Origin: an uncultured Bacteroidales bacterium
GTDB taxonomy: Bacteria > Bacteroidota > Bacteroidia > Bacteroidales > F082
Direction: 5' to 3'
Length of the DNA stretch: 60,020 bases
NCBI GenBank assembly: GCA_900318465.1
Contig: ONKQ01000021.1
Span: 1-60,020, forward strand
Under the pieces are notes generated by a model, which worked only from the letters and a program-made list of their open reading frames with translations, was not told where the DNA came from and did not search any database. A program made the position numbers and the translations under genes. Shown piece by piece: positions 1-60,020 of the stretch. Position 1 is the first letter of the stretch, and each line of letters begins with the position of its first letter.

Positions 1-1
1 C

Positions 2-1435
2 GAAATCCCGAAGGGCGACCGTGGCACCGACGTTATCCTTTACATCAGTGACGATGCCGCCGAGTTCCTCGAAGAAGGCCGCATCCGCGAACTGCTCAAC
101 AAATACTGCAAGTTCCTGCCTATCCCAATCCAGTTCGGCACGCGCAAGGTGCAGGAGGAAATCAAGGGAGAGACCGACAAAGACGGCAAACCCAAGACCA
201 AGGAAGTGGAGAAGCCTTGGATCATCAACGATGTGGCGCCGCTGTGGAAGAAAGCCCCGACCGACATCAAGGACGAGGAATACAACGACTTCTACCACAC
301 GCTCTACCCGATGAACTTTGGCGAGCCGCTGTTCCACATCCACCTCAACGTGGACTACCCCTTCAACCTCACGGGCATCCTCTATTTCCCGAAGGTGAAA
401 AACCGCTACGAGTTCCAGCGCAACAAGATCCAACTCTACTGCAACGAGGTCTTCGTCACCGACAGCGTCGAAGGCATCCTGCCCGAGTTCCTCTCGCTAC
501 TGCACGGCGTGATCGACTCGCCCGACATCCCGTTGAACGTCAGCCGCTCGTTCCTGCAAAGCGACCAAAACGTGAAGAAAATTTCGACCTACATCACCAA
601 AAAGGTGGCCGAGAAACTGGAAGAGCTCTTCAAGAAAGACCGCGAGGCCTACGAGAAGAACTGGGACGACATCCGCGTGTTCATCGAATACGGCATGATG
701 AGCGACCCGAAGTTCTACGAGCGCGCCGAGAAGTTCTTCCTCTTCAAGGACACCGACGACAAATACTACACCATCGAGGAGTACAAAACCTTGATTAAGG
801 AAAACCAGACCGACAAGAACAAGGCCCTCGTCTATCTGTATGCCACCGACAAGGACGACCAATACACCAACATCGAGAACGCCAAGGCCAAGGGCTACAA
901 CGTCCTGATGATGGACGGCATCCTCGACCCGCATTTCATCAGCGCCTACGAGCAAAAGGAAGGCGAGAAAGGCGGTGACAGCCGCGCGATGTTTGCCCGT
1001 GTGGACTCCAACACCATCGACAAACTCATCGTGAAAGACGACAAGGAAACCGCCTCGGGCCTCGACGACAAGCAGAAGGAGACTGTGAAGGCCGCCTTCG
1101 AGAAGGTCATCGACAAGGTGAAATTCAACGTGGAGTTCAGCAACGAAGGTGCCGAAGCCGCTCCCGTGGAGGTCACCCAAAACGAGTGGATGCGCCGTAT
1201 GAAGGAAATGGAGCAGATGGGCGGCGGCCCAATGTCGTTCTACGGCTCGATGCCCGACAGTTACACGCTGATGCTCAACACTAACAGCCCTGTCATCACC
1301 GGCCTCTTGGGCAAGGACGAAACTGCACAGGAAGCCACCATCCGGCAAATCTACGACCTTGCTTTGCTCTCGAAGAACTTGCTGAAGGGCAAGGATTTGA
1401 GCGAGTTTGTCAAACGGAATCTTGAGAAACTTTAA
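2..1435 (+). CDS. htpG: Hsp90-family chaperone HtpG, 5'-truncated by window edge
   Basis: Cytosolic ATP-dependent dimeric chaperone. The frame is open from base 2 (EIPKGDRGTDVILYISDDAA...), so the visible 477 residues start in the middle domain; the N-terminal ATPase domain lies outside the window. Recognisable middle-domain segments are the NFGEPLFHIHLNVDYPF stretch and the client/ATPase-loop segment DSPDIPLNVSRSFLQSD, followed by the C-terminal dimerisation domain with a Met/Gly-rich patch (MKEMEQMGGGPMSFYG) and the end SEFVKRNLEKL. The first internal ATG (149) is not the start. A strong terminator follows. The last 87 bases of the gene plus its terminator region recur at 2973-3128, which is the odd feature here. 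The identification is secure. Confidence 0.96.
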   Translation, partial: EIPKGDRGTDVILYISDDAAEFLEEGRIRELLNKYCKFLPIPIQFGTRKVQEEIKGETDKDGKPKTKEVEKPWIINDVAPLWKKAPTDIKDEEYNDFYHTLYPMNFGEPLFHIHLNVDYPFNLTGILYFPKVKNRYEFQRNKIQLYCNEVFVTDSVEGILPEFLSLLHGVIDSPDIPLNVSRSFLQSDQNVKKISTYITKKVAEKLEELFKKDREAYEKNWDDIRVFIEYGMMSDPKFYERAEKFFLFKDTDDKYYTIEEYKTLIKENQTDKNKALVYLYATDKDDQYTNIENAKAKGYNVLMMDGILDPHFISAYEQKEGEKGGDSRAMFARVDSNTIDKLIVKDDKETASGLDDKQKETVKAAFEKVIDKVKFNVEFSNEGAEAAPVEVTQNEWMRRMKEMEQMGGGPMSFYGSMPDSYTLMLNTNSPVITGLLGKDETAQEATIRQIYDLALLSKNLLKGKDLSEFVKRNLEKL

Positions 1436-1448
1436 TCAAGAATTGGAG
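1349..1448 (+). repeat. htpG 3'-end repeat, copy 1 (in htpG)
   Basis: The last 29 codons of htpG plus 13 following bases. It aligns without gaps to 2973-3072 with about 12 differences by eye. This is the intact, in-gene copy. Confidence 0.9.
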
Positions 1449-1507
1449 AAATCGAAGATTGGCATACGCCGAATCGGTGATTTCAACGAAGTTAATTTGA
1501 GAAACAG

Positions 1508-1550
1508 AAATCCCCGCAATGCCATTGATTATTGGTGTTGCGGGGATTTT
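1508..1550 (+). terminator. Rho-independent terminator of htpG
   Basis: AAATCCCCGCAA (1508-1519) pairs perfectly with TTGCGGGGATTT (1538-1549), a 12-bp stem with an 18-base loop and a short T run. Because the stem ends in A/T on both sides it may also end the convergent lipoprotein transcript at 1568. Confidence 0.85.
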
Positions 1551-1567
1551 CATCATTCCATAAGGAA

Positions 1568-2449
1568 TCAGTCAGCATCTTGTACTAATCGAACATAGCA
1601 TTTATTATGCCTATATTCATTTGTTCCAACAAAAATAAAACCCGGTAATGTGCTAATCTCAAATGCACAATTCAAACCATACTCGTCATTCTTGTCGTTA
1701 TAATTTGACGACCAATAAGCACACCCGCGTTGATAGATAGGCAAGAGCACCAAACCATATTGATAATGCAAGGCGTTCCAATCAGTTTCAGAGATGACAT
1801 TGGTGATAAAAGGGCTGAAGATTTTCTTCTTGTTTATTTCAACGAATGAGTACACAGTAGGGTCCCAATCATCTGGAAAAAGGATGATGCCAAAAGCATT
1901 ATTAACCACGGCATGGGCAAAACGTGCCCCCGATGTAGTAGTACGCTTATCGAAAATGTATTCCCATTCGTCCTTGGTCAATGTCCGCCACTGACCCGTT
2001 TGATTGCCTCCGTTTCGAATGCGATTATATCCCCAATCAGCCTGACCAGTATGATCATATAAATTAGCAACCGAATCGCCGTATGCAAAATAATCAGCAT
2101 CATTCTCACTATTCGACCAAGGCTGATAGCACACCGCACCATGATTGTAGCCACTTGTGCCCCACGCAAAAGCATCAATCCATTCATCATAGTTTTCATC
2201 TATCACGATATAGTCATTCCTGTCTATACAATCGTATTGATTCCATGCGAATTGCCACGTGTTGGATGAAGGTTGATATTGCAAGTTGCCTTGAGAAAAA
2301 TACACCTGCTTGTTTTCGTTAATGGAAAACAATCCATCAACAGCCCCCTCTGGAGCTTGTTTTTGAGGTTCCACCGGCTGCTTGCCGCATCCCACCGCAA
2401 AAACCATCATCAGCATTATGGCTGCCATTGCCTTCAAAGTTCTGTTCAT
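1568..2449 (-). CDS. Lipoprotein with FISUMP/DUF1566-like domain
   Basis: A predicted surface lipoprotein of 293 residues. The N-terminus MNRTLKAMAAIMLMMVFAVGC is a lipoprotein signal peptide with Cys21 as the lipidated residue. The rest is one domain, beginning GLFSINENKQVYFSQGNLQYQ and containing AWGTSGYNHG, ADWGYNRIRNGG, QWRTLTKDEWEYIF and FPDDW. The same run of motifs recurs in the C-terminal parts of the lipoprotein at 16488-18116 and of the kinase at 18604-20919, so it is a shared module. I relate it to the Fibrobacter succinogenes major paralogous/DUF1566 C-type-lectin-like fold, but the assignment is by motif style only. Its signal peptide and promoter are nearly identical to those of the next lipoprotein (3145-4038), although the mature proteins are unrelated. 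Confidence 0.85.
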   Translation of the reverse strand: MNRTLKAMAAIMLMMVFAVGCGKQPVEPQKQAPEGAVDGLFSINENKQVYFSQGNLQYQPSSNTWQFAWNQYDCIDRNDYIVIDENYDEWIDAFAWGTSGYNHGAVCYQPWSNSENDADYFAYGDSVANLYDHTGQADWGYNRIRNGGNQTGQWRTLTKDEWEYIFDKRTTTSGARFAHAVVNNAFGIILFPDDWDPTVYSFVEINKKKIFSPFITNVISETDWNALHYQYGLVLLPIYQRGCAYWSSNYNDKNDEYGLNCAFEISTLPGFIFVGTNEYRHNKCYVRLVQDAD

Positions 2450-2546
2450 ATCGATTATGTTTTAGTTGTTTGAAACTGCAAAGAAACGAAAAATAGCGCG
2501 ATATGGCAAGTTTGTGATGCGAATTTGAGGAAAATGATTATTTTTG
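2387..2546. repeat. Promoter plus signal-peptide repeat, copy 1
   Basis: 160 bases from the lipobox Cys codon of the 1568-2449 lipoprotein, through its start, to the -7 box of the divergent hicB. It aligns without gaps to 3976-4135 with about 15 differences by eye. A more diverged relative is seen at about 5268-5417 upstream of the third lipoprotein. Confidence 0.9.
2539..2546 (+). promoter_or_regulatory. -7 promoter box (TATTTTTG) for hicBA
   Basis: Matches the Bacteroidota consensus TAnnTTTG. It lies 20 bases before the ATG at 2567 and excludes an upstream start at 2525, which would precede the transcript start. Confidence 0.7.
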
Positions 2547-2566
2547 CAGGTGAAAAACAAACCAAT

Positions 2567-2785
2567 ATGGAATACACGATTCTGATTCACAAAGATGCAG
2601 AAGGAGGTTGGTACTGCGGCCAATGCCAACAACTTCCTGGAGCCATCTCACAAGGCAAAACCCTTGACGAGTTGATGGAAAACATGAAGGATGCCATCCA
2701 ACTTGTTCTGGATTATAACAAGGAGCAAGCCCTTCATACCTTCGAAGGCGAGCGTTTCTTTTATCGGAAATTGGCCCTCGCGTGA
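2567..2785 (+). CDS. hicB: HicB-family antitoxin
   Basis: A 72-residue protein beginning MEYTILIHKDAEGGWYCGQC. The pattern EGGWYCGQCQQLPGAISQGKTLDELMENMKDAI is the HicB partial RNase-H-like fold that binds and neutralises HicA. The start at 2567 is chosen because the -7 box at 2539-2546 lies inside any longer frame. It overlaps hicA by four bases (GTGA), indicating translational coupling. The antitoxin comes first here, whereas toxin-first order is the more common one. No separate C-terminal DNA-binding domain is evident, so autoregulation may depend on the complex. The pair lies between two copies of a duplicated lipoprotein cassette. Confidence 0.88.
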   Translation: MEYTILIHKDAEGGWYCGQCQQLPGAISQGKTLDELMENMKDAIQLVLDYNKEQALHTFEGERFFYRKLALA

Positions 2786-2973
2786 AAAGGAATCTGCTCA
2801 TTAAACATTTGACGCAAAACAACTGCACTTTGTATCGCGAAGGGGCAAAGCATAGTTTGTATGTCGGTTCCAACGGCAATGTCGTTGCCGTGCCGCGCCA
2901 TCCCGACATATCGGACTACACAGCAAAAACCATTTGCAAACAGTTAGGGATTCCTGTAATCAACTACAACTGA
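2782..2973 (+). CDS. hicA: HicA-family mRNA interferase toxin
   Basis: A 63-residue toxin starting at GTG 2782, inside the hicB stop codon. It has the double-stranded RNA-binding-like HicA fold: KHLTQNNCTLYREGAKHSLYVGSNGNVVAVPRHPDISDYTAKTICKQLGI. His24 in GAKHSLY is the expected catalytic histidine, and the VPRHPDIS segment is typical of the family. Length is normal. HicA cleaves mRNA when HicB is degraded. The stop codon TGA at 2971-2973 shares its last base with the start of the htpG 3'-end remnant, so the gene abuts the duplication junction directly. Confidence 0.9.
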   Translation: MKRNLLIKHLTQNNCTLYREGAKHSLYVGSNGNVVAVPRHPDISDYTAKTICKQLGIPVINYN

Positions 2974-3059
2974 TTTACGACCTCGCTTTGCTCTCGAAGA
3001 ACTTACTGAAGGGCAAGGATTTGAGCGAGTTTGTGAAGAGGAATATGGAGAAGTTGTAA
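2973..3059 (+). pseudogene. Orphan copy of the htpG 3' end (last 29 codons)
   Basis: Reads IYDLALLSKNLLKGKDLSEFVKRNMEKL then TAA in one frame, matching the htpG C-terminus except one residue (Leu to Met), but it has no start or upstream gene body. DNA similarity continues about 13 bases beyond the stop and the following terminator also resembles that of htpG. It is a relic of tandem duplication or recombination at the htpG end and is not expected to be expressed as protein. Confidence 0.9.
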
Positions 3060-3072
3060 TCAACAATTGGAG
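2973..3072 (+). repeat. htpG 3'-end repeat, copy 2
   Basis: Second copy of the segment at 1349-1448, aligned without gaps. It marks the left edge of the second lipoprotein cassette. Confidence 0.9.
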
Positions 3073-3087
3073 ATTTAGAGATATTAG

Positions 3088-3128
3088 AATCCCCGAAGCG
3101 TCTTATGGCACTCCGGGGATTGTTTTTA
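3088..3128 (+). terminator. Rho-independent terminator, duplicate of the htpG one
   Basis: AATCCCCG (3088-3095) pairs with CGGGGATT (3114-3121), followed by GTTTTT. Position and the AATCCCCG/CGGGGATT core match the htpG terminator at 1508-1550, while the loop has diverged. Confidence 0.7.
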
Positions 3129-3144
3129 TTGTAGTAACACAACA

Positions 3145-4038
3145 TCACTTTTCCTCAAAGAATCGGAACGGGAAATGGTCATGTATTTCCTTCTCCTCTT
3201 CATACAAATCCACCTCGTCCAAGTGTTTCAAATACTTTTCCATGGCATACTCGTCCTTCAGCTCTTCAAGGGCTTCCAAAGCAGAAATAACAATCACTAT
3301 ATAATCATCAAATAGCATGGCATCGTCCATCTTAAAACGAATGACATTATTCAAATCTTGTTGCATCAGACCCTTCAACATGGATTTGCTGTCCTCTCCT
3401 TTCGCTAAAACGCCATTGATTTCATATGCATCCAGTCCTATTGATACAACATTTATTTGATTTGGGATGGTACAAACTCCATCGAGCATTTCTCGATAAA
3501 TCGAATCGCCCCTAAACCGACCTTGCATCCACAGGGGATGCAAAGACACATATGCATAATCCTGAATGTCAATCTCTGGATTCTTCGGAACAACCGCATA
3601 TTGAATTCTAGGTGTTTTTATATCGGCCAGCACCTGCATAACCTCATTTACATCATTCATTTTCAAAGATTTGTCGACATTCAAACGACAAATCATCAGA
3701 GGGACATCAGCTTTATTAAGAGAAGATTTCCATTCTTCCATAACTTTCTTAAACGATGGAATATCCAAAACTTCGCCATCTACAACAATTATCCTATTTG
3801 GTTCAGTTGAATCTTTAGGTCGAACTAAATACACATTTTTGGTAGCAGAAAGATGCGTCCATTCAAACAAATCTGTTTCAGGTAATTCCATAGTATAAGT
3901 ACCCTTCGGCAGACCAAGAACACTATCAATTTGAACATTTTCGACTTCAATGTTCTTTAAGTCTTTCGGATTGTTGCATCCCACTGCAAAAACCATCATC
4001 AGCATCAGGGCTGCCATTGCCTTCAAAGTACTCTTCAT
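3145..4038 (-). CDS. Lipoprotein of unknown function
   Basis: 297 residues with the signal peptide MKSTLKAMAALMLMMVFAVGC (lipid Cys21), nearly identical to that of the 1568-2449 lipoprotein; from the Cys onward the two proteins have no visible similarity. The mature part contains LMICRLNVDKSLKMNDVNEVMQVL and IQYAVVPKNPEIDIQDYAY, faintly reminiscent of the ExbD periplasmic fold (a D-K residue pair, then a helix ending in vmdal), but I would not assign it. The C-terminus is acidic (EEEKEIHDHF). The gene is the second member of a duplicated cassette and is transcribed away from the DUF6922-like gene. I do not recognise the family. Confidence 0.75.
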   Translation of the reverse strand: MKSTLKAMAALMLMMVFAVGCNNPKDLKNIEVENVQIDSVLGLPKGTYTMELPETDLFEWTHLSATKNVYLVRPKDSTEPNRIIVVDGEVLDIPSFKKVMEEWKSSLNKADVPLMICRLNVDKSLKMNDVNEVMQVLADIKTPRIQYAVVPKNPEIDIQDYAYVSLHPLWMQGRFRGDSIYREMLDGVCTIPNQINVVSIGLDAYEINGVLAKGEDSKSMLKGLMQQDLNNVIRFKMDDAMLFDDYIVIVISALEALEELKDEYAMEKYLKHLDEVDLYEEEKEIHDHFPFRFFEEK

Positions 4039-4135
4039 ATCGATTATGTTTTAGTTGTTTGAGATTGCAAAGAAACGAAAAAAAGCGTAATTTGGCAAAT
4101 TTGTGATGCAAATTTGAGGGAAATGAGTATTTTTG
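3976..4135. repeat. Promoter plus signal-peptide repeat, copy 2
   Basis: 160-base partner of 2387-2546, again running from a lipobox Cys codon to a divergent TATTTTTG box. Similarity stops abruptly at the Cys codon on one side and just past the box on the other. Confidence 0.9.
4128..4135 (+). promoter_or_regulatory. -7 promoter box (TATTTTTG)
   Basis: Precedes the ATG at 4154 by 18 bases. It is the counterpart of the hicBA box at 2539-2546 in the duplicated segment. Confidence 0.65.
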
Positions 4136-4153
4136 CAGCAAGAAAAAGTAACT

Positions 4154-4525
4154 ATGGCCACATCCAACACGATATTCTCCAACTACCGCCCCAACGGACA
4201 CCATATCAACCCTTCGTTGCTTTGGGAGTACGACATGAGCACCTTTGATTGGCAACGGTCTAAGGCTTTGGTGGCACAGCGTGTTATAGAATTAGGCTGG
4301 CCAGAGGATTTCTATGGTGCTTTCGACCTTTATGGTGGTTTTGAAGGCTTCCGCGAAATCATAAAGAGCCTCCCTCACCTTTCGGACATCGACATCAATT
4401 TCGTCTGCCATTACTTCAACCTGCAAAAGGAGAATCTGCTATGCTACACAAGGAAACAGTCGAGACAATTTGATTCAAAATACTTTAGGGAGCATTGCCG
4501 ACTTCTTCAAGGCGATTTTGATTAG
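4154..4525 (+). CDS. DUF6922-like protein
   Basis: 123 residues beginning MATSNTIFSNYRPNGHHINPSLLWEYD. The pattern of an N-terminal LLWEYDMSTFDW followed by VAQRVIELG and a helical segment with FREIIKSL resembles the Bacteroidota DUF6922 family, whose members often sit beside nucleotidyltransferase toxin-antitoxin genes. The start is set by the -7 box at 4128-4135. Unusually, after the TAG at 4523-4525 the same frame stays open for 21 sense codons (KVIAHRLNEMTAYPEKHFTNL) to a TAA at 4589-4591, overlapping the end of the convergent lipoprotein. This may be the remnant of a longer protein or of a lost partner gene. No function can be assigned. Confidence 0.65.
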   Translation: MATSNTIFSNYRPNGHHINPSLLWEYDMSTFDWQRSKALVAQRVIELGWPEDFYGAFDLYGGFEGFREIIKSLPHLSDIDINFVCHYFNLQKENLLCYTRKQSRQFDSKYFREHCRLLQGDFD

Positions 4526-4585
4526 AAGGTCATCGCCCACCGACTGAACGAGATGACAGCCTACCCCGAAAAACATTTCACAAAC

Positions 4586-5338
4586 TTATAAATCATCTCT
4601 CACAACCACCGCCCTAACCGTCTGTCCCCTATTTCGGTCGCTGCTGCCGCACAGGTGGCATTGGCTCGAATTGAAGTGGAAGCCCCAAGCGCGATAAGGA
4701 AATTCCTTGTTGAGCGTCACCGACCAATAAACGCCGAGGTCGGCACCATTGAACTCACTTTCCCACCAATAGCCGGCAGCGGGCAGGAAGAGGCTGTTGC
4801 CATTCTCAGCTGTGAAACGCCAGCCATTCACGCCATTTTGGGTAGTCCATACAGAAGTCGTGTTTTGGAACATCTCATCCCATTCGCCGATGGTGGGTAT
4901 GCGCCAGCCTGCGCCCCATTGGGCCAAGGCCACGTCATCAGCGGGTTCCAAAACGGTCAGGCTGTCGACAAAGCCGTTAAATCCAAAATCGGGATTGGTG
5001 CAATACTTGTTCAACTCATACCGCTCATTGAAAAAACGGCCATATCGGTAACTTTTCCAGTCATAGATTTCCTTGGGCGCGGTCTCGCCCCAAGCAAAAT
5101 AATCGCCATAGTCCTCAGGCGTATCTGCACCTATATTGCAAGTGGCCCACAAAGTGCCGCTCGGCAAGCCCAAATCAACAAATTCGTGGCCATTCAAAGT
5201 GCTGCCGTTATCGGCAATGCTATCGTTTTCGCCTTCATTTCCGCTATTGTTCGGTTCATCGGGTTTAGTGCAACCGACCGCGAAAACCATCATCAGCATA
5301 ATGGCCGCTATTGACTTGATTAACCTGTTCATACCCAT
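4586..5338 (-). CDS. Lipoprotein with FISUMP/DUF1566-like domain
   Basis: 250 residues. The N-terminus MGMNRLIKSIAAIMLMMVFAVGC is a lipoprotein signal peptide; the AAIMLMMVFAVGC part equals that of the lipoprotein at 1568-2449. A low-complexity linker (KPDEPNNSGNEGENDSIAD) leads to a domain starting HEFVDLGLPSGTLWATCNIG, then YGDYFAWGETAPKE, GWRIPTIGEWDEMF, SLFLPAAGYW, GVYWSVTL and the end GQTVRAVVV. This is a common Bacteroidales form of the DUF1566/FISUMP domain, distinct in sequence from the GNLQYQ-type domain nearby. Probably surface-exposed; ligand unknown. Translation may begin at Met1 or Met3. Confidence 0.85.
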   Translation of the reverse strand: MGMNRLIKSIAAIMLMMVFAVGCTKPDEPNNSGNEGENDSIADNGSTLNGHEFVDLGLPSGTLWATCNIGADTPEDYGDYFAWGETAPKEIYDWKSYRYGRFFNERYELNKYCTNPDFGFNGFVDSLTVLEPADDVALAQWGAGWRIPTIGEWDEMFQNTTSVWTTQNGVNGWRFTAENGNSLFLPAAGYWWESEFNGADLGVYWSVTLNKEFPYRAWGFHFNSSQCHLCGSSDRNRGQTVRAVVVRDDL

Positions 5339-5409
5339 TCATTTTTGTCGTTTTAGGTTGCAAAGAAACAAAAAATCGCCTCACAAACGCCAAATGGCTG
5401 GAAAATGAC

Positions 5410-5417
5410 TATTTTTG
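5410..5417 (+). promoter_or_regulatory. -7 promoter box (TATTTTTG) for the TPM operon
   Basis: Lies 17 bases upstream of the ATG at 5435 and rules out the earlier in-frame start at 5405. Confidence 0.65.
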
Positions 5418-5434
5418 CGGTCAAAAGAACGATT

Positions 5435-5878
5435 ATGTCAAACGCCATCAACATACTGAACCGCGAGGAAGACCGCCGCGTGGTGGAAGCCATCAAGCAG
5501 GCCGAACTGAACACCTCGGGCGAAATCAAAGTGCATATCGAGAACATTTGCCGAGGCAATGTGGAAAAACGCAGCCTCGTGGTTTTCAACAAATTGAAAC
5601 TCAACGAGACCCAATTGCGCAACGGCGTGCTCATTTATTTGGCCGTCCGCGACCACAAGTTTGCCATCCTCGGCGACGAAGGCATCAACAATGTGGTGGA
5701 AGACAACTTCTGGAACGACGTGAAAGACCTGATGTTGAGCCATTTCCGCGAAGGCCGTTTCGCCGATGGCCTTGTGGAAGGCATTATGCGCTGCGGCGAG
5801 AAACTCAAGACTTATTTCCCCTACCAATCCGATGATGTTAACGAAATCCCCGACGAAATCTCCTATGAAAACAATTGA
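5435..5878 (+). CDS. TPM-domain protein, cytoplasmic form
   Basis: 147 residues beginning MSNAINILNREEDRRVVEAIKQAE. The segment ELNTSGEIKVHIE...VFNKLKLNETQLRNGVLIYLAVRDHKFAILGDEGINNVV...FREGRFADGLVEGI is the TPM (TLP18.3/Psb32/MOLO-1) fold: a beta-strand with GEI, an R-N-G-V-L-I-Y strand and an ILGD-GI motif. No signal peptide or transmembrane segment is present, unlike its neighbour. The gene overlaps the next one by 14 bases. TPM proteins have been linked to phosphatase activity and membrane-complex repair; the role here is unknown. Confidence 0.82.
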   Translation: MSNAINILNREEDRRVVEAIKQAELNTSGEIKVHIENICRGNVEKRSLVVFNKLKLNETQLRNGVLIYLAVRDHKFAILGDEGINNVVEDNFWNDVKDLMLSHFREGRFADGLVEGIMRCGEKLKTYFPYQSDDVNEIPDEISYENN

Positions 5879-6653
5879 AAGACATAAACTGGCGCTTTTA
5901 TTCGGTTTACTTCTCGTTTTGCTCACTTTCGGCACAACGCTGAAAGCCCAATTGCCAAGTCCGCCCAACCCGCCACGCTTGGTGAACGACTACACGGGTA
6001 CGCTTACCGCCCACCAAGTCAATGTTTTAGAGCATAAATTAGTGGCCTATAACGACAGCACTTCGACCCAAATCCTCGTCCTCCTTGTCGACGACCTTCA
6101 GGGCTACAGCGTCGAGCAGTATGCCACTGAAATCGGGCACAGTTGGGGCGTGGGACAAAAAGGCAAAAACAACGGCGCAGTCATCCTCGTGAAGCCCAAG
6201 AAAGGCAGCGAGCGCGGCCAAGTGAACATCAACACGGGCTACGGCATCGAGGAATATGTCACCGATGCCACAGCCAAGCGCATCATCGAAAAGGAAATGA
6301 TTCCCTCTTTCAAGGAAGACGACTACTACACGGGCATCGACAACGCCGTCAACGTCATTATGGACCTCTGTTCGGGCAAGTTCACGCAAGACGAATACAC
6401 CAATGGCGGCGAAGGCATACCCATTTGGCTCATCCTCATTTTCATGATTGCTCTCTTCCTCATTTTCCGTTCCAGCAACGGCAACCAGAACTATTCCGGC
6501 GGAGGCACCCGCACCATCTGGATTCCGATGGGCGGAGGTTTTGGCAGTAGCGGAGGTTTCGGAGGTGGTGGCGGAAGTTTCGGTGGCGGTGGAGGCTTCG
6601 GCGGCTTTGGCGGCGGCGGTTTCGGCGGCGGTGGAGCATCGGGAAGTTGGTAG
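5865..6653 (+). CDS. TPM-domain membrane protein with Gly-rich tail
   Basis: 262 residues. Signal segment about 7-27 (LALLFGLLLVLLTFGTTLKAQ), TPM domain about 34-180 with the typical LVNDYTGTLTAHQVNVLE, TQILVLLVDDLQGYSVEQYATEI, WGVGQKGKNNGAVILV and NTGYGIEEYVTDA, one transmembrane helix about 189-206 (GIPIWLILIFMIALFLIF), then a long Gly/Phe/Ser-rich tail of GGGGSFGGGGGFGGFGGGG type, which is characteristic of YgcG-like TPM proteins. The ATG at 5865 overlaps the preceding TPM gene by 14 bases, so the two are co-translated. The exposed TPM domain would be periplasmic. Confidence 0.88.
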   Translation: MKTIERHKLALLFGLLLVLLTFGTTLKAQLPSPPNPPRLVNDYTGTLTAHQVNVLEHKLVAYNDSTSTQILVLLVDDLQGYSVEQYATEIGHSWGVGQKGKNNGAVILVKPKKGSERGQVNINTGYGIEEYVTDATAKRIIEKEMIPSFKEDDYYTGIDNAVNVIMDLCSGKFTQDEYTNGGEGIPIWLILIFMIALFLIFRSSNGNQNYSGGGTRTIWIPMGGGFGSSGGFGGGGGSFGGGGGFGGFGGGGFGGGGASGSW

Positions 6654-6764
6654 TTTGCAGTTGATAGTTTACAGTTGATAGTTGAGAGTTGGGAATTGTA
6701 GGGCTGTCACACTTTGCAGCCGAGAAATCTTGAAATCTTGAAATTTGAAATCTTAAATCAATAA

Positions 6765-7442
6765 ATGTCAGAACCCATTATAGAAATCAGAAACGCCTCC
6801 ATTTTCCAGCGGGAGAACCTCGTTTTGTCCAACGTGAACCTCACCTTGAACAAAGGCGAATTTGTCTACTTAATCGGTCGCACGGGAAGCGGAAAATCCT
6901 CATTATTAAAGACTTTATACGGCGAATTGCCCGCCCGCGACGGCTACTTCAACGTGGCTGGCTACGATCTCACCCGCCTGCGCAAGAAAGACATTCCCTA
7001 TCTGAGGCGCAAAATCGGTATCGTGTTTCAGGACTTCCAACTCCTTTTCGACCGCAACGTGGAGAAAAACTTGGAGTTTGTGCTGGGTGCCACGGGATGG
7101 ACAGAAAAAGCCGAGATTTCGCGCCGAATTGATGAAGTTTTGGCCAAAGTCGGGCTAAGCGACAAGCGCAAAAGTATGCCGCACCAGATGTCTGGAGGCG
7201 AGCAACAAGGCGTTGCCATCGCCCGCGCCCTACTCAACGACCCCGATGTCATCATCGCCGACGAGCCAACCGGCAACCTCGATCCCGAAACCACCCTTGA
7301 AGTGATGAAACTCTTGCGCCGCATCAGCGAAAACGGCCAAGCCGTGCTGATGGCCACGCACAACTACACTTTGATGCAGAAATACCCCTCCCGCATCGCG
7401 AATTGCAAGAATGGGACGGTGATTTGTTCCGAAATGGAGTAG
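6765..7442 (+). CDS. ftsE: FtsE-like ABC transporter ATP-binding protein
   Basis: 225 residues. Walker A GRTGSGKSS (about 38-46), Q-loop VFQDFQLL, signature MSGGEQQ, Walker B VIIADEPTGNLD and switch His in MATHNYTL. The DEPTGNLDPETT...LMATHN form is that of FtsE and close relatives, which act with the FtsX permease at the division septum to activate peptidoglycan hydrolases. No ftsX lies next to it, which is not rare in Bacteroidota. The 110 bases upstream hold only imperfect repeats of a CAGTTGATAGTT unit. A related LolD-type ATPase is the alternative. Confidence 0.82.
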   Translation: MSEPIIEIRNASIFQRENLVLSNVNLTLNKGEFVYLIGRTGSGKSSLLKTLYGELPARDGYFNVAGYDLTRLRKKDIPYLRRKIGIVFQDFQLLFDRNVEKNLEFVLGATGWTEKAEISRRIDEVLAKVGLSDKRKSMPHQMSGGEQQGVAIARALLNDPDVIIADEPTGNLDPETTLEVMKLLRRISENGQAVLMATHNYTLMQKYPSRIANCKNGTVICSEME

Positions 7443-7613
7443 AATTGCTTAACTACGGATTATACAGATTTTACAGATTTCCAACCATGAATTTGAAAGA
7501 CGCAAGCGTCAAATTGGTACGGATTGTTGCAGCGTTAGCTTATCTGTAATAATTGGATGCTTGCATCCCAAAAATTTCGGAATCCTATCCGTCAAATCCG
7601 TGAAATCCGTAGT
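7443..7613. repeat. Intergenic stretch with short palindromes
   Basis: Between the convergent ftsE-like gene and a glycosyltransferase gene. It holds two small perfect palindromic hairpins, GACGCAAGCGTC (7499-7510) and GGATGCTTGCATCC (7555-7568), plus short direct repeats of the TACAGATTT and AATCCGT type. No gene or clear terminator T-run. Confidence 0.5.
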
Positions 7614-8732
7614 TTATGAAAAAATCGCTTGAATAATCTTCTGAGCATTCGCCTCATTATCATAAAGTTGCCGCATCTGATTGTCGCGCTCTTCAATGTC
7701 CTCCTCCGTAAAGTCCTCCTCCATCAGCCGCTTGATTTCCGAAACCATTTGCTCATAATCATCGGCCACTATGCAAAGGTTTTCCAACGAAGTACCACGC
7801 ACCATGTCTGAATTGACCAAACAGAAACGACCGTTGTAAAGCGCATTCAACAACTTCAATTTCAACCCAGTAGGCTGGTTTGTAACCAAAACATTGACCT
7901 GTGCTTGCCGCAAAAGGTCAATCATTTCGGCATCCTCGGGATTGGCCGCCAAAGTCACATTGGAATATTTCTCAGCCATTTTTTTCAACTTGTCTGAAGG
8001 CTTCAAACCAGCTACAATGCAATGCAAATCCAACTTAGCAAAGACATTCTCTATCAGCCATTTGGCTGCTTCTTCGTTCTCCTTCACCGACAAATTCCCA
8101 TGATACAAAACGTACTCTCCCCTGCCCGTTTCCGAACACACCGAATCGGCGGAATTGAAACCCGGAACAAGCGTAGTCTTGCCATATTTTTTGGCGAAAT
8201 AATCCACGTCTTGCTGCGAGATAGCGAAAACGCCCGCCGCCTTGCGCAAAATCGGTTCGTAACGCCTTAGCTTCCAGGCCTCTGCAAGATAAAACAACTT
8301 CTTCCAGCAACATTTTTCCGACTCACCCAAGGCATAATAATAATCATGTTCCACATTGTGGGCACGAACGTATATTTTTCTGTTTTTCAGCCGTTTGTCG
8401 GAAAGAATCGCCGTCGTGTGCAAACCTTCACAAAGAATCGGATAATCGTCTTGCAACAAGTCCCGAACCAATTCTTCAGACCGTCTCGAATTAACGATAA
8501 ACGGCGTAAGGCTCAACTGCTTTGCGAAGGAAGTATCTCGTTTGTAATACTTTACCTCATGGCAACGTTTCAAGACCTCCTGCTCTCCCCTACCATACTC
8601 AAAACAATGCAAATGCACCCTCACACCAGCCTCCGACAAAGTCTTCACTCGGTAAAACACATCAATGACCCCGCCGTAATTGGCAGGATAAGGCACATCG
8701 AAAGCGATGATATGCAAGTGGTTTTCAGTCAT
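7614..8732 (-). CDS. Glycosyltransferase (GT4-like)
   Basis: 372 residues from MTENHLHIIAFDVPYPANYGGVIDVFYRVKTL. The N-terminal Rossmann half starts with a GG-containing loop (PANYGGVIDV), and the C-terminal half carries GEYVLYHGNLSVKENEEAAKWLIENV, VAGLKPSDKL and a late GLKLKLLNALYNGRFCLVN segment in place of the GT4 E-x7-E region. The start at 8732 is chosen because it overlaps the upstream glycosyltransferase stop by eight bases; the longer frame would run deep into that gene. It ends a four-gene unit. Donor and acceptor are unknown; a role in a surface polysaccharide or O-glycan is likely. Confidence 0.82.
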   Translation of the reverse strand: MTENHLHIIAFDVPYPANYGGVIDVFYRVKTLSEAGVRVHLHCFEYGRGEQEVLKRCHEVKYYKRDTSFAKQLSLTPFIVNSRRSEELVRDLLQDDYPILCEGLHTTAILSDKRLKNRKIYVRAHNVEHDYYYALGESEKCCWKKLFYLAEAWKLRRYEPILRKAAGVFAISQQDVDYFAKKYGKTTLVPGFNSADSVCSETGRGEYVLYHGNLSVKENEEAAKWLIENVFAKLDLHCIVAGLKPSDKLKKMAEKYSNVTLAANPEDAEMIDLLRQAQVNVLVTNQPTGLKLKLLNALYNGRFCLVNSDMVRGTSLENLCIVADDYEQMVSEIKRLMEEDFTEEDIEERDNQMRQLYDNEANAQKIIQAIFS

Positions 8733-9840
8733 AATGGTGGTAGATTTCAAGCAGTTTCTGTTCCTCGTTCTCCCAACACAAATCCTGCGCCGCAACCGCT
8801 AAATTCCGTTTCCATTGTTCCCTTCTCGCCTCATCCGACAACGCCTCACGAATAGTTTTGGCAATGGTTTCCGGCTCATGGTTTTCAATGAACAAGCCAA
8901 GGTCATATTGTTTGATAATCTTCTCAATTTCAGTTAAATGTGAGGCAACAATCGGAACACCTGCTTGAATGAAATCAAAAAGTTTGTTAGGAAGACTGAA
9001 GCGATAGTTGAGGTTGGTGTCCTTGTCCAAACAAAAGCCCAATTCGGCCAATTGCGTGTAAGCCATCATTTGTTGGTAAGGCATCCTCGGGAAAAAGCGC
9101 ACACAGTCTGTAATCTTCTGTTCCTCAACCATTTGTTTCAAAACAGGAAGCACATCTCCACCACCGATAATCATCAGGAAACAGTCGTCCAAAAGTGTCA
9201 TCGCTTGCACCAATTCCTCCGCCCCTCGCTGGATATTGATGCCAGAGCCTTGCAGTATTAAAAGATGTTTGTCCAAAGGCAAGCCCAAAGCAATTTTGTC
9301 ACCTTTGGGTGGCAAAGCCTTTCGTGGCGGTATATTCCTGATAACGTGAACTTTGACACCATATTTCTCACGAAAAAGTTCGGCGATACTGTCGCAAACC
9401 GTAATCATTTCGTCCAACTTGGGCACCACGAAGCCTTCGATTCGTTTCCAAACGCGCTGCACCTTGGGCCGCCCGACCAATTCAGGCGTTTCGGTAAAAT
9501 ACTCGTGGCTGTCGAAAACCATTTTGCTACCCTTCAAACGCGAAATGAAATAGTTGGGCAAAACCGTGTCCAAGTCATTGGAAAGCAAAAGATTGGCGCG
9601 ATGAAACAGCAGGAAGAAAAACAAGCGAATGTTGTATTCGGCATAGAAAAGCGGTCCTTTCTCGAAAAGCAGTTTCATTCTTTTCGTGCCGTAAGGTCTT
9701 TCGTCCATCGGCGGACTTTTTCGCTGCTTTCTTCCAACCAAAAGCACCTCATACCCAGCCTTTTGCAAAGCCAAGCACGACTTATTGACCCGTTGGTCAG
9801 TAACCAAGTCGTTGATAACCGATACGATAGCGCGTTTCAT
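8725..9840 (-). CDS. Glycosyltransferase (GT4 family)
   Basis: 371 residues from MKRAIVSVINDLVTDQRVNKSCLALQKAGYEV. The SVINDLVTDQRV...L...GYEVLLVGR opening and LSNDLDTVLPNY are typical of a Bacteroidota GT4 subgroup. The acceptor half has KMVFDSHEYFTETPEL, then the GT-B nucleotide-sugar half with LLILQGSGINIQRGAEELVQAM and YRFSLPNKLFDFIQAGVPIVAS, where the expected glutamate position is replaced by aspartate (LFDFIQAGVP). The start could also be two codons upstream (9846). It lies 6 bases beyond the DUF2442 stop at 9847, in one operon with the next glycosyltransferase. Confidence 0.85.
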   Translation of the reverse strand: MKRAIVSVINDLVTDQRVNKSCLALQKAGYEVLLVGRKQRKSPPMDERPYGTKRMKLLFEKGPLFYAEYNIRLFFFLLFHRANLLLSNDLDTVLPNYFISRLKGSKMVFDSHEYFTETPELVGRPKVQRVWKRIEGFVVPKLDEMITVCDSIAELFREKYGVKVHVIRNIPPRKALPPKGDKIALGLPLDKHLLILQGSGINIQRGAEELVQAMTLLDDCFLMIIGGGDVLPVLKQMVEEQKITDCVRFFPRMPYQQMMAYTQLAELGFCLDKDTNLNYRFSLPNKLFDFIQAGVPIVASHLTEIEKIIKQYDLGLFIENHEPETIAKTIREALSDEARREQWKRNLAVAAQDLCWENEEQKLLEIYHHYD

Positions 9841-9846
9841 AACCAT

Positions 9847-10092
9847 TCAAGCAGTTGCCCCAATCTCGTACAAATATTCGGGTGCAAAGTCGGCACCGTT
9901 TTCCCATTCAATCGTGTTGAAACGGATGGAAAAACGCTTGAAAAAATCTTTGTCAAGCAAGGGGCGAAAAGCCTCTCCTCGCAAAGAATTGGCTAAATCG
10001 ACAACTCGGACTTCATCGTTGTTGAACCACAATCGTATTCTATAATCGCCTAAATACTCGGCTTTGTTGATTTCGAGGAACATAGCAATCAT
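9847..10092 (-). CDS. DUF2442 protein
   Basis: 81 residues: MIAMFLEINKAEYLGDYRIRLWFNNDEVRVVDLANSLRGEAFRPLLDKDFFKRFSI...TIEWENGADFAPEYLYEIG. The pattern of L-x-F-x-(D/N)-G/N-x-x-R-x-V-D-L and the final IxWxNGADFAPExLY is diagnostic for DUF2442. These small proteins commonly pair with DUF4160 proteins, as here, in arrangements that look like toxin-antitoxin modules, though the function is not settled. The ATG overlaps the DUF4160 stop by four bases (ATGA), supporting the first Met as the start. Confidence 0.88.
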   Translation of the reverse strand: MIAMFLEINKAEYLGDYRIRLWFNNDEVRVVDLANSLRGEAFRPLLDKDFFKRFSIRFNTIEWENGADFAPEYLYEIGATA

Positions 10093-10346
10093 TTTAAAGG
10101 GTCAATCTTGTCCAAAGGCGAACCATTTTGCGCCTTTTCCCAATTCTCAATCAATTCATCACGGTGAATGTCAAGCCATTCCAAAATCATACGCAAAGCA
10201 CGACCTGGCATTTTTCCTGTAACTACACCATCACGAATATTTACTGTAACCTTGTAATCACCATACCAAGCATGAAAATGCGGTGGAACATGGTCATCGA
10301 AATTCATGAAAATGACGATTCCATAGAAGAAACTGATTTGCGGCAT
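10089..10346 (-). CDS. DUF4160 protein
   Basis: 85 residues from MPQISFFYGIVIFMNFDDHVPPHFHAWYGDYKVTVNIRDGVVTGKMPGRALRMILEWLDIHRDELIENWE. The HxPPHFHAxYG motif and the closing W-x-x-x-H-x-x-E-L-x-x-x-W are hallmarks of DUF4160. The frame extends further upstream, but a minus-strand TATATTTG box at 10365-10372 places the transcript start just before this ATG. It heads a four-gene unit (DUF4160, DUF2442, two glycosyltransferases) divergent from murB. Confidence 0.88.
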   Translation of the reverse strand: MPQISFFYGIVIFMNFDDHVPPHFHAWYGDYKVTVNIRDGVVTGKMPGRALRMILEWLDIHRDELIENWEKAQNGSPLDKIDPLK

Positions 10347-10364
10347 GACTGAAATAATTTGCCG

Positions 10365-10372
10365 CAAATATA
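10365..10372 (-). promoter_or_regulatory. -7 promoter box (TATATTTG) for the DUF4160 operon
   Basis: Reads CAAATATA on the plus strand, 18 bases upstream of the DUF4160 ATG. It is divergent to the murB promoter 40 bases away. Confidence 0.65.
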
Positions 10373-10412
10373 CAAACATTTTCAATTTGGACGAACTTTC
10401 ACAGATTTCACT

Positions 10413-10420
10413 TACTTTTG
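10413..10420 (+). promoter_or_regulatory. -7 promoter box (TACTTTTG) for murB
   Basis: Only four bases separate the box from the murB ATG at 10425, so the transcript should begin at or next to the start codon (leaderless). A TTTG at 10386-10389 is a possible -33 element, with spacing slightly longer than usual. Confidence 0.6.
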
Positions 10421-10424
10421 CGCC

Positions 10425-11438
10425 ATGAAAACCAATGTCAACCTCCAGCCCTACAACAGCTTCGGCTTCAATACCGTAGCGAAATATTACATCGAAATCA
10501 ATGACATTCAGCAACTTGAAGCATTAATTTCAAGCGATGTTTTCAAGCAAGAAAAGCATCTTGTCTTGAGCGGCGGCAACAATGTATTATTTCAAGACGA
10601 TGTTTTTGACGGTTTGGTCATCTTCATCAACACAAAAGGCATCGAAATCCTTCGCGAGGACGGGAACGAAGTCGTCGTCCGCGCCCAAGCCGGCGAGAAT
10701 TGGCCTGATTTCGTAAAGTTTACGGTCTGCAAAGGTTGGCATGGGTTGGAGAACCTTGCCCATATTCCTGGAAAAGTGGGTGCGGCACCCGTGCAAAACA
10801 TTGGTGCATACGGTATGGAGTTGAAAGACAGCTTCATGCAATGCGAAGCCTTTGAATTGGAAACAGGAAAAACCAAGGTTTTCGGCAAAGAAAAATGTCG
10901 TTTCGGCTACCGTGAAAGCATTTTCAAAAACGAACTGAAAGGCCAATTCATCATCACTTCGGTGGATTTCTTGTTGAAAAAAAACGCACCACTCCACCTC
11001 GATTACGGCAACATCAAAGCATATTTGGAGCAAAACGGCATCGTAAACCCGACCTTGCAGCAACTCCACAATGCCATTTTCGCCATCCGCGACGCCAAAC
11101 TGCCTGATGTAAAGCAGATTGGCAGCGCGGGCAGTTTCTTCAAAAACCCTGTCATCAGTACAGAACGGTTTGAATCGCTGCAAAACACCTACCCCACCAT
11201 TCCGCATTATCCTGATGTTAACGGAATGGTGAAAGTCCCCGCCGGATGGCTCATCGAGCAAGCGGGATGGAAAGGCTGGCGCGACGAGCATGTGGGCGTG
11301 TATGACAAACAAGCCCTCGTCCTCGTGCATTACGGCGGCGGAACTGGCCACGACATCGTGGAACTTGCCCGCAAAATCCAAGATTCTGTCGAGGCCAAGT
11401 TCGGCATTCGCATCAGTCCTGAGGTGAATTTCGTTTGA
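10425..11438 (+). CDS. murB: UDP-N-acetylenolpyruvoylglucosamine reductase
   Basis: 337 residues, type I MurB length. The FAD/NADPH enzyme makes UDP-MurNAc, the second committed step of peptidoglycan synthesis, in the cytoplasm. Visible features: NSFGFNTVAKYY start, FAD-binding LSGGNNVLFQDD and GLENLAHIPGKVGAAPVQNIGAYGMEL, RYRES-type loop (FGYRESIFK), catalytic GSAGSFFKNPV with the proton-donor serine, and the end AGWKGWRDEHVGVYDKQALVLVHYGGGTG. The frame has an in-frame ATG-free extension upstream, but the promoter box at 10413-10420 fixes the start at 10425. It converges on the TonB receptor gene with a two-base gap. Confidence 0.96.
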   Translation: MKTNVNLQPYNSFGFNTVAKYYIEINDIQQLEALISSDVFKQEKHLVLSGGNNVLFQDDVFDGLVIFINTKGIEILREDGNEVVVRAQAGENWPDFVKFTVCKGWHGLENLAHIPGKVGAAPVQNIGAYGMELKDSFMQCEAFELETGKTKVFGKEKCRFGYRESIFKNELKGQFIITSVDFLLKKNAPLHLDYGNIKAYLEQNGIVNPTLQQLHNAIFAIRDAKLPDVKQIGSAGSFFKNPVISTERFESLQNTYPTIPHYPDVNGMVKVPAGWLIEQAGWKGWRDEHVGVYDKQALVLVHYGGGTGHDIVELARKIQDSVEAKFGIRISPEVNFV

Positions 11439-11440
11439 TT

Positions 11441-13534
11441 TTACCCAATGGGCACCATCACTTTAAAAACGAAGTTTCGCCCCATGTTGAACACGCCGCT
11501 TCGTCCCGTGACGACATTCACATCAGCATATTTCAATCGGCTCAGATGGTCCTGATAGCAGACATCGGTCAGGTTGTCAACAATCAAATGAAGTTCCAAA
11601 ATCTTCTTTCCGTGAAGCATCACATCGGTGCCCGCCGACAATCCCAACAACATATACGAAGGGGTCATCGTTTCGGTGTCGTATGCCGCAAAATAATGAT
11701 TCTGTTGCAGATACCAATCCACTCGTGCCGCAACAAAAGCATTGTTGAACACCTTGCCGTCATGGAGCAACTCGTATTTCACGTCGCCACTCAACCGCGG
11801 CGCAGGCGTCATGGGCAGGTATCTCATTTCCTCGGGCTGGTGCAACAATTGCGCATTGACATACGAAAAAGCCGCTCCGAAATGCAAGGCATGGAAAGGA
11901 TGATAATCCATTCCCGCCTCAAAACCATAAAGCATGGCCTCGCCTTGCGCGTAAGCGAAAGTCATAAAATCGGGGTCAATGATTGAGTCAATGCGGTGCA
12001 GATAGATGTAGTTTTGGATGTGATTGGCAAAAAAGGCCGCAGTCAGCGCAAAATGCTCCGAAGCATAGTCGATGCCGAAATCCGCCTGAAGGCTGTATTC
12101 TGACTTAAAATTATGATTTCCAATCTCATAGCGCAACGAACCCTCATGCACTCCGTTGGAGGCCAACTCGCTGATGTTGGGCGCACGGAAACCTCGTGCC
12201 AGATTGAGTTTCAATCCCAAACGCTCTGTGACTTCGTAAGTTGCGCCCAAACTTCCCGTAAAGCCGTTGAAATGCCTCGTGAAATCCTTGAACCGCTCCT
12301 CCCCGTCTTCCATCAAGCCCTTTGAGTCCAAATAACGATGGTCGAAACGAAAACCTCCACTCAAGTTCCAGCGACCCAACGACTTGGAACCTGTGGCAAA
12401 AATGCCGACATCAAACAAATCATAATCGGGAATGAGGAACTCATCGCCCAAATTCAGGGATTTTTGGCCCATGCCGTTCAACCCAGCCGAGAATTTCCAG
12501 CCGTTGTTTTCTTCCGACACATAACGGACATCATAGTTCAAGGTGTGCAGTTGCAAATACAAGCCGCATTCGTCCGCCGTTTCCTCAAACTCCTTGCGTT
12601 GGTTCTGTTGATAGCCGAGAATCACCTTCAAATGGCCCGAATTCATGTTTATAAACGTCTCAGAAACAGCCTTGTAATGATACACCCGTTGATAAGGCAA
12701 GCCGTGCTGATAAGTTTTTACATTCTCGTTTTCGGAAACCAATTCTCCTGTCACCGTGTCGCGCTCTCCCTCCACAATGCTCGGATTGATATTGTAATAC
12801 CCCAACTTGAGATTGGAAAATCCCCACTTGCGCATCAGACCCGTCTTGAGCGAAAAAGCGCGTTCACTGAATTGGGAATTAGGCACATAGCCGTCAAAAC
12901 GATTCTTGTAGGCATGGGCATGTTTCTCGCTGTATCGGGTCTCGAAAACGAAGCCTTTCCTGTTCCCTTCAAGGTTGAACGAGCCTCCCACCAAGCCATT
13001 GTTGGTTTGATATTCTGCATTCACATTGCCTCTAATCGTACCTTCTGGCATGGTTGGCAATCCCTTGACAATCAGCACACCACCCATTGCATCCGAACCA
13101 TACATCAGGCTGGCGGGACCTTTCAAAATCTCCACCGAACCCACCTCGTTGGCATCAATCTCAATACCGTGCTCGTCGCCCCACTGCTGGCCCTCCTGCC
13201 GTATGCCATCATTGAGAACCACAATGCGGTTGTAACCCAGTCCACGAATGACCGGTTTCGAGATGCCGCTCCCCGATGAAATTTGTGCCATGCCAGGTTG
13301 TTTGGCAAGTGCATCGATGAAGTTGATGGAGGGCAGTTGCCGAAGTTCCTTGGCCTGCAAAGTGGCAATCGGCATGGGCGACTCCTTAATTTTCATATCG
13401 CCCACGGCACCAGTTACAGTGATTTCTTTCAATTCCAAATGCCTGAAAAACACATCAGTAGAGTCAGGCAAGCTCTGTGCTGTCATCGGCAATGCAAACG
13501 CCAATGACAAGCCTAATAATATAGATTTTTTCAT
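11441..13534 (-). CDS. TonB-dependent outer-membrane receptor
   Basis: 697 residues from MKKSILLGLSLAFALPMTAQ (signal peptide, cleavage about 20). Plug domain with a TonB-box-like ELKEITVTGAVGD, LPSINFIDALAKQPGMAQISSGSGISKPVIRGLGYNRIVVLNDGIRQEGQQWGDEHGIEIDANEVGSVEILKGPASLMYGSDAMGGVL, then a 22-strand barrel ending VVTGRSGVFNMGRNFVFKVMVPIG. There is no N-terminal carboxypeptidase-like domain, so it is not SusC-type; it resembles the vitamin/metal/heme receptor branch. The small His-rich exported protein directly upstream suggests metal uptake, which is inference. The long upstream frame extension is disregarded because 13534 begins an obvious signal peptide. Confidence 0.93.
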   Translation of the reverse strand: MKKSILLGLSLAFALPMTAQSLPDSTDVFFRHLELKEITVTGAVGDMKIKESPMPIATLQAKELRQLPSINFIDALAKQPGMAQISSGSGISKPVIRGLGYNRIVVLNDGIRQEGQQWGDEHGIEIDANEVGSVEILKGPASLMYGSDAMGGVLIVKGLPTMPEGTIRGNVNAEYQTNNGLVGGSFNLEGNRKGFVFETRYSEKHAHAYKNRFDGYVPNSQFSERAFSLKTGLMRKWGFSNLKLGYYNINPSIVEGERDTVTGELVSENENVKTYQHGLPYQRVYHYKAVSETFINMNSGHLKVILGYQQNQRKEFEETADECGLYLQLHTLNYDVRYVSEENNGWKFSAGLNGMGQKSLNLGDEFLIPDYDLFDVGIFATGSKSLGRWNLSGGFRFDHRYLDSKGLMEDGEERFKDFTRHFNGFTGSLGATYEVTERLGLKLNLARGFRAPNISELASNGVHEGSLRYEIGNHNFKSEYSLQADFGIDYASEHFALTAAFFANHIQNYIYLHRIDSIIDPDFMTFAYAQGEAMLYGFEAGMDYHPFHALHFGAAFSYVNAQLLHQPEEMRYLPMTPAPRLSGDVKYELLHDGKVFNNAFVAARVDWYLQQNHYFAAYDTETMTPSYMLLGLSAGTDVMLHGKKILELHLIVDNLTDVCYQDHLSRLKYADVNVVTGRSGVFNMGRNFVFKVMVPIG

Positions 13535-13583
13535 TTTTAGTCTTGTTGTTAAATTCAGAAATAAGATTTTGATTCCCAAAAAT

Positions 13584-13895
13584 TTACAACAAGACAGGAG
13601 GGGCGCGCGATAAGATTTTTTGGTCAAAAGCCGACAAAGCAATGGTCTTCATCGGAACGGTTTCCACAATGGCTTCAGGCAAGATAACCAATACAGACTC
13701 TTGCGGAGCATCTTCATAAACAAGTTGCTGGAACTGACAGAGCAAACAGTCGTCGTCCAAATCCGAAGCAGGTTGTTCGTTGGCCACATGACCATGCGAT
13801 GAAGGACTGGAATGCACATGAAACGCTGCCAACAGCCACATTGACAGGAAAACCGCCAATAGGGATACCGCTATTTTGGCTCTGCATCGTTTCAT
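13584..13895 (-). CDS. Small exported His/Cys-containing protein
   Basis: 103 residues from MKRCRAKIAVSLLAVFLSMWLLAAFHVH. A hydrophobic signal/anchor (about 8-24) is followed by a His-rich stretch (HVHSSPSSHGHV) and DDDCLLCQFQQLVYE. The H-x-H plus C-x-x-C pattern after a signal peptide is like DUF2946-type proteins that accompany metal-related TonB receptors. It is 49 bases upstream of the receptor on the same strand, so the two are probably one operon. The start is set by the minus-strand TATATTTG box at 13917-13924. Metal binding is a guess from composition. Confidence 0.72.
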   Translation of the reverse strand: MKRCRAKIAVSLLAVFLSMWLLAAFHVHSSPSSHGHVANEQPASDLDDDCLLCQFQQLVYEDAPQESVLVILPEAIVETVPMKTIALSAFDQKILSRAPPVLL

Positions 13896-13916
13896 TTTTC
13901 CAAATATTTGACGCGG

Positions 13917-13924
13917 CAAATATA
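13917..13924 (-). promoter_or_regulatory. -7 promoter box (TATATTTG) for the receptor operon
   Basis: CAAATATA on the plus strand, 21 bases upstream of the ATG at 13895. Confidence 0.6.
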
Positions 13925-13975
13925 GAGCATTTTTCAATAAACACCTCTGGCTTTCGGCAAATACCATCACTTCAT

Positions 13976-14016
13976 AAAATAGTAATAGAAATTACGGTAA
14001 TGGCTATTACTATTTT
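13976..14016. repeat. 41-bp palindrome, copy A
   Basis: A near-perfect inverted repeat centred on 13996 (core 13981-14011; arms start AAAATAGTAAT and end ATTACTATTTT, centre ATTACGGTAAT) with two mismatched pairs. It lies 36 bases beyond the stop of the ATPase gene. It differs from copy C at one position in each arm, and the two changes compensate so that pairing is kept. Confidence 0.9.
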
Positions 14017-14051
14017 TAGAATAAAACAAAAATAATTTGACTTTCAATTAA

Positions 14052-15368
14052 TTACACATCTTCAAGAGTCAAAGAACCAAGATGCAATTTCATTTTTGCC
14101 AACTCGGGCGTTTGGGCCACCATTGCCTTCACTTTCTCTTTCAAAACCTTGGCCTCGTAACGCTCGCCTTGCTTCTTCAGCTCATAAACCCAAGCCTCCT
14201 TTTTGATTGGGTCAGCCACGATGAGGTCTATCTCGTTCTCGCCTTTGCGATCCCACCACTTGCCGATGATGTACTTGCCTTCCTCCTCAAACTTGCGGGC
14301 GAAATAACGCTCCATCATAAAGCCAGAAACCGTGCTATAGTCGCGCAAGATAATGGTTTCCAGCGACTTCAACGCACGATTTTCGACAAGTGCCTGATAC
14401 TTGTAGAAGAAACGGAACCAGAAAATCAGGAAGCAGTCGTTGAGTTGGTAGCGCATTTTCTTGCTGTTTTCCTTCGAGAAAATGGGCAGCGACTTGCTGA
14501 CGAGGTTGTAATAGTTCTCCAACCGCGCCAGATAACTCCCGATGTTGCCGATGCCCAGCTCGCCTTGAATCTCGGCACGGGTTTTCAGTCCACCCGCGAT
14601 GCAGGTCAAGATGGAGAAATAAGTGACATAGTCGGTGCCGAACTCCTCAATGAGGATGTTTTTGCCCTCATTGATGAAGGGTGAATTTTCCTCCGTCAAG
14701 GCAGTAAGCATTTGGTCTTTAGTGACATAACCTTTATCGAGCAAAAGCGCTACATACCACGGCACACCTCCCGTGATGCTGAACAAGGCCAACAAATCCT
14801 CGGGTGTGTGATTGGGGTTGTAGTCGGCCAAGATTTCCTTCAAAACGCTGGTTGAGAAGGGCTTAAGCAATAGCCGTTCTGTGGCGCGACCGAAAAGCGG
14901 TTCTTCGTAATCCTCGAAAATCCGCTTCATCAGCGTGAACACCGAGCCGCTGATGATGAGGTTCAAATGGCTCGTGCGCTTGTGCAAGTCCCAATCGCGC
15001 TGCATGTCGCTGAACACGGAAGGATTGATTTTCAGGAAGTTCTGGAACTCGTCGATAACCAACGTGAAAGGCTGTCTTTCAGCCAATTGCAGCACATACC
15101 TGAAAACCTCCGAAAACGAGGAAAGTTGCCCAATGATGGGAACGCCCAATTTGAAACTGATTTCTTCCAAATAATCGTGGCAAAGCAGTTGTTCCGTCTT
15201 CTTTCCGACGAAAAAATAGAGTACTTTTTCGTCGCCACATTGCAACGAAAGTTCGGTCTTGCCGATGCGCCTGCGCCCCATCAGCACGGTCATTTGTGCT
15301 TCTTTCTTGCTCTGTTGTAGCACTTTATAGAGTTGCACCTTTTCATTTTCACGATTGTAGAACTTCAT
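14052..15368 (-). CDS. ATPase_2/DUF234-type ATPase with PD-(D/E)XK-like C-terminus
   Basis: 438 residues. Walker A GRRRIGKTE (31-39), Walker B TLVIDEFQNF (about 101-110), sensor-like LIISGSVFTLMKRIF, the LFGRATERLLLKPFS segment and GGVPWYVALL typical of the ATPase_2 (STAND-like) family, then a winged-helix part (LKTRAEIQGELGIGNIGSYLARLENY) and a C-terminal DUF234-like part with WDRKGENEIDLIVADPIKKEAWVYELKKQ, which fits a PD-(D/E)XK nuclease core (E, D, then E-x-K). Such genes are multicopy in Bacteroidales and their role is unknown. Palindrome B lies in its 5' leader and palindrome A just past its end. Confidence 0.88.
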   Translation of the reverse strand: MKFYNRENEKVQLYKVLQQSKKEAQMTVLMGRRRIGKTELSLQCGDEKVLYFFVGKKTEQLLCHDYLEEISFKLGVPIIGQLSSFSEVFRYVLQLAERQPFTLVIDEFQNFLKINPSVFSDMQRDWDLHKRTSHLNLIISGSVFTLMKRIFEDYEEPLFGRATERLLLKPFSTSVLKEILADYNPNHTPEDLLALFSITGGVPWYVALLLDKGYVTKDQMLTALTEENSPFINEGKNILIEEFGTDYVTYFSILTCIAGGLKTRAEIQGELGIGNIGSYLARLENYYNLVSKSLPIFSKENSKKMRYQLNDCFLIFWFRFFYKYQALVENRALKSLETIILRDYSTVSGFMMERYFARKFEEEGKYIIGKWWDRKGENEIDLIVADPIKKEAWVYELKKQGERYEAKVLKEKVKAMVAQTPELAKMKLHLGSLTLEDV

Positions 15369-15401
15369 ACAGCGTCAGTTTTTTGAGTTGTTTCAACAAA
15401 T

Positions 15402-15432
15402 AGTAATCATCATTACGGTAATAGTCATTACC
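15402..15432. repeat. 31-bp palindrome, copy B, in the ATPase leader
   Basis: Imperfect copy of the palindrome core (AGTAAT...ATTACGGTAAT...CATTACC) starting 34 bases before the ATPase ATG and ending next to the predicted transcript start. Located so, it could be an operator or a 5' mRNA hairpin. Confidence 0.8.
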
Positions 15433-15438
15433 ATTTTG

Positions 15439-15446
15439 CAAAAGTA
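15439..15446 (-). promoter_or_regulatory. -7 promoter box (TACTTTTG) for the ATPase gene
   Basis: CAAAAGTA on the plus strand, six bases outside palindrome B. The transcript would begin about at the edge of the palindrome. Confidence 0.6.
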
Positions 15447-15502
15447 CGTATAATTTTCGGAACTGCAAGCGTTTGCACAAATTTTTCTTCGATTTTTACA
15501 CA

Positions 15503-15543
15503 AAAATAGTAATGGAAATTACGGTAATGGCCATTACTATTTT
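15503..15543. repeat. 41-bp palindrome, copy C
   Basis: Partner of copy A at the far end of the ATPase unit (core 15508-15538). Same AAAATAGTAAT/ATTACTATTTT arms and ATTACGGTAAT centre, with two mismatched pairs at the same places as in copy A. Confidence 0.9.
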
Positions 15544-15548
15544 ATGAA

Positions 15549-15828
15549 ATCAATGCTAATCATCAGTAATTCAGCACTTCAATGTCGTTTCTGTTGCTGA
15601 AGATAATGCTGTCAAATATTCTCTCTCCCTTCCGGAGTTCCTTCGTGCCACAGCCAAAGTCACGGAGTGACGGCGGATATTAGGCAGGGGTGAAATGCAA
15701 TGGAACCCCTGCCAAACAAAAATCAAATCCCGAACAAAGCCCCGCGAGGGGCGACAGGAAAAACACCGCCCTCCCGCACCAAAGGTTTTCCATAGGAGTG
15801 GAAGGGCGGAAAAGGTCTTTATTAAGGT
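15549..15828. other. Noncoding stretch with three successive hairpins
   Basis: No convincing gene. Three inverted repeats follow each other: GTCAC/GTGAC (15659-15671), GGCAGGGGT/ACCCCTGCC (15683-15713, 9-bp perfect stem) and GCCCC/GGGGC with a GCGA loop (15739-15752). The stretch runs into the 3' end of the gene at 15829. It looks like a dispersed repetitive extragenic element or a structured RNA; I recall similar text downstream of other Bacteroidales genes, but that is from memory. Confidence 0.55.
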
Positions 15829-16473
15829 TTATTTCGTGGCAGATGCAGAACTTCCGCAACCACCTGACGGGCATACCGCAACCTTACAAGAAGAGGCCAG
15901 ATATTGCAATGGCGCTTTGCACACGCAAAGGAAATCCTCAATCTCCATGCTCTGCATAGTAGTGCCCAAAGCCTTCTGCAAGACTGTTGTTTCGATTCTG
16001 AACGAACCTACCTTGCCGAGAACCGTTATTGCGCCTTCCCTTGCACCGCGAAACAGATAGACATATTTCTCGGGAACAAGATCGGAATACCCGGTCCGCA
16101 AGCAATAATCGTAAACCAAAAGACATTTTCCATTAACCAAGATTTTGCTCTTTTCGACTTCGTCTGCAACATAATTAAAGTATCTGTCAAAGTTAGAAAA
16201 TGACGAGGCCGGTTTGAGCGTAGCGACTTTGGCAGCAAACGCCTTCAAAATGGCTTTGGGAATCCTTTTTTGGTGCGCATTGAGATATTTCGCTATAGCG
16301 AACACATCTTTATCTCCAACAGGCATACAGCACGGAACTAGATAGCCTCCATTCTGGCAAATCTCTATGCCGTAAACACATTGTTCTCTAGTAAGACCTC
16401 TATACATTCCAAGCATCTCAAGGAACCTAAGCCGCGAGCCGTTGTAATAACAATCTGATAGTCTTTTATACAT
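15829..16473 (-). CDS. Protein of unknown function with Cys-rich end
   Basis: 214 residues, MYKRLSDCYYNGSRLRFLEMLGMYRGLTREQCVYGIEICQNGGYLVPCC... . No signal peptide or transmembrane helix. Amino-acid composition looks natural up to about residue 185. The last 25 residues (SSCKVAVCPSGGCGSSASATK) are Cys/Ser/Gly-rich and come from DNA that adjoins the hairpin-rich element, so the original 3' end may have been replaced by the repeat. It lies 14 bases downstream of the fimbrillin-like lipoprotein on the same strand and so is probably the last gene of that operon. I do not recognise the family. Confidence 0.6.
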   Translation of the reverse strand: MYKRLSDCYYNGSRLRFLEMLGMYRGLTREQCVYGIEICQNGGYLVPCCMPVGDKDVFAIAKYLNAHQKRIPKAILKAFAAKVATLKPASSFSNFDRYFNYVADEVEKSKILVNGKCLLVYDYCLRTGYSDLVPEKYVYLFRGAREGAITVLGKVGSFRIETTVLQKALGTTMQSMEIEDFLCVCKAPLQYLASSCKVAVCPSGGCGSSASATK

Positions 16474-16487
16474 ATCTTTTGGTTTTA

Positions 16488-18116
16488 TTATTCTACATTT
16501 TTAACAAGGCGAACACTTCGACCGTCAACTCGTCCGTAGTCGGAGATTAAGTTGAGGTACGAACTGTAGAACCTCGGTTCTTCGTATGGAAAGTTAACGT
16601 CATATGAAGCCGACCAGTAATAACTTTTAGAACTGGCAAAGTTGACATGATTCCCAATCCGACCGCCTGCAGCAGGTAGGAATACAGCACCATTTGTTTC
16701 CATTGTTCCCCAATCAGCCAAGGTGATTTCGTTGGTGGAAAAGGGAGCATCTGCTCTATTGGTATAATTCAATGTATGAACCGTACTGCTCCAATCGTCA
16801 GGCAACAGGATAGCACCGTTCACGCCATTCACGATGCCCATGGCAAAGTGGATACCCGAAGGAGTAGTGCGTGAGTTGAAAACATAATACCATTCAGGGG
16901 TGGACAATGTTCGCCACAAGTTGGGTGTGCTGCCGCCATTGGAAATGGCATTATAAACACCCCAATCGGCATTGGCATAGTCGCCAGTCAAAGAATAACT
17001 GTAGTTCGTTCCATCGGTGGGGCCATAACCATAGCCTATTTCACTATCCCAGGAACTCTCAGTATTGTATGGTTGGTAATACATATTCCCATTGTTCCAA
17101 CCACTCGTACCCCAACCAAAAAGACTGACAATATTCTGATTAGCATAGTTGGTTCCGACATCCTGCCAATCAGTTTCCACCATATCATATTGGTGTTCCA
17201 TAAACGACCATACGCCAGTAGCCTTGTTGTACTGCAAATTACCCTGCGAGAAATACACCTGGTCGCCATTGGAATTAATGGTAAACTTGCCGCAAATGGC
17301 ACCTGTGGGCACTTCGCCGGGGTTCACCTCGGTGGTCACGGTCACATCAATGCCCGTGGTCAGGTAGCCATTGTCCAAAATGGCGGGAACTGCGGCGCGT
17401 GTGCCTGTGTAAACACCATCAGTGGAATAAGCACTGCCTGCATCACCTGCCTCAACAGCACTCTGCGGCAAAAGGATGGCCCATTTCTCGCCGTTACCAG
17501 AAGGCAAAGTAATGATGCCAGTACCTTCTTGCGAAGGAGTCAGGATGTTGTTGGAAAAGTCAACGGTTACCTTATTCTTCATTCCCGTGATGCAGGTGGC
17601 AGCCTCCGAAGAAGTCGTCACATTGAACTTCACCAAGGCGCACTTGTTCAGCAAGTGTGCGGTGAAAGTGGTTGCGCCAGCGGTATAGGTTTCGTTGGAC
17701 GGCGCATATTCTATCACGGGCAAATGCTCCGTTTGGTCGCTGATGACCACAGAGCAGGTCGTGGTGGTGCCCGCCGTGAAGGTTTCGGCTGGGGTCACAT
17801 TGCCCAAGAAATAGAAATGCAACGGCTCACCTACTGTGGGGTCAGAAATGGTGCCGCTGAAGCGGGTGCCGTTGTGCGTCAGTGTGCCTACATATTTGCC
17901 ACCGCTGGCCACATAAATCTTGTCGCCGCTCTCGTAGGTGACCTCGCCCGTCGCTGTGTTCACATCCATTCTCGTTCCGTTGCCACTTTTAATGTCCAAA
18001 GTGATAGTCACGGCTTCGCTATCGTTTGCGGGGGCAACTTGTTCTTTCTTGCATTGCGTCAATGCAGCCAAAAACGCCAATGCCATTACAATAATGCTTA
18101 TCTTTTTCATGTTCAT
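16488..18116 (-). CDS. Fimbrillin-like lipoprotein with C-terminal FISUMP-like domain
   Basis: 542 residues. The signal MNMKKISIIVMALAFLAALTQC gives a lipid-modified Cys22. Residues about 35-260 have the style of fimbrillin/Mfa-like repeats: VTITLDIKSGNGTRMDV, YESGDKIYVASGGKYVGTL, FSGTISDPTVGEPLHFYFLG, WAILLPQ. From about 270 a second domain starts (GKFTINSNGDQVYFSQGNLQYN) with WGTSGWNNG, ADWGVYNAISNGG, LWRTLSTPEWYYVFNSRTTPSG, ILLPDDWS, GRSVRLVKNVE, matching the lipoprotein at 1568-2449 and the outer part of the kinase at 18604-20919. The ATG overlaps the stop of the small upstream gene by four bases, so the two are coupled. Probably a surface adhesin-like protein. Confidence 0.87.
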   Translation of the reverse strand: MNMKKISIIVMALAFLAALTQCKKEQVAPANDSEAVTITLDIKSGNGTRMDVNTATGEVTYESGDKIYVASGGKYVGTLTHNGTRFSGTISDPTVGEPLHFYFLGNVTPAETFTAGTTTTCSVVISDQTEHLPVIEYAPSNETYTAGATTFTAHLLNKCALVKFNVTTSSEAATCITGMKNKVTVDFSNNILTPSQEGTGIITLPSGNGEKWAILLPQSAVEAGDAGSAYSTDGVYTGTRAAVPAILDNGYLTTGIDVTVTTEVNPGEVPTGAICGKFTINSNGDQVYFSQGNLQYNKATGVWSFMEHQYDMVETDWQDVGTNYANQNIVSLFGWGTSGWNNGNMYYQPYNTESSWDSEIGYGYGPTDGTNYSYSLTGDYANADWGVYNAISNGGSTPNLWRTLSTPEWYYVFNSRTTPSGIHFAMGIVNGVNGAILLPDDWSSTVHTLNYTNRADAPFSTNEITLADWGTMETNGAVFLPAAGGRIGNHVNFASSKSYYWSASYDVNFPYEEPRFYSSYLNLISDYGRVDGRSVRLVKNVE

Positions 18117-18355
18117 TTTTCCTTTCTGTTTGTGGCGCCAAAGCCCTGGCCCGTGAAGTCTACTCCGACCGTACCTGTACCTCGACCCATCACTCCACCA
18201 TTATTGTTGCTTTGTTGGTCTTTCTCTGCGTAATATTCATCAAGCAGATTTTCAAGGAGACCTTGAGCCTGAGCGGGAGGGGTCGATAGCATTGCTACGG
18301 CTAATCCAAACAAAAACACAAAGGTTTTCTTCCTCTTTTTTTTTGTCTTGTTCAT
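18113..18355 (-). CDS. Small exported protein of unknown function
   Basis: 80 residues: a basic start (MNKTKKKRKK), a signal peptide (TFVFLFGLAVAMLSTPPAQAQ), then a short Gly/Asn-rich tail with QQSNNNGGVMGRGTGTVGVDFTGQGFG. It resembles the short exported ORFs that precede FISUMP/fimbrillin lipoproteins in Bacteroidales, but the usual C-terminal hydrophobic anchor is missing here. It shares four bases (ATGA) with the fimbrillin-like gene, making it the first gene of a three-gene operon. Confidence 0.75.
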   Translation of the reverse strand: MNKTKKKRKKTFVFLFGLAVAMLSTPPAQAQGLLENLLDEYYAEKDQQSNNNGGVMGRGTGTVGVDFTGQGFGATNRKEK

Positions 18356-18433
18356 TTTTTCTTCTTTTAGTTTTTAGTGTTTTAATATTGTTAATACCTG
18401 ATTTCAAACTTCGCATCGAAAGCATAACCCCAT

Positions 18434-18486
18434 GTGAAAGAAGTCCACATAGTCAACCTTGTTGTTCTTCTTTCACAAAACCCGCC
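18434..18486. promoter_or_regulatory. Long-loop hairpin upstream of the lipoprotein operon
   Basis: GTGAAAGAAG (18434-18443) is a perfect inverted match to CTTCTTTCAC (18477-18486), 10 bp with a 33-base spacer. It lies 79-131 bases upstream of the ATG at 18355, in a 248-base gap that otherwise shows only A/T-rich sequence. It could be an operator with two half sites or a leader hairpin. Confidence 0.45.
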
Positions 18487-18603
18487 ACAAAGAAAATAAA
18501 AAAAAAACGACATGGATTAGTCCTTGTTAGTCCTTTTTGTTTTAGAATGAAACACAAAATGTTACAGATATTTCGTCAGTAAATAGTTAAAAGTTGATAC
18601 TAT

Positions 18604-20919
18604 TTACTCCACATCCCGCACCAGCCGCACCGAATGACCATCGCCACGATGACCCCTTTCGCCGTGCACAAACAAGGTCTCATAACCAAATCCGACTCCA
18701 TATCGGCTTTGGGCACAAACACTCGACGTGGAATAAGCGCCCATGGTATCATAATACCCATCAACAGTCAGCACGCCTGCCATAGGCAGAAACACTGCGC
18801 CGGCAGGTTCCAAAACATGCTGCCAGTCGGAAAAACTGATTACGTTGTTGCTGAAATCAAGACCAGCGTCATTGGGGGAATTCAGATGATAGGTGCCAAC
18901 CTTCCAATTGTCGGGCAGCAAAATCACACCGTTCACCCTATCGATGCGTGCTTTTGCATAGCGCACACCCGAGGCAGTGCTGCGCACAAACAGCAAATAA
19001 ACCCACTCGTCGCGCTTCGGCGTGCGCCATTGGTTCTCTTTGTTGCCTCCATTCGAAATGGCATTGTAGCCCCAGTCGGCTTTCCCCGTCTGGTCATAAA
19101 GACCGCTGCGGTAATTGCCGTATGCCTGATGGAAGGGGTTGCTTTGCACAACAGTGTTGCCCGTCCACGGCTGCCAGTTCTCGGCGCCATGGTCATAACC
19201 GCTTGTAGCCCAGCCGAACAAGTCAATCCAACCGCTGTAAGTCTCCGATCTTTTTTCGTTGTCCGCTCCCACATAGTCAGACTGCTGCGCCGCAAATCGC
19301 CAAGTGCCCGTGGAGGCCTGATACTGCAAATTGCCTTTCGAGAAAAGCACCTGTCTTTCTTCGGCAACCGAGAAAAGCCCGGGCAAGGCACCTTCGGGCA
19401 ACGGCTTCTCCATATCATTGGACAAAGTAGTAAATGCGATTTCGTTGCCATACCATGTGCCGGAACTACCCGAAACATAAGCCCTTGCAAAATAGATGGT
19501 GTTAGGTCCCAACCCACTCATGACGATACTGTCGCCCAAATGGTCACAACGGAGATGGTTGCCTTTTAGGGTAGGATTGTGGAGCATTCCCCAGCAAAGT
19601 CCCAATTCAACACCGCCACAATAGCTCTTCCCATCAATGGCAATGCCGCCAGAAGCAGTATGAGCCGTGATCCCCTTAACCGGCAATGTCTTAATCCCCG
19701 ATGGAGAAGCAAGCCATTCCAAACTGTCGTAAGCCATCTGGCTTAGCAGTCCCTTGCCAAAGTCTTCCCTGAATGACCTGCAATTGCTATTGATTTGATT
19801 AGCAGCATAATTAAAATGGCCCAATTGCCAATTAGTCATCGCAGAAACGAAATCCAGCCTTTCCAGACTGTTTTCCGAATAAAGACAGCTCTGCTCCTGC
19901 AACAACTTCTTCATCTCATCCATCGTTTTTGAAATTTGGGCCATCAATAGTTCACGATACTCCTCTCCCTGTTGTGCCTTCCTTATAATCGGATGCATCA
20001 TCGTATTCATCAACCATTCGGCTTCTTCACGATATTGCATTTGCCCCTCTGTAATGCCATTAGTTGCCGTTTCAGTTTTTTCGGAGGTTACGGCGAGTTT
20101 TGTCGCCACCATTAAGACACCCCCTACGGCAAACAGCAGCGTCGCAAAGAAAGGAACCATCAGTTTTATCCTGTCGCTCCTTTCCAAGGCCTTGCGCACC
20201 GCCTCCATGTCGGGATAGCGCCTCGTAAGAGCCTCTCGGGTGCATTTGCGCGTTATGTGACGGAATCGCATTGGGAAAACCTTCCGCAACACCAAGCCAA
20301 AAGAGTAGATATCCGACCTGCAATCAATCACCCCTTCCAATCCAAGAATCCTTTCCTTCTGTTCCGGTGCCATGTATTTCAAGGTGCCGGCGGATTGTTT
20401 CAGGATGGCATAGTCGTCGGCATCAGAGAGACCGAAGTCGATGATTTTCACGTTGTTGCCATTGCGGGTGATGAGAACGTTGCTCGGCTTGAGGTCGCGG
20501 TGCAAAATCTGTTTGCTGTGAATATAGGCTAATGCATCGATAAGCTGATCCACCACCTTGCGTCTGAGTTGCTTCGAAGGATTGCTCTCCAAAAACTGAT
20601 CAAGCGTCACGCCGTCGATGTACTCCATGACGATACACGGCCCGATTTTTGGGTTCATCTCCTTGGCGAAAGCCTTAGCGATGTTGGGATGGTCGAGTTG
20701 CACCATCAGTTCGTACTCTTTTTTTAGCAGTTCGAGATAGAACTGCTGCTGCCGGTATTCGGTTTTCACACCTTTCAGCATGAACCACCGCCCTTGCCGT
20801 TTCAGTTTCATCAACTGGCTGTAGCCGTGGCTCTCCACATTTTCGTATGTCGGTTGAAGCTCGTCGTTTCCGATGAAGTTTTCCGTGATAGGCCCTGATG
20901 TGCTGATGTCGTCGGTCAT
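18604..20919 (-). CDS. Transmembrane Ser/Thr protein kinase with extracellular FISUMP-like domain
   Basis: 771 residues. The cytoplasmic kinase domain (about 25-245) keeps all key residues: Lys49 (WFMLKG), HRDLKPSN (140-147), DFG (161-163) and APE (185-187), and has PEQKERILG activation-loop style. One transmembrane helix at about 252-274 (LMVPFFATLLFAVGGVLMVATKL). Outside: a helical segment (290-400), an Fn3-like domain (about 405-500; CWGMLHNPTLKGNH...GLGPNTIYFARAYV...GTWYGNEIAFTT), and a C-terminal GNLQYQ-type domain (513-771) that ends HSVRLVRDVE. That last domain closely resembles the lipoproteins at 1568-2449 and 16488-18116. The architecture is a receptor kinase; the ligand is unknown. 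The regulator-like gene is divergent. Confidence 0.92.
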   Translation of the reverse strand: MTDDISTSGPITENFIGNDELQPTYENVESHGYSQLMKLKRQGRWFMLKGVKTEYRQQQFYLELLKKEYELMVQLDHPNIAKAFAKEMNPKIGPCIVMEYIDGVTLDQFLESNPSKQLRRKVVDQLIDALAYIHSKQILHRDLKPSNVLITRNGNNVKIIDFGLSDADDYAILKQSAGTLKYMAPEQKERILGLEGVIDCRSDIYSFGLVLRKVFPMRFRHITRKCTREALTRRYPDMEAVRKALERSDRIKLMVPFFATLLFAVGGVLMVATKLAVTSEKTETATNGITEGQMQYREEAEWLMNTMMHPIIRKAQQGEEYRELLMAQISKTMDEMKKLLQEQSCLYSENSLERLDFVSAMTNWQLGHFNYAANQINSNCRSFREDFGKGLLSQMAYDSLEWLASPSGIKTLPVKGITAHTASGGIAIDGKSYCGGVELGLCWGMLHNPTLKGNHLRCDHLGDSIVMSGLGPNTIYFARAYVSGSSGTWYGNEIAFTTLSNDMEKPLPEGALPGLFSVAEERQVLFSKGNLQYQASTGTWRFAAQQSDYVGADNEKRSETYSGWIDLFGWATSGYDHGAENWQPWTGNTVVQSNPFHQAYGNYRSGLYDQTGKADWGYNAISNGGNKENQWRTPKRDEWVYLLFVRSTASGVRYAKARIDRVNGVILLPDNWKVGTYHLNSPNDAGLDFSNNVISFSDWQHVLEPAGAVFLPMAGVLTVDGYYDTMGAYSTSSVCAQSRYGVGFGYETLFVHGERGHRGDGHSVRLVRDVE

Positions 20920-20935
20920 CGCCGCAAATTTTCCG

Positions 20936-20943
20936 CAAAGATA
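20936..20943 (-). promoter_or_regulatory. -7 promoter box (TATCTTTG) for the kinase gene
   Basis: CAAAGATA on the plus strand, 16 bases upstream of the ATG at 20919. Confidence 0.6.
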
Positions 20944-21111
20944 AAGGTTTTATTGGTGAAAAAACAAAAAGGATCAACAAGGATCAAAACCATTCCAAAA
21001 AAAGTTCGTTTCTTTGTAAACCAAAATGACGCGGAACGGCGAGACTACGGAACGGGTATAATGACTCGCAGTCCCGAGGTCCTGCAATCTCGAAGTCAAA
21101 AAGAAACGACC

Positions 21112-21675
21112 ATGCAAAAGACCAGCCCGGAAATTTCGGAACTCAAGAAACGCATTGAGGGCAACCTGAAGCGCAAGATACGCACACCCAACGATTTCAT
21201 TTTCCTTGTGGGTGCCGTGTGGGAGCGCACGCATCAAACCATCAGCCCGACCACCCTGAAGCGGCTCTGGGGCTACATCGACGGTGCCGACGAAACACGC
21301 GACAGCACGCTTCACATACTTTCCAACTTCCTTGGTTTCGATAACTGGGACGCTTTTGTCGAGGAAATCAGCCAAGGCAGCGGTTCTGACCCAGTTACCT
21401 CATTCCACATCAAGGCCGACGACCTCCGCCCCAACGACCGCGTTTTTGTCTCTTGGAAGCCCGACCGCCGCTGCACATTTCGTTATCTCGGCAACCAGCA
21501 ATTCATCGTCGAGCAGGCCGAAAACTCCAAGCTGAAAGTGGGCAACACCTTCTATGCCAGCCTGTTCATTCTCGGCGAGCCGCTCTATCTCTCCGACCTC
21601 GTTCAGGGCAATAACCTGCCCTTAGCCTATGTGGTCGGCAACAAAGATGGGCTTTGTGAGTTAGAGAAACAGTAA
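21112..21675 (+). CDS. Putative DNA-binding regulator paired with the kinase
   Basis: 187 residues from MQKTSPEISELKKRIEGNLKRKIRTPNDFIFLVGAVWERTHQTISPTTLKRLWGYIDGADETRDSTLHILSNFLGFDNWDAFVEEI. The N-terminal 90 residues have a helical pattern with ISPTTLKRLWGY...STLxILxxFLGFxxWDxF that I know from Bacteroidales proteins, where it looks like a helix-turn-helix. The C-terminal half (about 105-187; IKADDLRPNDRVFVSWKPDRRCTFRYLGNQQFIV) is a small beta domain. The ATG at 21112 is favoured, since the frame upstream reads non-protein-like sequence. Divergent from the kinase, it could be its output or regulator. The stop overlaps palindrome D. Confidence 0.72.
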   Translation: MQKTSPEISELKKRIEGNLKRKIRTPNDFIFLVGAVWERTHQTISPTTLKRLWGYIDGADETRDSTLHILSNFLGFDNWDAFVEEISQGSGSDPVTSFHIKADDLRPNDRVFVSWKPDRRCTFRYLGNQQFIVEQAENSKLKVGNTFYASLFILGEPLYLSDLVQGNNLPLAYVVGNKDGLCELEKQ

Positions 21676-21701
21676 TGACCATTACGGTAATGGCCATTAC
21701 T
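21671..21701. repeat. 31-bp palindrome, copy D, in a convergent gap
   Basis: Fourth copy of the AGTAAT...ATTACGGTAAT...ATTACT palindrome, here with only one mismatched pair. It contains the TAA stop of the regulator-like gene (21673-21675) and fills the whole 26-base gap up to the pyrD stop at 21702. There is no ATPase gene nearby. Confidence 0.9.
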
Positions 21702-22616
21702 TTAGCATTCCAAAGCCCCAATCAACTCGGTAACTTTTTGGAAGCCATACCTTTCGCAGTAGTCAGTTATGCCAAAGGCAACTTTTTCGGAAACCGCTGG
21801 GTCAATAAAATTGGCCGTCCCAATTTCGATGGCGGAGGCTCCGGCGAGCATGAACTCAACGGCATCGGTGGCGTTGGAAATGCCACCCAAGCCCACTACG
21901 GGAATCTTCACCGCCTTGGCCACCTGCCACACCATGCGCAAGGCCACAGGCTTCACACAAGCACCCGATAAACCACCTGTTATGACAGACAATTTTGGTT
22001 TGCGCCGCTCCGCATCAATGGCCATGCCCATCAAAGTATTGATGAGCGAGACCGAATCGGCACCAGCAGCCTCGGCTGCCAAGGCGATTTCGGCAATGTT
22101 GGTCACATTCGGCGACAACTTGACCATCAGGTGTTTATGATACACTTTGCGCACCTCGGAAACCACTTGCGAGATGCCCGCACAAGTCACACCGAAAGCC
22201 ATGCCGCCTTGCTTCACGTTGGGACACGACACATTCAGCTCGATGGCGGGAATCTTGTCCAAAGCGTCAATCCTCTCCGCACCTTTCACGTAATCCTCCA
22301 AAGTGGAGCCGGAAAGATTGAGCAAAACATTGGTGTCGAAGTCCTTGATGCGCGGGTAAATCGTGTCGATAAAGTATTGAACGCCTTTGTTTTGCAGTCC
22401 GACGCAGTTCAACATTCCCGAGGACGTTTCGGCCATGCGCGGATAGGGATTGCCTTCGCGCGGGTTCAGGGTCGTACCCTTTACGATGATGCCACCAAGC
22501 TGGGCCATATCAACGAAATCGGTGTACTCCTCGCCATAGCCGAAGGTGCCCGAAGCCGTCATCACGGGGTTGCGCAACACCAAGTCGCGACCCAAATCTA
22601 TTGTCGTATTTACCAT
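21702..22616 (-). CDS. pyrD: Dihydroorotate dehydrogenase catalytic subunit (class 1B)
   Basis: 304 residues. The FMN enzyme oxidises dihydroorotate to orotate in pyrimidine synthesis. Visible: [46 protein letters not shown], the active-site Cys in [82 protein letters not shown]. Cys in NVSCPN and the separate electron-transfer subunit encoded just upstream (7-base overlap) mark it as class 1B, NAD-linked. It converges on the regulator-like gene across palindrome D. Confidence 0.96.
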
Positions 22617-23374
22617 TTCAACCTCCTTGTGTTAAATACCGGTCCTTCTTTGCAGACACATACATTGCCATCGATGGTGTCCTCCACGCAGCAGAGGCAA
22701 GCACCGAGGCCGCAAGCCATCAAATTTTCAAGCGAAACCTCACACCAAATGCCTTTTTCGGCAGCCAATTTGGCCACGGCTTTCATCATAGGCTTCGGGC
22801 CACAAACATAGATTTTGTCGAAACTTTGTTTTTGCCAAATGGAGTGCATGGTAACAAAACCTTTCTCACCCAATGAGCCGTCTTCGGTGGTCACGAAAGT
22901 TTCTCCAAGTTGCTGGTAATCAGACAAACGGAGCAAGTCGGTTTCTGTTTTTCCGCCTAATAGCAAAGAAGGAGTTATCCCATTTTCTTTCAGCACTTTG
23001 GCGAAATAAAACAGCGGTGCAATGCCGATGCCGCCCCCGACAAGCAACACCTTCTCCCCCACTTCGGGGCAGGTGAATCCATTGCCCAAAGGGAACACCA
23101 TATTTATAACATCTCCTTCCTTTGCCTGTGCGAGATGTCGTGTCCCCTCGCCCACTTGTTGCACCAAAAGCGATATTTCATTTTTCTGAAAATCAACATC
23201 ATGGATGGAAATCGGGCGACGAAGATAGGTGCTTGGTGAGTCGTCCACGCGCACCTGCACGAATTGTCCGGGCTGAATAGCTGGCAGAGGCTGGTCGGAA
23301 CGCAACCGCAACAACACGGAGCGGCCAAAGTCTTGTTTTTCAACTAATTTGAAGTCTGCAATCTGTTTTGTCAT
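22610..23374 (-). CDS. pyrK: Dihydroorotate dehydrogenase electron transfer subunit
   Basis: 254 residues. FAD and [2Fe-2S] protein that passes electrons from PyrD to NAD. Ferredoxin-reductase-type FAD motif [15 protein letters not shown]-binding [32 protein letters not shown], and the cluster cysteines in [15 protein letters not shown]...[10 protein letters not shown]. Length is normal for PyrK. It overlaps pyrD by seven bases. A TATATTTG box at 23397-23404 on the minus strand is the likely promoter. Confidence 0.95.
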
Positions 23375-23396
23375 GTGATTGAACCTTTACGCGCCA

Positions 23397-23404
23397 CAAA
23401 TATA
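23397..23404 (-). promoter_or_regulatory. -7 promoter box (TATATTTG) for pyrKD
   Basis: CAAATATA on the plus strand, 22 bases upstream of the pyrK ATG and directly following the terminator of the DUF5606 gene. Confidence 0.65.
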
Positions 23405-23428
23405 CAAAAAAAGCTGCCGAAGCAGCTT
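23404..23428 (-). terminator. Rho-independent terminator of the DUF5606 gene
   Basis: On the minus strand AAGCTGC-TTCG-GCAGCTT (23428-23411), a 7-bp stem with a stable UUCG tetraloop, is followed by a run of T. It lies 23 bases after the DUF5606 stop. Confidence 0.85.
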
Positions 23429-23450
23429 CTTCAAATATAAACTAATAAAA

Positions 23451-23903
23451 TCACTTTTCGTTTTCTGGGGTTTCAGGCTTTGCCGCCTCTTCCTCTGGCT
23501 TAGTTTCTGTTTCCTCGGTGAAGTCGAGCAAACCTTTGTCATTCAGCATCTGATACCATTGAAACACTTTCTTCATGTCGGAAGGATACACGGCATCCTC
23601 GTCGTAGTCGGGCATGACGAAAGCAAACTTCTCGCGCAACTCGTCATTTGAGGCCTTCTTGAAATCGAAATCGACCTTGTCACCCATCTTGTCATGAATC
23701 ATTTTGAAGACTTCCTTCAGCGGACGGTCTTCCTCGGTCGAGAAGATAGAGATTTCCTCAAGGGAACTCATGCGGTCGCGAGCAAAAGCGGGGATGCACT
23801 TGCCGTCAACCACCGATTCCACAATAAGTCTTCCAATAGCTTGAGACTTAATCTGATACAATCCTGGTTTTCCAGATATCGAAACAATTTTGCTTAAATC
23901 CAT
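23451..23903 (-). CDS. DUF5606 family protein
   Basis: 150 residues: MDLSKIVSISGKPGLYQIKSQAIGRLIVESVVDGKCIPAFARDRMSSLEEISIFSTEEDRPLKEVF... with VYPSDMKKVFQWYQMLNDKGLLDFTEE and an acidic, Pro-rich tail (ETKPEEEAAKPETPENEK). This is the DUF5606 family, present across Bacteroidota and nearly confined to them; the function is not known. It is monocistronic, with a minus-strand TATTTTTG box at 23931-23938 and a strong terminator. Confidence 0.92.
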   Translation of the reverse strand: MDLSKIVSISGKPGLYQIKSQAIGRLIVESVVDGKCIPAFARDRMSSLEEISIFSTEEDRPLKEVFKMIHDKMGDKVDFDFKKASNDELREKFAFVMPDYDEDAVYPSDMKKVFQWYQMLNDKGLLDFTEETETKPEEEAAKPETPENEK

Positions 23904-23930
23904 AGTTCATTCATTTTTCAAAAACGGCTG

Positions 23931-23938
23931 CAAAAATA
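23931..23938 (-). promoter_or_regulatory. -7 promoter box (TATTTTTG) for the DUF5606 gene
   Basis: CAAAAATA on the plus strand, 27 bases upstream of the ATG at 23903. Confidence 0.65.
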
Positions 23939-23970
23939 GGAAAAAGTTTTGGTTGCGTGTACTTTTTTTA

Positions 23971-23978
23971 TAACTTTG
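23971..23978 (+). promoter_or_regulatory. -7 promoter box (TAACTTTG) for the AT-rich island
   Basis: TAACTTTG at 23971-23978 with TTTG at 23948-23951 as the -33 element (19-base spacer), 44 bases before the ATG at 24023. It is the only promoter I can see for the first two genes of the island. Confidence 0.6.
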
Positions 23979-24022
23979 CGGCGAATAATAACAATATGTA
24001 TTACCAATAATTAAAAAGCAAA

Positions 24023-26986
24023 ATGAATACATTACGAAAAAAAAATGAGTTCGGCGTTTCGAATAAATCCAAAGGCCTAACAACTTTTTTATTCTTACTT
24101 GGTTTTATGATTGCAGTCTATGCCGCACCTTCAGATAAGCTATCTTTTAATGAAAGAAAACAAGTTTGGTCAGAATTTAGACAAAAGAACCCTTTCAATT
24201 ACCAAACAGTTGGACTTAAACGCTATTCAGACGGGAGCGCTTTGATTATAATTAGCGAACCTTCAGAAAATGCAACAATCAATGGTGTAAAAGATGTTTT
24301 CTACAGTCTGTCCATTTCCCCTGATATACAGATTTATCAGCATCCCATTGGATACGATGGTTGGCTAAAGGATATGGTCATTTCTGTCCAAAACATGAAC
24401 GACCAACAAACAGAACTATTAAAGAGTAAATTGTTCAAATATTTATACGGAACCGATTATAAAGCAGCTTTCCAAAATCTCGATGTAATTACCAAACACA
24501 CAAATTTCTCACAATACGACCTAAATATCCAAGTGTCTGCCGAAGAATTAAACAATTGGTTTATTGATGAGCAAGAAGTAATAATGGAAGTCGATAATCT
24601 TTCTAACAAGACGACGCTTGCCAATTGTTTTTTTAGCACTAATATGGTTCCTTCCGTGTATTATTCTGAAAACACCGGATTCGTTGTATGGTTAATAGAC
24701 AACGCATACATTGATGAAGAATCGTTCAAGGTATGCGCAAGAAAGTTTTCGTTGGATTCTGACCTTGTCTTGGGCGCCATTTCATTTGATGAAAGAACTG
24801 CTATTATCGGAAGAGAAAGGATTGTCCCTTTACACGTTTTGCCTCCCATGAGAACTGAAACTCTGTTAACTCTTGCTTCGACCACAGAAGAGGACTTGTC
24901 TCAGAGTTACGAACGCTCAAATATTTTTTCAGGAAAATTGGACAACCATAAAGACTATGCTCCGATTTATCTTAGTGACGAATTATGGCACACTGAATAC
25001 GGAAGCATACTGAATATGACAGACCAAATGCTGAAATCCTGGTCCGAGAATGGTATAGTAGAATATGATGGTTTTGGGTACAAGAAGCCAATTGATTGGG
25101 CTTTTGTTGAAGGCGTATGCAAAGATTTACATGCAAGTCAACTTACCTATAATTGGAATACTGCAGGAGCGGGGTATTGCATTGGGCCAGATTCTGAGAA
25201 CCCGTATAAAATATATGCTGTCAATCGTACTGGATCACTTCCTGTAAGCTATATTCCGGATGGTTTTAAAAACATTACAGAAACTGACTCAATTTATCTC
25301 GCAGAAGAATTGGCTTATGATTTCTTTTCCGAATTATCAAATCCAGAGTTGGTGAAAGTGGCCGAATATGCCTCCTTTTTTCAGATTTTCAAAAATTTCG
25401 GAATTCATATTGAAAAAACTGTAAATGCTTACCCACAAGTTGTGACTACATGCCGAAATGAGGAACAATTAAATGCTGTATTAGAATCTATCTGTGACTT
25501 CCATGATAGAGGATTAGATTCTCTTGAAGGAAAACCTCATTATGATACTATACAAATCCATACTATTGAAAACTACTATGATAACAAGCTTAACGAATTA
25601 CTTTCAGTATGCGATGATAGCGAAGATAGCTTAGCTGTTATGATGATAATGCTTTTTGCAGCACCAGCAGATAATCTTATTCATGAAATCGACAGTGTCA
25701 ATGATGTTATATATTATCTTAAAGACGAGATTGTTTATAAAGACAAAATGCAAGCCCTATTAGAATTTTTGGACGAAATTGATGAAAAATATGACGAAGC
25801 TAACATAATAAAGGCCTTTGAGAAAAAAGGAACTCCGTTTTTACGTTCAGTGAGTCATTTTATTATTAACCCTAGGGAAATTGATGTTATTTCGATATAT
25901 GAAAAAGTACAAAATGGTATAGAGAATCTTTCAATGTATGAAGTTTCACAACTAGTTGCGTTAAAAATGATAGATAAAAAAGATGAAATAATCCGTTATG
26001 CATCAGTCCTAGGAATATTGGAATTAGAAGATGCCAAAGAGGCATTATTGGCTGAAAACAGTGACAAGTCTTTGACGTGGATAAAATGTCCTACTATCGT
26101 TCAATCCACTCACAGGAGTCAGGATTCTCTATTAGCAATAGGAGGTCATGATTTAAGTTCAAAAATCACACCAATTAGAATGGATAAAAATCTAAATTCT
26201 GGTCAATGCAGAGTTGAGTTCATTGAAGGGAAAAAAGTTGTTTTTATTTCCCCTTCAGATAAAGGTCGTATAACTCCTGATTTTATACGACGCGTGGAAC
26301 GGACCGAATCTACAGGAATTCATACTATTGAGAGCCCCTCTTTCTCGGCTAGACCTCGTGATATCATGACTACCTTGACGGAGAATCGGTCAGGAAGAGG
26401 TTTTAATATTTCCGACCACGGTACGGTAATTGAAATGAATAAAGTAGGAGGATTGGTGTTAAATGGACATACAATCAACACTACTGAAGAATTATTTCAA
26501 GATTTAGCCTATAATGTCGCACATCATAAAAAAAACTCTCCTAAAAAGATAGTTTTCAAAAACATTTCGGAAGATTTGGTTGAAACTATTATTGATGGCA
26601 CCAATTCGTATGTGCTTGAGAGAAACGAAGAATTTAATGTTGCCAATAAATGCTACAATTTTGTCAATGCTACTTATCAAAAGCAAAGTGACGGCACTAC
26701 TTTGGTTTCAATTCCATTAGAGGGTAGTCAAATAAAGGCTAAATACTCTACTCATGTTTTCAAAATGCCAACAGCAAAAGTTGAAGGGTTTAAATCCATC
26801 ATTCAAGAGATGCTGTCCAACCCCGATGGTGTCTGGAATCGTTTCAAATATAAAAGAAAGATGAAGTCCCTTAATATACAAAAAAGTGATATCGAAGATT
26901 GGATTGAACACAACAAGGTCGTAATTCTCATTGATGGACAAAAGCATTATTTGTATGATGAACTTATTAAAGAAGAAATTGTCTAA
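24023..26986 (+). CDS. Large exported protein of unknown family
   Basis: 987 residues. The N-terminus has a hydrophobic stretch (LTTFLFLLGFMIAVYAAPSDKL, about 19-40) that reads as a signal peptide with cleavage after YAA, so the bulk is probably periplasmic or surface. No catalytic motif is evident. The middle is strongly helical and acidic (about 500-680; NLIHEIDSVNDVIYYLKDEI, ALLEFLDEIDEKYDEANI). An N-terminal and a C-terminal segment resemble each other (SDGSALIIISEP / SDGTTLVSIPLEG and LNIQVSAEELNNWF / LNIQKSDIEDWI), hinting at an internal duplication. Codons are much more AT-rich than in neighbouring housekeeping genes. It overlaps the caspase-like/DUF4062 gene by about 30 bases, so they are co-translated. 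Confidence 0.82.
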   Translation: MNTLRKKNEFGVSNKSKGLTTFLFLLGFMIAVYAAPSDKLSFNERKQVWSEFRQKNPFNYQTVGLKRYSDGSALIIISEPSENATINGVKDVFYSLSISPDIQIYQHPIGYDGWLKDMVISVQNMNDQQTELLKSKLFKYLYGTDYKAAFQNLDVITKHTNFSQYDLNIQVSAEELNNWFIDEQEVIMEVDNLSNKTTLANCFFSTNMVPSVYYSENTGFVVWLIDNAYIDEESFKVCARKFSLDSDLVLGAISFDERTAIIGRERIVPLHVLPPMRTETLLTLASTTEEDLSQSYERSNIFSGKLDNHKDYAPIYLSDELWHTEYGSILNMTDQMLKSWSENGIVEYDGFGYKKPIDWAFVEGVCKDLHASQLTYNWNTAGAGYCIGPDSENPYKIYAVNRTGSLPVSYIPDGFKNITETDSIYLAEELAYDFFSELSNPELVKVAEYASFFQIFKNFGIHIEKTVNAYPQVVTTCRNEEQLNAVLESICDFHDRGLDSLEGKPHYDTIQIHTIENYYDNKLNELLSVCDDSEDSLAVMMIMLFAAPADNLIHEIDSVNDVIYYLKDEIVYKDKMQALLEFLDEIDEKYDEANIIKAFEKKGTPFLRSVSHFIINPREIDVISIYEKVQNGIENLSMYEVSQLVALKMIDKKDEIIRYASVLGILELEDAKEALLAENSDKSLTWIKCPTIVQSTHRSQDSLLAIGGHDLSSKITPIRMDKNLNSGQCRVEFIEGKKVVFISPSDKGRITPDFIRRVERTESTGIHTIESPSFSARPRDIMTTLTENRSGRGFNISDHGTVIEMNKVGGLVLNGHTINTTEELFQDLAYNVAHHKKNSPKKIVFKNISEDLVETIIDGTNSYVLERNEEFNVANKCYNFVNATYQKQSDGTTLVSIPLEGSQIKAKYSTHVFKMPTAKVEGFKSIIQEMLSNPDGVWNRFKYKRKMKSLNIQKSDIEDWIEHNKVVILIDGQKHYLYDELIKEEIV

Positions 26987-28736
26987 TAGGGTTCTTGTTT
27001 GTATAGGACTACCATACGAAAAAGAACAGTTTTTCGATTTGGCCAAGAGTGATTGTTCCGATTTCGTCAATTCTCTAAAATGCGAGTATCAGACCAATAA
27101 TTATAATGAATTATGGAAAAAATACAAGAAATCGGCTAAGGAAATTAAAGGCACCATTGACAAATGTGTATCTTGTGGCGCTAATGTCTTAATTGATTTT
27201 GACTATTCAGTTTTGCCAAGGTTCAAACAATACGATATTATTGTATTGTTAGTTCACCACTCTGAGAAAAATAAAGAAATCGAGTTTTTAGGAAAGATGT
27301 TCGACGAAAAATCATTTGCCGAACACTTTCCGTCCGATTTTGATGGGATTCTTGATTTGACATCATGCTATTCTGAAAACCTTCAGTATCTGTTGAAGGT
27401 GAAAAGCTCTTCTGAACTATTTCATTCTATTGGGGTTTCTAACAAAACACCATTGTCTTTTAGGTTAATTTTACTACAAAGAATCATTGATGAATTATGC
27501 TATAAAAAAGGCATCCAATACTTTGAAGCATATAAGAATTCCATTGAGAGCCTTCTTCATATATTACCCGATGGAGAAAGATTACGAAATGGCATTATTT
27601 ATTTAGGTGGGAGGAGTAAATCGACTATTTATGCACCAGCAGAAACAAATAGAGGAGAGAGCTTTATTACTCAAATTTTTATTCATCAAGAAGAAAATTC
27701 TGAAAGCGTTGAACTTATAGCCAAAACGATTGATGACCAAACAACAATTAGAAACTCAAAGTTTTTGCCATTCAAAATAAAGAAAAACGATAAAATCGAG
27801 TTCGAATTGAATTGGCAGAAAGAGGCTGGAAATGACTTCAAAGCTGACAAAAAACGAAAAAGCCTTATTTGGACTAACGAACCTTCTTCTGTGGAGTTTG
27901 TGATTCAAGTCATGCCGAACTGCAACACGCAAGCGTTTTTAGGAAGGTTAAAAATTGCAATTAATAAACAACCAGTCGGCGACATCGTATTCAAAACAAG
28001 AATTATTAGTGAGCATACGCCTTTTCGTAATTGCACCAACGAAATGGATTTTAATTCGATTGACAAAAAAGTCGTTCAGCTATCCGAATCAACAAAACTG
28101 AACGCTAAACTTGACCTTGAGCAAAAAAAGCTCTCCATTGCCATGGAAAAAGCCCAGAACGAGCAAGAAAAGGACAAGATAGCCAACGAAATTGCAATGT
28201 GCAACCAATTAAAATGTATTATCAATAGTAATCCCACAGCCATCGATAATGGAGTAATAAAAGTCTTTGTCAGCTCCACATCTGATATGGCTAAGTACAG
28301 GGATATTATAAAGAAGCAGATTTCTGATTTGAGGATGTTACCCATTTCATACGATAATTGGTCTCAAGAAGATATATATCCAAGAGACATTTGCTGTCAA
28401 CAAGTTATGGCCTCAAACATTTTTGTTTGTTTATTGGGATCTAATTACGGTTTTGTTGAGCCAAAATGGTGCATGTCAATGACAGAAATTGAATATCGAG
28501 TTGCCGTTAAGTCGGGAATACCAATACTAATTTATATTTTAAAAGACTACGAAAAAGGAATGGAAGACATGCTACCAGAAAATAAAGAATCGGTTGAAAA
28601 ACAAAAGGCACTCATTGAGGAGTTAAAAATCAAACGGTTAGTCGAATTATTCAATTCGGAGTGGTCACTTCAATTAAAATTTTGTGAAGAACTAACCCGG
28701 CTCAAAACTCAGATGGAATTTGGAATCAACAAGTAA
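26955..28736 (+). CDS. Caspase/CHAT-like protease - beta-sandwich - DUF4062 fusion
   Basis: 593 residues from Met at 26955 (26934 and 26958 are alternatives). Residues about 8-165 fit a caspase/CHAT-like fold: a first strand RVLVCIGLPYE, a conserved His pair in IIVLLVHHSEKN (H101/H102) and a Cys in GILDLTSCYSEN (C138), giving a likely His-Cys dyad. A helical segment follows, then a beta-sandwich about 225-352 (GESFITQIFIHQEEN...VELIAKTIDD...KIKKNDKIEFEL...VGDIVFKTRI) of the type that accompanies TIR and caspase-like effectors, a coiled coil (about 385-425), and DUF4062 (433-590; IKVFVSSTSDMAKYRDIIKK...ICCQQVMASNIFVCLLGSNYG). AT-rich, as its upstream partner. Probably an immune-type effector or sensor; substrate unknown. 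Confidence 0.8.
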   Translation: MMNLLKKKLSNRVLVCIGLPYEKEQFFDLAKSDCSDFVNSLKCEYQTNNYNELWKKYKKSAKEIKGTIDKCVSCGANVLIDFDYSVLPRFKQYDIIVLLVHHSEKNKEIEFLGKMFDEKSFAEHFPSDFDGILDLTSCYSENLQYLLKVKSSSELFHSIGVSNKTPLSFRLILLQRIIDELCYKKGIQYFEAYKNSIESLLHILPDGERLRNGIIYLGGRSKSTIYAPAETNRGESFITQIFIHQEENSESVELIAKTIDDQTTIRNSKFLPFKIKKNDKIEFELNWQKEAGNDFKADKKRKSLIWTNEPSSVEFVIQVMPNCNTQAFLGRLKIAINKQPVGDIVFKTRIISEHTPFRNCTNEMDFNSIDKKVVQLSESTKLNAKLDLEQKKLSIAMEKAQNEQEKDKIANEIAMCNQLKCIINSNPTAIDNGVIKVFVSSTSDMAKYRDIIKKQISDLRMLPISYDNWSQEDIYPRDICCQQVMASNIFVCLLGSNYGFVEPKWCMSMTEIEYRVAVKSGIPILIYILKDYEKGMEDMLPENKESVEKQKALIEELKIKRLVELFNSEWSLQLKFCEELTRLKTQMEFGINK

Positions 28737-28803
28737 AAACAAGGTATTAAGAAAGAATCCCAAGTATTTTTATTGCATAAAACAACATAGTAAAGCATAC
28801 ATT

Positions 28804-29097
28804 ATGACCAACTTCCTTTACACCCCCACCCCCATCGACACTTCAGATGTCGAACTCTCCGAAGAACTGCTACAACTTGTAGAGCTTCTTGCCGAAAACA
28901 CCCATGATAATTGGTCGGCAGGCCGCATTGCCGAAGGCTGGACCTACGGTCCAGTGCGAAACGATGAACTCAAGCAAAACCCTTGTCTCGTCCCATACAA
29001 CGAACTTCCCGAAAGCGAGAAGGAATACGACCGTGTCACCTCTATGGAAACACTGAAGGCGATACAAAAGTTGGGATGGAAGATTGTAAGAGTATAA
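28804..29097 (+). CDS. Small RyR-domain protein
   Basis: 97 residues from MTNFLYTPTPIDTSDVELSEELLQLVELLAENTHDNWSAGRIAEGWTYGPVRNDELKQNPCLVPYNELPESEKEYDRVTSMETLKAIQKLGWKI. The core LAENTHDNWSAxRIxEGWxYGxxRND...PCLVPYxELPExEKEYDR is the RyR (ryanodine-receptor repeat) domain. Bacterial RyR domains are linked in the literature to conflict and nucleotide-signalling contexts; the ligand is unknown. The start at 28804 is chosen over one overlapping the previous gene since residues before it do not look like protein. A second RyR-like domain follows in the next gene. Confidence 0.92.
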   Translation: MTNFLYTPTPIDTSDVELSEELLQLVELLAENTHDNWSAGRIAEGWTYGPVRNDELKQNPCLVPYNELPESEKEYDRVTSMETLKAIQKLGWKIVRV

Positions 29098-29122
29098 AAT
29101 CCAAAAACATAGCAATTGTACC

Positions 29123-31186
29123 ATGAAGTATACAAGTTATTTACTATGGCGATTCGACCGCACCTTTGGCAACAGCCGGAAGTGGCCCATGCAAATTGTT
29201 GACGTGCTTGCTGCATTGGTACTTACCATCGGTATCTTTACCATCGCAGGATGCTTTTTATACAAAAATCAATCAGTATCGCATTATCCCGATATTCTGA
29301 CCATTACCATCGGACTGATTTTCAATGTCACGAACCTACCTCAACCAACAGACCCTCACTATAATCTTCCTATTCTATGGCAAGTCATCACCTTGTTTTT
29401 TGGATCAGTTGTATTCACAGGCTTCGTCATCGCTTTTGTCAGCAATTTCTTGAACAACCGCATCACTGCCTATCGCAACGGATTGGTTCGCTATCATTTT
29501 AACAACCATATACTTTTTCTTGGTGGCAGCAAGATGATTGCCCCAATGATAAAAGAGCTGTATAAAAACCAAAGCTTCCGCGAACTGCATTTCGTCATTC
29601 TGACTGACGATGATCCCCAAAAGGTACGCATGAAAATTGAAGGGAGCCTGTCATCAGAAGAGAGAAATAAATTAAGAATCACCGTCCTTCGGGGCAGTTG
29701 CGACGACAAAGATTCCTTGGAAAGCGTCTATTTGGGCAGTGCCTCACGGATTTATATTATCGGAGACAAGTTTTCCGACCCCGAACATGACTCGAAAAAT
29801 ATGGCTTGTTGGAATAATGCCAAGCAGCTATGCTCTCACAGAGAAAACGTTCCCTGCTATTTGACTTTCAGCCACGCCAGTTCAACATTCCTATTCAGGC
29901 ACATGGCAGACTCAACTATAGACCCAAATCTTGACACCACTGTGATTAACTGGCCTGAATCCGTAGCTCAGCGCGTGTTGGTACACAATGGCAACGAAAA
30001 TCCAACATTCCCCGCCCTTGACCGTTATGGTATTAGCAAAGACAGCAATCGCACGGTTCATTTTGTCATTTATGGCATGACACCCATCTCCTTTGCAATG
30101 GCCACAACTGCAGCCCATCTTTGTCACTTCCCGAATTTCGTCAAGCGCAACGCAGACGGAACCTTTGGAGAGAACAAAAACATGAGAACGAAAATCACGC
30201 TAATAGCGCCCAACATAAATGAAGAAATGGGATATTTGACATCCCACCTCCATAGTATGTTTAGCATTTCCAAGTACAGTTTATACGACAGTCAATGGAA
30301 ACCTGGAATGGCTCCCATAGCTATGGACAATAAAGAAGAAATGAAGCGCATTGGCGACTTTCTTGATATCGAATGGGAATTCGTTGACGGAAATATTGCC
30401 GAAAACAGAATCCGACACCTACTTCAATCCTATTACGAGCAAAACCAACAAGGGAAAACCTACCTGACAATAGCTTTATGTCAATGGGAAGCCGACAAGA
30501 ATATTGGTGCTGCACTTTATCTTCCTTCTGTGTTCCATGACATCACAATGAAAGAAGATACAGATGAAGTAGATTTCGAGAAGACCATCCCCATCTTAGT
30601 TTTCCAACCCGAAAGCGAAGAGATGCTAAAAACAGCCAACCAAAAGATTACCATGTTTAAAAATGTTCTGCCTTTTGGCAGCATCAGAGAAATTTATGAT
30701 CCGTTCATTAGACGACGCATCGAGGAAGGGAAACGTATCAGATATGTATACAATTGCGGCTGCAATTATTCTGGCATGACATCAGACCAAGCCGAATTGG
30801 ATGGCCTTTGGAGACATTCCAAACACTCCAATTACTTCAATCAGATGTCCGACATCTACTCCGCCGCCCATATTGGCGTTAAGTTACGTAGTGTCGGAAA
30901 TCGCACCAATCTCTCTCAAGATGAAATTGACCTGCTCTCCGTCACTGAACACAACCGATGGAATATCGAAAGATTGCTCCTAGGATATGAAGCATTACCC
31001 ATAGTGGAAAGAAGCACACAAAACACGGAAAAAGGCCTCAACCATCTCAAAAAGAAAAAAGAAAGTTTCAAGCACTATTGCATCGCACCATATAAGGAAT
31101 TACGCAAGGAGGACAAAGTCTTTGACACTTTCTTAGTAAAAAACCTAGAAAGTATCATCCAAAGCCAACAAACTATTGATAAATAA
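29123..31186 (+). CDS. Two-TM channel-like protein with RCK-like and RyR-like domains
   Basis: 687 residues. Two transmembrane helices (about 25-47, IVDVLAALVLTIGIFTIAGCFLY, and about 86-110, LWQVITLFFGSVVFTGFVIAFVS) enclose a re-entrant-type loop (ILTITIGLIFNVTNLPQP) that lacks the TVGYG potassium filter. A cytoplasmic Rossmann-like domain follows from about 127 (FNNHILFLGGSKMIAPMIKEL, RGSCDDKDSLESVYLGSASRIYIIGDK), similar in plan to TrkA-N/RCK and CASTOR/POLLUX-type regulators. The C-terminus (about 610-687; LLSVTEHNRWNIERLLLGYEAL...HYCIAPYKELRKEDKVFDT) is RyR-like. Its co-location with a free RyR-domain gene suggests a gated ion-flux device. Confidence 0.8.
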   Translation: MKYTSYLLWRFDRTFGNSRKWPMQIVDVLAALVLTIGIFTIAGCFLYKNQSVSHYPDILTITIGLIFNVTNLPQPTDPHYNLPILWQVITLFFGSVVFTGFVIAFVSNFLNNRITAYRNGLVRYHFNNHILFLGGSKMIAPMIKELYKNQSFRELHFVILTDDDPQKVRMKIEGSLSSEERNKLRITVLRGSCDDKDSLESVYLGSASRIYIIGDKFSDPEHDSKNMACWNNAKQLCSHRENVPCYLTFSHASSTFLFRHMADSTIDPNLDTTVINWPESVAQRVLVHNGNENPTFPALDRYGISKDSNRTVHFVIYGMTPISFAMATTAAHLCHFPNFVKRNADGTFGENKNMRTKITLIAPNINEEMGYLTSHLHSMFSISKYSLYDSQWKPGMAPIAMDNKEEMKRIGDFLDIEWEFVDGNIAENRIRHLLQSYYEQNQQGKTYLTIALCQWEADKNIGAALYLPSVFHDITMKEDTDEVDFEKTIPILVFQPESEEMLKTANQKITMFKNVLPFGSIREIYDPFIRRRIEEGKRIRYVYNCGCNYSGMTSDQAELDGLWRHSKHSNYFNQMSDIYSAAHIGVKLRSVGNRTNLSQDEIDLLSVTEHNRWNIERLLLGYEALPIVERSTQNTEKGLNHLKKKKESFKHYCIAPYKELRKEDKVFDTFLVKNLESIIQSQQTIDK

Positions 31187-31207
31187 TTCTAAAAAAAGGT
31201 ATGGCCT

Positions 31208-32155
31208 TCAATACTCTAACCTAACCTCATCCACCCAAAGCACATTGCCCAAGGCTCCGATGAAAGCACCACTGCTTCCTGAGGAGAGCCACATAATTGC
31301 ATGAGTAACGGGGTAATCCGAATCGGCCCAAACCTCTTCGAGGATGGGCATTTTCTTGCTTTTGCTGTTGATGGCATACATCGTCCTCTCGCCCATAAGC
31401 AGGCCCATATAGGGCTGGTAATCCGCTGATTTTCGGGCATCGCCGAAGATGACGGGAATACGGAAGTCCTTCAGCCATCCATTAGAAGACTGATCGACAT
31501 GATAGATCGCCGTCCCTACCCGCTTGGCGTGGATATTGCCTTTGTCATCTTCCCAACGGTATTGCAAAACAAAAAGAATTTCAGCGGGGTCATAGCCGTC
31601 AAACTCGGTGGTGCGGGTGGTGGTACCTTTCACCAACCTGCCCGTATTGGGAATATTGGCTTTATAATTGAGCACCAAAGCTTTAGGACGTTTTGTAAAA
31701 GGGATGCCCCAGTCTATGAAAGCAAATGGGTCGCTGACACCTGTCACCGGCTCCAACATCTTGCCCCAATAGATGGAGCCTGCCGCCAACACCTTGATAT
31801 TCACCAATCCCGCCACCTTGCAATAAGCAAACTGAGTAGCGAGTTTGGCACACGTTCCCGTCGGGCCTTTGTCGGGCGTTACATTGTTGCTGGTTTTCAC
31901 CACACCCATCACCTTGGCGAAAGCGTTTGAAGTGGACCAAATCGTGTTTTTGTAGTCGTAAGGATCATTGCTCCGAATCGTATCCGTCGGGCCTATGACA
32001 TAGAGGACTTTCTCTTGACCACCAATGACTTTCGACTCGTTGACATAGCGCACAGTCCACTGCTCGAAGTCGCCAAAAGGCACTTTCTCGTAGCGTTGGG
32101 CTGAAGCCGTTATGCAGGCCAATAAAAACAATATCGTCACTTGAACTTTTGCCAT
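31208..32155 (-). CDS. PCMD-domain protein, exported
   Basis: 315 residues. Signal peptide MAKVQVTILFLLACITASAQ, then RYEKVPFGDFEQWTVRYVNESKVIGGQEKVLYVIGPTD, YDYKNTIWSTSNAFAKVMGVVKTSNNVTPD, CAKLATQFAYCKV, LAAGSIYWGKML, PFTKRPKALVLNYKANI and the end GNVLWVDEVRLEY. This matches the PCMD (putative carbohydrate metabolism domain) family. The start is at 32155, where a clear signal peptide begins, overlapping the dehydrogenase gene by 19 bases. It is the last gene of the 35110-31208 operon; its tie to steroid chemistry is unclear. Confidence 0.86.
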   Translation of the reverse strand: MAKVQVTILFLLACITASAQRYEKVPFGDFEQWTVRYVNESKVIGGQEKVLYVIGPTDTIRSNDPYDYKNTIWSTSNAFAKVMGVVKTSNNVTPDKGPTGTCAKLATQFAYCKVAGLVNIKVLAAGSIYWGKMLEPVTGVSDPFAFIDWGIPFTKRPKALVLNYKANIPNTGRLVKGTTTRTTEFDGYDPAEILFVLQYRWEDDKGNIHAKRVGTAIYHVDQSSNGWLKDFRIPVIFGDARKSADYQPYMGLLMGERTMYAINSKSKKMPILEEVWADSDYPVTHAIMWLSSGSSGAFIGALGNVLWVDEVRLEY

Positions 32156-32952
32156 AGTTTGTCTACCAATTTGTGGGGCAACAAAGCAATCAACGGGGGA
32201 AGATAAACATTCATGAAGCCCGGTTTCACTACCCTTTTCTTCCGCATCATACCTTTCAATGCCTTGCGTACCAACCACTGCGGCGTAGCGATGAGTCCAA
32301 TTTTCACGCCAAAAATCAACAGATTGGGTTTTAATCTGTAAAGCGGTGTGGCGATGGCAGCTGGGCAAACCGTCGTAACGCCCACACTATAAGGTCGCAT
32401 CTCAAAATAGAGCGACTTACTGAAACTTTTCAGATAGGCTTTCGTGGCGGAATAAATCGTAATGCCCGGACAAGGCAGTTTGGCCGCCATCGACGACATA
32501 TTGACAATGTATCCACAGCCTCTGTTCTTCATTTCCTCACCAAACAAAACACAAAGCCGCGTTGGGGTAAACACATGTAAACGCAACATCGTCAAGGCTT
32601 TGGCTTCATTCGCCGTGGTCACTTCCTCGAAAAAGAACATCCCCGCGTTGTTGATGAGAATGTCGATTTGCAAGTTTTCGGCGTGGCAAAAAGCTAGCAA
32701 TTCCTCAGCGGCAGTTTCGGTGGCCAAATCCTGATAATGCGGCACGATTTGAAGCTCACGGCCTTGTTTCAGCGAATCGGCTGCTTTTTGCAAATCAATC
32801 TCTTGATTACTGACCAACAGCAAGTTACAACCCAAATCAGCCAATTGTCGGGCATATTCCAAGCCCATGCCCGAGCTTCCACCCGTGATGAGTGCCCAAG
32901 GCCGATACCCGTGTACCTCCTGAAACCGATTCAACCATTTTTTCGTATCCAT
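32137..32952 (-). CDS. Short-chain dehydrogenase/reductase
   Basis: 271 residues. NAD(P) motif ITGGSSGMGLEYARQLADLG, NNAGMFFFEEV, catalytic Ser in IVNMSSMAAKLPCPGI, and Tyr-x-x-x-Lys in TIYSATKAYLKSFSKSL. The closing part GMMRKKRVVKPGFMNVYLPPLIALLPHKLVDKLW is hydrophobic and basic, as in membrane-associated 17-beta/3-beta-hydroxysteroid dehydrogenase-like SDRs. It lies in an operon behind a 5-alpha-reductase-like gene and a flavin reductase, so a hydroxysteroid oxidoreductase role is a reasonable inference. The 151-base gap before it contains small inverted repeats (GGCTACAC...GTGTGCC, about 33009-33027) but no T-run. Confidence 0.88.
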   Translation of the reverse strand: MDTKKWLNRFQEVHGYRPWALITGGSSGMGLEYARQLADLGCNLLLVSNQEIDLQKAADSLKQGRELQIVPHYQDLATETAAEELLAFCHAENLQIDILINNAGMFFFEEVTTANEAKALTMLRLHVFTPTRLCVLFGEEMKNRGCGYIVNMSSMAAKLPCPGITIYSATKAYLKSFSKSLYFEMRPYSVGVTTVCPAAIATPLYRLKPNLLIFGVKIGLIATPQWLVRKALKGMMRKKRVVKPGFMNVYLPPLIALLPHKLVDKLWQKFK

Positions 32953-33103
32953 GCCTTATTCTTAATCACAAAACTCCCAAAACCTTCAAAACCTCACTTG
33001 AATCATGGCGGCTACACAACCGTGTGCCGCCGGAAAGCCGCCGGTTGGCAGCTTTCCCCCCAACTAAGAATGGTTTTGTCGGTTTTGCAGGTTTTGTGAC
33101 ATT

Positions 33104-34339
33104 TCATAATCTTTTCTCCGCTCTTTTAATCTCCCTTCGGATGCTCCTCGGCAGTTCCTCATCCACGCAATGGTGACATTTCATCTCCAACGTGTACATT
33201 CGTGCAATACAATAATTGGAATGCTTGCACTCGCTGCGCGTCACCTCGCCACTGTGCAATTTGTTGACAAAATCGGTGTCGTTAATCAAGGCGCGAGCCA
33301 TTTGCAAGGCAACAAAGCCCGAATCGAGCACCTCTTCCATCTTTTCTCGCGAAACCATACCACCCACATAAATCAACGGCAGCTTCAGGTTGGCACGAAA
33401 CACTTTGGCATCCTCCAAGAAATAGCCCTCACTATACGGCACAGTAGGGATCAAGGCTCGGCCAAACAAGGTCAAACCAGCCTTGAGCCACCAGAATTTC
33501 TTGGTATCCATGTAATAACGCATCGTCTTCAAAGGCATCGCGCCACGCATCACCTCCATCGGGGCCTTGCTGACAAAACCTGCCGTCAGCACGAGGGCAT
33601 GTACTCCGAGACGTTCCAACTCCTTTGCCACAATGATGCAGTCGTCTTGCTCCATGCCTTTCTTGAACCCGTCGTACATGTTCATCTTCACCACCACGGC
33701 CATGTCGTTGCCCGCAGCGCGCATCACCTCCTCGATGACGAGTTTCATGAAACGCATCCGTTTGTCGAGGGTGCCGCCAAACTCATCATGCCGATGGTTG
33801 GTGTAAGGCGACAAGAACTGGCTGATGAGATAGCCATGCCCGGCATGAATCTCCACGCAATCGAAACCCGCCTTGCGAGCGAGGCCGACGGCCTTGCCAA
33901 AATCAAGCACAAGCTCAAGAATCTCTGCCTTGCTCAACTTGCGCACGATAGTAGGCGAATAGAGATTGAAGCCTCGCGAAGCTCCCACGGGCATACAACC
34001 ACAAGTAGAGCGATGCGTCATGTTGCCGCAGTGACCCAATTGGATAGATGCCTTGGCACCGTATGAATGTACGGCATCGGTGAGGCGTTTCAGGTCGGGG
34101 ACGATTTCCTCGCGCATCCAAAGCTGGCCATTGAACGACAATCCCGATTGGTTGACGGCAGCGTAGGCCACCGTTGTCATGCCTACACCGCCTTTGGCCA
34201 CAGCCTTATGATAGTTGAGCAAGTCGTCGGAAGGCCGGTTGCCGTAAGCCATATTCTCGAAAGCAGCCGAGCGTATCACCCTGTTACGCAAAGTGATAGG
34301 CCCTATCTCGCAAGGAGTGAATATCGGTGAATTTTCCAT
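33104..34339 (-). CDS. NADH:flavin oxidoreductase (Old Yellow Enzyme family)
   Basis: 411 residues forming a single TIM-barrel OYE domain. MENSPIFTPCEIGPITLRNRVIRSAAFENMAYGNRPSDD start, IQLGHCGNMTH, the G-F-D-C-V-E-I-H-A-G-H-G-Y-L-I-S-Q-F-L-S-P-Y-T-N-H-R-x-D-E-F-G-G segment, and LPLIYVGGMVSREKMEEVL. After the barrel comes a Cys-containing end (SECKHSNYCIARMYTLEMKCHHCVDE). It lacks the additional C-terminal FAD/NAD domains of BaiCD-type enzymes, so it is the short form. It reads three bases after the 5-alpha-reductase-like gene. Bacterial steroid 4-ene reductases of this family sit in just such clusters. Confidence 0.9.
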   Translation of the reverse strand: MENSPIFTPCEIGPITLRNRVIRSAAFENMAYGNRPSDDLLNYHKAVAKGGVGMTTVAYAAVNQSGLSFNGQLWMREEIVPDLKRLTDAVHSYGAKASIQLGHCGNMTHRSTCGCMPVGASRGFNLYSPTIVRKLSKAEILELVLDFGKAVGLARKAGFDCVEIHAGHGYLISQFLSPYTNHRHDEFGGTLDKRMRFMKLVIEEVMRAAGNDMAVVVKMNMYDGFKKGMEQDDCIIVAKELERLGVHALVLTAGFVSKAPMEVMRGAMPLKTMRYYMDTKKFWWLKAGLTLFGRALIPTVPYSEGYFLEDAKVFRANLKLPLIYVGGMVSREKMEEVLDSGFVALQMARALINDTDFVNKLHSGEVTRSECKHSNYCIARMYTLEMKCHHCVDEELPRSIRREIKRAEKRL

Positions 34340-34342
34340 TAC

Positions 34343-35110
34343 TCAATATATAAAAGGTATTATTCTCTTTACTTTTTTTGTGTCTAACTCGTCGCCAAAC
34401 TCCTGCTGATAATGGTCGTAAATGCGCGACGCACGGGGACAAAGGTTGGCGAAAGTCCAAAAGGCGAACACCACGCCGGCCCACGACCAAGTAAGTATTG
34501 CGAAGCCCACCCATTCGATGAACTCGCCGAAATAATTGGCCGAGGTCACATAGCGGAACATCCCCTGCTTGGGCAGATAGTGCCGCGTGTCGCCATCCTT
34601 GCGCAGGTTGCGGATGATGTCGTCGCTCTGGATATTGACATACATGCCGATGATGAACACCAAGAAACCCGTGATAAAGCGCGGGTTGGTCAGCCAATCG
34701 GCGGGATAATAATCACCGGGCGAGACGTAGAAAATCCAGCCGCCTTGCATCAGTGCATTCAAAACATTGAAAACCACACCCATAGCAACAATGGAAAGCG
34801 GCATCAGGCTGTTTCCACGCAGACGAAAAGGAAACACGAAAGACCGATGGATATAATGCAACTCAAACAGGAACAGGAAAGCCAATCGCACCATGTCGCC
34901 GCGCCGATCGGAGCAAAGCCACAGCACCAACATGGCAACAAAAACAGGCGCTTCCATCAGCACCCAACCCAGCTTATTGTTGACCGCAAAGCCCCATTTC
35001 TTGTCGTAAAACTTGCCATAGCCCGCATCGACGAAGAAAAGCGCAACAAACACCACCACAGCGATGGCTGCCATGACGATGAGAAAGACATTAAAGGTAT
35101 AAACTGACAT
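34343..35110 (-). CDS. 3-oxo-5-alpha-steroid 4-dehydrogenase-like membrane enzyme
   Basis: 255 residues with about six hydrophobic segments. The family signature is in the second half: ELHYIHRSFVFPFRLRGNS, GDYYPADWLTNPRFITGFLVFIIGMYVNIQSDDIIRNLRKDGDTRHYLPKQGMFRYVTSANYFGEFIEWVGFAILTWS and the end ASRIYDHYQQEFGDE. This is the steroid 5-alpha-reductase C-terminal domain; the P-x-x-G-x-F-x-x-V-x-x-x-N-Y-x-x-E motif is complete. It would saturate a 3-oxo-4-ene steroid. The gene heads a four-gene operon, with a minus-strand TACTTTTG box at 35130-35137. Confidence 0.93.
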   Translation of the reverse strand: MSVYTFNVFLIVMAAIAVVVFVALFFVDAGYGKFYDKKWGFAVNNKLGWVLMEAPVFVAMLVLWLCSDRRGDMVRLAFLFLFELHYIHRSFVFPFRLRGNSLMPLSIVAMGVVFNVLNALMQGGWIFYVSPGDYYPADWLTNPRFITGFLVFIIGMYVNIQSDDIIRNLRKDGDTRHYLPKQGMFRYVTSANYFGEFIEWVGFAILTWSWAGVVFAFWTFANLCPRASRIYDHYQQEFGDELDTKKVKRIIPFIY

Positions 35111-35129
35111 AATTCATTGAAATAAGGTA

Positions 35130-35137
35130 CAAAAGTA
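35130..35137 (-). promoter_or_regulatory. -7 promoter box (TACTTTTG) for the steroid-type operon
   Basis: CAAAAGTA on the plus strand, 19 bases upstream of the ATG at 35110. Confidence 0.6.
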
Positions 35138-35193
35138 GACAAAAACCGCCTCGCATAGCGATGTTTTTCACTCAACGTATTGTATTTTTCCAT

Positions 35194-35201
35194 TATCTTT
35201 G
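35194..35201 (+). promoter_or_regulatory. -7 promoter box (TATCTTTG)
   Basis: Precedes the zinc metallopeptidase ATG (35228) by 26 bases. Confidence 0.6.
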
Positions 35202-35227
35202 CAGCTCAAACATAAAATTCGGAAATC

Positions 35228-35905
35228 ATGAATGCAAATTGGATTCTCATCATTGTCATCGGCGTGGTTGGAATGCTGGTACAATGGAAACTGAAAAGCG
35301 TGTTCGCCAAATTCTCAAAAGTGCTCTCGCCCGGCGGACTTACCGGAGCGCAAATCGCGCAGAAAATGCTGAACGACAACGGCATCTACGACGTGCAAGT
35401 CACTTGCATCAAAGGGCAACTCACTGACCATTACGACCCAACCAAGAAAACCGTCAACTTGAGCGAAGACGTGTATCGCTCAAACAGTGTTTCTGCAGCA
35501 GCGGTCGCCGCCCACGAATGCGGTCATGCCGTTCAGCACAAGGTTGGCTATGCGCCATTACGTATGCGTACGGCCTTGGTGCCTGCCGTCAGCATCTCGT
35601 CAAAACTGTCAATGATTGTCATCATCATCGGCTTGCTCGTTATGAACGCTTTCCCTGCCCTGTTTTGGCTCGGCATCGCCATGTTTGCGATGGTATTCCT
35701 TTTCAGCGTGGTAACCTTGCCCGTCGAATTCAATGCCTCAAAAAGGGCGTTGGCTTGGTTGCAGTCGTCCAACTCACTCTCCGACAAGGAAATAACGGGG
35801 GCTAAGGAAGCCTTGAATTGGGCCGCCGGCACCTATGTCGTGGCCGCACTTTCCTCCTTGGCCTCATTGCTTTATTACATTGGATTGGGTAACAACAGGA
35901 ACTAA
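35228..35905 (+). CDS. Neutral zinc metallopeptidase (YugP-type)
   Basis: 225 residues. MNANWILIIVIGVVGMLVQWKLKSVF gives one N-terminal membrane helix; GLTGAQIAQKMLNDNGI, VNLSEDVYRSNSVSAAAVAAHECGHAVQHKVGYAPLRMRTALVPAV holds the zinc motif HECGH, and two to three further helices follow (MIVIIIGLLVMNAFPALFWLGIAMFAMVFLFSVVTLPVEFNASKRAL). This is the DUF2268-unrelated YugP (zinc-dependent peptidase, family 2) group; it is a membrane protease of unknown substrate. Length is typical. The next gene starts three bases later. Confidence 0.92.
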   Translation: MNANWILIIVIGVVGMLVQWKLKSVFAKFSKVLSPGGLTGAQIAQKMLNDNGIYDVQVTCIKGQLTDHYDPTKKTVNLSEDVYRSNSVSAAAVAAHECGHAVQHKVGYAPLRMRTALVPAVSISSKLSMIVIIIGLLVMNAFPALFWLGIAMFAMVFLFSVVTLPVEFNASKRALAWLQSSNSLSDKEITGAKEALNWAAGTYVVAALSSLASLLYYIGLGNNRN

Positions 35906-35908
35906 GTC

Positions 35909-36874
35909 ATGAAAAAATACACCCATGCATGGTTGGCTTTTATGGCCATCAAAAGATTGGAGGTGGTCGCAACCACCGACAATCCCAAGGTAATCCAAGG
36001 AGTTAGCGACGAAACCCTCAAAGAGGCCAAGGCTTTGGTCAAATGGTTCAAGGACTACCGCGATTTCATCATCCAAGGGGCATGGTATCCCGACGAGGTT
36101 TTCAAGGACATGTCAACCAGCCATATCGTGAAATTCGAGCCAGCTCCCGATGGCACCTACACCAAGTTTGACAAGCTGCCTTCTTCCCATACCATCTACA
36201 ATCTGATGAAAAAAGTGTCGCCTTTGTACGGGAAGCCTTACACTGGAGGCAAGGGCAACTGCGCCGACCGCTGCGAGTCAATCTCACACAGCATCGTCGA
36301 CAACTTCAAGATGCTCCACAAGGAAGACCGAGGCTGCCCCATAGTCACAACGGGCAACCACATCGCCATGCGGTTTTTCATCCTCAGCCACTATATAGCC
36401 GACTGCCACATGCCCTTGCACTGCGACGCCCGTCCTTTTTCCGACGAGAAGGGCATACACGGTGCCATCGAGAAAAAATGGGAAGACCATATCAACAAGT
36501 CGTACAAGCTTGACAAAGACAACAACCGTTTCTACTACGACCCCGACGGCTATCCGCTGCCTCTCACTCTTACGCCGCTCATACAGAATGTGGAAGAAGA
36601 CGTGGCCACACGAAAATACGTGCAAGGCTGGGGCGATGGCAACAACAACACATGGGATTACATGAGTGCCGTTGCGCAATACTCCTACCTTTTCTCTTAC
36701 TATCTTGTTCCCGAAACGTTCAAGAACACGCAAGGGATGGACGAGTTCATGGAACAAACCGAATGGGGGCACGACTTCGACAAATACAGCGAAATGATCT
36801 TTGGCGACGCCATCGACTCCATCGCCCGCATCTGGCTCCGTGTGTGGATCAAATACCGCAAATGGCTGAAATAA
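35909..36874 (+). CDS. S1/P1 nuclease or zinc phospholipase C fold protein, no signal peptide
   Basis: 321 residues, all-helical. MKKYTHAWLAFMAIKRLE places a His/Trp near the N-terminus; YRDFIIQGAWYPDEVFKD gives the next metal Asp; HYIADCHMPLHCDARPFSDEKGIHGAIEKKWEDHI matches the H-x-x-x-D-x-H-x-P-L-H...H-G-x-x-x-x-x-W-E zinc ligands of the S1/P1 nuclease-phospholipase C superfamily. Unlike secreted members it has no signal peptide, unless the short N-terminus itself is a processed end. It is three bases downstream of the zinc peptidase, so co-transcribed. Substrate unknown. Confidence 0.78.
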   Translation: MKKYTHAWLAFMAIKRLEVVATTDNPKVIQGVSDETLKEAKALVKWFKDYRDFIIQGAWYPDEVFKDMSTSHIVKFEPAPDGTYTKFDKLPSSHTIYNLMKKVSPLYGKPYTGGKGNCADRCESISHSIVDNFKMLHKEDRGCPIVTTGNHIAMRFFILSHYIADCHMPLHCDARPFSDEKGIHGAIEKKWEDHINKSYKLDKDNNRFYYDPDGYPLPLTLTPLIQNVEEDVATRKYVQGWGDGNNNTWDYMSAVAQYSYLFSYYLVPETFKNTQGMDEFMEQTEWGHDFDKYSEMIFGDAIDSIARIWLRVWIKYRKWLK

Positions 36875-37066
36875 TTCAGCTTAGCAGCAATAGACTAAGA
36901 GAATCGTTTCTTTTTCTTTTTTTCATTGGCTTTTAGATATTAGCAGTTAGCTCTTAACTTGGTTTCCACAAAGCTAATGGCTAATTGCTAAAAGCTAACA
37001 GCCTTATAGCCTTGCATCATGCGAATATATCAAAATTCTACTTCTTCGTTGACTTAGGAGCTATCA

Positions 37067-37423
37067 TCACTGGATGATCTTGCCGTATACTTTCTTGATT
37101 TGTGCGGTCAAATCCGCATTGCCGTTAGTGTGGACAGCTTCCATGAAGTCCAAACGCATATTATTAAAGCGGGCAATCTCCTCCTCTGTCATGGAGTTCT
37201 TGTTCTCCACGAAGTTTTTGGCCATGGCAACAAACTGATCAACGGCCACCTGCCAATCTTCCGCGTTATAATGCGACGAGCGTTTCACGGTCTGGTTCAC
37301 AAACTTTTCGGAGTTGGCCAAAAATTCCTTTGGATTATTGGACTGAGTATACATGACCGGTCCTCTCTGGCATCCTGCAAAAGCAAGCAGGACAAACATC
37401 ATAATAGGTAATAACTTCTTCAT
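37067..37423 (-). CDS. Small lipoprotein of unknown function
   Basis: 118 residues. The signal MKKLLPIMMFVLLAFAGC gives lipid Cys18. The mature part is helical: FLANSEKFVNQTVKRSSHYNAEDWQVAVDQFVAMAKNFVENKNSMTEEEIARFNNMRLDFMEAVHTNG, in the style of DUF6565-like or other stress-type Bacteroidota lipoproteins; I do not assign a family. A minus-strand TATTTTTG box (37443-37450) lies 19 bases upstream. Confidence 0.82.
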   Translation of the reverse strand: MKKLLPIMMFVLLAFAGCQRGPVMYTQSNNPKEFLANSEKFVNQTVKRSSHYNAEDWQVAVDQFVAMAKNFVENKNSMTEEEIARFNNMRLDFMEAVHTNGNADLTAQIKKVYGKIIQ

Positions 37424-37442
37424 TGCTTTAAGAATTTTGCGG

Positions 37443-37450
37443 CAAAAATA
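37443..37450 (-). promoter_or_regulatory. -7 promoter box (TATTTTTG)
   Basis: CAAAAATA on the plus strand, upstream of the small lipoprotein gene that starts at 37423. Confidence 0.6.
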
Positions 37451-37609
37451 GCACTTTTTGTCAAGGTATAGAAAAAATTCCGTATTTTAGCCGTCCATTT
37501 CGATGAATTGTTGGTTGTTGAAGTGTTTCATCGTTGAACAAGCAACTTCCAACTTTCACAACATCAGAAAATCAACAACTAAACGATTAAACAATCAACA
37601 ATAAACAAA

Positions 37610-39079
37610 ATGAGCACTATCAAAGATTTGGAACCGAAAGGCGTGTTTAGGAATTTCTACAGCTTGACGCAAATTCCGCGCCCTTCGAAGAAAGAAGCCA
37701 AGGTGATTGCCTTCATGAAACAATGGGGCGAGGAACACGGATTGGAAACCATTATTGAGGACTGCGGCAATGTCATCATGCGCAAGCCTGCCACTCCAGG
37801 CATGGAAAACCGCAAGGGCGTCATCCTGCAAGCCCACTTAGACATGGTTCCGCAAAAGAACGCCGACAAGGTACACGATTTCGAGAACGACCCGATTGAA
37901 ACCCACATCGAAGACGGTTGGGTAAAGGCCAACGGCACCACCCTCGGCGCCGACAATGGTATGGGTGCCGCTGCTGCTATGGCTGTTTTGGAAGCCACCG
38001 ATTTGCAGCATGGTCCCATCGAGGCTCTCTTCACCATCGACGAAGAAACCGGCATGACGGGCGCCAACAAGCTGCAACCCGGCTTGCTGAAAGGCGACAT
38101 TCTGATGAACATGGACTCTGAAACCGAAGGCGAACTTTACGTGGGTTGCGCCGGCGGTGTTGACAACATCGGAACTTGGATGCCAAAGTTTGAGGCCGTT
38201 CCCGCTGGAATGGTGGCCTATCGCTTGTTTGTCAAGGGTTTGAAAGGCGGTCACTCAGGCATGGACATCAACCTTGGTCGCGCCAATGCCAACAAATTGA
38301 TGAACACCATGCTGCTGATGGCAGCCGAGAAATACGGCCTGCGCCTCGCCAAGATTGACGGCGGAAGTTTGCGCAACGCCATCCCAAGAGAGGCAGAAGC
38401 CATCGTTGTGGTTCCTGCTGAAAAGGACGAGGAATTCAAACAATTTGCCGCTGAGTATGAAGGCATTTGCAAGGAAGAGTTTGCCAACGTGGAGCCTGAA
38501 TTAGCCATCCTTTGCGAGCCCGCCTCAATGCCGACCCAAGTCATTGACTTGAAGACGCAAGACAACATGTTCTGCGCCATCGCTCGCTATCCCAACGGCG
38601 TCATCGCCATGTCGAGCGACTTTGAAGGCACCACCGAGACCTCAAGCAACCTGGCTACCTGGAAGATGGAAAACGGCAAGATCGAGTGTGTTTCGCTGAC
38701 CCGCAGCCTCGTGGATGCCGACAAGGACAAACTGGCCGAACAAATCCGCAAAAACCTCACCGACAATGGCGCAGAAGCCTATTCCACAGGCGATTACCCG
38801 GGCTGGAAACCCAACATCAACTCGACTATCCTCAATTTGATGAAGAAGATCTATCACGACAAATTCGGCAAGGAAGCCAAGATTATGGTTATCCACGCCG
38901 GATTGGAATGTGGTATCCTCGGTTCCAAGTATCCGCATTGGGATATGGTGAGCTTCGGCCCCACTTTGGTACACCCCCACTCCCCCGACGAAGCCCTACT
39001 CATCGAGAGTGTGCAACCTTTCTGGGACTTCCTCGTTGAGACCCTGAAGAACATTCCCGAAAAGGAAGCCATTGCGTAA
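37610..39079 (+). CDS. pepD: Aminoacyl-histidine dipeptidase (PepD, M20 family)
   Basis: 489 residues, the usual size. Cytosolic zinc dipeptidase that cleaves Xaa-His and other dipeptides. VILQAHLDMVPQKN carries the first metal His-x-Asp, TTLGADNGMGAAAAMAVLE the bridging Asp, IEALFTIDEETGMTGANKL the catalytic Glu-Glu, MNMDSETEGELYVGCAGG the metal Asp, and MVIHAGLECGILGSKYP the final His. The lid domain (about 210-390) is present. There are 73 T/A-rich bases before the ATG with no clear box. A strong terminator follows at 39101. Confidence 0.96.
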   Translation: MSTIKDLEPKGVFRNFYSLTQIPRPSKKEAKVIAFMKQWGEEHGLETIIEDCGNVIMRKPATPGMENRKGVILQAHLDMVPQKNADKVHDFENDPIETHIEDGWVKANGTTLGADNGMGAAAAMAVLEATDLQHGPIEALFTIDEETGMTGANKLQPGLLKGDILMNMDSETEGELYVGCAGGVDNIGTWMPKFEAVPAGMVAYRLFVKGLKGGHSGMDINLGRANANKLMNTMLLMAAEKYGLRLAKIDGGSLRNAIPREAEAIVVVPAEKDEEFKQFAAEYEGICKEEFANVEPELAILCEPASMPTQVIDLKTQDNMFCAIARYPNGVIAMSSDFEGTTETSSNLATWKMENGKIECVSLTRSLVDADKDKLAEQIRKNLTDNGAEAYSTGDYPGWKPNINSTILNLMKKIYHDKFGKEAKIMVIHAGLECGILGSKYPHWDMVSFGPTLVHPHSPDEALLIESVQPFWDFLVETLKNIPEKEAIA

Positions 39080-39100
39080 GCAATTTATAATCAACAATTT

Positions 39101-39138
39101 GAAAAAGGCGAAATCAGATTTGATTTTGCCTTTTTCAT
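39101..39138 (+). terminator. Rho-independent terminator of pepD
   Basis: GAAAAAGGCGAAATCA pairs with TGATTTTGCCTTTTTC around a GATT loop, followed by an A/T-rich stretch with T runs. The stem has 15 of 16 pairs. Confidence 0.88.
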
Positions 39139-39177
39139 TTTTTTCAAGAAAAGTGTTGGAGCAAAGGAAATTCTTCG

Positions 39178-39185
39178 TACTTTTG
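39178..39185 (+). promoter_or_regulatory. -7 promoter box (TACTTTTG) for rpmH
   Basis: 53 bases before the rpmH ATG, leaving a leader of about 50 bases. Confidence 0.6.
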
Positions 39186-39238
39186 CAGCCCGATTCAAAG
39201 GGATTTTACAGAAAAATAACAAATAAAAAGATACAGAG

Positions 39239-39385
39239 ATGAAGCGCACTTTTCAACCATCGAACAGAAAACGTAGAAACAAACACGGTTTCAGAGAGAG
39301 AATGTCAACGGCTAACGGCCGTAAGGTTTTGGCCCGCAGAAGAGCCAAAGGCCGCAAAAAACTTACAGTTTCTGACGAATATTAA
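39239..39385 (+). CDS. rpmH: 50S ribosomal protein L34
   Basis: 48 residues, [22 protein letters not shown]...[25 protein letters not shown]. This is the universally conserved L34 sequence, very basic, and acts in the large ribosomal subunit. No dnaA, rnpA or oriC is next to it, so the usual origin-linked arrangement is absent here. A terminator follows at 39424. Confidence 0.98.
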
Positions 39386-39423
39386 TTTTCGGAAGCCGTT
39401 ATATTTCTTTTTAAGGTAAACGG

Positions 39424-39462
39424 AAGGCGACCCCTGTTGGGAATCGCCTTTTGTTGTTTTTT
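39424..39462 (+). terminator. Rho-independent terminator of rpmH
   Basis: AAGGCGA (39424-39430) pairs with TCGCCTT (39444-39450), loop of 13, followed by TTGTTGTTTTTT. Confidence 0.85.
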
Positions 39463-39538
39463 CATTGCCACAAAAAGCATCCTACAGTTTGACAATAGGT
39501 CTTTTTTATTCATTTGACACCAAAACCGAAAATTTTGT

Positions 39539-39546
39539 TACTTTTG
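39539..39546 (+). promoter_or_regulatory. -7 promoter box (TACTTTTG) for the yoeB module
   Basis: With TTTG at 39514-39517 as -33 element (21-base spacer). It precedes the antitoxin ATG (39576) by 29 bases and rules out the start at 39465. Confidence 0.65.
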
Positions 39547-39575
39547 CGGGGCGAAATCATCAAAATACGAAAAGC

Positions 39576-39782
39576 ATGGCAACAGTTACCTTACAATATG
39601 ACGGACGCAGTGCAAGCGCGAAAAGCTTGTTAGCCTTCCTCCGCACCCTCAACTTCATAAAAATATGCGAAGATTCAGAGCCTGAATACAACCCCGAGAT
39701 GGTGGCCAAAGTGAAACGCGGTCAGACCGCTTTCAGTGAAGGCAAGTGCGTAACCATCAAGGCTGAAGATATATGGAACTGA
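39576..39782 (+). CDS. Antitoxin of a YoeB-type module
   Basis: 68 residues: MATVTLQYDGRSASAKSLLAFLRTLNFIKICEDSEPEYNPEMVAKVKRGQTAFSEGKCVTIKAEDIWN. The short N-terminal strand-then-helix (VTLQYDGRSASAKSLLAFLRTL) and the extended C-terminus that ends in EDIW are typical of small Bacteroidota antitoxins (DUF2683-like) partnered with RelE/YoeB toxins. It overlaps the toxin by ten bases. Assignment rests mainly on context. Confidence 0.85.
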   Translation: MATVTLQYDGRSASAKSLLAFLRTLNFIKICEDSEPEYNPEMVAKVKRGQTAFSEGKCVTIKAEDIWN

Positions 39783-40036
39783 AATTCACGCCTGAAGCCA
39801 TAGAAGACCGCGAATGGTGGAAACAACATGGCGACGATGCCACCAAACGCAAAATCAAGCAACTCCTGACCGAATTAGAAGAACATCCGCGCACAGGAAC
39901 CGGCAAGCCAGAACTGCTTTCAGGCGACATCAAGGGCGTATGGTCGCGCCGCATCAACCGCAAACACCGTATCCTTTACGAAATCCATGATAAAATTGTG
40001 GTTGTCCTTGTTTTATCTATGCGAGGGCACTATTAG
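39773..40036 (+). CDS. yoeB: YoeB-family mRNA interferase toxin
   Basis: 87 residues: MELKFTPEAIEDREWWKQHGDDATKRKIKQLLTELEEHPRTGTGKPELLSGDIKGVWSRRINRKHRILYEIHDKIVVVLVLSMRGHY. The P-x-x-G-x-G-K-P-E-x-L...G-x-W-S-R-R-I-N-x-x-H-R-x-x-Y and closing S-x-R-G-H-Y are hallmarks of YoeB, a ribosome-dependent endoribonuclease, with Glu, Arg, His and Tyr catalytic residues present. The start overlaps the antitoxin gene by ten bases. The toxin stop overlaps the stop of the convergent methyltransferase gene. Confidence 0.95.
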   Translation: MELKFTPEAIEDREWWKQHGDDATKRKIKQLLTELEEHPRTGTGKPELLSGDIKGVWSRRINRKHRILYEIHDKIVVVLVLSMRGHY

Positions 40037-40803
40037 ACTTTCTCGCAGCGGTAAATGATTTCCTCTCCCCTACGCGCCAAGCGCATCCGCTCGCGCTGTT
40101 CTGCTGAAATCTCGTAGTAAATCCTGTCTTCAGTCACCTTGAAACCTGCATTGCGTAAAACTTCGGCATAATCGCGGCCAAACTGCCGCACATGGTCATA
40201 CTGGCCAAAAAGCCGTTCACGTTCCTTCGGGTCGGTGATACTTGGGTCTTCGAATGTGTCCACATCAGGGTTGATGGGCACCAACAGAATCGCCCAACCG
40301 CCCGGCTTCAAGATGCGCTTGATTTCGGCGAAGGCCTTGTTTGCATCGCTGACATGCTCTAGAACATGGTTGCAGATGACCACGTCGTAGGTATCGCTCG
40401 GCTGGTTGATGGCAGTCACATCCAAATGGAGGTCGGCGATGGGCGAATCGAGGTCAGCAGTGGTGTAGTCGAGGTTTTTCAAGGCGCGGAAACGCTTCAA
40501 GAACGGCTGTTCAGGCGCGAAATGCAGCACCTTCAACGGCGCAGTGAAGAAATCTGTCTTTCCCTTCAGATAAAGCCACAGCAAACGATGCCTCTCAAGC
40601 GACAAACATTTGGGACACAAACGGTTATCCATCGCTTTGCCATAACCGTAAGGCAAGAACTTGCGGAAATGTCCGCCACAAACAGGACATTCCACCTTGT
40701 TTCCGATATAGAACGGACGCACCAACAGACTGAACAGATAACTCAATTTGATGAGCCACTGGCGGGGAAAGATTTTCGTGAAAAGTGATATTAGTTTTTT
40801 CAT
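40033..40803 (-). CDS. SAM-dependent methyltransferase with zinc-ribbon start
   Basis: 256 residues. An N-terminal hydrophobic/amphipathic segment (about 10-35), a C-x-x-C...C-x-x-C zinc-binding part (VECPVCGGHFRKF...NRLCPKCLSLERHRLLWLYL), then a class I methyltransferase: KVLHFAPEQPFLKRF (motif I lacks the GxG), LDLDSPIADLHLDV, YDVVICNHVLEHVSDANKAFAEIKRILKPGGWAILLVPI. Similar proteins occur in surface-glycan clusters. It is the last gene of the 44853-40033 unit. Confidence 0.85.
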   Translation of the reverse strand: MKKLISLFTKIFPRQWLIKLSYLFSLLVRPFYIGNKVECPVCGGHFRKFLPYGYGKAMDNRLCPKCLSLERHRLLWLYLKGKTDFFTAPLKVLHFAPEQPFLKRFRALKNLDYTTADLDSPIADLHLDVTAINQPSDTYDVVICNHVLEHVSDANKAFAEIKRILKPGGWAILLVPINPDVDTFEDPSITDPKERERLFGQYDHVRQFGRDYAEVLRNAGFKVTEDRIYYEISAEQRERMRLARRGEEIIYRCEKV

Positions 40804-40809
40804 GACATT

Positions 40810-41943
40810 CTATTTTGATACGGAGACCAAGGCATCAACCATTCGACCCCATGAATACTTCTGTTTTTCCACTTGGATATTTCGCTCAAAAGCTTCTTTC
40901 CGGCCATTCGCAAAGAAATCGACCAAAGCATCAGCAATTTGTGCAGGATCCACTGCGGTAACATAGCCCACTACTCCATCAGGCACAATTTCCTTCAAAC
41001 CACCCACATCGGTCACCAGCATGGGTTTCTCAAAATGATAGGCTATCTGGGTCACACCGCTTTGTGTGGCCGATTTATATGGCTGCACCACTATGTCACA
41101 GGCATTGAAACAGTATTTCACCTCGCTATCGGGGACGAACTCGCTGTGCCAAACGAGCTGATTCTCCAATCCCAGCGATTTCTCCAACTCGTGATATTGT
41201 TCGCCGTTGTTATAGAACTCACCCGCAATAATCAGTTTCACATTCATCTGTTTAATGCGCTCGTCGCCCATGGCTTGAAGCAACAAATCCAAGCCTTTGT
41301 AATCACGGATGATGCCGAAAAACAACATGTAACGCATATCGGGGTCTAAATGAAGGAAACGCAATGCCTCTTCCCTACTAACCTTCTCTCCGAAATTGTC
41401 ATACAACGGATGTGGGCAAAACACCACGTTTTTCACCGCATTAAACTGTTCGACATCCCCAAGAACTGATTTCGACATCGTCACACAGCCGTCAACAGAT
41501 TTCAGAAAGAAAGACGCAAGCGGCTTATCCGCAACGCCCTTCTCATGAGGAATAATATTATCAATAATGCTAACTACCCTTGTTTTCTTGTTTTTACGAG
41601 CCATGCGAGCGACTACGCCAAGCGAAGGAGCCATGTAGGGAATCCAAAACTTCATCACTACAATGTCGGCCTGAGCCTTACGGAGCTTTCGTCCCACTTT
41701 CAACCAATTAAAGGGATTCATCGAATTCAGCTCGCGCTTGATGACCAAACCTTCAGGTGCCGGCTCGGTTGAAAACTGAGTCTTGCCCGGAAACAAAAAG
41801 TTTGGATACTGAACCGTAAATGTCCAAATTTCAACCTCATAGCCTTCTTCCTGAAAGCTCCGAGCCAACCGTTCGTTATAAACCGCAAGCCCGCCACGGT
41901 ACGGATAGGCCGTACCCACCAATATCATTTTCTTTTTGTCCAT
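40810..41943 (-). CDS. Glycosyltransferase (GT4 family)
   Basis: 377 residues of GT-B fold. ILVGTAYPYRGGLAVYNERLARSFQEEGYEVEIWTF is the acceptor-side start; FGIIRDYKGLDLLLQAMGD, KLIIAGEFYNNGEQYHEL and CDIVVQPYKSATQSGVTQIAYHFEKPMLVTDVGGLKEIVPDG show the GT4 nucleotide-sugar half, with the E-x7-E region represented by the S-G-V-T-Q-I-A-Y-H-F-E-K-P segment. It overlaps the fused heptose gene by 19 bases and precedes the methyltransferase by six, so all are one operon; it may transfer the heptose. Confidence 0.9.
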   Translation of the reverse strand: MDKKKMILVGTAYPYRGGLAVYNERLARSFQEEGYEVEIWTFTVQYPNFLFPGKTQFSTEPAPEGLVIKRELNSMNPFNWLKVGRKLRKAQADIVVMKFWIPYMAPSLGVVARMARKNKKTRVVSIIDNIIPHEKGVADKPLASFFLKSVDGCVTMSKSVLGDVEQFNAVKNVVFCPHPLYDNFGEKVSREEALRFLHLDPDMRYMLFFGIIRDYKGLDLLLQAMGDERIKQMNVKLIIAGEFYNNGEQYHELEKSLGLENQLVWHSEFVPDSEVKYCFNACDIVVQPYKSATQSGVTQIAYHFEKPMLVTDVGGLKEIVPDGVVGYVTAVDPAQIADALVDFFANGRKEAFERNIQVEKQKYSWGRMVDALVSVSK

Positions 41944-43157
41944 ACCTCAAAATCTTTGAAATCCTCATTGGCCTTGGCATAATCCTCGGGAATACCAATG
42001 TCTATAAAATAGCCGTCACTGACAAAGCCAAAAACAAGCCCTGAAGCCGCTTTTGGCTGAAGGAATTCCGTCTCAAACGAAAACTTCTCTGGCATAGCCT
42101 TCAGCAAATTCCTGTCACTGACCATATACACTCCACCATTGATAAACCCATCCTCGCAGTAGCGTTTCTCGTTAAAGCCCGTCACTGTGCCACTTTTATC
42201 AAAGGACACTGTTCCATATCTGTCAAAGTCCTTTAAATGTTTCACGGCCATCGTTAGAAGTCTGCCAGAATGTTTGTGAGCCTCTTTGAGCTGTTCCAAG
42301 TCAACATCGAAGAAGGTGTCGCCATTCATTATGCAAACGGCATCTGAGGTGCATTTTTCCATCGCAAAACGAATGCCACCTCCTGTACCAAGAGGTGTTT
42401 CTTCAACTGCGAAGTCAATCTCAAACGGGAATTCTCCACCATGCTCTTGCACCCAGTCGATGATACATTCACGTTTATAGCCGACCGAAAGCACCACTTT
42501 TTGAATTCGATATTGCGACAAAACCGTCAACAAATAATATAAAAACGGCTTTCCGTTGACAGGTGCCATGCACTTGGGCACTTCGCTCACCACAGAGCGG
42601 AGTCGAGTACCCAATCCTCCGGCCAAAACAATCACATCCATATCCTTGGATTTTATCCATTCATAACGTCCATCCTTTTTCTTCAACGAATCCACTCGAC
42701 AAAAAGCGATGCCACAATTGCGGGCAAACTCCCTATCCACATCTCCGTCACCCACCATAAGCGTCCGTTCTGCCTTTACATCAGGATAGTCTCGCTGAAT
42801 TTCATCCCACATACCGCGTCCTGGCTTGCGGCGCATATCCTCATCCGTCAGTGACGTGCAATAATAAACACCATCAATACGACCACCAACTTTCCCAATC
42901 TCCTCCACCATGTGCCTGTGGATGTCGGTCAAATCGGCTTCGGTCATGATGGCTTTCCCAACTCCACGCTGATTGGTGACAATGAAGATGTGCTTGAAAT
43001 GCTGAGCTATTTTCGGCATGGCTTCAAGCACTCCCGGGATGAACTCAAACTCCTCCCAATGTTTCACATAGTCACCCACCAGATGCACATTGATAGTGCC
43101 GTCGCGGTCGAGCAACAGCGTATCGTAGGGTTCAATATTGATTTCAGAGAGTTTCAC
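41925..43157 (-). CDS. Fused heptose-bisphosphatase (GmhB-like) and heptose-1-P nucleotidyltransferase (HddC-like)
   Basis: 410 residues with a GTG start at 43157, whose G is the last base of the gmhA stop; an ATG at 43193 is the alternative but lies inside gmhA. N-terminal HAD phosphatase (about 1-165): TLLLDRDGTINVHLVGDYVKHWEEFEFIPGVLEAM, IVTNQRGVGKAIMT, RKPGRGMW, TLMVGDGDVDREFARNCGI. C-terminal nucleotidyltransferase (about 170-400): DVIVLAGGLGTRLRSVVSEVPKCMAPVNGKPFLYYLL, TPLGTGGGIRFAME, CIMNGDTFFDV, FINGGVYMVS. These are steps three and four of GDP-D-glycero-alpha-D-manno-heptose synthesis (GmhB and HddC), usually separate proteins. Neighbours hddA and gmhA supply the other steps. Confidence 0.9.
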   Translation of the reverse strand: MKLSEINIEPYDTLLLDRDGTINVHLVGDYVKHWEEFEFIPGVLEAMPKIAQHFKHIFIVTNQRGVGKAIMTEADLTDIHRHMVEEIGKVGGRIDGVYYCTSLTDEDMRRKPGRGMWDEIQRDYPDVKAERTLMVGDGDVDREFARNCGIAFCRVDSLKKKDGRYEWIKSKDMDVIVLAGGLGTRLRSVVSEVPKCMAPVNGKPFLYYLLTVLSQYRIQKVVLSVGYKRECIIDWVQEHGGEFPFEIDFAVEETPLGTGGGIRFAMEKCTSDAVCIMNGDTFFDVDLEQLKEAHKHSGRLLTMAVKHLKDFDRYGTVSFDKSGTVTGFNEKRYCEDGFINGGVYMVSDRNLLKAMPEKFSFETEFLQPKAASGLVFGFVSDGYFIDIGIPEDYAKANEDFKDFEVWTKRK

Positions 43158-43792
43158 TATGCTCCAAAGAATTTCTGTTCCAACATCAGGCACAGACAGT
43201 GATACACCGGCAAGTGCAACTCTTGAATCTTATAGGTTTCCGTTTCGGGGACACGGATACACACATCAGCATACTTCATCAGCTTGTTCTCCTTGCCACC
43301 CGTAAGTCCAATCACCTTCAAGCCTTTAGCTTTGGCGTTGACGGCTGCATAAAGCACATTTTTGCTGTTGCCAGAGGTAGAGATTCCAAGGAAAACATCT
43401 CCCACATTCCCATATCCGTTTACCTGTTGGGCAAACACCAGCTCAGGCACTACATCATTCATGAAAGCCGTCTGCAAAGATGAGTGAGCCGTTAATGATA
43501 TAGCAGGCAAAGCACCTTGTAGGTTGTCGGCCAGAACTTGTCCCAATTCAGGGTCAATCTCTTTCAAAGCAGCCGCTTGTTTGCCATACACTTTCCTTTT
43601 GAGTTTGAACTCCTTCATCAGCTCGCCGACAATATGTTCCGAATCGGACGCCGAGCCACCGTTGCCACACACCAAAAGCTTTTTACCATTCTGGTAGGCC
43701 GTTTCCAACAATTCGTAGGCTTTCTTGATATCCTCCTTGCAAGCCGAAAGCTTGGGATACCTTTCTATTAATATTTGCAGTTGTCCTTCCAT
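43157..43792 (-). CDS. gmhA: Phosphoheptose isomerase
   Basis: 211 residues, SIS fold. LLVCGNGGSASDSEHIVGELMKEFKLKRKVYGKQAAALKEIDPELGQVLADNLQGALPAISLTAHSSLQTAFMNDVVPELVFAQQVNGYGNVGDVFLGISTSGNSKNVLYAAVNAKAKGLKVIGLTGG. It contains the GNGGSASDSEH and GDVFLGISTSGNSKNV signatures. It turns sedoheptulose 7-phosphate into heptose 7-phosphate. About 15 residues longer than E. coli GmhA, from an inserted loop around 47-75. Overlaps the fused gene by one base and follows hddA by five. Confidence 0.93.
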   Translation of the reverse strand: MEGQLQILIERYPKLSACKEDIKKAYELLETAYQNGKKLLVCGNGGSASDSEHIVGELMKEFKLKRKVYGKQAAALKEIDPELGQVLADNLQGALPAISLTAHSSLQTAFMNDVVPELVFAQQVNGYGNVGDVFLGISTSGNSKNVLYAAVNAKAKGLKVIGLTGGKENKLMKYADVCIRVPETETYKIQELHLPVYHCLCLMLEQKFFGA

Positions 43793-43797
43793 AAAAG

Positions 43798-44853
43798 TTA
43801 ATGCTTCAATGATTCGACCCTGTCCGTTTCGTAAATCTTCCAGCCATGCGCACCGCCATCGGTAAAGTTGAAGTGAACGGTATAGCCGTCAAGTTTATCA
43901 AGAGCGTCCAACACCGCTTTCTTTTTGGTAGGCTCCACAAAAAACATGATGAAGCCACCGCCACCTGCTCCACTCACCTTCCCTGCCAAAGCCCCCGCCG
44001 CAGTAGCCACGGCAAAAGCCTCCTCAATCATGGGATTGGTGATAGCACCTGCCATCTTTTTCTTGTCTTCCCAGGCTTGTCCGAGAATGCGGGCAAACTC
44101 GTGCATATCGCCTTTCAGCACCGCAAGTTTCATATCCACAGCACTCTGCTTGATGCGGTGCATCGCCTCAATGGACATCGTGTTACCCGAAGCGACATTC
44201 TTCTTCTGTTCGTCAATAATGGCGGCAGAACTCCGTGAACGCCCAGTGAAATAAAGCACAATGCTCGCCTCCAACTCGTCGACAATCCAACGTTTCACCT
44301 TCAGTGGATTGATAATCACCATGTCGTCTTTTAGGAACTCCATGTAATTGAACCCACCGAAAGCAGCGGCATACTGGTCTTGCTTACCGCCTGACAAATT
44401 AAGGTCTTTGCGTTCAATCTCGTAGGCCAAGCGTGCTATCTCATAGTCGCCCAAGGGCAGGCTATGCCACTCCACAAATGCTTTCAAGATGGCCACCACC
44501 ATGGTTGAAGAAGTGCCCAGTCCCGATCCTGCGGGTGCATCATTATAAGTGGTTATCTTGCAGGCCCGCAATGGGATATTGTAATCCTGCATCACCCGGT
44601 TGTAACTTCCTTTCAGTAACGAGGCTTTGCCGTCTATCTCCAAATTGCGACTGAGCGGATAATGCTCAAAACATTCGGTGTCGTAACTTTCAATGGTCAC
44701 AAGGCCATCATCCGTTTCCTCAATCGTACAGTAAGCGTAGAGGTTTATGGTCGCATTCAAGATAATGCCACCATAAATATCACTATAAGGACTGACATCG
44801 CTTCCTCCTCCAGCAAGCCCAATCCGCAACGGTGCTTTACTTCTGACAATCAT
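43798..44853 (-). CDS. hddA: D-glycero-alpha-D-manno-heptose 7-phosphate kinase (GHMP family)
   Basis: 351 residues. [29 protein letters not shown] start, ATP-binding GHMP motif [44 protein letters not shown], and the C-terminal motif [15 protein letters not shown]. This is HddA-type rather than HldE, so the pathway leads to a GDP-activated alpha-heptose, used in S-layer or O-glycans, not to the ADP-heptose of LPS. It is the first gene of the 44853-40033 operon; a minus-strand TACTTTTG box at 44878-44885 is the likely promoter. Confidence 0.94.
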
Positions 44854-44877
44854 AATTCTTCAATAAAGTTCATTGTG

Positions 44878-44885
44878 CAAAAGTA
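44878..44885 (-). promoter_or_regulatory. -7 promoter box (TACTTTTG) for the heptose operon
   Basis: CAAAAGTA on the plus strand, 24 bases upstream of the hddA ATG. Confidence 0.6.
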
Positions 44886-44982
44886 TCAAATTTCCATGAA
44901 ACAGGAATCAAATGACAGAAAAAACCGTCAGAACCAGATTTATTTGTAATTTCGCGCCAAAATTCAATTATTGGGTCATCTT

Positions 44983-45195
44983 ATGGGACTATTCAGAACA
45001 TTACTCATCATCATTTTGATGTTTTATGCCTTCAGCATGATTATCAAGCTGGTTTTCAAGCGGAAAATGAAGAAACTGGAACAACAAATGAAAGCCTACA
45101 GCCAAGACGAAACCCCTTCGGCAAGAGACGAGGCAAGAAATCCCCATGTTGATCCTAACATTGGAGAATATACTGATTTTGAAGAAGTTGAATAG
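44983..45195 (+). CDS. DUF4834 family small membrane protein
   Basis: 70 residues: MGLFRTLLIIILMFYAFSMIIKLVFKRKMKKLEQQMKAYSQDETPSARDEARNPHVDPNIGEYTDFEEVE. One N-terminal membrane helix, a basic stretch, and an acidic end DFEEV. This is the DUF4834 pattern, widespread in Bacteroidota and typically next to a yfhO-like gene, as here (14-base gap). Function unknown. The first in-frame Met that fits the family is at 44983. Confidence 0.9.
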   Translation: MGLFRTLLIIILMFYAFSMIIKLVFKRKMKKLEQQMKAYSQDETPSARDEARNPHVDPNIGEYTDFEEVE

Positions 45196-45209
45196 AAAAC
45201 CATAATACA

Positions 45210-47702
45210 ATGAAAAATAACTTTTTACAGAAAAACAAAAACATTTTGGGCATTGTGGCAGCCATCATTGCTTTTGCAGCCATCACTTTGGTCTATTTCA
45301 GTCCAATCCTTGAAGGCAAGCGCATCAAGCAGCATGACATTGAGATGTACAAGGGCATGTCGAAAGAGATTACAGATTACCGTGAGGCCACAGGCGAACA
45401 AACACTTTGGACCAATTCGATGTTTGGTGGTATGCCGGCTTGGAATATTTCCGTGAAAAGCAATAGTAATCTGTTGGGACGTGTACACAAACCGCTAACT
45501 TGCGGCTTCCCCACACCTATCGGTTCCGTCTTCATTAGCATGTTAGGCTTTTTCATATTGTTGTTAGTGCTTGACTGTAGCGTTTGGATCAGTTTCGTCG
45601 GAGGTCTCGCATATGGTTTCACGTCTTACCTATTCATTATCATCGGGGCGGGACACAACACAAAAGCAGTGGCCATGGCATATATGGCGCCAGTCATCGC
45701 TGGAATGCTACTCACTTTTAAAGGCAAATACTTGTGGGGCAGCGTCTTGACCGCCATCGCTTTATCCTTGGAAATCAGAGCCAATCACTTGCAAATCACC
45801 TATTATTTACTGCTCATCGTAGTCATTATGGCCATTGCCCAATTTATCAGCGACATCAAAGAAAAACAAATCGCCCGATTCTTCAAAGCCGCCCTTTGTT
45901 TGCTTGTAGCCGCTGTTTTGGGTATTTTGACCAACACCACCATGCTCTATGCCAATTATAAGTTCAGTAAGGACACCACCCGAGGCAAACCCGTGTTAGT
46001 CCAAGACGCCACCAACCAGACCACAGGTCTCGACCGTGACTACATCACGCAGTGGAGCTACGGCAAAGGCGAGACTTGGAGTCTGCTCATTCCCAACGCA
46101 AAAGGAGGAGGTTCAGCTTTAATTGGAAAGCAAAACCCTGCCCTTGAGCAAGCCGACCGTCAGTTCCGTGACAGCATCGCACAAAGCAACGCCTATTGGG
46201 GCGACCAGCCTTTCACCAGCGGTCCGGTGTATGTGGGTGCCATTATTGTATTCCTATTTGTATTAGGTGCTTTGACCGTGAAAGGCAAATTGAAATGGGC
46301 ACTTCTTGCCGCTACCTTGCTCTCCATCCTACTCAGTTGGGGCAAGAACTTTATGGGATTCACCGACTTTTTCATTGACTACATTCCTGGCTACAGCAAG
46401 TTCCGTGCAGTCTCCATGACCTTAGTAATTGCAGAAGTCACCATGCCGTTGCTGGGTCTGTTAGGCTTGGCAGAGATTGCGAAAAATCCCGACAGCTTCA
46501 AGCAGAACCAAAAGAAGTTTTTCATCGCTTTGGGTATCACGGCCGGATTCTGCCTGTTATTCTATCTTGCCCCGAAGACGTTTTTCAGTTTCCTCAGCCA
46601 AGGTGAGACCGAGCAATTTGCCAATTTGAGCAAGGGCAAAGACGGGGCGCTCTATGCCAGTTTTGCCACCCAACTTGAAAACGTCCGAGTGGCCATCTTC
46701 CGCAAGGATGCCATCAGAAGTTTCCTGTTCATTCTATTCTCAGCCATTCCATTATGGTTCCTCGGCAAAGGCAAGCTCAAATCCCAGATAGCATTTCCAA
46801 TCCTTGCCATCTTGGTACTTTTCGACCTTTTCCAAATCGACAAACGCTACCTGAACAACGACAACTTCATCTCGAAAAAACAGCAAGAGAAGCCTTTCAC
46901 CGAAACCAAAGCGGACAAATTCATTCTCAACGACCCGTCTCTTGATTTCAGGGTATTGAATCTCACCAAGGACGTTTTTAATGATGCCAGCACTTCCTAT
47001 TTCCACAAGTCGGTGGGCGGATACCATGGTGCCAAGCTCCGCAGGTATCAAGATGTTATCAACCAGTATCTTGGCCAAGAAGTCAAGCAGTTCAACACCA
47101 TCTTCAAAAATGCCAATTCCGAAGCAAGCCTCATCCTCGGACTTCAGCAGCAGAAAGTGCTCAACATGCTGAACACCAAGTATATCATATACAATCCTGA
47201 TGCAGAGCCATTAGAAAATCCATGCGCCTTTGGTAACGCATGGATAGTGAATGATGTCCAATGGGTAGACACACCCAACGAAGAGTTCGATGCTATTGCC
47301 ACCACCGACCTGCGCAATACCGCCATCCTCCACAAGGAATTCCAACAACAAGTTGGAAATTACACCTTTACCGACAGCATCCCAGGACAAATCACCCTAA
47401 CAGAATACAAGCCCAACAAACTCACTTACAGCATTAAGGCATCAAAGGATCAATTGGTGGTGTTCTCCGAAATTTGGAGCAATACAGGTTGGAAATTATA
47501 CATTGACGGACAGGAGCATCCTCTACTCAGGGCTAACTATCTGTTGCGCAGTGCCTTGATTCCAAGTGGAGAACATCAGATTGTAATGGAGTATGCTCCA
47601 AGCATCTGGAAGACAGGCAACACCATTCAGTTTGTCTGCTCACTGATTGTTTTGCTGTGCACCGCAGCCGCCATCGCATTGCAGTTAATAAAAAAACAAT
47701 GA
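45210..47702 (+). CDS. YfhO-family polytopic membrane protein
   Basis: 830 residues with about 12-13 membrane helices (such as NILGIVAAIIAFAAITLVYFSPILEG, VFISMLGFFILLLVLDCSVW and the last GNTIQFVCSLIVLLCTAAAIALQLI). A GT-C type glycosyltransferase-like arrangement: large loop 1 with DIEMYKGMSKEITDYREATGEQTLWTNSMFGGMPAW, and a C-terminal soluble domain (about 590-800, DPSLDFRVLNLTKDVFNDASTSYFHKSVGGYHGAKLRRYQD) that includes the Bacteroidota-typical SYFHKSVGGYHGAKLRRYQ. Other YfhO proteins act in lipid-linked sugar transfer. It overlaps the following glycosyltransferase by four bases (ATGA). Confidence 0.93.
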   Translation: MKNNFLQKNKNILGIVAAIIAFAAITLVYFSPILEGKRIKQHDIEMYKGMSKEITDYREATGEQTLWTNSMFGGMPAWNISVKSNSNLLGRVHKPLTCGFPTPIGSVFISMLGFFILLLVLDCSVWISFVGGLAYGFTSYLFIIIGAGHNTKAVAMAYMAPVIAGMLLTFKGKYLWGSVLTAIALSLEIRANHLQITYYLLLIVVIMAIAQFISDIKEKQIARFFKAALCLLVAAVLGILTNTTMLYANYKFSKDTTRGKPVLVQDATNQTTGLDRDYITQWSYGKGETWSLLIPNAKGGGSALIGKQNPALEQADRQFRDSIAQSNAYWGDQPFTSGPVYVGAIIVFLFVLGALTVKGKLKWALLAATLLSILLSWGKNFMGFTDFFIDYIPGYSKFRAVSMTLVIAEVTMPLLGLLGLAEIAKNPDSFKQNQKKFFIALGITAGFCLLFYLAPKTFFSFLSQGETEQFANLSKGKDGALYASFATQLENVRVAIFRKDAIRSFLFILFSAIPLWFLGKGKLKSQIAFPILAILVLFDLFQIDKRYLNNDNFISKKQQEKPFTETKADKFILNDPSLDFRVLNLTKDVFNDASTSYFHKSVGGYHGAKLRRYQDVINQYLGQEVKQFNTIFKNANSEASLILGLQQQKVLNMLNTKYIIYNPDAEPLENPCAFGNAWIVNDVQWVDTPNEEFDAIATTDLRNTAILHKEFQQQVGNYTFTDSIPGQITLTEYKPNKLTYSIKASKDQLVVFSEIWSNTGWKLYIDGQEHPLLRANYLLRSALIPSGEHQIVMEYAPSIWKTGNTIQFVCSLIVLLCTAAAIALQLIKKQ

Positions 47703-48787
47703 AAGTTCTATTTATTAAATACAAAAAATCCAAAAACATTTTCGAAGGTGGTGAGCAATGCAGCCAGAAAAACTTCGATGCCATAACGCAAATCGTAGGA
47801 AAAAAGAATGTTACCACATTATACGTCCACGACGAGAATAAGCGGAAATCGGCATGGGACTATCTCAAGGGTTTATTCTTTTTCCTGTTCAACTATTATT
47901 TTGGCCTCACACCGTCGAAGGTGAGAAAAATCATCAACGAAGCCGATAGCTACGATGTGGTATGGATTGACAGAAGTGTTTTCGGTATCATGGCTAAAAA
48001 GTTGAAGAGTCACCGCTACAATGGAAAAATCATTACTTTCTTCCATAATGTAGAAGTACCTTACTTCAAGGCCAAATTAGGAAAAAAGCCTGGCAAAGGT
48101 CTTATATTAAGGTGCGTCAATAAAAACGACAATTATTCATGCCAATATTCCGACAAAATCATTGCTTTGAATCTGCGTGACGACGACGAACTATTCAAAC
48201 GTTATGGCAGACGGGCGGATGTCATAATACCCGTGGTTTTCAAGGACAGGTACAAGAAAGACTGTTATCCTCAAGAGACAACATCTTCTCGCCCCTTGTG
48301 TTTGTTCCTCGGTGCATACTTTCCGCCAAACAACGAAGGTATTCTGTGGTTCGTGAAGAATGTCCTACCGCAAGTGAACGTCCGTTTGAAAGTGGTGGGT
48401 AAGGGCATGGCAAAACTGAAGGCTGAAGAGCCAATGTTGAAAGACATCAACGTGGTGAGTGACGCGCCCGATCTTCTTCCTTACTTCGAGGAAACCGACA
48501 TCATGATACTACCTATTTTTAAAGGTAGCGGCATGAAGGTCAAGACCTGCGAGAGCCTCATGTACGGCAAAAACATCATCGCCACCGACGAGGCCTTTAT
48601 GGGGTACGAGGTTGACTACGATGTTATTGGAGGAAAGTGCAACACTGCTGACGAGTTCATAACATGCATCAAAGGGTTTGAGAGCAAGCCTCGTCCGCGT
48701 TTCAACGCCTACTCGCGACAGATGTTTTTGGAAAAATATTCCGAAGAGGCTGTCATTGGCAAGTTCAGGGAGGTTCTTGACGTATAA
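47699..48787 (+). CDS. Glycosyltransferase (GT4-like)
   Basis: 362 residues from MKVLFIKYKKSKNIFEGGEQCSQKNFDAI. GGEQCS is the glycine loop; SYDVVWIDRSVFGIMAKKLK and IITFFHNVEVPYFKAKLG are acceptor-half segments; LFLGAYFPPNNEGILWFVKNVLP, KVVGKGMAKLK, VSDAPDLLPYFEETDIMILPIFKGSGMKVKTCESLMYGKNIIATDEAFMGYE gives the GT4 C-terminal signature. The ATG lies in the yfhO stop (ATGA), so the two are coupled. It may act on a cell-surface glycan. Confidence 0.88.
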   Translation: MKVLFIKYKKSKNIFEGGEQCSQKNFDAITQIVGKKNVTTLYVHDENKRKSAWDYLKGLFFFLFNYYFGLTPSKVRKIINEADSYDVVWIDRSVFGIMAKKLKSHRYNGKIITFFHNVEVPYFKAKLGKKPGKGLILRCVNKNDNYSCQYSDKIIALNLRDDDELFKRYGRRADVIIPVVFKDRYKKDCYPQETTSSRPLCLFLGAYFPPNNEGILWFVKNVLPQVNVRLKVVGKGMAKLKAEEPMLKDINVVSDAPDLLPYFEETDIMILPIFKGSGMKVKTCESLMYGKNIIATDEAFMGYEVDYDVIGGKCNTADEFITCIKGFESKPRPRFNAYSRQMFLEKYSEEAVIGKFREVLDV

Positions 48788-48798
48788 TTGGCCAAACC

Positions 48799-50106
48799 TT
48801 AACTGTTGATTACCGTTTCCAAAACTTTCAGAATCTTTTGTGAAGGCAGTATGCCGTCTTTCGGCTTCAGATAGTCTTCAAAAATCTGGTCCCTGGCAAG
48901 CATCAACGGGTCTTTACCTTCAATCACCACCTCCTGCAAAAAACGCTCGATATCTTCTCTGGTTCTGCCATGATAGTGACAATTGAAAGAATGGATTCCG
49001 AACTCGTTGAACTTACCAGTCATATCGGTTTCACCGCAGAGATACATCACCGGTTTCCTTACAAACAAATATTCAGTAGTGAACGAACCGCATTCGTGAA
49101 TCATGGCATCTGAGGTCAAAAACAAATCCACATAGCCGTCGCTGACTAATTGGGCATTCTCTAATGCATCCCATTTATTATAATACGCTTCTGTTTTTTC
49201 AACGCCCCACAACTGCTGGAGTTTGAACATTAACATCTGGTGCGGCTTAAAAACAAATTGAATCGCATCGTTGTATTTCTCAGCCATCTCCAGCATCACG
49301 TCACACACTTCGAGAAACAACGACGTATATTCCTTTTGATCGATGGTGTGATGCGGGGCGAAAATCACCTTTTTCTTAGCTTTCGGCTGTGGCTTCCATA
49401 AATTCTTAGGTACATAATCGTCTCTAAGAAACACCTCTGTAGCTGGATAGCCAGTGATCGCCGCATTCTCCGCATTATTTCGGGAGTGCTCCGCCGCCAT
49501 CTTTCGATGCAGTTCTGTCTCCACGAAATGCAGACCCACAAGATTGATAAAAAAAGAATCGTAGTTTTTACGATATAAACTTAAAGAGCTGAAGCCGTAT
49601 GGCAGATAACAAGTAAGAATATCTTTAAAATGGTCAACGTAATACTTGGGATATGAATCTTTGTAAGGGTTGGTGAAAACAATGATATCTGGTCTTGCCA
49701 CATTTCTAATATCAAGCCACTTTCGTCTTTTCTCATCGTAAGGGATCACATATTCAAAGCCTTTCTTCTCCATGAATTCCTTAGTGCGTTCGATGGTACG
49801 CTGTTCTTCCCCTGCAATAAAGTCTTTGTAAACGGCAAAAGGATAAATCACCACATAGGGATGATAGTGAGGGTGTTCCAACATTGCCTCAAACACTTCA
49901 TCTGCTTTCCACATCCCAGGAATGGTAAGGAAAAAAGCCACTTCCAGACAATTTTTGTCTCTCAGTTTCTTCGCCGCCTCCATTTGGGAACGACGAAACG
50001 CCTTGAAATACCATTTCGAAACAGGCTTGAAATGATTGCGCAGAAGATCCTTATATGCAATCAACACACGCAATTGAGTAACAATAGAATTTTTTGGACC
50101 GTCCAT
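48799..50106 (-). CDS. CDP-glycerol/ribitol glycerophosphotransferase-like protein
   Basis: 435 residues of GT-B type. VAFFLTIPGMWKADEVFEAMLEHPHYHPYVVIYP, DIIVFTNPYKDSYPKYYVDHFKDILTCYLPYGFSS, KVIFAPHHTID, FVFKPHQM, SDAMIHECGSFTTEYLFVRKPVMYLC. The C-terminal PHHTID...KPH...TSDAMIHECGSFTTEYL is that of the CDP-glycerol:poly(glycerophosphate) glycerophosphotransferase (TagB/TagF/TarL) family, which transfers glycerol- or ribitol-phosphate. In Gram-negatives this occurs in capsule and O-antigen loci. No membrane helix. With a CDP-ribitol synthase-like gene upstream on the same strand, ribitol phosphate is the likely unit. Confidence 0.87.
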   Translation of the reverse strand: MDGPKNSIVTQLRVLIAYKDLLRNHFKPVSKWYFKAFRRSQMEAAKKLRDKNCLEVAFFLTIPGMWKADEVFEAMLEHPHYHPYVVIYPFAVYKDFIAGEEQRTIERTKEFMEKKGFEYVIPYDEKRRKWLDIRNVARPDIIVFTNPYKDSYPKYYVDHFKDILTCYLPYGFSSLSLYRKNYDSFFINLVGLHFVETELHRKMAAEHSRNNAENAAITGYPATEVFLRDDYVPKNLWKPQPKAKKKVIFAPHHTIDQKEYTSLFLEVCDVMLEMAEKYNDAIQFVFKPHQMLMFKLQQLWGVEKTEAYYNKWDALENAQLVSDGYVDLFLTSDAMIHECGSFTTEYLFVRKPVMYLCGETDMTGKFNEFGIHSFNCHYHGRTREDIERFLQEVVIEGKDPLMLARDQIFEDYLKPKDGILPSQKILKVLETVINS

Positions 50107-50245
50107 TACTTAAAAACGTTTCTAAAAGTTCATACATTTTGCTAGCAACTATCCGTCATCCAGTTCTCGTGGTCTGAATTTTTGATTTGGATAGACTTAT
50201 CGTACAACTTGAAGTGAAAAAAGCGTCAAAATCTTTCATTGCCAG

Positions 50246-51628
50246 CTATTCTTTTAAGATTTTTACATCAATCACCTCACCTGTCGTATTGGAAATCAAG
50301 GTTCTTAACGATGCCTCGGCCACCTCACAAGCTTTCAGCAAAGTATCTTCCGGCTCTATCCCAAAATTCTTAGTTCTCATCGGCGTATTGGTCCTTTCCG
50401 GATTGATGACATTGACTCGAATGCCTTCGGGTTCCCACTCTTGAGAAATCGCCTGCATGAAATTCACGACAGCAGCTTTGGTTGATGAATAAAGGCTGTA
50501 GAAAGCGCGACCACGGGTGTAGGAGCTTGAAGTAAACAACAACAACTGCCCGTGGGAAGCCTTCAGATAGGGATACGCTGCCATCGCCACATTCACCATG
50601 CCATTGTAATTGGTGGCTATAATCGTGCTAATCAGGCTCTTTTCCATGGTCATCAGTGGCTCTTTTGCCAAAATTGCAGCGCAGTTCACCACATAATCAA
50701 TGCGCCCAGTCCGCTCCGAGACCTTCGCCAACGACGATTCCACTTGTTCAAAATCGGCTATGTCTGTACCCGTCGTGGAACGCGAAAACGAAAAAACTCT
50801 CGCCCCATGTCCAGAAGCCATCTTGATTATCTCCGCTCCTATGCCCGAATTGCCTCCAAACGCCACCAAAACCTTGTCTTTCAGCATGTCATAATTATCC
50901 ATTCGGGGCGTTTTGAAAGTACGGAGTTGGAAAAGCTTGTCCAACAAAAACACATCTTCCTTATAAGTCAGTTTCATGTTCGACTCATCGCCATGCACCA
51001 CATACACCAGTTCGGAGGGCAGATATTTCACCACCGTTCCGCAATCGTCGGTGCTTCTGAACTGGGGGTCTTTAAGCGCCAATTCATAAGCTTGTTTGAT
51101 TGTGGACAAACGAAAGGCCTGAGGGGTCTGTCCACGACGAAGAAGATTCCTGTCAGGAATACGGGCGATGCACTTCCCTTCACCGTCAACTTGAATGATG
51201 GTATCTGTTGCGGCCACGGCCACATCAACAGCATTGAATTTTTCGAGCGCAGCAATCACGTCATCAATAATTTGATGGCTGACCAAAGGCCTTACGGCGT
51301 CATGGAAAATCAGTTTCGCATCAGGTTCGGCATCGTATGCCTGAATAGCAGACAATGAAGAATGATAGCGTTCAGAGCCACCTCTGAGTATCTTCTTCAC
51401 CTTGTGCCAATGGTTTTTCAAAACTATTTCCTCCATCAAATTGATATAGTCAGGGTGAACCACGATGGCTATTTCATCAATACTATGGTGGTGCTCGAAA
51501 ATGTCAACGGTATGCTCAATTACCATTTTTCCCGCCACCTTAAAAAACTGCTTCGGAGTGGAAGCACCAAGTCTGCTGCCCGTACCTCCTGCCAAAATGA
51601 CTGCAATGTTTCTGATATGATTATCCAT
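50246..51628 (-). CDS. Bifunctional CDP-ribitol synthase-like protein (IspD-like + SDR)
   Basis: 460 residues. N-terminal IspD/TarI-like cytidylyltransferase (about 1-235): VILAGGTGSRLGASTPKQFFKVAGKMVIEHTVDIF, ILRGGSERYHSSLSAI, KLIFHDAVRPLVSHQIIDDVI, LLRRGQTPQAFRLSTI, STDDCGTVVKYL. C-terminal SDR (about 245-460): VLVAFGGNSGIGAEIIKMAS, YVVNCAAILAKEPL, LLLFTSSSYTRGRAFYSLYSSTKAAVVNFMQAI. The same order of domains is known in Bcs1/Acs1 of Haemophilus influenzae, which reduces ribulose 5-phosphate and forms CDP-ribitol. This makes plain IspD unlikely. A minus-strand TACTTTTG box lies at 51651-51658. Confidence 0.9.
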   Translation of the reverse strand: MDNHIRNIAVILAGGTGSRLGASTPKQFFKVAGKMVIEHTVDIFEHHHSIDEIAIVVHPDYINLMEEIVLKNHWHKVKKILRGGSERYHSSLSAIQAYDAEPDAKLIFHDAVRPLVSHQIIDDVIAALEKFNAVDVAVAATDTIIQVDGEGKCIARIPDRNLLRRGQTPQAFRLSTIKQAYELALKDPQFRSTDDCGTVVKYLPSELVYVVHGDESNMKLTYKEDVFLLDKLFQLRTFKTPRMDNYDMLKDKVLVAFGGNSGIGAEIIKMASGHGARVFSFSRSTTGTDIADFEQVESSLAKVSERTGRIDYVVNCAAILAKEPLMTMEKSLISTIIATNYNGMVNVAMAAYPYLKASHGQLLLFTSSSYTRGRAFYSLYSSTKAAVVNFMQAISQEWEPEGIRVNVINPERTNTPMRTKNFGIEPEDTLLKACEVAEASLRTLISNTTGEVIDVKILKE

Positions 51629-51650
51629 TGATTAGCCTATTATTCCTTTG

Positions 51651-51658
51651 CAAAAGTA
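51651..51658 (-). promoter_or_regulatory. -7 promoter box (TACTTTTG) for the CDP-ribitol gene
   Basis: CAAAAGTA on the plus strand, 22 bases upstream of the ATG at 51628. Confidence 0.6.
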
Positions 51659-51690
51659 CATGTTTTTTTCAAACAAACCCATAAAAAGCG

Positions 51691-51698
51691 TATTTTTG
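51691..51698 (+). promoter_or_regulatory. -7 promoter box (TATTTTTG) for the methyltransferase-licD pair
   Basis: 20 bases before the ATG at 51719. It excludes the start at 51648. Confidence 0.65.
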
Positions 51699-51718
51699 CA
51701 GGCAATAAAACAGAAGGC

Positions 51719-52357
51719 ATGGACAAAAAATATTGGAAACAAATATATTCCAAACAGTCGGAAGACGAGAAGCCGTCTCTGTTTGCGACTTATGTGGTCG
51801 CAAACATTGGCGTTGACGGAAAAACGATGATTGAATTAGGATGCGGCAACGGGCGTGATGCCATCTGTTTCGCTAACGCTAATGCAGCAAAAGTGGAAGC
51901 CATTGACCAATGTGAAAACATCATCGAGCTTCTTCAGAATCGTTATAAACAAATTGAAAATCTGGTCTTTAGATGCTGTGATTTTACATGTCTAAGCGAT
52001 TCTGACTACTCCAAATATGACCTTGTTTACTCTCGTTTCACCCTTCATTCCATATCCGAGGAACAGCAGCACAATGTCATACTGTGGGCGTTCCGCAACC
52101 TCAAACCGAATGGGAAGCTTTGTGTTGAAGTGCGAGGGCAGAAAAACGAGATTTTCAAAGTAGGCACCCCCGTCGAAGGAGAGCCAGATGCCTTTATCCT
52201 AAATGACCACTACAGGAGATTCATCAACTTTGAATCTTTTTGCGACGAGCTTAAATCATGCCAGTTCAGCATCGAGTATGCCAAAGAGCAGAAAGGATTC
52301 GCCCCATACAACGGACAAGACGAGACATTTATCAGAGTCATTGCCACTAAAGAATAA
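51719..52357 (+). CDS. Class I SAM-dependent methyltransferase
   Basis: 212 residues from MDKKYWKQIYSKQSEDEKPSLFATYV. Motif I MIELGCGNGRDAICFA, motif II VEAIDQCENII, then CCDFTCLSDSDYSKYDLVYSRFTLHSISEEQQHNVILWAFRNLKPNGKLCVEVRGQKNEIF. The substrate is probably a small molecule or glycan. It lies three bases before licD on the same strand, so it may decorate the same glycan. The frame upstream of 51719 is ruled out by the promoter box. Confidence 0.9.
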   Translation: MDKKYWKQIYSKQSEDEKPSLFATYVVANIGVDGKTMIELGCGNGRDAICFANANAAKVEAIDQCENIIELLQNRYKQIENLVFRCCDFTCLSDSDYSKYDLVYSRFTLHSISEEQQHNVILWAFRNLKPNGKLCVEVRGQKNEIFKVGTPVEGEPDAFILNDHYRRFINFESFCDELKSCQFSIEYAKEQKGFAPYNGQDETFIRVIATKE

Positions 52358-52360
52358 GCC

Positions 52361-53155
52361 ATGGAAGATTTTTCTCAGTACAACGGAGAGGGTACAACAC
52401 TGCGCAAAGTCCAATTGCGATTGGTTGACATGTTGGTAGAAATCGACAAGATATGCCGCAAGCACAATATCCAGTACTGGATTGACTTCGGAACATTGCT
52501 CGGCGCAATTCGGCACAAGGGATTCATTCCATGGGATGACGATGTTGACGTAACCATGCCAACTGGCGACTTGCTGAGATTCCTTGAGATTGCCCAAAAA
52601 GAACTTCCCTCTTCTTTATTCCTTCAGACCAAAACCTCCGACCCTTCCTTTGGCAGAACCCTCAATAAAATAAGAGACAACCATTCACTTTACATTACCC
52701 CAAACGAAGATTTCAGTAAAGACTATCACAAAGGACTATTCATTGATTTGTTTGAATTAGTGCCATACCCCACCGTAAGGCCTAAGCTCCAAAAAGCCAT
52801 CATGCGATGGTATATGAAAACTACCAGTTTCTATTTTGTAAAACAAGAAATTACCTTAAAAAACCACTTGGCGACCCTCACTTTCCCAATCATTAGAGCC
52901 GGATTGCATGTTTTGTGGATGCTGTTGAATCTTAAGCCAAAAAACAAAGTTGGCTATGAGAAGCATTTTAGCGTTTATGGCAATTCATATTCAAAAGACA
53001 TGATATATCCTTTGAAAGACATCCCTTTCGAAGGCCATGTCTTTCGAGCTCCAGCCAATCCTGACCGCTATCTCACGAGCATCTACGGCGATTACATGAA
53101 GATTCCACCCGAAGAGAAAAGAAGAATCCACATGGCTCAAGTGTTTTTCTTGTAA
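52361..53155 (+). CDS. LicD-family phosphotransferase
   Basis: 264 residues. LRLVDMLVEIDKICRKHNIQYWIDFGTLLGAIRHKGFIPWDDDVDVTMPTGDLLRF is the LicD core: an NTase-like fold with the GTLLGAIRHxGFIPWDDDxD motif that holds the catalytic Asp residues. Then GLFIDLFELVP and the end EKHFSVYGNSYSKDMIYPLKDIPFEGHVFRAPANPDRYLTSIYGDYMKIPP. Known members move phosphocholine onto glycans, and the eukaryotic relatives fukutin/FKRP move ribitol phosphate from CDP-ribitol. The CDP-ribitol synthase-like gene just upstream favours ribitol phosphate. It ends two bases before the convergent flippase gene. Confidence 0.93.
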   Translation: MEDFSQYNGEGTTLRKVQLRLVDMLVEIDKICRKHNIQYWIDFGTLLGAIRHKGFIPWDDDVDVTMPTGDLLRFLEIAQKELPSSLFLQTKTSDPSFGRTLNKIRDNHSLYITPNEDFSKDYHKGLFIDLFELVPYPTVRPKLQKAIMRWYMKTTSFYFVKQEITLKNHLATLTFPIIRAGLHVLWMLLNLKPKNKVGYEKHFSVYGNSYSKDMIYPLKDIPFEGHVFRAPANPDRYLTSIYGDYMKIPPEEKRRIHMAQVFFL

Positions 53156-53156
53156 T

Positions 53157-54692
53157 TCATTTCTTTAATTTACCCAACCCCTTCTCCACCAAATCATTCA
53201 CCGACTTTGAGATTCTCAGCTTATAGATTGCAGTCATACCAATGATGACGAAAACCGCTGTCTTCAGCACTGCATCGATACCCAAGCCGAAAATAGGGTT
53301 TTCAAAAAAGCCTGAAAACCACGGCGTTAGCGAAACCGTCCATAGCCAATTGAGGGCGAACAGAACCAGCACCACCACTGCGACAGGCAACATATTAACC
53401 GAAAGCGGATGCACTCCTATCTTCCACTTGATGAACGCCAAAAGCAGGACGAAATACACCACATAAGAGCCTACATTGGCCAAAGCCCCGCCATTGATGT
53501 CCCATTTAGGCACCAACCAAGCATTTAAGGCAATTGACATCGCTGCAAGTAAAATAGTGAAAATCAGCGAGTAATAGTAGTATTTCGAATAGCTCAGCAC
53601 TGTGGTTATCACGCCAAGGGTGGAATAGACGAGACGGCTCAACGACAAAATCAGCACAGCCCACTTGCCCACCCGATAAATGTCGCCATTGGGCAGCAAA
53701 TCAAAGAGATAATCGATATTGATCCATACGAGGAAAAACACAAGACAGCCTACAATGAACTGGTGCAAAGCCACATTCTTGCACAAGTCGTTGGCCTTTG
53801 CTACGTCCTGTTTGGCCATGGCCTCGGAAATATGAGGTCTTGAAATCGCTCCCAACGAGCGGTAAGGCATCTCGACCAAAGCCGCAATGTTAGTGGCAAT
53901 GGTGAACACACCCGCCAAACGGAAGCCCGTCTTGCCAGCCACGAAGAACTTGCTCAGCATGGGAATGACATTGCCCGCCAAAGCCGCCGTAATCATAAAC
54001 AAGGTGTAGAACAAGAAATCGCGCTGCAATTGGGGCTTGATGAACTTCCGGTCGATTTTGAACGAGACACGTTTGAGCGACAAAAGATATACGATATTAA
54101 TTAATGTGGCGAGGCCGTAGATGATACAAAACGAAACGATAACACCATCAAAATCAATGACTTTATAGAAATACAGCAGATAGATGGCCATTGTGCCCAC
54201 ACGCAAGCCTACTTCGCGGATGAACTTGGGCAATACAATCCGCAGTAAAAGGTTGCTATTCGTCTCAAATACAGCAATATAAAGCATGAAGAACGCCAAC
54301 GGAACGACAAAGTTGACATACTTGGCGAAAAGATCGGCACCCACTTCAGAATCTTTCGTAAAGAAACTGACGATGGAACCTTTGAAGGCAAAGAAAGCCA
54401 ACAAAAAGAAAGAAAATCCGATTAACGGAACCAGCAAAGTCCAGCCGAAGAAGCCGTGGTCGCGGTGCTGCTCGTCCTTGAAGAAAGGATAGTAGCGCAT
54501 GGCTGACGAGTTGGTGCCCAACTGCGCCAAACCGCTGAACAAGATAGAGCATTGGAGTAAGATGTCAATGAGGCCAATCTGCTCAGGCTGAAGGGCTTTC
54601 GTCTGGATGAAAAAAGTAGTGACGATACCCACAGCCACCCCGATATAGGTAGCGATGGTGCCCTTGATACTCTGTCGCGCTACGATGCCCAT
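53157..54692 (-). CDS. Polysaccharide flippase (Wzx/MATE-like)
   Basis: 511 residues with about 12-14 membrane helices. MGIVARQSIKGTIATYIGVAVGIVTTFFIQTKAL is the conserved Bacteroidota start of the oligosaccharide flippase family (PST); IDILLQCSILFSGLAQLGTNSSAMRYYPFFKDEQHRDHGFF, GVFTIATNIAALVEMPYRSLGAISRPHISEAMAKQDVAKANDLCKN are typical. It would flip lipid-linked glycan across the inner membrane. Six bases downstream of the YihY-type gene, so probably an operon. Confidence 0.9.
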   Translation of the reverse strand: MGIVARQSIKGTIATYIGVAVGIVTTFFIQTKALQPEQIGLIDILLQCSILFSGLAQLGTNSSAMRYYPFFKDEQHRDHGFFGWTLLVPLIGFSFFLLAFFAFKGSIVSFFTKDSEVGADLFAKYVNFVVPLAFFMLYIAVFETNSNLLLRIVLPKFIREVGLRVGTMAIYLLYFYKVIDFDGVIVSFCIIYGLATLINIVYLLSLKRVSFKIDRKFIKPQLQRDFLFYTLFMITAALAGNVIPMLSKFFVAGKTGFRLAGVFTIATNIAALVEMPYRSLGAISRPHISEAMAKQDVAKANDLCKNVALHQFIVGCLVFFLVWINIDYLFDLLPNGDIYRVGKWAVLILSLSRLVYSTLGVITTVLSYSKYYYYSLIFTILLAAMSIALNAWLVPKWDINGGALANVGSYVVYFVLLLAFIKWKIGVHPLSVNMLPVAVVVLVLFALNWLWTVSLTPWFSGFFENPIFGLGIDAVLKTAVFVIIGMTAIYKLRISKSVNDLVEKGLGKLKK

Positions 54693-54698
54693 GATGTG

Positions 54699-56021
54699 TT
54701 ATGCTTTGTTTTCCTCGTCGTCCTTTTTGGGGTCTTGGATTTCATACGGTTCGGCAGCTTTTTTCCTCTCAAACTCCACAAAACCCATATATGTATTGAT
54801 AATCAGCTCGTTATTCTTCATCTGTTCCTCCAGATTCTGAATCAACACCTGCTGTTCGTCAATGGTTTTCTTCGCCCCGCTAATCTTCTCCATCAGCACT
54901 TCGTTTGACTTCTGATAGGCGCGAATGTGCCTTTTCAAATCCTCGATGACGACTTCGCGGCGGCGGATGTTGTCCTCGCCTGCACTCAGCTTGTCCGCAT
55001 TGCGACGAATGCCGGAATTCAGGTCGTTGCCCGCCAAAATCAGGATGGCAACAAGCCAAATCCACAGCAGGAGGATGATGAGCGTACCGATGGAGCCATA
55101 AAGCACATTGTAGCGCGAGAAATTGGAGATATAGGTATTGAACGCAACCGTGCCCAAAACGAACAGTGTGGTGGCCAGAATCGTACCAGGACTGAAAATC
55201 ACGAAGTTGCGATAGAGCGTCTCGCCGTTTGAACCCTTCCTTTTGCGCTCAATGCGGTAATGCTCATTGACGGTGACATTGCCGAAATAGTAAAGCAACG
55301 CGATGCCGAAGCAAAGGGCAAACACGCCAATGACCCACCGCAACACGCTGAAAAGGAAAAAAGTAAACGATCCACCCTCGATGATTTCGTGCGTAACCAA
55401 ATATTTCAACGCTGTGCCGCCCAACGAAATCAGCACCACCGAAACCACAATCAACGCACCGATGATGATGAGCATGAGGACGGCGAACGCCCGTTGGACA
55501 ATCCAGCCTCTCAGCGTCAGGCCTTTTTCTATCACAATGTTGGCATACACATTACGGAAGCCGTTGAAGATAGCCACGATGCCACTTGACCCGAAAATCA
55601 AGCAGAGGAAAATGCTCAACGAGAGCAAGCCATCGTGTGGCTGGTTCATGATGTTGTCGATGGTCTCTTTCACGTAATCCATTGTCCCAGAAGGGATAAG
55701 AAAGTCATCCAACGCCAACATCACACGTTCATAGAGGTGCGGAATCGGGATGTAGGGAATCAGCGTGAAGAAGAACAAAATCAGCGGAAACAAGGCCAAG
55801 AAGAAGTTGAAGGCCACGCCTGCGGCACGGTCCATGGTGCGCCCCTTGGTGAACAGCTTGACGAAGTCGATGAGCACGTCCAACAGCGGCACCTTGGTGC
55901 CAGGGAAACGGACCATCCGCAGGAAATTCTCGTCGCGGTGGTACCAATCCTTCATGGCTTGGATTTTGGCTTGCGCCCAACTTGCCTGCTTTCCGTCGTT
56001 CTTTTTGTTCTTATCCGACAT
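54699..56021 (-). CDS. YihY/BrkB-family (UPF0761) membrane protein
   Basis: 440 residues. About six membrane helices: AAGVAFNFFLALFPLILFFFTLIPYIPI, GLLSLSIFLCLIFGSSGIVAIFNGFRNVY, AFAVLMLIIIGALIVVSVVLISL, FFLFSVLRWVIGVFALCFGIALLYYFG, FVIFSPGTILATTLFVLGTVAFNTYISNFSRYNVLYGSIGTLIILLLWIWLVAILILAGNDLNSGI. The A-A-x-V-A-F-x-x-x-x-x-L-F-P and YGSIGTLIILLLWIWL...GNDLN motifs are those of the YihY family, a transporter-like group. After these a soluble coiled coil (about 345-420), an extra compared to shorter members, may interact with partners. A minus-strand TATTTTTG box is at 56040-56047. Confidence 0.93.
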   Translation of the reverse strand: MSDKNKKNDGKQASWAQAKIQAMKDWYHRDENFLRMVRFPGTKVPLLDVLIDFVKLFTKGRTMDRAAGVAFNFFLALFPLILFFFTLIPYIPIPHLYERVMLALDDFLIPSGTMDYVKETIDNIMNQPHDGLLSLSIFLCLIFGSSGIVAIFNGFRNVYANIVIEKGLTLRGWIVQRAFAVLMLIIIGALIVVSVVLISLGGTALKYLVTHEIIEGGSFTFFLFSVLRWVIGVFALCFGIALLYYFGNVTVNEHYRIERKRKGSNGETLYRNFVIFSPGTILATTLFVLGTVAFNTYISNFSRYNVLYGSIGTLIILLLWIWLVAILILAGNDLNSGIRRNADKLSAGEDNIRRREVVIEDLKRHIRAYQKSNEVLMEKISGAKKTIDEQQVLIQNLEEQMKNNELIINTYMGFVEFERKKAAEPYEIQDPKKDDEENKA

Positions 56022-56039
56022 AACAAGGATTTAACGCCG

Positions 56040-56047
56040 CAAAAATA
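56040..56047 (-). promoter_or_regulatory. -7 promoter box (TATTTTTG) for yihY-flippase
   Basis: CAAAAATA on the plus strand, 18 bases upstream of the ATG at 56021, back to back with the rseC-like promoter. Confidence 0.65.
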
Positions 56048-56079
56048 CAGGATTTGTTGCAATCAACCCACAAAAATCG

Positions 56080-56087
56080 TATTTTTG
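56080..56087 (+). promoter_or_regulatory. -7 promoter box (TATTTTTG) for the rseC-like gene
   Basis: Only seven bases before the ATG at 56095, implying a leader of about four bases at most. Confidence 0.6.
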
Positions 56088-56094
56088 CGGCATT

Positions 56095-56514
56095 ATGAAC
56101 AACGCAAACGAAACCATCTCCCACGAAGGCATCGTCACCAAAATCACCGACGATGAACTGGAAATCAAGATATTGGCGCAAAGTGCCTGCGCGGCCTGTC
56201 ACGCCAAGAGCGCCTGTGGCATGGGCGAGCAAGCCGAAAAGACCCTTATCGTGCCCCGACCCAAAGACCGCGATTTCGCCTTGATGCAAAAAGTCAACGT
56301 AACAATGGCCATCGGTCAGGGCAACATGGCGGCGGTGCTGGCCTACCTCGTCCCCATCATTTTGCTGTTGGCAGTGCTTTTCATTTGCCTCGGTCTCGGC
56401 TTGGGCGAAGGCATTTCAGCACTCATCAGCATCGTCGCACTGATACCTTATTATATAGTGCTTTACTTGTGTCGCGACAAACTCAAGAAAAAATTCGAAT
56501 ACATCATCACATAG
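56095..56514 (+). CDS. rseC: RseC/MucC-family membrane protein
   Basis: 139 residues. N-terminal ISHEGIVTKITDDELEIKILAQSACAACHAKSACGMGEQAEKTLIV with the C-x-x-C-x5-C cysteine motif of RseC, then two membrane helices (NMAAVLAYLVPIILLLAVLFICLGLG and GISALISIVALIPYYIVLYL). In Bacteroidota this gene usually opens the rnf operon; here no rnf gene follows, only a surface protein gene. RseC proteins modulate SoxR reduction or RseA/RseB. The promoter box at 56080-56087 supports the start. Confidence 0.9.
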   Translation: MNNANETISHEGIVTKITDDELEIKILAQSACAACHAKSACGMGEQAEKTLIVPRPKDRDFALMQKVNVTMAIGQGNMAAVLAYLVPIILLLAVLFICLGLGLGEGISALISIVALIPYYIVLYLCRDKLKKKFEYIIT

Positions 56515-56677
56515 AAGATAAGTAGATGAGCAAATTTAGTTTACATATTGGACACGAGACTATGGGACTGCGAGACTACGAGGAATTTGCTTGTCCCGAA
56601 GTTTCGAAGTCCCGTGTCACGAAGTCAAAAGATATCGCAGTTAAATTTTGAACAGTTACTTATAGAAAGGAAATAGC

Positions 56678-59600
56678 ATGAAAAACACCCTTTTGCTCAT
56701 CGGCTTCCTATTATTCTCCATGGTCAGCTTCGGCCAAACCGTCCGCATTGGCGACATCCTTTGCACCGATGGGAGCACGGTCAGCGTGGCCGATTTCCCG
56801 TCATCGGGAAGAACAGCATGGGGCATCGTGTTTTACGTGGACGACACCGAAACACATGGTTGGGCGGTTGCGCTCCAAAACCAATCGTCTTCCATAAAAT
56901 GGAGCAGTTCAAACTATTATGGCTACGACATCCAGAACTTGGTCAACTATGAGAATGCCCGATCCGCCATGCACAACCTCGATGGAAGCCAAAACACCGG
57001 CATCATCCGAAACACAAGCGGCTCAACCAACTTTCCTGCCGCTTGGGCCGTTGATTACGACAATGGCTGGTATTTGCCCAGTGCGGCACAACTGCGCTAC
57101 ATGTTTTCCTATTACCCCGAAATCAACGCCTCGCTGCAAGTTGTGGGTGGGACGCAGTTTCCGCTTGAAGGCAATTACTACTGGTGGTCATCAACCGAGT
57201 GTTCCAGTTACCACGCCTACGACATGAACACGGGCGGCAGCATCGGCGACTATGTAAAAGACAATCACGTCAACTATCCGCCCAACGGCATCGCCGTGCG
57301 CCAAATCATAGACTTCAACATACCCAACCCTGTACCCGCAACCTACCATATCGGCGACCTTATCACCAACGACGACGGCAGTCAAGGCATTCTGTTTTAC
57401 ATCTCTCCCGACCAAACTGAAGGCTGGATAGTGGCTTTGAACGACGCCTCAACCTCTATTTCGTGGGGCAATGGCGATGTGCCAGGATTAGACAACCAAA
57501 CCTGCCCGTCACCTTTCGGGATGCTGCTCAACGAGACCGACGGCTTAGCCAACACAGGCATCATCAGAGACCACCAAAACGGCATGAACACAGCCGCCAA
57601 CGTGGTCGACTATGGACACGGATGGTATCTTCCTACCGCTGGACAGCTGTCGAAGCTCTTCGGTGCCTTGCCTTTCATTGAAAACGAGCTGCAAAGCTAC
57701 GGAAGCATAATGGCACAAGCCGAGTATTGGTCGAGTTCGGAGGCCAACGCCAACGAAGCCTTCGCTGTGTCTTTCAAGCCTTCGGCCATTGTCAGGGCGG
57801 GAGGCTTCATACTTAGGGACAAGGGTCAGAATTACCACGTCCGTGCCGTGCGCAACATCAACTTATTCAACCCGCCCCTGCCTGAACCGACTTTGCCCGA
57901 TAACATTATTGAATCGGATTGCAACCTACCCTTTGAAGGCAACGCATGGAACGTGAACTTGCTTTTCTCGACCTCCGACAACACTATATGCTCATACGCT
58001 CCCGTCATGGCTGGCGACATTGACGACAACGGCGTGACCGACCTCGTGATTTCCCACTACATAGGCAACAACTACCGCACCAACACACTTGACATTTACA
58101 GCGGCCTCGACCTATCCTTGCAATACCGTTTCAACATCCAAGATTCCATCTACAACTCCAACGGCCCATACGCCATAGGCAAGTATCCACGGCCCGACGG
58201 CACAATGCAAGGTGCAATCTTCGTCCACGGCTACGACAAGAAAATCCGGGCCTACACAATCAACGGCACACTGCTCAACGTATCAGACCGTGCCACTTCG
58301 TGCGACGGTATGGTCTCGCTCGCCGACTTCAACGGTGACGGCTATCCCGAAGTATACGCTGGCAGCGACATCTTCGATGCCGCCACACTAAAATGGCTTT
58401 GCTCTGGTCCGGAAAACGGCAACAAAGGTCTCGGTTACAGAGGTGCGGCATACGGTGTGGTCAACTACCACCTCTGTTACTTTGCCATGTCGTTGGCCAG
58501 CAATGTTTTGGGCGACGTTAGGCAGGAGCTGATTTGCGGCAACACCATCTACAACGTCAACATCAACAGTCGAACCAATCCCGCCTTAAACTCCATCACA
58601 GAAGCCTTGACCGTCACGCCGCCAAGTGGTTATTCACAGGACGGCCACACCAGCCTTGCCGATTTCGACCTTGACGGAGAATGTGAAGTGCTTGTGGTCC
58701 GTGACGACACCGACGACCACACTTTTGGAACTTGCTACATGTATGCCTACAAGCCTTCTAATGGGCAAATCCTTTTCCAAAATACCGTCCAATGCCTTTG
58801 CACTGGCTATCCCCTCATCGGCAACATTGACGACGACCCACACCCCGAAATCGTCTTCCTTGAGAAACAAAATTCAAATCCCATGTACCTGTACTGTTGG
58901 CGCTACACCACTCAAAACGGCCTCACCACCATTTGGCGACAGCCACACAACGACACTTCAGGACAAACGGGCATCACACTTTTCGACTTCAACCAAGACA
59001 ACATCATGGAACTCGTCTACCGCGACAGCGAAAACCTACGCATCATCAATGGTAGCGGCAAGAGCCATGTCACAGGCAACGACACCGTTTGCCCTTACAA
59101 CCTTTACGCTCGGATGATGGGTGCCGGAACAGGCAGCGAGTATCCGATTGTGGCCGACATAAACGGCGACGGGGCTGCTGAAATAGTCACTACAGGTCTG
59201 CTCGACCAAACAGGGAACCTCTTGGGACATGGCGGCATCCATGTTTTCGGCAACTTCGGGAATTGGGCTTCTGCCAGAAAGGTTTGGAACCAATACATGT
59301 ACCATGTCACCAACGTGAACGAAGACCTGACCATACCTGCCTACTGCTTTGACAAAGCCACTGTCTTTACCGCCCCCGACGGCACCATACGCCGACCCTA
59401 CAACAACTTTCTGCAACAAGCGAGCTACATCAACCAATACGGCGAACCTTATAACCCAGGCGGCACCATCGAAGTCAGCATTTCAGGCTCAGGATGTGAG
59501 ACTTACACTTTTCATGGAACCACCTACACTGAAAGCGGTCATTATGAGCAACTTGTCGAATCGGAAATAGGCTGCGACACGCTTTATCAGATTGAGGTCA

Positions 59601-60019
59601 GCATTGGGGGTACCGTCACTCATGAGATTTGGCAGGCACAATGCAAACACTTCACTTGGAACGATGAAACCTATTACGAAAGCGGTGACTATCAGCAATC
59701 TTTCATCTCGCCTTTGGGCTGCGACAGCATCATCACTCTGCACCTCTCCATCATCGGTCCTCTCTACCACGAATGGTCGATGGAGGTCTGCGACCATTAC
59801 ACTTGGAACGGCACAACCTACAGCGAGCCGGGCGATTATGTACAGGAATTCGTCACGCCTGAAGGCTGCGACAGCATCGTCACGTTGCACCTTTCGTTCT
59901 CCGATGCCTTGGAGGTGGATGTCGACACCGTGGCCTGTGGCAGTCTGTGGTGGAATGGGCAAGAATACACTGAATCGGGCCACTATGAGCAGCAGTTTGT
60001 AACCCCAGGCGGCTGTGAT
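56678..60019 (+). CDS. Giant exported surface protein, 3'-truncated by window edge
   Basis: Open from ATG 56678 to the last base with no stop; 1114 codons visible. Signal peptide MKNTLLLIGFLLFSMVSFGQ. Two DUF1566/FISUMP-like domains (about 21-210 and 220-395), both with NTGIIR...VDYxxGWYLPxAxQL and ending VRxxRxI. Then a large VCBS/FG-GAP-like propeller region (about 430-905) with calcium-type repeats DIDDNGVTDL, DFNGDGYPEVY, DFDLDGECEVLV, DINGDGAAEIV. At about 940 a tandem array of ~49-residue repeats starts (Cys at 940, 989, 1038, 1087; C-x-x-Y-T-W-N-G-x-x-Y-x-E-x-G-x-Y...GCDSIVTLHLS), still running at the edge. Such repeat proteins are usually type IX-secreted adhesins; the sorting domain would lie outside. 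Confidence 0.9.
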   Translation, partial: MKNTLLLIGFLLFSMVSFGQTVRIGDILCTDGSTVSVADFPSSGRTAWGIVFYVDDTETHGWAVALQNQSSSIKWSSSNYYGYDIQNLVNYENARSAMHNLDGSQNTGIIRNTSGSTNFPAAWAVDYDNGWYLPSAAQLRYMFSYYPEINASLQVVGGTQFPLEGNYYWWSSTECSSYHAYDMNTGGSIGDYVKDNHVNYPPNGIAVRQIIDFNIPNPVPATYHIGDLITNDDGSQGILFYISPDQTEGWIVALNDASTSISWGNGDVPGLDNQTCPSPFGMLLNETDGLANTGIIRDHQNGMNTAANVVDYGHGWYLPTAGQLSKLFGALPFIENELQSYGSIMAQAEYWSSSEANANEAFAVSFKPSAIVRAGGFILRDKGQNYHVRAVRNINLFNPPLPEPTLPDNIIESDCNLPFEGNAWNVNLLFSTSDNTICSYAPVMAGDIDDNGVTDLVISHYIGNNYRTNTLDIYSGLDLSLQYRFNIQDSIYNSNGPYAIGKYPRPDGTMQGAIFVHGYDKKIRAYTINGTLLNVSDRATSCDGMVSLADFNGDGYPEVYAGSDIFDAATLKWLCSGPENGNKGLGYRGAAYGVVNYHLCYFAMSLASNVLGDVRQELICGNTIYNVNINSRTNPALNSITEALTVTPPSGYSQDGHTSLADFDLDGECEVLVVRDDTDDHTFGTCYMYAYKPSNGQILFQNTVQCLCTGYPLIGNIDDDPHPEIVFLEKQNSNPMYLYCWRYTTQNGLTTIWRQPHNDTSGQTGITLFDFNQDNIMELVYRDSENLRIINGSGKSHVTGNDTVCPYNLYARMMGAGTGSEYPIVADINGDGAAEIVTTGLLDQTGNLLGHGGIHVFGNFGNWASARKVWNQYMYHVTNVNEDLTIPAYCFDKATVFTAPDGTIRRPYNNFLQQASYINQYGEPYNPGGTIEVSISGSGCETYTFHGTTYTESGHYEQLVESEIGCDTLYQIEVSIGGTVTHEIWQAQCKHFTWNDETYYESGDYQQSFISPLGCDSIITLHLSIIGPLYHEWSMEVCDHYTWNGTTYSEPGDYVQEFVTPEGCDSIVTLHLSFSDALEVDVDTVACGSLWWNGQEYTESGHYEQQFVTPGGCD
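59495..60019 (+). repeat. Tandem ~147-bp coding repeats in the giant protein
   Basis: Four repeats begin at Cys codons 59495, 59642, 59789 and 59936, exactly 147 bases apart each time; the fourth is cut by the window edge. The pattern is C...(F/W)xW/F-x-G/D-x-x-Y-x-E-x-G-x-Y-x-Q...GCDS/T. Confidence 0.9.
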
Positions 60020-60020
60020 T

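What the first reader, a model, noticed from the sequence alone, without database searches (positions are those of the whole stretch)
24023..31186. AT-rich four-gene island joining caspase-like, DUF4062, RyR and channel-like parts
The first two genes (24023-28736) overlap and are visibly AT-rich compared with flanking pyrK/DUF5606 and the steroid-type operon; the next two genes both carry RyR-type domains. They share strand, and only one clear promoter (23971-23978) precedes them. A secreted unknown, a protease-like effector, a soluble RyR domain and a membrane channel with a ligand-binding-type Rossmann domain together suggest a nucleotide-gated defence or stress system. The link between the two halves is an inference from adjacency.
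Basis: partly seen in the sequence, partly recalled or inferred. Interest (0 to 1): 0.85.

Follow-up and report, generated by a model that had tools for sequence, protein, structure and literature searches.

The report
Bacterial ryanodine-domain channel beside an NADase
A Bacteroidales bacterium carries a four-gene insert that pairs a predicted NAD-cutting enzyme with a predicted ion channel bearing the ligand-binding domain of the animal ryanodine receptor, which suggests, untested so far, that bacteria may gate channels with NAD-derived signals.

Summary
Four co-directional genes (24023-31186) fill a junction between DUF5606 and PCMD genes that is empty (69-205 bases) at 13 of 37 comparable junctions in the genus and holds RCK-family cassettes in 10 genomes. 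g1 is an exported-looking protein of no known family. g2 ends in DUF4062, reported in 2026 as a TIR-like NADase family, with the catalytic Glu kept. g3 is a RyR domain. g4 is modelled as a two-helix channel with two RCK domains (pLDDT 87.6); its C-terminus is a divergent RyR domain keeping the four ligand residues of phage RyDEP. The caspase/protease label is not supported. The halves belong together: g1 occurs in 3 of 100 genomes, always near a g4 relative. In relatives the g2 middle domain is followed by TIR instead of DUF4062. In 100 genomes 16 of 29 RyR loci have TIR or DUF4062 within 10 kb (0.63 expected under uniform placement). Best reading: g2 makes an ADP-ribose-type signal, RyR domains read it, the channel acts: Thoeris-like logic with a new effector class. 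Product, ligand, ion and phage defence are inferred, not shown.

The parts
23948..23978 (+). promoter-like site (TTTG, 19 bases, TAACTTTG) upstream of g1
   Evidence: only match on the + strand of 23.0-32.0 kb; not evidence of function
24023..26986 (+). g1: 987 aa, signal-like N-terminus, no known domain
   Evidence: homologues in 3 of 100 relatives, own genome included; no PDB match
26958..28736 (+). g2: 592 aa; N-domain with conserved His100-His101 and Cys137 (unknown family), middle beta domain about aa 215-352, C-terminal DUF4062
28260..28505 (+). DUF4062 (TIR-like NADase) domain of g2; Glu510 aligns with the Glu of S-F-T-E in KpSwz chain 10wc_A
   Evidence: enzyme class from PMC13174449
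28804..29097 (+). g3: 97 aa stand-alone RyR domain (PF02026 at 28819-29088)
29123..31186 (+). g4: 687 aa, predicted two-helix channel with two RCK domains and a C-terminal RyR-like domain
29183..29476 (+). g4 pore part: TM1 (aa 21-48), pore helix (58-66), TM2 (84-118)
   Evidence: AlphaFold2 model, (pLDDT here mostly 58-92)
29507..30682 (+). g4 RCK1 (aa about 129-300) and RCK2 (about 311-520)
30917..31165 (+). g4 C-terminal RyR-like domain (aa about 599-681) with His610, Trp613, His651, Asp668
23451..23903 (-). DUF5606 gene: left flank of the insertion hotspot (not part of the system)
31208..32158 (-). PCMD gene (its likely extent): right flank of the hotspot (not part of the system)

Best explanation
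The insert is one signalling module. On a trigger, sensed by the N-terminal and middle domains of g2 perhaps with exported g1 (inferred), g2 assembles and its C-terminal DUF4062, a TIR-like NADase, turns NAD+ into an ADP-ribose-type product (enzyme class by homology; product inferred). The RyR domains, stand-alone g3 and the C-terminus of g4, bind that product in the pocket that holds ADPR in phage RyDEP and adenine ligands in animal RyR3 (residues shown; binding inferred). Binding acts on the RCK gating ring of g4, a two-helix channel, and the ion flux stops the cell or the infection (inferred). g3 may pair with g4's RyR domain, since RyDEP is a dimer and animal RyR domains come in tandem, or it may bind or hydrolyse the ligand and set a threshold (inferred).
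For: DUF4062 in g2 (1.5e-17) with the KpSwz catalytic Glu position kept and conserved in 3 of 3 g2 homologues that have the domain. g3 is RyR (2e-35); over 57 distinct RyR domains the RyDEP H75 and W78 positions are His and Trp in 57 of 57. g4 C-terminus is RyR-like (hhalign E=1.7e-6) with His610, Trp613, His651, Asp668 invariant in 13 of 13 homologues found by whole-protein search. g4 model pLDDT 87.6 matches DMI1, CASTOR and GsuK. Linkage: 16 of 29 RyR clusters have TIR_2 or DUF4062 within 10 kb, 0.63 expected; TIR_2 is the commonest Pfam domain among 135 scanned channel neighbours (19). The g2 middle domain is followed by TIR in G022, G424, L208 and, with an interrupted frame, G370. PMC13232231: RyR-domain proteins bind or cleave 2'/3'cADPR; PMC13174449: DUF4062 makes ADP-ribose.
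Against: No ligand, enzyme, current or phage test. DUF4062 proteins are reported to make linear ADPR and to act by NAD+ depletion, while RyDEP ligands are cyclic. g3 has Asn at the RyDEP H100 position (5 of 57 domains do), and g4 has 38 residues between Trp613 and His651 where RyDEP has 22. 13 of 29 RyR clusters and 25 of 79 channel loci show neither partner in the stretch seen, though many contigs or flanks are short. GC3 differs between the halves. PADLOC also names AbiEii, IetA and other defence genes among channel neighbours, so part of the linkage may be general defence-island clustering.
Confidence: 0.5

Rival explanations
1. Two independent cassettes share an insertion hotspot: g1-g2 is a Swarozyc-like NADase that kills by NAD+ depletion, and g3-g4 is a separate RyR-channel unit.
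For: GC3 differs between the halves. g3-g4 relatives mostly occur without g1-g2 (g4 in 37 of 100 genomes; g1 in 3). The site is a hotspot. KpSwz acts alone by depletion (PMC13174449).
Against: All 3 genomes with g1 and all 4 with the g2 N-domain have an RCK-family channel near, in different gene orders and at different sites; the same partner class (TIR/DUF4062) recurs beside the channel in other genomes.
Confidence: 0.2
2. Same module, other ligand: the RyR domains sense a different adenine or cyclic nucleotide (ATP, NAD+, a cyclic mononucleotide), not an ADP-ribose product.
For: Animal R12 binds adenine ligands (PMC13232231). GsuK, the closest whole channel, has ADP- and NAD-bound structures. 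On a Priestia plasmid RyR follows a cyclase gene near a Pycsar effector gene.
Against: Linkage is mainly to TIR-type enzymes; on the Priestia plasmid a TIR gene is also near; phage RyR proteins target cADPR isomers.
Confidence: 0.17
3. g3 is the off-switch: a RyDEP-like hydrolase or sponge that removes the signal and protects the host, while g4 answers directly or through RCK ligands.
For: g3 keeps the positions of RyDEP catalytic residues H75 and D117; a separate RyR gene lies near 36 of 79 channels.
Against: In PMC13232231 only the founding RyDEP cleaved; of eight homologues tested six bound and none cleaved. RyR is also fused to effectors, to RCK channels and to a PrsW protease, which fits sensing.
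Confidence: 0.08
4. g4 is an ordinary ion-homeostasis or osmotic-stress channel that happens to sit in a variable region.
For: Fold matches to GsuK, TrkA, CASTOR and DMI1.
Against: Patchy distribution (37 of 100), empty sites in relatives, TIR enrichment next to it, no TVGYG potassium filter visible in the alignment.
Confidence: 0.05

Closest known systems
Thoeris (TIR enzyme making cADPR-type signals plus an effector)
   Same: TIR-type enzyme and a nucleotide-reading partner encoded together; relatives of this locus carry TIR, some with Pfam ThsB_TIR hits
   Different: Here the enzyme is DUF4062 and the proposed effector is an RCK channel with a RyR domain; no ThsA-type SIR2 effector in the insert
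Swarozyc (DUF4062 antiphage NADase, PMC13174449)
   Same: DUF4062 domain with its catalytic Glu
   Different: KpSwz has an N-terminal DUF4062 and a portal-binding C-terminal part and works alone; g2 has DUF4062 last, behind unrelated domains, with a channel in the insert
RyDEP, phage RyR-domain defence-evasion proteins (PMC13232231)
   Same: RyR domain; H75, W78 and D117 positions kept in g3, all four in g4
   Different: Chromosomal, beside the enzyme, and in g4 fused to a channel: a sensor rather than an anti-defence protein
Animal ryanodine receptor, R12/R34 repeats
   Same: g3 matches four RyR repeats of RyR2; RyR domain attached to a cation-channel-type protein
   Different: Unrelated pore and gating parts; one RyR domain on an RCK channel
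GsuK, MthK, Slo, CASTOR/DMI1 channels
   Different: C-terminal RyR domain; no TVGYG filter
Caspase-type Thoeris (recalled, no call)
   Same: Idea of a TIR-type signal with a protease
   Different: No caspase or CHAT domain could be shown in g2

Membership tests
RyR domain family (PF02026), g3 | match over the curated cut-off along the whole domain | tested here: met
   E=2e-35, profile 1-90 of 91
RyR domain family (PF02026), g3 | ligand residues of RyDEP H75, W78, H100, D117 | tested here: inconclusive
   His34, Trp37, Asp76 kept; Asn59 at the H100 position
RyR domain family, g4 C-terminus | homology to RyR domains | tested here: met
   not a Pfam hit in g4; hhalign 89.9%, E=1.7e-6; PDB RyR chains 3.1e-8 for a two-repeat chimera, over 34 profile positions
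RyR domain family, g4 C-terminus | ligand residues H, W, H, D | tested here: met
   invariant in 13 of 13; H-W and H-D spacings as in RyDEP, W-H spacing longer
Two-helix RCK channel (GsuK type) | two transmembrane helices with a pore helix and two RCK domains | tested here: met
Potassium-selective channel | TVGYG-type selectivity filter | tested here: not met
   no such motif in 13 aligned sequences, pore loop variable
DUF4062 (PF13271) TIR-like NADase, g2 | domain match and catalytic Glu | tested here: met
   E=1.5e-17; Glu510 under KpSwz S-F-T-E (whole-chain E=0.022); that this is E97 is inferred from construct numbering
Swarozyc | N-terminal DUF4062 with a portal-binding C-terminal part | tested here: not met
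   DUF4062 is C-terminal in g2
Swarozyc | NAD+ cleavage and phage defence | not testable with these tools
   needs an experiment
Thoeris | canonical TIR protein (ThsB) | tested here: not met
   none in the insert; DUF4062 instead; TIR present in relatives
Thoeris | signal-activated effector | not testable with these tools
   channel with RyR domain is the candidate; activation needs an experiment
Caspase / CHAT protease, g2 N-domain | sequence or profile match and catalytic His-Cys | tested here: inconclusive
   conserved His-His and Cys in 4 of 4 but no Pfam match and hhalign 0.4% to CHAT; AF2 model of g2 too poor (pLDDT 46)
Anti-phage defence system | protects against phage | not testable with these tools
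   hotspot and TIR linkage are circumstantial

The most novel reading that the evidence does not exclude
Bacteria have a ryanodine-receptor-like immune channel: RyR domains are dedicated sensors of ADP-ribose-type signals made by TIR/DUF4062 enzymes, mounted on channels (RCK) or proteases (PrsW), and the cADPR-RyR axis of animals has a counterpart, perhaps its origin, in bacterial immunity. Phage RyDEP proteins would then be captured copies of the host sensor turned into sponges or hydrolases.
Probability: 0.35. Interest if true: 0.92.

Novelty: new variant of a known kind. Interest (0 to 1): 0.74.

Why it matters
Whether animal RyR channels are directly gated by cADPR is, to my recollection, a long-disputed question; PMC13232231 calls for its study. 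A small bacterial channel with one C-terminal RyR domain, encoded beside an enzyme expected to cut NAD+, would let ligand, maker and channel be tested together. It would also add an ion-channel effector class to TIR-type immunity and give the phage RyR sponges a host counterpart.

Tried and rejected
Caspase/CHAT for the g2 N-domain: Pfam at E<=5 on four homologues gave one weak unrelated hit in one member (DUF7777, E=0.036), and hhalign against six local CHAT domains gave 0.4%. Left as unknown. The AF2 model of g2 (3 sequences) had pLDDT 46; Foldseek with it gave nothing at E<=0.001 and is not used.

g1: no Pfam, NCBIfam or PADLOC family, one weak PHROGs hit, no PDB match for a 3-sequence profile. 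Function left open.

Mobile carriers: no g4 match on plasmids; no g2 or g4 relative confirmed on viral contigs. RyR domains alone match 243 phage and 9 plasmid records; only 2 of the 9 plasmid places were looked at.

VIA-align listed no RyR structure for g4; that is no evidence against, as the RCK part fills the list. The g4 RyR claim rests on sequence profiles.

EH.RW in 81 of 81 channel ORFs is circular, because the motif was in the scan pattern. The 13-sequence set came from whole-protein search and is the evidence used.

An idea that the paired genes of about 190 aa plus RyR proteins are sigma/anti-sigma factors found no Pfam support in the two pairs scanned.

Rows dropped before counts; 4 RyR and 2 DUF4062 places under the cut-off, 19 of 59 g4 places; the TIR_2 list was truncated by the tool. 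The 0.63 expected assumes uniform placement and independent loci; island clustering and shared ancestry are not corrected; 135 of 168 co-directional neighbours scanned (limits on residues, some duplicates); only proteins of 110-900 aa, with RyR-only genes under 200 aa removed; 37 of 57 DUF5606 junctions in the genus; the other 20 have other flanks or short contigs and showed no RCK, TIR or RyR label in the stretch printed; a G069 match (E=1.3e-4, 3 stops) treated as chance. One search kept the best 80 of 131 loci; one (L181) gave no channel ORF.

Literature: nine of ten paper searches used. No listed title or abstract start joins a bacterial RyR domain to TIR, DUF4062 or an RCK channel. Lists were capped and most subscription papers are not held; a 2015 NAR paper I recalled could not be opened.

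Full report
Observation. The window carries four co-directional genes between a DUF5606 gene and a PCMD gene. With starts chosen by comparison with relatives (g2 ATG 26958, g3 ATG 28804) the gaps are -29, +67 and +25 bases; the 29-base g1/g2 overlap recurs in G031. One promoter-like match precedes g1 and no second one lies on the + strand of 23.0-32.0 kb. GC3 is low in g1 and g2 (0.31, 0.36) and nearer to local values in g3 and g4 (0.54, 0.48; 37 other ORFs 0.58 +/- 0.09).

Island. DUF5606 was found in 92 of 100 relatives, with 57 places in the genus. At 37 of these junctions, 13 are empty (69-205 bases to PCMD or SDR), and 10 genomes hold an RCK-family gene in the insert: G000, G004, G020, G022, G030, G034, G037, G045, G050, G055 (for G022 and G037 it lies in the adjoining locus). 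Nine of these ten also have TIR or DUF4062 in the insert. The tenth, G037, has an nSTAND1 protein whose N-terminus resembles DUF4062 by eye only. The other junctions hold small, different or unresolved inserts (for example G048, G018, G019, G010). The site is a hotspot and the 7.3 kb is an insert.

g3. A complete RyR domain (2e-35), similar to four RyR repeats of animal RyR2 and to the putative ryanodine receptor structures 3nrt and 4n05. In 57 distinct RyR domains from the fetched loci the H75 and W78 positions are His and Trp in 57 of 57; H100 is His 42, Thr 10, Asn 5 (g3 has Asn); D117 is Asp 54, Ser 3.

g2. DUF4062 (1.5e-17) is the last domain. PMC13174449 (parts 1-2 of 6 read, and passages) reports DUF4062 as a TIR-like NADase family that makes ADP-ribose. 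g2 aligns with KpSwz chain 10wc_A (E 0.022) with Glu510 on the Glu of S-F-T-E, which I infer to be E97. The N-domain has conserved His-His and Cys but no family match. The middle domain is followed by TIR in G022 (TIR_2 2.1e-14), in G424 and L208 (local TIR profile) and in G370, where the TIR frame is interrupted; it is followed by DUF4062 in the window, G031 and G050. All seven loci also hold a RyR-type domain: as a RyR gene in the window, G050, G022, G370 and G424, and only at the channel C-terminus in G031 and L208. DUF4062 and TIR look interchangeable here.

Co-occurrence. g1 was found in 3 of 100 relatives (own genome included), each within about 5 kb of a g4 relative and in different gene orders. 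The g2 N-domain was found in 4 of 100, all within about 10 kb of an RCK-family channel. g4 relatives occur in 37 of 100. The 34 RyR places over the cut-off form 29 clusters; 16 have TIR_2 or DUF4062 within 10 kb, against 0.63 expected under uniform placement; 13 do not. In 79 Bacteroidales loci with a channel ORF, 36 have a separate RyR gene within 3.5 kb, 32 have TIR/DUF4062 in the held flank, 54 have either and 25 neither (flanks often short). Among 135 scanned of 168 co-directional neighbours TIR_2 is the commonest Pfam domain (19), then TIR 11, RyR 8, zinc ribbons and ThsB_TIR 7; PADLOC names SAVED_TIR, TIR-PNTD and ThsB but also AbiEii and IetA. RyR is also fused to a PrsW protease. On a Priestia plasmid RyR lies near TIR, a cyclase and a Pycsar effector gene.

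Mechanism. PMC13232231 (parts 1-2 of 6 read, and passages) reports phage RyR-domain proteins that bind or cleave 2'/3'cADPR, with linear ADPR in the pocket. With the linkage above, the simplest account is that a TIR-like enzyme makes an ADP-ribose-type signal, RyR domains read it, and the RCK channel (elsewhere a protease) acts. Shown here: domains, predicted fold, residues, hotspot, linkage. Inferred: product, binding, gating, ion, trigger, role of g1, defence.

Known or new. The parts are known one by one; their pairing did not appear in nine searches of the held open-access library. I rate it a new variant of TIR-type nucleotide signalling.

Noticed in passing
L239:10823-11872: RyR domain fused to a PrsW intramembrane protease (PrsW 4.9e-38, RyR 2.2e-33) among several TIR genes: a second RyR-bearing effector type.
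   Followed up: partly
L148:11997-13701; L158:11883-13566; L177:12510-14208; L185:11926-13522; L238:3374-4907: Repeated pair beside the channel: a gene of about 190-207 aa without Pfam match (two scanned) and a RyR protein of about 330-380 aa with extra N-terminal sequence and, in some, zinc ribbons.
   Followed up: partly
L240:2653-10862 (Priestia aryabhattai plasmid): RyR gene right behind a cyclase gene, near a Pycsar effector gene and a TIR gene: the RyR-TIR neighbourhood outside Bacteroidales.
   Followed up: no
L031:2073-6825: In G031, upstream of the g4 relative, a SIR2_2 plus TIR_2 fusion and an nSTAND1 protein.
   Followed up: no
L238:6828-9551: 907 aa protein with transglutaminase, protein kinase, the g2 middle domain and the start of a TIR domain; the TIR frame is interrupted.
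   Followed up: no
L086, L089, L100, L107 (DUF5606 hotspot): A secreted-looking family with TQQGYVKT near the N-terminus recurs in the hotspot, with TIR and RCK genes in L089 and L107 and alone in L086 and L100.
   Followed up: no
G000 contigs C28, C42, C94 and C28, C38, C39: The same genome has three further DUF4062 places and three TIR_2 places that could also feed the channel.
   Followed up: no
243 phage records: RyR domains similar to g3 are widespread in phages; two human faecal phage contigs reach 58-59% identity over the whole domain.
   Followed up: no
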